This document shows, piece after piece, positions 1 through 10,758 of a stretch of 10,758 nucleotides of DNA. The position numbers were made by a program, and so were the translations under genes. A model generated the notes under the pieces. It searched no databases. It was not told the origin of the DNA and saw nothing but the letters and a program-made list of their open reading frames with translations. Source of the DNA: Bacteroidetes bacterium UBA4408 (lineage in GTDB: Bacteria; Bacteroidota; Bacteroidia; UBA4408); NCBI GenBank assembly GCA_002389785.1, contig DGQS01000209.1:1-10758 (forward strand), written 5' to 3'. Each line of letters starts with the position of its first letter. Position 1 is the stretch's first letter.

Positions 1-26
1 GCGTCTACCAATTCCGCCACCTGGGC
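1..26 (-). tRNA. tRNA-Leu, 5' part only (cut by window edge)
   Basis: Read on the minus strand from position 26, the sequence begins GCCCAGG, then TG, then a D-arm of the type GCGG-AATTGGTAGA-CGC. This is the usual 5' half of a bacterial tRNA-Leu, a class II tRNA with a long variable arm. Only the acceptor 5' strand and most of the D-arm are inside the window. The anticodon is not visible, so the isoacceptor cannot be named. The Leu assignment rests on the D-arm and acceptor pattern. leuS is nearby on the same strand, but three genes lie between them. Confidence 0.85.
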
Positions 27-46
27 AATTCCTTTGGAACGGGCTG

Positions 47-54
47 CAAAAGTA
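47..54 (-). promoter_or_regulatory. Promoter -7 box for tRNA-Leu
   Basis: The minus strand reads TACTTTTG, a perfect match to the Bacteroidota -7 consensus TAnnTTTG, about 20 bp upstream of the first tRNA base. No clear TTG -33 box is seen at the usual distance. The rest of 55-112, up to the metF stop, is AT-rich and I see no convincing terminator in it. Confidence 0.5.
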
Positions 55-112
55 TTTATTTTTTTGAAATAAGGAACATAAAATTCAAAGCTGTTCCAAA
101 ATTAAAGGTGAA

Positions 113-1066
113 TTAAAAAACAGCCTTTGCTATTTGGCGCACTGCTTCTGATTTTCCCATGGTGTAATAATGCAAACAAGGCACCCCAAATTTAATTAGT
201 TCCTTTGATTGGTTTATACTCCATTCAATTCCTATTTCTCGCGCTGCTTCGTCGGATTGTGCTTTTGAAAAAGCATGGGCGAGGTCGAATGGTATGTCAA
301 TACTAAAAATTTTGGGTAAAATACTCGTTTGCTTTTTTAAGGTCATTGGCTTTAAGCCAGGTATAATTGGTACTTGAATTCCCATTTCTCGAGCAGCTTT
401 TACAAACTCAAAAAATTTAGCATTGTCGTAAAATAACTGAGTAATCACAAAATCGGCACCCGCATCAACTTTGGCTTTTAAGTTCAATAAATCAATCTGC
501 AAATTGGGTGCTTCAAAGTGCTTTTCGGGATAACCCGCTACGCCAATACAAAATTCAGTTGGTGTAGCTGTACCCATTTCCTCATCTAAATAGGCACCGT
601 TGTTAAGTTCAACAATTTGTTTCACTAAATCAACAGCATATTTATTTCCATCTGGCTCCGGAATAAAAACTTGTTCAGTTTTGATGGGATCACCGCGCAA
701 TGCCAATACATTGTCGATGCCCAGGTACTGCAAATCAATTAAGGCATTTTCAGTTTCTTCCTTGCTAAATCCACCACAAATTAAATGTGGCAAGGCATCT
801 GTTTTATATTTATTGATGATGGCAGCACAAATTCCAACAGTTCCCGGACGTTTTCGAATAAAAACCTTTTCAAGATATCCACCAGTACGCTTTTTATATA
901 CATACTCCTCGCGATGATAGGTAACATTAATAAAGCTGGGCTTAAAATCAATTAAGGGGTCAATACTTTGATAAATAGAATCAATACTCTTACCTTTTAT
1001 AGGAGGTAAAATTTCGAACGAAAAAAGTGTTGATTTCGCTTTGCTAATGTGTTCGGTTACTTTCAC
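113..1066 (-). CDS. metF: Methylenetetrahydrofolate reductase
   Basis: MetF is a cytosolic flavoenzyme. It reduces 5,10-methylenetetrahydrofolate to 5-methyltetrahydrofolate, the methyl donor for methionine synthesis. The 317-aa protein has the normal length for the family and is a TIM barrel. Visible motifs are FEILPP at 17-22, whose Glu18 corresponds to the catalytic Glu28 of the E. coli enzyme. Others are CGGFSKEE near 97-104, LRGDP near 123-127 (the conserved Asp of LRGD), GVAGYPEKH at 175-183 and DAGADFVITQLFYD at 201-214. The start codon is GTG. It is preferred because the N-terminus MKVTEHI is the usual one in Bacteroidota MetF, no ATG lies upstream in frame, and a promoter match sits about 20 bp upstream. 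The gene follows the dioxygenase gene after an 82-bp gap and is probably its own unit. No B12 riboswitch or other leader is visible. Confidence 0.96.
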   Translation of the reverse strand: MKVTEHISKAKSTLFSFEILPPIKGKSIDSIYQSIDPLIDFKPSFINVTYHREEYVYKKRTGGYLEKVFIRKRPGTVGICAAIINKYKTDALPHLICGGFSKEETENALIDLQYLGIDNVLALRGDPIKTEQVFIPEPDGNKYAVDLVKQIVELNNGAYLDEEMGTATPTEFCIGVAGYPEKHFEAPNLQIDLLNLKAKVDAGADFVITQLFYDNAKFFEFVKAAREMGIQVPIIPGLKPMTLKKQTSILPKIFSIDIPFDLAHAFSKAQSDEAAREIGIEWSINQSKELIKFGVPCLHYYTMGKSEAVRQIAKAVF

Positions 1067-1086
1067 TGCTTCAATTTTGGAAAGCG

Positions 1087-1117
1087 CGAATTTACTGCAA
1101 ATCCAATAAAATGCAAA
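1087..1117 (-). promoter_or_regulatory. Candidate metF promoter
   Basis: On the minus strand TTTG (1117-1114) is followed after exactly 19 bp by TAAATTCG (1094-1087). The second box matches TAnnTTTG with one mismatch. Transcription would begin about 15 nt before the GTG start, which supports that start codon. Confidence 0.45.
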
Positions 1118-1148
1118 ACACTTGTGGGAGAACGATGTTTCGTAAGGT

Positions 1149-2147
1149 TTATTTACGAATTACCGACTCAACCCAGGATTTCCCCCAGTTTTCGAGCTCT
1201 TCGGCACTCCATAATTCGGGATAAAAAATTCGTTTTTGAAAACGCGGAGGCAGGTATTTTTGCCAGTTGGTTCCTCCCGTTGCAGGCACATCCGAATCTT
1301 CGGTAGATAAATAGCGGGCAGCACTTTTATAATGGCATAAAGGCCAATTTACATTTACATTTACATCCAATTGACGCAAGGCATTTATAACCTCTTCGCT
1401 TTGTCGATCTTCAGCACTTAGCGACAAATACTTTTGCCAAACATTTTTGGTTTTATACAAATGTGCCAAACCTAAAAACTGTTCGGTATATTTTTTTTCA
1501 AATTGCTTTAATGTGAGTGTCTTTTTGCCGGTTGCCAGTTCAGTTGCACCTTGCTTCCAATAAATGTGTTCAAACATTTTTTCAATGCTTGCAGTTTTTG
1601 CATCAATTGTAGGTCTTACTTCTTTGTCTACCAAATAATATAAATCGGTGCAGCTCATTTCAATCATGCGGTATTGAGCACTTTGAAATCCACTTGCAGG
1701 TAATAAAGCCATGCGGTAAGTTAAAAATTGCTCTTTTTCCATTCCATCAATCATGATGTCGAAACTTTTGGTAAGTGCTTCAAAATAACGATTGATGCGA
1801 GTTACACGTTTAACAAAAAAATCTTTATCAAGTGTTTCCTTCCAACCTTTGTCGTGTCCGTTTTTTTCGACAATACGCCCATTATTAGCAATTTGCTCCA
1901 ATTCGTGAAGCGATAATTTAAAATACAGCTCGGTAATTTGATGGTAAATGATAAAAATTAACTCATCCGGAAAATCAGTTTTAGGATTCTGTAAAGTGAG
2001 CAATTTATCAACGTGCACATAATCCCAATAAGTCAAATAATTGCTGATTAACAAGCCATCTAAATAGGACTTTAAATCTTGTCCCATAGCTTGGTACTTA
2101 TTGTCGAGTAAATTTATTTTTTGAATAATATCAGGCGTGAGTTCCAT
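1149..2147 (-). CDS. Tryptophan 2,3-dioxygenase family protein
   Basis: This is a haem enzyme of the kynurenine pathway that opens the indole ring of tryptophan to N-formylkynurenine, and it is expected in the cytosol. The 332-aa protein is all-helical in character. Family signatures are FIIYHQITELYFK around 65-77, with His69 at the active-site histidine of TDOs, and GFQSAQYRMIE at 153-163, with Arg160 at the substrate-carboxylate arginine. His272, in the stretch NWPLCHYKSAARYL, is the likely proximal haem ligand, followed by TGG at 290-292. The canonical GTGGSSGY motif is altered here to ATGGTNWQ. I chose the ATG at 2147 over a start at 2204 because a strong promoter (2165-2194) lies between them and the family N-terminus begins here. 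No other kynurenine-pathway gene is in the window. Specificity for tryptophan is inferred from family membership. Confidence 0.9.
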   Translation of the reverse strand: MELTPDIIQKINLLDNKYQAMGQDLKSYLDGLLISNYLTYWDYVHVDKLLTLQNPKTDFPDELIFIIYHQITELYFKLSLHELEQIANNGRIVEKNGHDKGWKETLDKDFFVKRVTRINRYFEALTKSFDIMIDGMEKEQFLTYRMALLPASGFQSAQYRMIEMSCTDLYYLVDKEVRPTIDAKTASIEKMFEHIYWKQGATELATGKKTLTLKQFEKKYTEQFLGLAHLYKTKNVWQKYLSLSAEDRQSEEVINALRQLDVNVNVNWPLCHYKSAARYLSTEDSDVPATGGTNWQKYLPPRFQKRIFYPELWSAEELENWGKSWVESVIRK

Positions 2148-2164
2148 AAAAATAGGTTTACGGA

Positions 2165-2194
2165 CAAAAATAGGAATATTAATTAGCTGCCAAA
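2165..2194 (-). promoter_or_regulatory. Dioxygenase gene promoter
   Basis: The minus strand has TTTG (2194-2191), an 18-bp spacer, then TATTTTTG (2172-2165), a perfect TAnnTTTG. Transcription would start about 13 nt before the ATG at 2147, so the gene has its own promoter and a very short leader. Confidence 0.6.
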
Positions 2195-2210
2195 CTGATT
2201 GCAATCAGTT
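2193..2210. promoter_or_regulatory. Perfect 18-bp palindrome, candidate operator
   Basis: AACTGATTGCAATCAGTT equals its own reverse complement over all 18 bases. It sits immediately upstream of the dioxygenase promoter and overlaps its -33 TTTG box by two bases, as expected for a dimeric regulator touching RNA polymerase. Which regulator binds, and whether it activates or represses, cannot be told. It lies 25 bp past the stop of the DUF3108 gene, but it lacks the GC-rich stem and U-run of a terminator. Confidence 0.5.
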
Positions 2211-2234
2211 ATTTCAAAAGGCACACATTAAAAC

Positions 2235-3026
2235 TTAATCCGAAATTTTGGAAATTGGAGCGGCTAAACCGGAGTAGGATTGTAGGTCCATTTTAATAGA
2301 ACCAACCAATATTTCAGCTTGCGCCCTTATGGGTATATGATTGGCATCATCGGTGATCCAAACATTTAAATCTTCTTCCTTTTTAAATACACGTCCTTTT
2401 TGCACAACCGGACGAAATTTTAAGCATTTAAATACACCAAGATCGGTTTCAATGGTTTCTTTACCGATGTACTTTATTTTCATTTCAAAAATCTCATTAT
2501 CCACAAAACTCGGTATCGTAAATATATCGCCTTCTTTGGCTTTGCTGTAATCGATACATCTTGAATAATAGAAAGAGGAGAGCATGTCTTGCACATTATC
2601 GGGCGTTTCGAAATGCTTGCCATCGGCAATTACCTTATTCTGGTATGGGTTAAACACATAATTCTGGTTAATTTTATAACCTCCCTCATCAACCCGTCTT
2701 AAAAACACCCAAGGCACAATTGCTTCGGCATCAATAAAAGTTTCGTAGCGATCGCGTACTTTAAAAAACCAGTCAAATGCACCGCGACTTTTACCGGTCC
2801 CAACGATGTGAAAGGCGTCGCGGTTACCATATTTTTTTTCTTCATCCAATACTTCAAGTCTGGCAGTACCGGCATCAATTATTCCATAATGCACACGGTA
2901 AGTAATTACCTCACCCTTTTTAAATGCATTGTTTTGGATACTACGTAATTCCTGAGCTTGAGAGGTTGAAATAAAAATCAAACTAAGCATTAAAACAAGT
3001 TTCAGCAGCTTATTGATAGTTTTCAT
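2235..3026 (-). CDS. Secreted DUF3108-domain protein
   Basis: A 263-aa protein with a clear N-terminal signal peptide: Lys at 3, 6 and 9, a hydrophobic core LVLMLSLIFIS, and a probable cleavage site after STSQA (about residue 24). It is expected in the periplasm or attached to the envelope. The mature part is beta-rich and carries features I associate with DUF3108 proteins: FKKGEVITYRVHYGIIDAGTARLEV near the start, then GKSRGAFDWFFKVRDRYETFID and a C-terminal DDANHIPIRAQAEILVGSIKMDL. The biochemical function of the family is not known to me. Start at the ATG at 3026 gives a clean signal peptide; a start 24 bp upstream would add a lysine-rich tail before it. The gene lies 101 bp downstream of leuS on the same strand, with no clear terminator or perfect promoter between them. 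Confidence 0.88.
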   Translation of the reverse strand: MKTINKLLKLVLMLSLIFISTSQAQELRSIQNNAFKKGEVITYRVHYGIIDAGTARLEVLDEEKKYGNRDAFHIVGTGKSRGAFDWFFKVRDRYETFIDAEAIVPWVFLRRVDEGGYKINQNYVFNPYQNKVIADGKHFETPDNVQDMLSSFYYSRCIDYSKAKEGDIFTIPSFVDNEIFEMKIKYIGKETIETDLGVFKCLKFRPVVQKGRVFKKEEDLNVWITDDANHIPIRAQAEILVGSIKMDLQSYSGLAAPISKISD

Positions 3027-3127
3027 TTTTAATTTTTTTTTGCGGGCCACTAACTCAAAAAATAAGCCAAGCTTTTAATACTGAATCTCGTTGGATTATT
3101 TCTACAGGTTTCATACGAAGTTAAGGC

Positions 3128-5914
3128 TTACATTACAATATTCACAATTTTACCGGGAACGATAATTATTTTTTTCGGCGCTTTTCCTTCTAGTACTTTT
3201 TTTGTTTGATCGAGTGCAAGTACAGCCTTTTCGAGGTCTTCCTTACTTAGCGACAATTCAAACTCATAATTAAATTTTGTTTTGCCATTGAATGAAATGG
3301 GATAATTGAACGAATTTTCAATTAAGTATTCATCGTTGCATACCGGAAATGCTGCGTAAGTAATAGATTCTGTATGACCGAGTTTCTCCCATAATTCTTC
3401 GGCAATGTGAGGAGCGTAAGGTGCAACCAATATTGCCAAAGGTTCAAGTATTTCGCGTTTGTTGCATTTGGCATCGGTTAATTCATTCACACAAATCATA
3501 AAATTGCTGACCGATGTATTGAAGGAAAAACGCTCAATATCTTCGGTGATTTTTTTAATGGTTTTGTGTAAAGTTTTTAATTCAGACTTGTTGGCAGCTT
3601 CATCCGTTACCAACCATTGTTCATCTTTTTGATATAATCGCCAAAGCTTGCGCAAAAAGTTGGAAACACCTGTAATTCCATTAGTATTCCATGGCTTGCT
3701 AAGTTCAAGTGGTCCTAAAAACATTTCGTACAAACGCAATGCATCGGCTCCGTATTGTTCCACCATTAAATCAGGACTAACCACGTTCCACTTTGATTTC
3801 GACATTTTTTCAACTTCATGCCCACAAATGTATTTTCCATCTTCTAACAAAAATTCGGCATTCGCATAATCGCTGCGCCATTGTTTGAAAGCTTCAATAT
3901 CCAACACTGAATTATGGACAATATTTACATCCACATGCAAAGCACTAACTTGGTGCTTATCTTTTAAACCGGCAGAAACAAAGGTGTTAGTACCATTTAT
4001 GCGATATACAAAAGCACTGGTGCCTTGTATCATCCCTTGGTTAATAAGTTTCTTGGCTGGTTCAGCTATTGAAATACAACCTAAATCGTTTAAAAATTTT
4101 GTCCAAAAGCGCACGTAAAGCAAGTGGCCTGTGGCGTGCTCACTTCCACCAATGTACAAATCCACTTCTTTCCAATAGTTAATTGCTTCTTTTGAAGCGA
4201 AAGAAGTAGTATTTCCGGCATCCATATAACGCAAGAAATACCAGCTGCTGCCTGCCCAGCCGGGCATGGTACTGTATTCGTACTCGTAAACACCTTTGTA
4301 TTTCCAGTCCTTAGCGCGAGCCAAAGGAGGCTCTCCTGTTTCGGTAGGCAAATAAGTATCTACTTCCGGCAACAGTAAAGGCAATTCGTTCTCGGCTAGC
4401 ACATGAGGAATACCATCTTTGTAATATACAGGGATTGGTTCTCCCCAATAGCGTTGTCTGCCAAAGATAGCATCTCGCAAGCGGTAGTTGGTTTTACCTT
4501 TTCCAATGCCTTTTTCTTCAATTTTGCTGATTATTGTCTTTAAAGCGGTCTTCACTTCTAAACCATTTAAAAAATCAGAATTGATAAGGGTACCTTCTTT
4601 ACCATCGAAGGATTCTTTTTCAAAGTCCCAATTTCCTGTGGGTTGAATAACAATTGGTTTGGATAAATTAAAATGCGAAGCAAATGCATAATCGCGTGAA
4701 TCATGCGCCGGTACAGCCATAACCGCACCTGTTCCATACCCAGCAAGAACATAATCGCCTACCCAAATTGGAATATTTGCACTTGTAAATGGATGTACCG
4801 CATAAGCACCAGTAAAAACTCCCGTAATTTTTTTTACCTCACTCATGCGATCACGTTCACTACGGTTGGTTGCGTAAGTAATATATTCATCCATAGCAGA
4901 TTTTTGCTCAGCTGTGCAAATTTTTTGTACCAATTCATGCTCCGGAGCGATGGTTAAAAAAGAAACTCCAAATACAGTATCGGGGCGCGTTGTAAATACT
5001 TCTATCACCTCTTTGCTTCCGGCTATGTTAAAATTGATGCTCGAACCTTCTGATTTTCCAATCCAGTTTCTTTGTGCTTCTTTAATGCTTTCAGTCCAAT
5101 CAATGCCTTCTAAATCACTGAGCAATCGCTCTGCATAAGCCGTAATGCGCAAACACCATTGCCGCATTAATTTACGTTCAACAGGATAGCCGCCTCTTTC
5201 ACTAACACCATCTTTAACTTCTTCATTGGCAAGCACGGTTCCAAGTTTGGGGCACCAATTCACCATGGTATCAGTTAAATAAGCCAAACGAAACTGCTGT
5301 AGAATTTGTTCTTTGGTTGCAGCACTAAAATCAATCCATTGCTCGGCAGTAAATCCATCGTGATACAATTCAAGGTCACCGGTTAGCACATTGTCGGGAG
5401 TACCTTTAAAACCAACTGTTTCAAATTGATGAATTAAAATTTCTATTTTTTCGGCCTTGTTACTTGTTGGGTTATACCAGGAGTTAAATAATTGAATAAA
5501 AATCCACTGCGTCCATTTGTAATAGGATGCATCAGAAGTACGTACTTCACGTTCCCAATCAAACGAAAATCCTAATTTGTCCAATTGTTCACGGTAACGT
5601 GCAATGTTTGTTTTAGTAGTAATTTCAGGATGTTGACCGGTTTGAATGGCATATTGTTCGGCAGGCAAACCAAAGGAATCGTATCCCATAGGATGCAACA
5701 CGTTAAAACCTTTGTGTCGCTTATAGCGTGCATAAATATCGGAAGCAATGTAACCAAGCGGATGACCTACGTGCAAACCTGCTCCACTAGGGTAGGGGAA
5801 CATATCGAGCACGTAATATTTAGGTTTATCGGTTGAAACCGGGGTGCGAAAGGTTTTATTTTCTGCCCAGTGTTTTTGCCATTTTTTTTCGACTTCACTA
5901 AAATTGTATTCCAT
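3128..5914 (-). CDS. leuS: Leucyl-tRNA synthetase
   Basis: A class I aminoacyl-tRNA synthetase that charges tRNA-Leu with leucine in the cytosol. The 928-aa protein has the nucleotide-binding motif HVGH at 48-51 and KMSKS at 703-707. The CP1 editing domain lies between them, with TTRPDTVFG at 308-316 and [12 protein letters not shown] at 394-405 (Asp405 is the conserved editing aspartate). The anticodon-binding helical domain and the C-terminal domain, ending [15 protein letters not shown], follow. Residues about 145-215 are an extra segment absent from the E. coli enzyme, placed before [17 protein letters not shown] believe it is usual in Bacteroidota LeuRS. ATG at 5914 is chosen over a GTG at 5935 because the product then begins [13 protein letters not shown], typical for the family. 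Housekeeping, essential and intact. Its upstream region has been invaded by the transposon at 6075. Confidence 0.98.
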
Positions 5915-5972
5915 ACAGCTGCTTATTCGTTTCACACTTAAGTGAAAAATTGTTTTGAATTAGTTGATTTTA

Positions 5973-6000
5973 GTTTGAATCGCATAAAGATGATTCAAAC
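5973..6000. repeat. Inverted repeat in the leuS leader
   Basis: GTTTGAATC (5973-5981) and GATTCAAAC (5992-6000) are a perfect 9-bp inverted repeat around a 10-nt loop. It lies between the proposed leuS promoter and its ATG, so the leader RNA could fold into a weak AU-rich hairpin. It could also be a DNA site for a regulator. It does not look like a T-box (no specifier or antiterminator elements seen) or a terminator. Confidence 0.4.
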
Positions 6001-6029
6001 CAAAATGAATGAGTACTTATTTTGGCTTG

Positions 6030-6057
6030 CGAAAGTAAGAAAAAAAGGGCTATACAA
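6030..6057 (-). promoter_or_regulatory. Candidate leuS promoter
   Basis: The minus strand has TTG (6057-6055), a 17-bp spacer and TACTTTCG (6037-6030), one mismatch from TAnnTTTG. This predicts a leader of about 110 nt before the leuS ATG. The -33 box lies 18 bp from the transposon end, so the core promoter is untouched by the insertion. Confidence 0.4.
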
Positions 6058-6067
6058 GGATGCATCT

Positions 6068-6075
6068 GAAGCATG
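6068..6075. repeat. Target-site duplication, left copy
   Basis: GAAGCATG directly abuts the left inverted repeat of the element and is repeated exactly at 8734-8741. Eight base pairs is within the range known for IS1-family insertions (8-9 bp). The perfect match suggests a fairly recent insertion without later end rearrangement. Confidence 0.95.
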
Positions 6076-6093
6076 GGTAGTGTCTCAGTTTGA
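6076..6093. repeat. Left terminal inverted repeat
   Basis: GGTAGTGTCTCAGTTTGA is the exact reverse complement of 8716-8733. Identity stops sharply after 18 bp. This is the transposase recognition end, with the GGnnnTG tip expected for IS1-like enzymes. Confidence 0.95.
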
Positions 6094-6128
6094 AATTAAG
6101 TGAATTTTTTTTCAAAGTAAATGTAATG

Positions 6129-6136
6129 TAACTTTG
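6129..6136 (+). promoter_or_regulatory. -7 box for the small basic protein gene
   Basis: TAACTTTG is a perfect TAnnTTTG match four bases before the first ATG (6141). Transcription would begin at or next to that ATG, so either the mRNA is leaderless or translation starts at the second ATG (6156). No good -33 TTG is seen at the normal spacing; a T-run lies there instead. Confidence 0.4.
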
Positions 6137-6140
6137 CTTT

Positions 6141-6356
6141 ATGAAAAAAGCAAAGATGCCAGCCGACACTAACCTGCGTGCAAAGCGGATAGTAGATTTC
6201 GCTACAGGCGAAAACCCTGACCTAGACCCAGACCCGATTAAGAATAAAGCAGCCGTTGAATTAGGTAAATTAGGCGGGGAGGCAAGAGCTAAAAAACTTA
6301 CTCCTAAAAAAAGAACTGAAATAGCTAAGAAAGCTGCTCAAAAAAGGTGGAGCTAA
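6141..6356 (+). CDS. Small basic protein, transposon cargo (function unknown)
   Basis: A 71-aa lysine/arginine-rich protein (66 aa if it starts at the ATG at 6156). It has two parts: an N-terminal segment MPADTNLRAKRIVDFATGENPD, and a basic C-terminal helix with the pattern LGKLGGEARAKKLTPKKRTE followed by IAKKAAQKRW. Small bacterial proteins with this LGxxGGxxRAxKLTxxxRxxIAKKAAxxRW ending are often annotated as histone H1-like or RNA-binding on the strength of the Lys/Ala-rich tail. That label is composition-driven and no function is established. It likely binds nucleic acid. Its stop codon overlaps the stop of the convergent membrane-protein gene by three bases (6354-6355 shared, 6353-6356 region), leaving no room for a terminator. 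Similar proteins usually begin at the MPxDTN motif, which favours the second ATG. Confidence 0.7.
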   Translation: MKKAKMPADTNLRAKRIVDFATGENPDLDPDPIKNKAAVELGKLGGEARAKKLTPKKRTEIAKKAAQKRWS

Positions 6357-6829
6357 TCTTCTTTCTTTTTAGGCGGTATAGTATAGTTAGCCTCTAATAT
6401 AGCGAACAAAGCCCTTCCAAGTTCAAGGGTAAGCCAAATAAAATAAATAAATATTGACAAGAGCCCTGTTTCCGTTACCTTTAATATTTCACTTTTGTAG
6501 TTAACGAGCCAATAAACAGCCTTGTTGTAATCGGTGTAATAAAAAACTAATAGGAATACGAGCGCAAAAATAAGCCCGGCTTGAATTTTAAGCTCTCTTA
6601 TCAAGGTGTTTTTAGATTTTTCAAACTTATATCCAGTTTTTTCAGAAACCTTATTAATTAACTCAGCTATCAAGGCTGTACTTGCAATATTTATTGCAAA
6701 AACTCCACAGATTACCTCAAGTAAAGAACCTATTAGGTTTTCAAAAAAAGTAGAACCCAAAGCTCTCGAAATAGAGAACACAATTAAAGAAATTACAATA
6801 CATAAACAGGCGTCTTTTAAATATCTCAT
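6353..6829 (-). CDS. Four-helix membrane protein, transposon cargo; RexB-like architecture
   Basis: A 158-aa hydrophobic protein with four predicted membrane segments, at about residues 7-24, 31-57, 82-99 and 120-145. A charged cytosol-like loop (58-81, KVSEKTGYKFEKSKNTLIRELK) follows the second, and the basic tail is PPKKKED. There is no signal peptide or catalytic motif. Its ATG overlaps the stop of the upstream gene (ATGA), so translation is probably coupled and the two products likely work together. Size (RexB of lambda has 144 aa), four-segment topology and pairing with a ~275-aa soluble protein resemble RexB, the membrane ion channel of the lambda RexAB exclusion system. This is an architectural comparison from memory, not an alignment. 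Alternatives: an immunity protein, a holin-like toxin or an unrelated membrane anchor. Confidence 0.8.
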   Translation of the reverse strand: MRYLKDACLCIVISLIVFSISRALGSTFFENLIGSLLEVICGVFAINIASTALIAELINKVSEKTGYKFEKSKNTLIRELKIQAGLIFALVFLLVFYYTDYNKAVYWLVNYKSEILKVTETGLLSIFIYFIWLTLELGRALFAILEANYTIPPKKKED

Positions 6830-7653
6830 TGGTCGGTATCACTATTAAAGAATTTATCGGCAAATTTTTCAAGCTGGTCATAATCCTCAAAATCAATTTC
6901 CTCAGCCTCGAAGTGTTTTAAAGTACTGCCAGTCTTTTGCATTTTCATCCCCTTCACCCTTATTCCAACGGGCATACCCTGAATGCTTGCAGCCCTATTT
7001 AGATTTACGAGATTTTCATTGTCAGGGTTAATATTTGACAACGTATCACTATTGTTTGCGGTGAACGATATTCCTGCTTCATCGGCATTTAATGACCGTG
7101 TGGCTGCTGTAATATCTTCACTTATATCTCTATGTGCTGATGGAAGATTTGGATAGGTAAATTTAAAGGAAATCTGAGTTATTTTATCCTTGTACCTTTC
7201 GGCTAAATCCCAAAATTCACTTTCTTCTATTTCTCCCTTTATTTCTGCCCTTAAATTATAGTCGTACAGGCTCATATTTAAGGCTCTTTCAAATATCCCA
7301 GCCAATACTTTGCTGTTGGTAAATGCGGTTATGTCCGATTCGATGAAAATACGTTGCTCATTCGGATTATTCCAAATGAAGATACTTGAACTTGGCTCAT
7401 CTTTCACGTGCTGAATATGAAAATCTTTTTCAATTCTTTTCTTTTTTGAGTTAGCAATTCTAAAATAGTATTTACTGTTTTTAAGGGCTATCCCTTTATA
7501 GTTTAAATCTTTGCCCTTGTATTGGACTATTAGCTTCTCATCAAGTATTTTGGAAAAAGTTTCATTCTTGTTTTTCATTGCGTCCTGCCACAATGAAGCA
7601 TCGGAACCAGTAGGTTTAAACTGGATTCTGTATTCATCGAATTTCAATAGCAT
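6826..7653 (-). CDS. Soluble partner protein, transposon cargo; RexA-like hypothesis
   Basis: First gene of the coupled cargo operon, 275 aa from the ATG at 7653. It opens with a strand-like MLLKFDEYRIQFKP, then a charged region with KNSKYYFRIANSKKKRIEK (59-75). A core SSSIFIWNNPNEQRIFIES (88-106) is followed by a helix (111-126). A further strand segment, ITQISFKFTYPNLP (158-171), precedes a polar region and an acidic end. No enzyme motif is visible. The alternation and length recall RexA (279 aa), the DNA-binding sensor of lambda Rex exclusion, and DUF4747-like proteins; neither is proven. A GTG at 7719 would add 22 residues that look like a signal peptide (LRIICFLCLYLPTNSRA) and lies about 20 nt from the promoter. 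I prefer ATG because the strand-rich domain begins there and GTG starts are less common, but the call is open. Confidence 0.75.
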   Translation of the reverse strand: MLLKFDEYRIQFKPTGSDASLWQDAMKNKNETFSKILDEKLIVQYKGKDLNYKGIALKNSKYYFRIANSKKKRIEKDFHIQHVKDEPSSSIFIWNNPNEQRIFIESDITAFTNSKVLAGIFERALNMSLYDYNLRAEIKGEIEESEFWDLAERYKDKITQISFKFTYPNLPSAHRDISEDITAATRSLNADEAGISFTANNSDTLSNINPDNENLVNLNRAASIQGMPVGIRVKGMKMQKTGSTLKHFEAEEIDFEDYDQLEKFADKFFNSDTDQ

Positions 7654-7731
7654 TGCTCTGGAGTTTGTTGGTAGATACAAACAAAGAAAGCAAATTATTC
7701 TTAAGACTTTAATTTCCACTTTAGAACTTTA

Positions 7732-7750
7732 AATTTTGCTTTGCAAAATT
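7732..7750. promoter_or_regulatory. Palindrome overlapping the cargo operon promoter, candidate operator
   Basis: AATTTTGC (7732-7739) and GCAAAATT (7743-7750) form a perfect 8-bp inverted repeat around TTT. Its right arm overlaps the -7 box of the minus-strand promoter, and the whole palindrome covers the predicted transcription start. A dimeric protein bound here would block initiation. The regulator is unknown; one of the cargo proteins (the basic 71-aa protein or the RexA-like protein) is an obvious candidate. Confidence 0.5.
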
Positions 7751-7774
7751 ATATAATAAAACAACTATTTCAAA
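7744..7774 (-). promoter_or_regulatory. Promoter of the two-gene cargo operon
   Basis: The minus strand has TTTG (7774-7771), a 19-bp spacer and TAATTTTG (7751-7744), a perfect TAnnTTTG. It lies in the 150-bp divergent region between the cargo operon and the transposase gene. Transcription should start near 7740, about 20 nt before the GTG at 7719 and 85 nt before the ATG at 7653. Confidence 0.6.
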
Positions 7775-7849
7775 ATATTTTTATATGCTGAATAACAGAT
7801 AGTTAAAATTCATACTGATATTTTATGCTTAGCGGTAAGAATATATATT

Positions 7850-7857
7850 TATATTTG
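7850..7857 (+). promoter_or_regulatory. -7 box of the transposase promoter
   Basis: TATATTTG is a perfect TAnnTTTG match 21 bp before the transposase ATG at 7879, giving a leader of about 15 nt. The -33 region (around 7825-7831) has no good TTG, which suggests a weak promoter, as expected for a transposase. Confidence 0.45.
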
Positions 7858-7878
7858 TATCAACAAACAACAAAAGCG

Positions 7879-8712
7879 ATGAATAAATTACCATTAGAAA
7901 AGCGAGTACAGATTGTAAACTTACTTGTTGAAGGAAACAGCCTGAGAGCAATTTCCCGCATAACTGGATGCTCAATAAACACAGTAAGCAAGATGCTTGT
8001 GGATATTGGAAAGGCTTGCCAAATCTTCCATGATGAAAAGGTAATTGACGTGAAATCTAAACGCATTCAATGCGATGAAATTTGGAGTTTCGTTTACGCA
8101 AAAGAAAAGAACGTACCAACCGAAATGGAAAACAAGGGAGCTGGCGATGTTTGGACTTGGGTAGGCTTAGACGCTGACACAAAGCTTGTGGTTTCGTATT
8201 TCGTTGGTAACAGAGATGCAGAGAGCGCAAATATTTTTATGCAAGATGTAGCGGGGAGATTAACAAGCCGTGTGCAACTTACAACGGATGGTTATAGAAC
8301 CTACATTGATGCTGTTGATACTGCTTTCGGTGCTGATGTGGATTATGCTATGCTTGTAAAAATTTACGGTTCTGAAACAGGAAATACAGGCAACGAAAGA
8401 AAATATAGCCCTGTTGAATGTTTGGGTGCAAAGAAAAACGTAGTTAGCGGAAACCCTGTCAAGGAACACGTTTCTACAAGTTATGTAGAGCGTCAAAACC
8501 TAACAATGAGAATGCACATGAGAAGATTTACAAGACTTACCAATGCTTTCAGCAAAAAGTTAGAAAACCATTGCTACGCTATTGCCTTACATTTTGTGTA
8601 TTACAACTTTTGTAAAATTCACAAAACTTTGCGTGTAACACCAGCGATGGAAGCAGGGTTAACAAATGATGTAATGGAAATTTCCGATATTGTAGCGTTA
8701 CTTGATAAATAA
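7879..8712 (+). CDS. IS1-family transposase (single ORF, DDE)
   Basis: A 277-aa cut/copy-and-paste recombinase acting on the element's ends. A helix-turn-helix at about 21-45 (SLRAISRITGCSINTVSKML) should bind the inverted repeats. The catalytic triad matches IS1 InsB block by block: Asp66 in CDEIWSFV (DEQWGYV in IS1), Asp137 in LTTDGYRTY (MTDGWPLY) and Glu204 in YVERQNLTMRMHMRRFTRL (RIERHNLNLRQHLARL). A conserved ENHCYAIALHFVYYNF helix follows. Unlike IS1 itself, which needs a frameshift to join InsA and InsB, this enzyme is encoded by one uninterrupted frame. I chose ATG at 7879 (MNKLPLEKR), the family N-terminus, over an upstream ATG at 7825 that would precede the likely promoter. The stop codon is three bases from the right inverted repeat. 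All catalytic residues are present, so it is probably active. Confidence 0.95.
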   Translation: MNKLPLEKRVQIVNLLVEGNSLRAISRITGCSINTVSKMLVDIGKACQIFHDEKVIDVKSKRIQCDEIWSFVYAKEKNVPTEMENKGAGDVWTWVGLDADTKLVVSYFVGNRDAESANIFMQDVAGRLTSRVQLTTDGYRTYIDAVDTAFGADVDYAMLVKIYGSETGNTGNERKYSPVECLGAKKNVVSGNPVKEHVSTSYVERQNLTMRMHMRRFTRLTNAFSKKLENHCYAIALHFVYYNFCKIHKTLRVTPAMEAGLTNDVMEISDIVALLDK

Positions 8713-8715
8713 AAA

Positions 8716-8733
8716 TCAAACTGAGACACTACC
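8716..8733. repeat. Right terminal inverted repeat
   Basis: TCAAACTGAGACACTACC is the exact reverse complement of the left end (6076-6093). It begins just after the transposase stop codon. Confidence 0.95.
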
Positions 8734-8741
8734 GAAGCATG
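8734..8741. repeat. Target-site duplication, right copy
   Basis: GAAGCATG, identical to 6068-6075, abuts the right inverted repeat and confirms both element boundaries. Confidence 0.95.
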
Positions 8742-8747
8742 CACTCA

Positions 8748-8776
8748 TTGGCAGATGCAATTTTTTATTACTTTAG
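8748..8776 (+). promoter_or_regulatory. Candidate promoter of the ftsX operon
   Basis: TTG (8748-8750), an 18-bp spacer and TACTTTAG (8769-8776, one mismatch from TAnnTTTG) lie between the element and ftsX, giving a leader of about 25 nt before the ATG at 8806. The -33 box begins only 6 bp beyond the right target duplication, so the core promoter escaped the insertion but upstream control sites may have been moved. Confidence 0.45.
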
Positions 8777-8805
8777 CGCAAATTTAAAATCAGCTTCATA
8801 GTTTA

Positions 8806-9684
8806 ATGTCAAGGAAAGAAGAAAAGTACGCCTTAAGAAAATTAAAATCCTCCTATTTGTCAACTGTTATCAGCGTTTCGCTGGTGTTGTTTATGTTGGG
8901 ATTGTTGGGATTGATTTTATTGCATACCAAAAAACTTTCTGACTATGTGAAGGAAAATATTGGATTAACAGTAGTTTTAAAAGATTCGATCAGAGAGGCC
9001 GATATTAACCAGTTTCAAAAATCGCTTGATGCTACGCACTATGTAAAATCAACAGAATTTGTAAACAAAGAGCAAGCTGCGGCAACTTTGAAACAAGATT
9101 TGGGCGAAGATTTTATTCAATTTTTAGGATATAATCCATTGTTGTCGAGCATTGATGTTCATTTGAAAGCAGATTTTGCGAATTCAGATAGTTTGCGTTG
9201 GATTGAAAAGGAAATCACAAAAAATGTGAATGTGAAGGAGATTTATTATCAAAAATCGTTGGTTGATTTAGTGAACGAAAATGTAAAGAAAATAGGTCTT
9301 ATAATTTTGGTATTCTCCTCACTTTTGCTGGTTATTTCCATTGCACTTATAAATAATTCTATACGGCTTTCAATTTACAGCAAACGCTTTATCATTCGAA
9401 CGATGCAGTTAGTTGGTGCAACACAAGGTTTTATTCGTAGGCCCTTTGTATTTAGTGGGATTCCCCATGGTATTTATGGAGCTTTAATAGCAATTGCCTT
9501 ACTAATAGGAATTATTTATTGGGCGCAAAGCGAAATTCCTGAATTAATCGTATTGCAGGATGTTGATTTATTTGCTTCATTATTTGGAATCGTGCTATTT
9601 TTGGGCATCTTTATTACCTGGATATGTACTTACTTTGCAGTGAGAAAATATTTACGGTTAAAAACCGATGATTTGTATTATTAA
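8806..9684 (+). CDS. ftsX: Cell division protein FtsX
   Basis: FtsX is the membrane subunit of the ABC-type complex FtsEX, which couples ATP hydrolysis by FtsE to activation of peptidoglycan hydrolases at the division site. The 292-aa protein shows the FtsX layout. There is a cytosolic N-terminus, membrane helix 1 at about 20-40, and a large extracytoplasmic domain (42-160) with the VVLKDSIREADINQFQKSL start typical of the family. Three more helices follow at about 163-185, 219-240 and 256-279. The cytosolic loop MQLVGATQGFIRRPFVFSG (200-218) is the hallmark FtsX segment before helix 3. ftsE is not next to it, as is common in Bacteroidota. It is the first gene of a plus-strand operon, 31 bp before the DUF3098 gene. 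Confidence 0.95.
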   Translation: MSRKEEKYALRKLKSSYLSTVISVSLVLFMLGLLGLILLHTKKLSDYVKENIGLTVVLKDSIREADINQFQKSLDATHYVKSTEFVNKEQAAATLKQDLGEDFIQFLGYNPLLSSIDVHLKADFANSDSLRWIEKEITKNVNVKEIYYQKSLVDLVNENVKKIGLIILVFSSLLLVISIALINNSIRLSIYSKRFIIRTMQLVGATQGFIRRPFVFSGIPHGIYGALIAIALLIGIIYWAQSEIPELIVLQDVDLFASLFGIVLFLGIFITWICTYFAVRKYLRLKTDDLYY

Positions 9685-9715
9685 TTTTTGAAAACACAGT
9701 AATAAGTAGAACACA

Positions 9716-9991
9716 ATGAGTAAAGATAAAAAATCAACTGCAGCTGCAGCCCCTGTTCACAAAGGAAAAAAGGAAGGATTTGCTTTTGGTCCTGAAAATT
9801 ACAAACTCATGATTATCGGATTAATTGTACTTTTTAGCGGTTATTTATTAATGGTAGGAGGCGGTTCAGATGACCCAGCTGTTTTTAATCCCGAAATTTT
9901 TAGTTTCCGACGAATCACTTTAGCACCTATTGTAATTTTAGTAGGCTTCGTGATAGTTTTGATTTCTATCATGAAAAAATCAAAATCATAG
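9716..9991 (+). CDS. DUF3098 family small membrane protein
   Basis: A 91-aa protein with a lysine-rich N-terminus, FAFGPENYK at 22-30 and two predicted membrane helices at about 29-47 and 67-87. They are joined by a short loop containing GGGSDDPAVFNPEIFSF. The lead-in FGxENYKLMxIG, the GGGSDDP loop and the RRITLAP segment are characteristic of DUF3098, a Bacteroidota family of unknown function found between ftsX and uppP. That position suggests a role in the cell envelope or division, by context only. It is cotranscribed with ftsX (31-bp gap) and uppP (53-bp gap). Confidence 0.9.
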   Translation: MSKDKKSTAAAAPVHKGKKEGFAFGPENYKLMIIGLIVLFSGYLLMVGGGSDDPAVFNPEIFSFRRITLAPIVILVGFVIVLISIMKKSKS

Positions 9992-10044
9992 ACTTTTGAA
10001 AGTCTTGCCATTCCTGCTAATAAAGCCGGTATAATTCAAACAAC

Positions 10045-10758
10045 ATGACCCTAGTTCAAGCAATACTCCTTGCTATTTTAGAAGGAATTACTGAGTTTTT
10101 GCCTATTTCGTCTACCGGTCACATGATTGTGGCTTCTTCTATAATGGGAATTGCTTCCGATGATTTTACAAAGTTGTTTACCATAGCAATTCAATTGGGT
10201 GCAATACTTTCGGTGGTTGTGTTGTACTACAAAAAGTTTATTCAGTCGTTTGATTTTTACAAGAAATTACTCATCGCATTTATACCTGCAGCAGTTATCG
10301 GCAAATTGCTCAACGATTATATTGATGCAATGTTGGAAAACGTGGTAGTAGTTGCGATAAGTTTACTTTTAGGTGGTGTTATATTACTATTTGTTGACAA
10401 ATGGTTTCAAAAATCTGCAGAAAAAGGTGAAGAAATTCCTTCGGATGCAAGTGCTTTAAAAATTGGATTGTTTCAATGCATCGCTATGATACCCGGAGGA
10501 TCGCGTTCTGCAGCTAGCATAATTGGAGGACTTACTCAAAATCTTTCACGCAAAGCAGCTGCCGAATTTTCATTCTTTTTAGCTGTTCCTACAATGTTTG
10601 CAGCTACTGTTTATAAACTTTATAAGTATTTTAAAGATGGCGCAGTGTTGAATGCGGCGCAAATTAATTTATTTGTATTGGGAAATTGTGTAGCTTTTAT
10701 CGTAGCCTTATTGGCAATCAAAGGATTTATAGGATTCTTAAACAAAAATGGTTTTAAG
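10045..10758 (+). CDS. uppP: Undecaprenyl-diphosphate phosphatase (3' end outside window)
   Basis: UppP (BacA) is an integral membrane enzyme that removes a phosphate from undecaprenyl pyrophosphate and so recycles the lipid carrier for peptidoglycan and other wall polymers. Overproduction confers bacitracin resistance in known cases. The first 238 codons are present, of about 260-270 in the family, and the frame is open to the window edge. Catalytic motifs are [14 protein letters not shown] at 13-26 (Glu13 and Glu17 of the (E/Q)xxxE motif, then His26) and PGGSRS at 150-155 (Arg154), where many family members have PGTSRS. Multiple hydrophobic helices fill the rest. It is the third gene of the ftsX operon. 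The ATG follows the DUF3098 stop by 53 bp. Confidence 0.96.

Follow-up and report, generated by a model that had tools for sequence, protein, structure and literature searches.

Why should a short insertion sequence (IS) carry a gene for a soluble protein together with one for a small membrane protein? The two genes lie, divergent from the transposase, inside an IS in a contig of the Bacteroidetes bacterium UBA4408, and an earlier sequence-only reading had proposed that they form a membrane defence module analogous or distantly related to RexAB of phage lambda. The window analysed here is the entire contig of 10,758 bp, from an assembly of 259 contigs that is 71% complete. On balance we consider it probable, with appreciable doubt, that the pair is a two-gene abortive-response module, composed of a RexAB/DUF4747-type sensor and a membrane effector, and that an IS1-type transporter IS has it as its cargo. 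The features on which this rests are as follows.

6068..6075, no strand: target duplication, left copy GAAGCATG (printed flanks)
6076..6093, plus: IS terminal inverted repeat, left (end search)
6141..6356, plus: small basic ORF, 71 aa, of an accessory small-protein family (ORF list, element survey)
6353..6829, minus: four-helix membrane protein, 158 aa, presumed effector in RexB-like position (ORFs, model, profiles)
6826..7653, minus: soluble protein, 275 aa, presumed sensor with RexA-like fold, DUF4747-related (ORFs, model, profiles)
7744..7774, minus: possible Bacteroidota promoter TTTG-N19-TAnnTTTG for the pair (motif search)
7825..8712, plus: IS1-type DDE transposase, 295 aa (ORF list, Pfam, NCBIfam)
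8716..8733, minus: IS terminal inverted repeat, right (end search)
8734..8741, no strand: target duplication, right copy GAAGCATG (printed flanks)

The insertion sequence and its site

The element is an IS1-type IS of 2658 bp (6076-8733), bounded by perfect 18-bp inverted ends (GGTAGTGTCTCAGTTTGA on the left and its inverse on the right, with 0 mismatches; 0.03 matches are expected by chance with up to three mismatches allowed) and by an 8-bp target duplication. Its transposase scored 33.4 bits against PF03400 (cut-off 24.1), which places it among the IS1-type DDE transposases; the best NCBIfam match was IS1, at 67.2 bits and below the cut-off of 100. Inverted ends, target duplication and transposase together bear out the claim that the pair sits on a mobile element. 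With one transposase, paired ends and a target duplication around its passenger genes, the element resembles the transporter IS (tIS) of the IS1/IS1595 group, a described class of IS carrying passenger genes, but differs from known tIS in having a RexAB-like pair as cargo and in belonging to a lineage marked by a near-constant small ORF.

The insertion lies between leuS on the left and ftsX on the right, among ordinary genes (Pfam: MTHFR, tryptophan dioxygenase, a DUF3108 protein and leuS to the left; ftsX and a DUF3098 gene to the right). In three of seven same-family relatives leuS adjoins ftsX, and in the other four a leuS match was absent from the short stretches compared; neither the transposase nor the soluble protein had a match in the stretches of any of the seven. 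The locus offers a concrete and precisely inserted example of a simple IS that bears a defence-like module. The IS is present as a single copy in the host genome, at 71% assembly completeness. In the database each of the two proteins is represented from two contigs, up to 14,216 bp long, which rules out an artefact of one contig.

Structure of the gene pair

The soluble frame spans 6826-7719 on the minus strand, giving 297 aa from a GTG or 275 aa from the ATG at 7653, and the database copy of the protein (P0001) is likewise 275 aa, matching the ATG start. An ATGA at 6826-6829 is common to its stop and to the start of the membrane gene. The membrane protein has four hydrophobic segments, starting at residues 7, 36, 80 and 126, and its AF2 model, built from four sequences, consists of four long helices at moderate confidence (pLDDT 75). 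The soluble protein gave a good model from six sequences (pLDDT 82, pTM 0.81). These ORFs, segments and models uphold the gene order, coupling, sizes and four-helix topology previously described, including the overlap between genes for proteins of about 275 and 158 aa. Positive charges are slightly in excess in the central loop as well as near the two termini of the membrane protein, which suggests that both termini face inwards (N-in, C-in). Both frames are intact, and the soluble protein retains the residues invariant in its family, FW at 147-148 and PN at 168-169.

The pair had also been credited with its own promoter. One exact copy of TTTG-N19-TAnnTTTG, which we take to be a Bacteroidota-type promoter motif, does lie in the divergent intergenic gap at 7774-7744 on the minus strand; however, 0.15 copies are expected per whole window and at least one occurred in 28 of 200 window shuffles, so the assignment is suggestive only.

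Neither protein gave a usable match in Pfam, PADLOC, NCBIfam or PHROGs, and sequence searches of solved structures returned no match. The membrane model found no fold match in BFVD at E 0.001 and only generic helical bundles, with no telling fold match, in the PDB. The description of the family as new therefore stands for the curated models searched, but one phage-contig member (P0103) bears its depositor's label DUF4747.

A conserved two-gene unit

Direct database searches returned five relatives of the soluble protein and three of the membrane protein, and a narrow alignment recovered no relatives in the first genome and viral scans. A profile from the direct relatives detected one of the other 394 genomes in the phylum sample (E 4e-39) and, once extended with that relative, 132 soluble-family proteins, 120 of which were listed. 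Genome scans located 35 loci, with Gammaproteobacteria, Bacteroidota, Campylobacterota, Verrucomicrobia and Nitrospirota represented according to record titles. Viral-contig scans added 17 loci, some of which come from isolate genomes and are thus probably prophages. Profile comparison ties the window subfamily firmly to the rest of the family for both genes (soluble E 5e-49, membrane E 1e-18).

With one broken core left out of the 35, a membrane-type gene of 106-163 aa directly follows in 33 of 34 intact genome loci; at L030, which lacks one, a 510-aa frame lies on the opposite strand right behind the soluble gene. The partner is also present in 15 of 17 viral loci, the remaining two being a contig end and a broken core. 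The overlap is exactly 4 bases in most pairs (21/33 genome, 12/15 viral), and since the longest frame was taken as partner at each locus, other overlaps may partly reflect start-site choices. The soluble and membrane genes are, by this pairing and overlap, a conserved two-gene unit, although the loci are not all independent: the membrane protein of L024 is also that of L051, and L008 and L040 represent a single locus.

Counting against a wide spread, searches with one family member (P0031) gave no match among annotated phages (50,697 records) and a single match among plasmids (72,556 records). The window soluble protein gave five weak tblastn matches in phages (E 0.3-0.8) and none in plasmids. 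A match in a third genome (G583; E 4e-4 over 91 positions) contains internal stops and was left out. Pfam matches across 66 family members, such as SH3b_P2 (4), CoV_S2 (3) and DUF6438 (2), were scattered and taken as chance. ApeA_NTD1, the N-terminal domain of the anti-phage protein ApeA, was matched in two of the 66 (alignment A5; best E 3.1e-4).

Relationship to RexAB

The window pair and lambda RexAB share gene order, similar sizes (275/158 and 279/144 aa) and a four-helix membrane partner encoded directly downstream of the soluble gene. They differ in that rexA and rexB are separated by a 15-base gap rather than joined by an ATGA overlap, and in that RexAB is linked to the prophage repressor gene, whereas the window pair lies in an IS between leuS and ftsX and not in a repressor operon. 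Compared with lambda RexA (PDB 8TWQ), the soluble model resembles the RexA-type fold at moderate Z, and it matches the reported fold relatives of RexA to a similarly moderate degree; the two-domain RexA fold is related to RdgC and Iml3/CHL4. RexA was not among the best 50 Foldseek matches of the model and was present on a second look.

As the sequence-only reading had anticipated, no strong sequence identity was found. The window proteins had no matches to the Pfam models of RexA (PF15969) and RexB (PF15968) or to the PADLOC models of both, which lambda RexA and RexB themselves hit at 1e-97 and 8.5e-92. Profile comparison with RexA and RexB gave E 0.36 and 0.26 (decoys 0.12 and 0.56). Membership of RexA/RexB or CarolAnn by sequence was rejected, nothing being significant in BLASTP, profile-against-single-sequence or small-profile tests (the latter with four RexA, four CarolAnn-type and one RdgC sequence).

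Relationship to DUF4747 and other pairs

The profile-profile comparison suggested earlier was more productive for DUF4747 (PF15931) than for RexA and RexB. At the gathering cut-off the window protein has no Pfam match, and the DUF4747 model matched one of 66 soluble-family members (E 0.019). Against a DUF4747 profile of only six sequences, the broad soluble family including the window scored 88% (E 2.8e-6, decoy 0.44), the broad family alone 81% (E 1.2e-5, decoy 0.34) and the window subfamily alone 58% (E 9.9e-5, decoy 0.33). Remote homology between these profiles shows common descent of the soluble family and DUF4747 over the C-terminal half. The DUF4747 proteins are similar in length to ours, and in the six loci examined (L009, L010, L088, L089, L090, L091) a partner that is membrane-type by eye lies directly downstream. 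These partners are longer, however (201-265 aa against 158 aa), and the profiles weakly alike: with five partner sequences, the broad membrane family including the window scored 18% (E 0.0014, decoy 0.25), and the window membrane subfamily alone E 0.042 with its decoy at 0.025. On a Hymenobacter canadensis plasmid (L089:1-8663), the DUF4747 gene and its membrane-type partner directly follow restriction endonuclease and DNA methyltransferase genes.

CarolAnn gp44/gp43, Sbash gp30/gp31, RexABpp and Butters gp30/gp31 also combine a soluble protein with a four-helix membrane protein, and the portions of the papers available to us tie these pairs to RexA or DUF4747 (PMC7542560, PMC6426606, PMC6426596, PMC12894663). 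Profiles of the CarolAnn/Sbash group gave no significant match to the window family; for P. putida RexABpp and Butters the likeness is one of descriptions, not of compared sequences. A Rhodococcus plasmid (L094) carries a gene 23% identical to CarolAnn gp44, followed by a 183-aa membrane-type frame absent from the plasmid's gene table, and CarolAnn-type pairs may thus also occur on plasmids.

Of the proposed RexAB kinship, then, layout, a moderate RexA fold match and profile kinship with DUF4747 stand, and direct sequence homology to RexA, RexB or CarolAnn gp44/gp43 does not. Judged by layout and predicted fold, it appears largely sensible to see in the window pair a new branch of the RexAB/DUF4747 kind; by sequence it is not a RexAB member.

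Genomic neighbours of the family

A survey of neighbours for defence genes had been recommended, and restriction-modification families do lead among the best 25 of 110 families when 107 of the 122 immediate neighbours at the 34 genome loci were scanned: N6_Mtase 5, Methylase_S 5, Eco57I 4, GmrSD_N 3 and HsdM_N 3. One protein may match several families here, matching members were not identified and, with no control set, the counts give no measure of enrichment. The same 25 also include RhuM (2), resolvase (2), Peptidase_S24 (2) and housekeeping genes, so that the neighbourhood is defence-like in part.

In an E. coli record the pair follows an integrase in a prophage-like region, with icd beyond. 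In Gracilimonas a nucleotidyltransferase-HEPN pair lies downstream, with one other gene between. Of the whole-genome relatives found, the one in G517 is closest (E 1.6e-63 with the profile of the window subfamily); there a putAbiC gene (E 1.1e-17) runs up to, or slightly into, the beginning of the soluble gene. Beside that pair stands a four-gene cluster including a 1233-aa ATPase-like protein (L235:457-6770). Gene sizes and an ATP-binding motif recall Wadjet by eye, which we do not claim: two PDB searches were without match, and JetD_C was matched elsewhere in the G517 genome and not at the cluster.

A RexAB-like pair within an IS was seen once, no paired IS ends having been found at the other family loci scanned. 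Ends with up to three mismatches numbered zero in the stretches of the 34 genome loci (several of them short) and in that of G517, and among 18 viral or prophage loci two had a single unpaired end; this count covers those 34 and 18 loci and not the contigs that encode the five closest protein relatives.

The IS lineage and its other cargo

A 17-base piece of the IS end is exact in at least 120 viral-contig stretches. Among these and seven genome stretches listed, 47 end pairs were found, 39 of them with a target duplication of at least 6 bases. Counting the window, 23 elements of 1323-4324 bp have a near-complete transposase among the matches listed, and the other transposases are 44-63% identical to that of the window. 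The small basic ORF family is present in 22 of the 23, with the same transposase and ends (by a model of 16 sequences, most from elements it then detected). Its products are mostly 70-120 aa with a core like GGKARAxxLTxxxRxxIAxxAAxxRW (e.g., L108, L135, L155, L180, L199, L203), and this small protein may let so short an element keep and mobilise cargo.

Pfam matches among 38 of the 49 passenger ORFs scanned (best 25 of 32 families) include HTH_3 (6), Peptidase_M78 (5), P63C (3), NYN (2) and one each of DNA methylase, SocA/Panacea, AAA_21 (AbiEii-like) and Mrr_cat, but also Proteasome (1) and Trypsin_2 (1). In PADLOC (best 25 of 238 families) the passengers matched RmrA models with up to five members each (best E 3e-183), RmrT (1), HEC-09 (2) and MTase_II (1). 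For both scans the matching members were not identified and no control set was used, so the counts give no enrichment; the HTH/ImmA-type counts in PADLOC are moreover not independent, since the RmrA, capP and PD-Lambda-2_B models are broad and overlap. RmrA and RmrT make up the RosmerTA system. A paper that deals with toxin-antitoxin systems and defence against phages lists RosmerTA (PMC10440598). HTH and ImmA/IrrE-like cargo proteins were seen by eye in L105, L108, L149, L155, L180, L188 and L199, and an element at L145:3757-7594 has by eye an Abi-like protein and an AAA-type ATPase.

A cargo-carrying IS lineage with toxin-antitoxin- and defence-like genes among its cargoes was unexpected. 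The mobile and partly defence-like settings of the pair family agree with the context proposed for the pair. We found no report of this lineage, of its small ORF or of defence genes as its cargo in the open-licence literature searched. We tentatively suggest, at rather less than even confidence, that an IS1-type lineage marked by the GGTAGTGTCTCAGTTTGA end and the small basic protein shuttles single modules, of defence or toxin-antitoxin type, from chromosomes to phage genomes and back, and that the RexAB-like pair is one cargo. Ends and small ORF together provide a marker for locating further cargo of this kind. Short elements (277-819 bp) that share these ends, are flanked by 8-bp duplications and lack a complete transposase, much like MITEs of this IS group, were also observed (L103, L116, L125, L129, L143, L175, L176, L200, L201, L214); L125, L175, L201 and L214 may be one insertion.

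Proposed role and alternatives

By analogy with the pairs above, we infer an anti-phage role. The soluble protein, with its predicted RexA/RdgC-like nucleic-acid-binding fold, would sense phage DNA or a DNA-protein complex, as RexA does. It would then activate the four-helix partner, with which it is consistently paired and whose gene overlaps its own. The partner, like RexB, CarolAnn gp43 and RexBpp, would permeabilise or depolarise the inner membrane and so halt phage growth. That a sensor of RexA fold works with a membrane effector of four helices is a testable hypothesis. It brings together RexAB of lambda, DUF4747 and a family of pairs that has no curated model and spans several bacterial phyla and viral contigs.

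In RexAB, CarolAnn, Sbash and RexABpp the soluble protein is described as sensor and activator and the membrane protein as effector (PMC12894663, PMC7542560, PMC6426606, PMC6426596, as far as available to us), and by analogy this wiring is the most likely one for the window pair. The accessible parts of two papers report the reverse proposal for Butters gp30/gp31, in which the soluble protein is the antiviral effector and the membrane protein tethers it to the membrane until infection (PMC7542560, PMC12894663). Although Butters shares the gene order and four membrane helices, such an arrangement seems quite improbable for the window pair, given that RexAB, CarolAnn, Sbash and RexABpp are described as requiring both genes and having a membrane effector (PMC12894663, accessible part).

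An addiction or toxin-antitoxin-like module that retains the element, one partner being toxic and the other restraining it with no specific anti-phage role, is unlikely. It would fit the SocA/Panacea, HTH_3 and Peptidase_M78 passengers of the same-ended elements. Against it stand the nature of the conserved partner, a membrane protein coupled to a protein of RexA-like fold, and the occurrence of the family outside the window IS, in a prophage-like region and beside restriction-modification genes. Those other locations, where the scanned stretches hold at most a single unpaired IS end, also make it very unlikely that the pair serves the IS by controlling transposition or copy number rather than defending the cell, despite its position inside the IS, where it adjoins the small accessory ORF, and the report, in the part of the paper available, that RexA biases the lambda switch (PMC11077077). 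Decayed or inert cargo, with which the single element copy in the host genome would agree, is extremely improbable, as both frames are intact and the soluble protein keeps the FW and PN residues invariant in its family.
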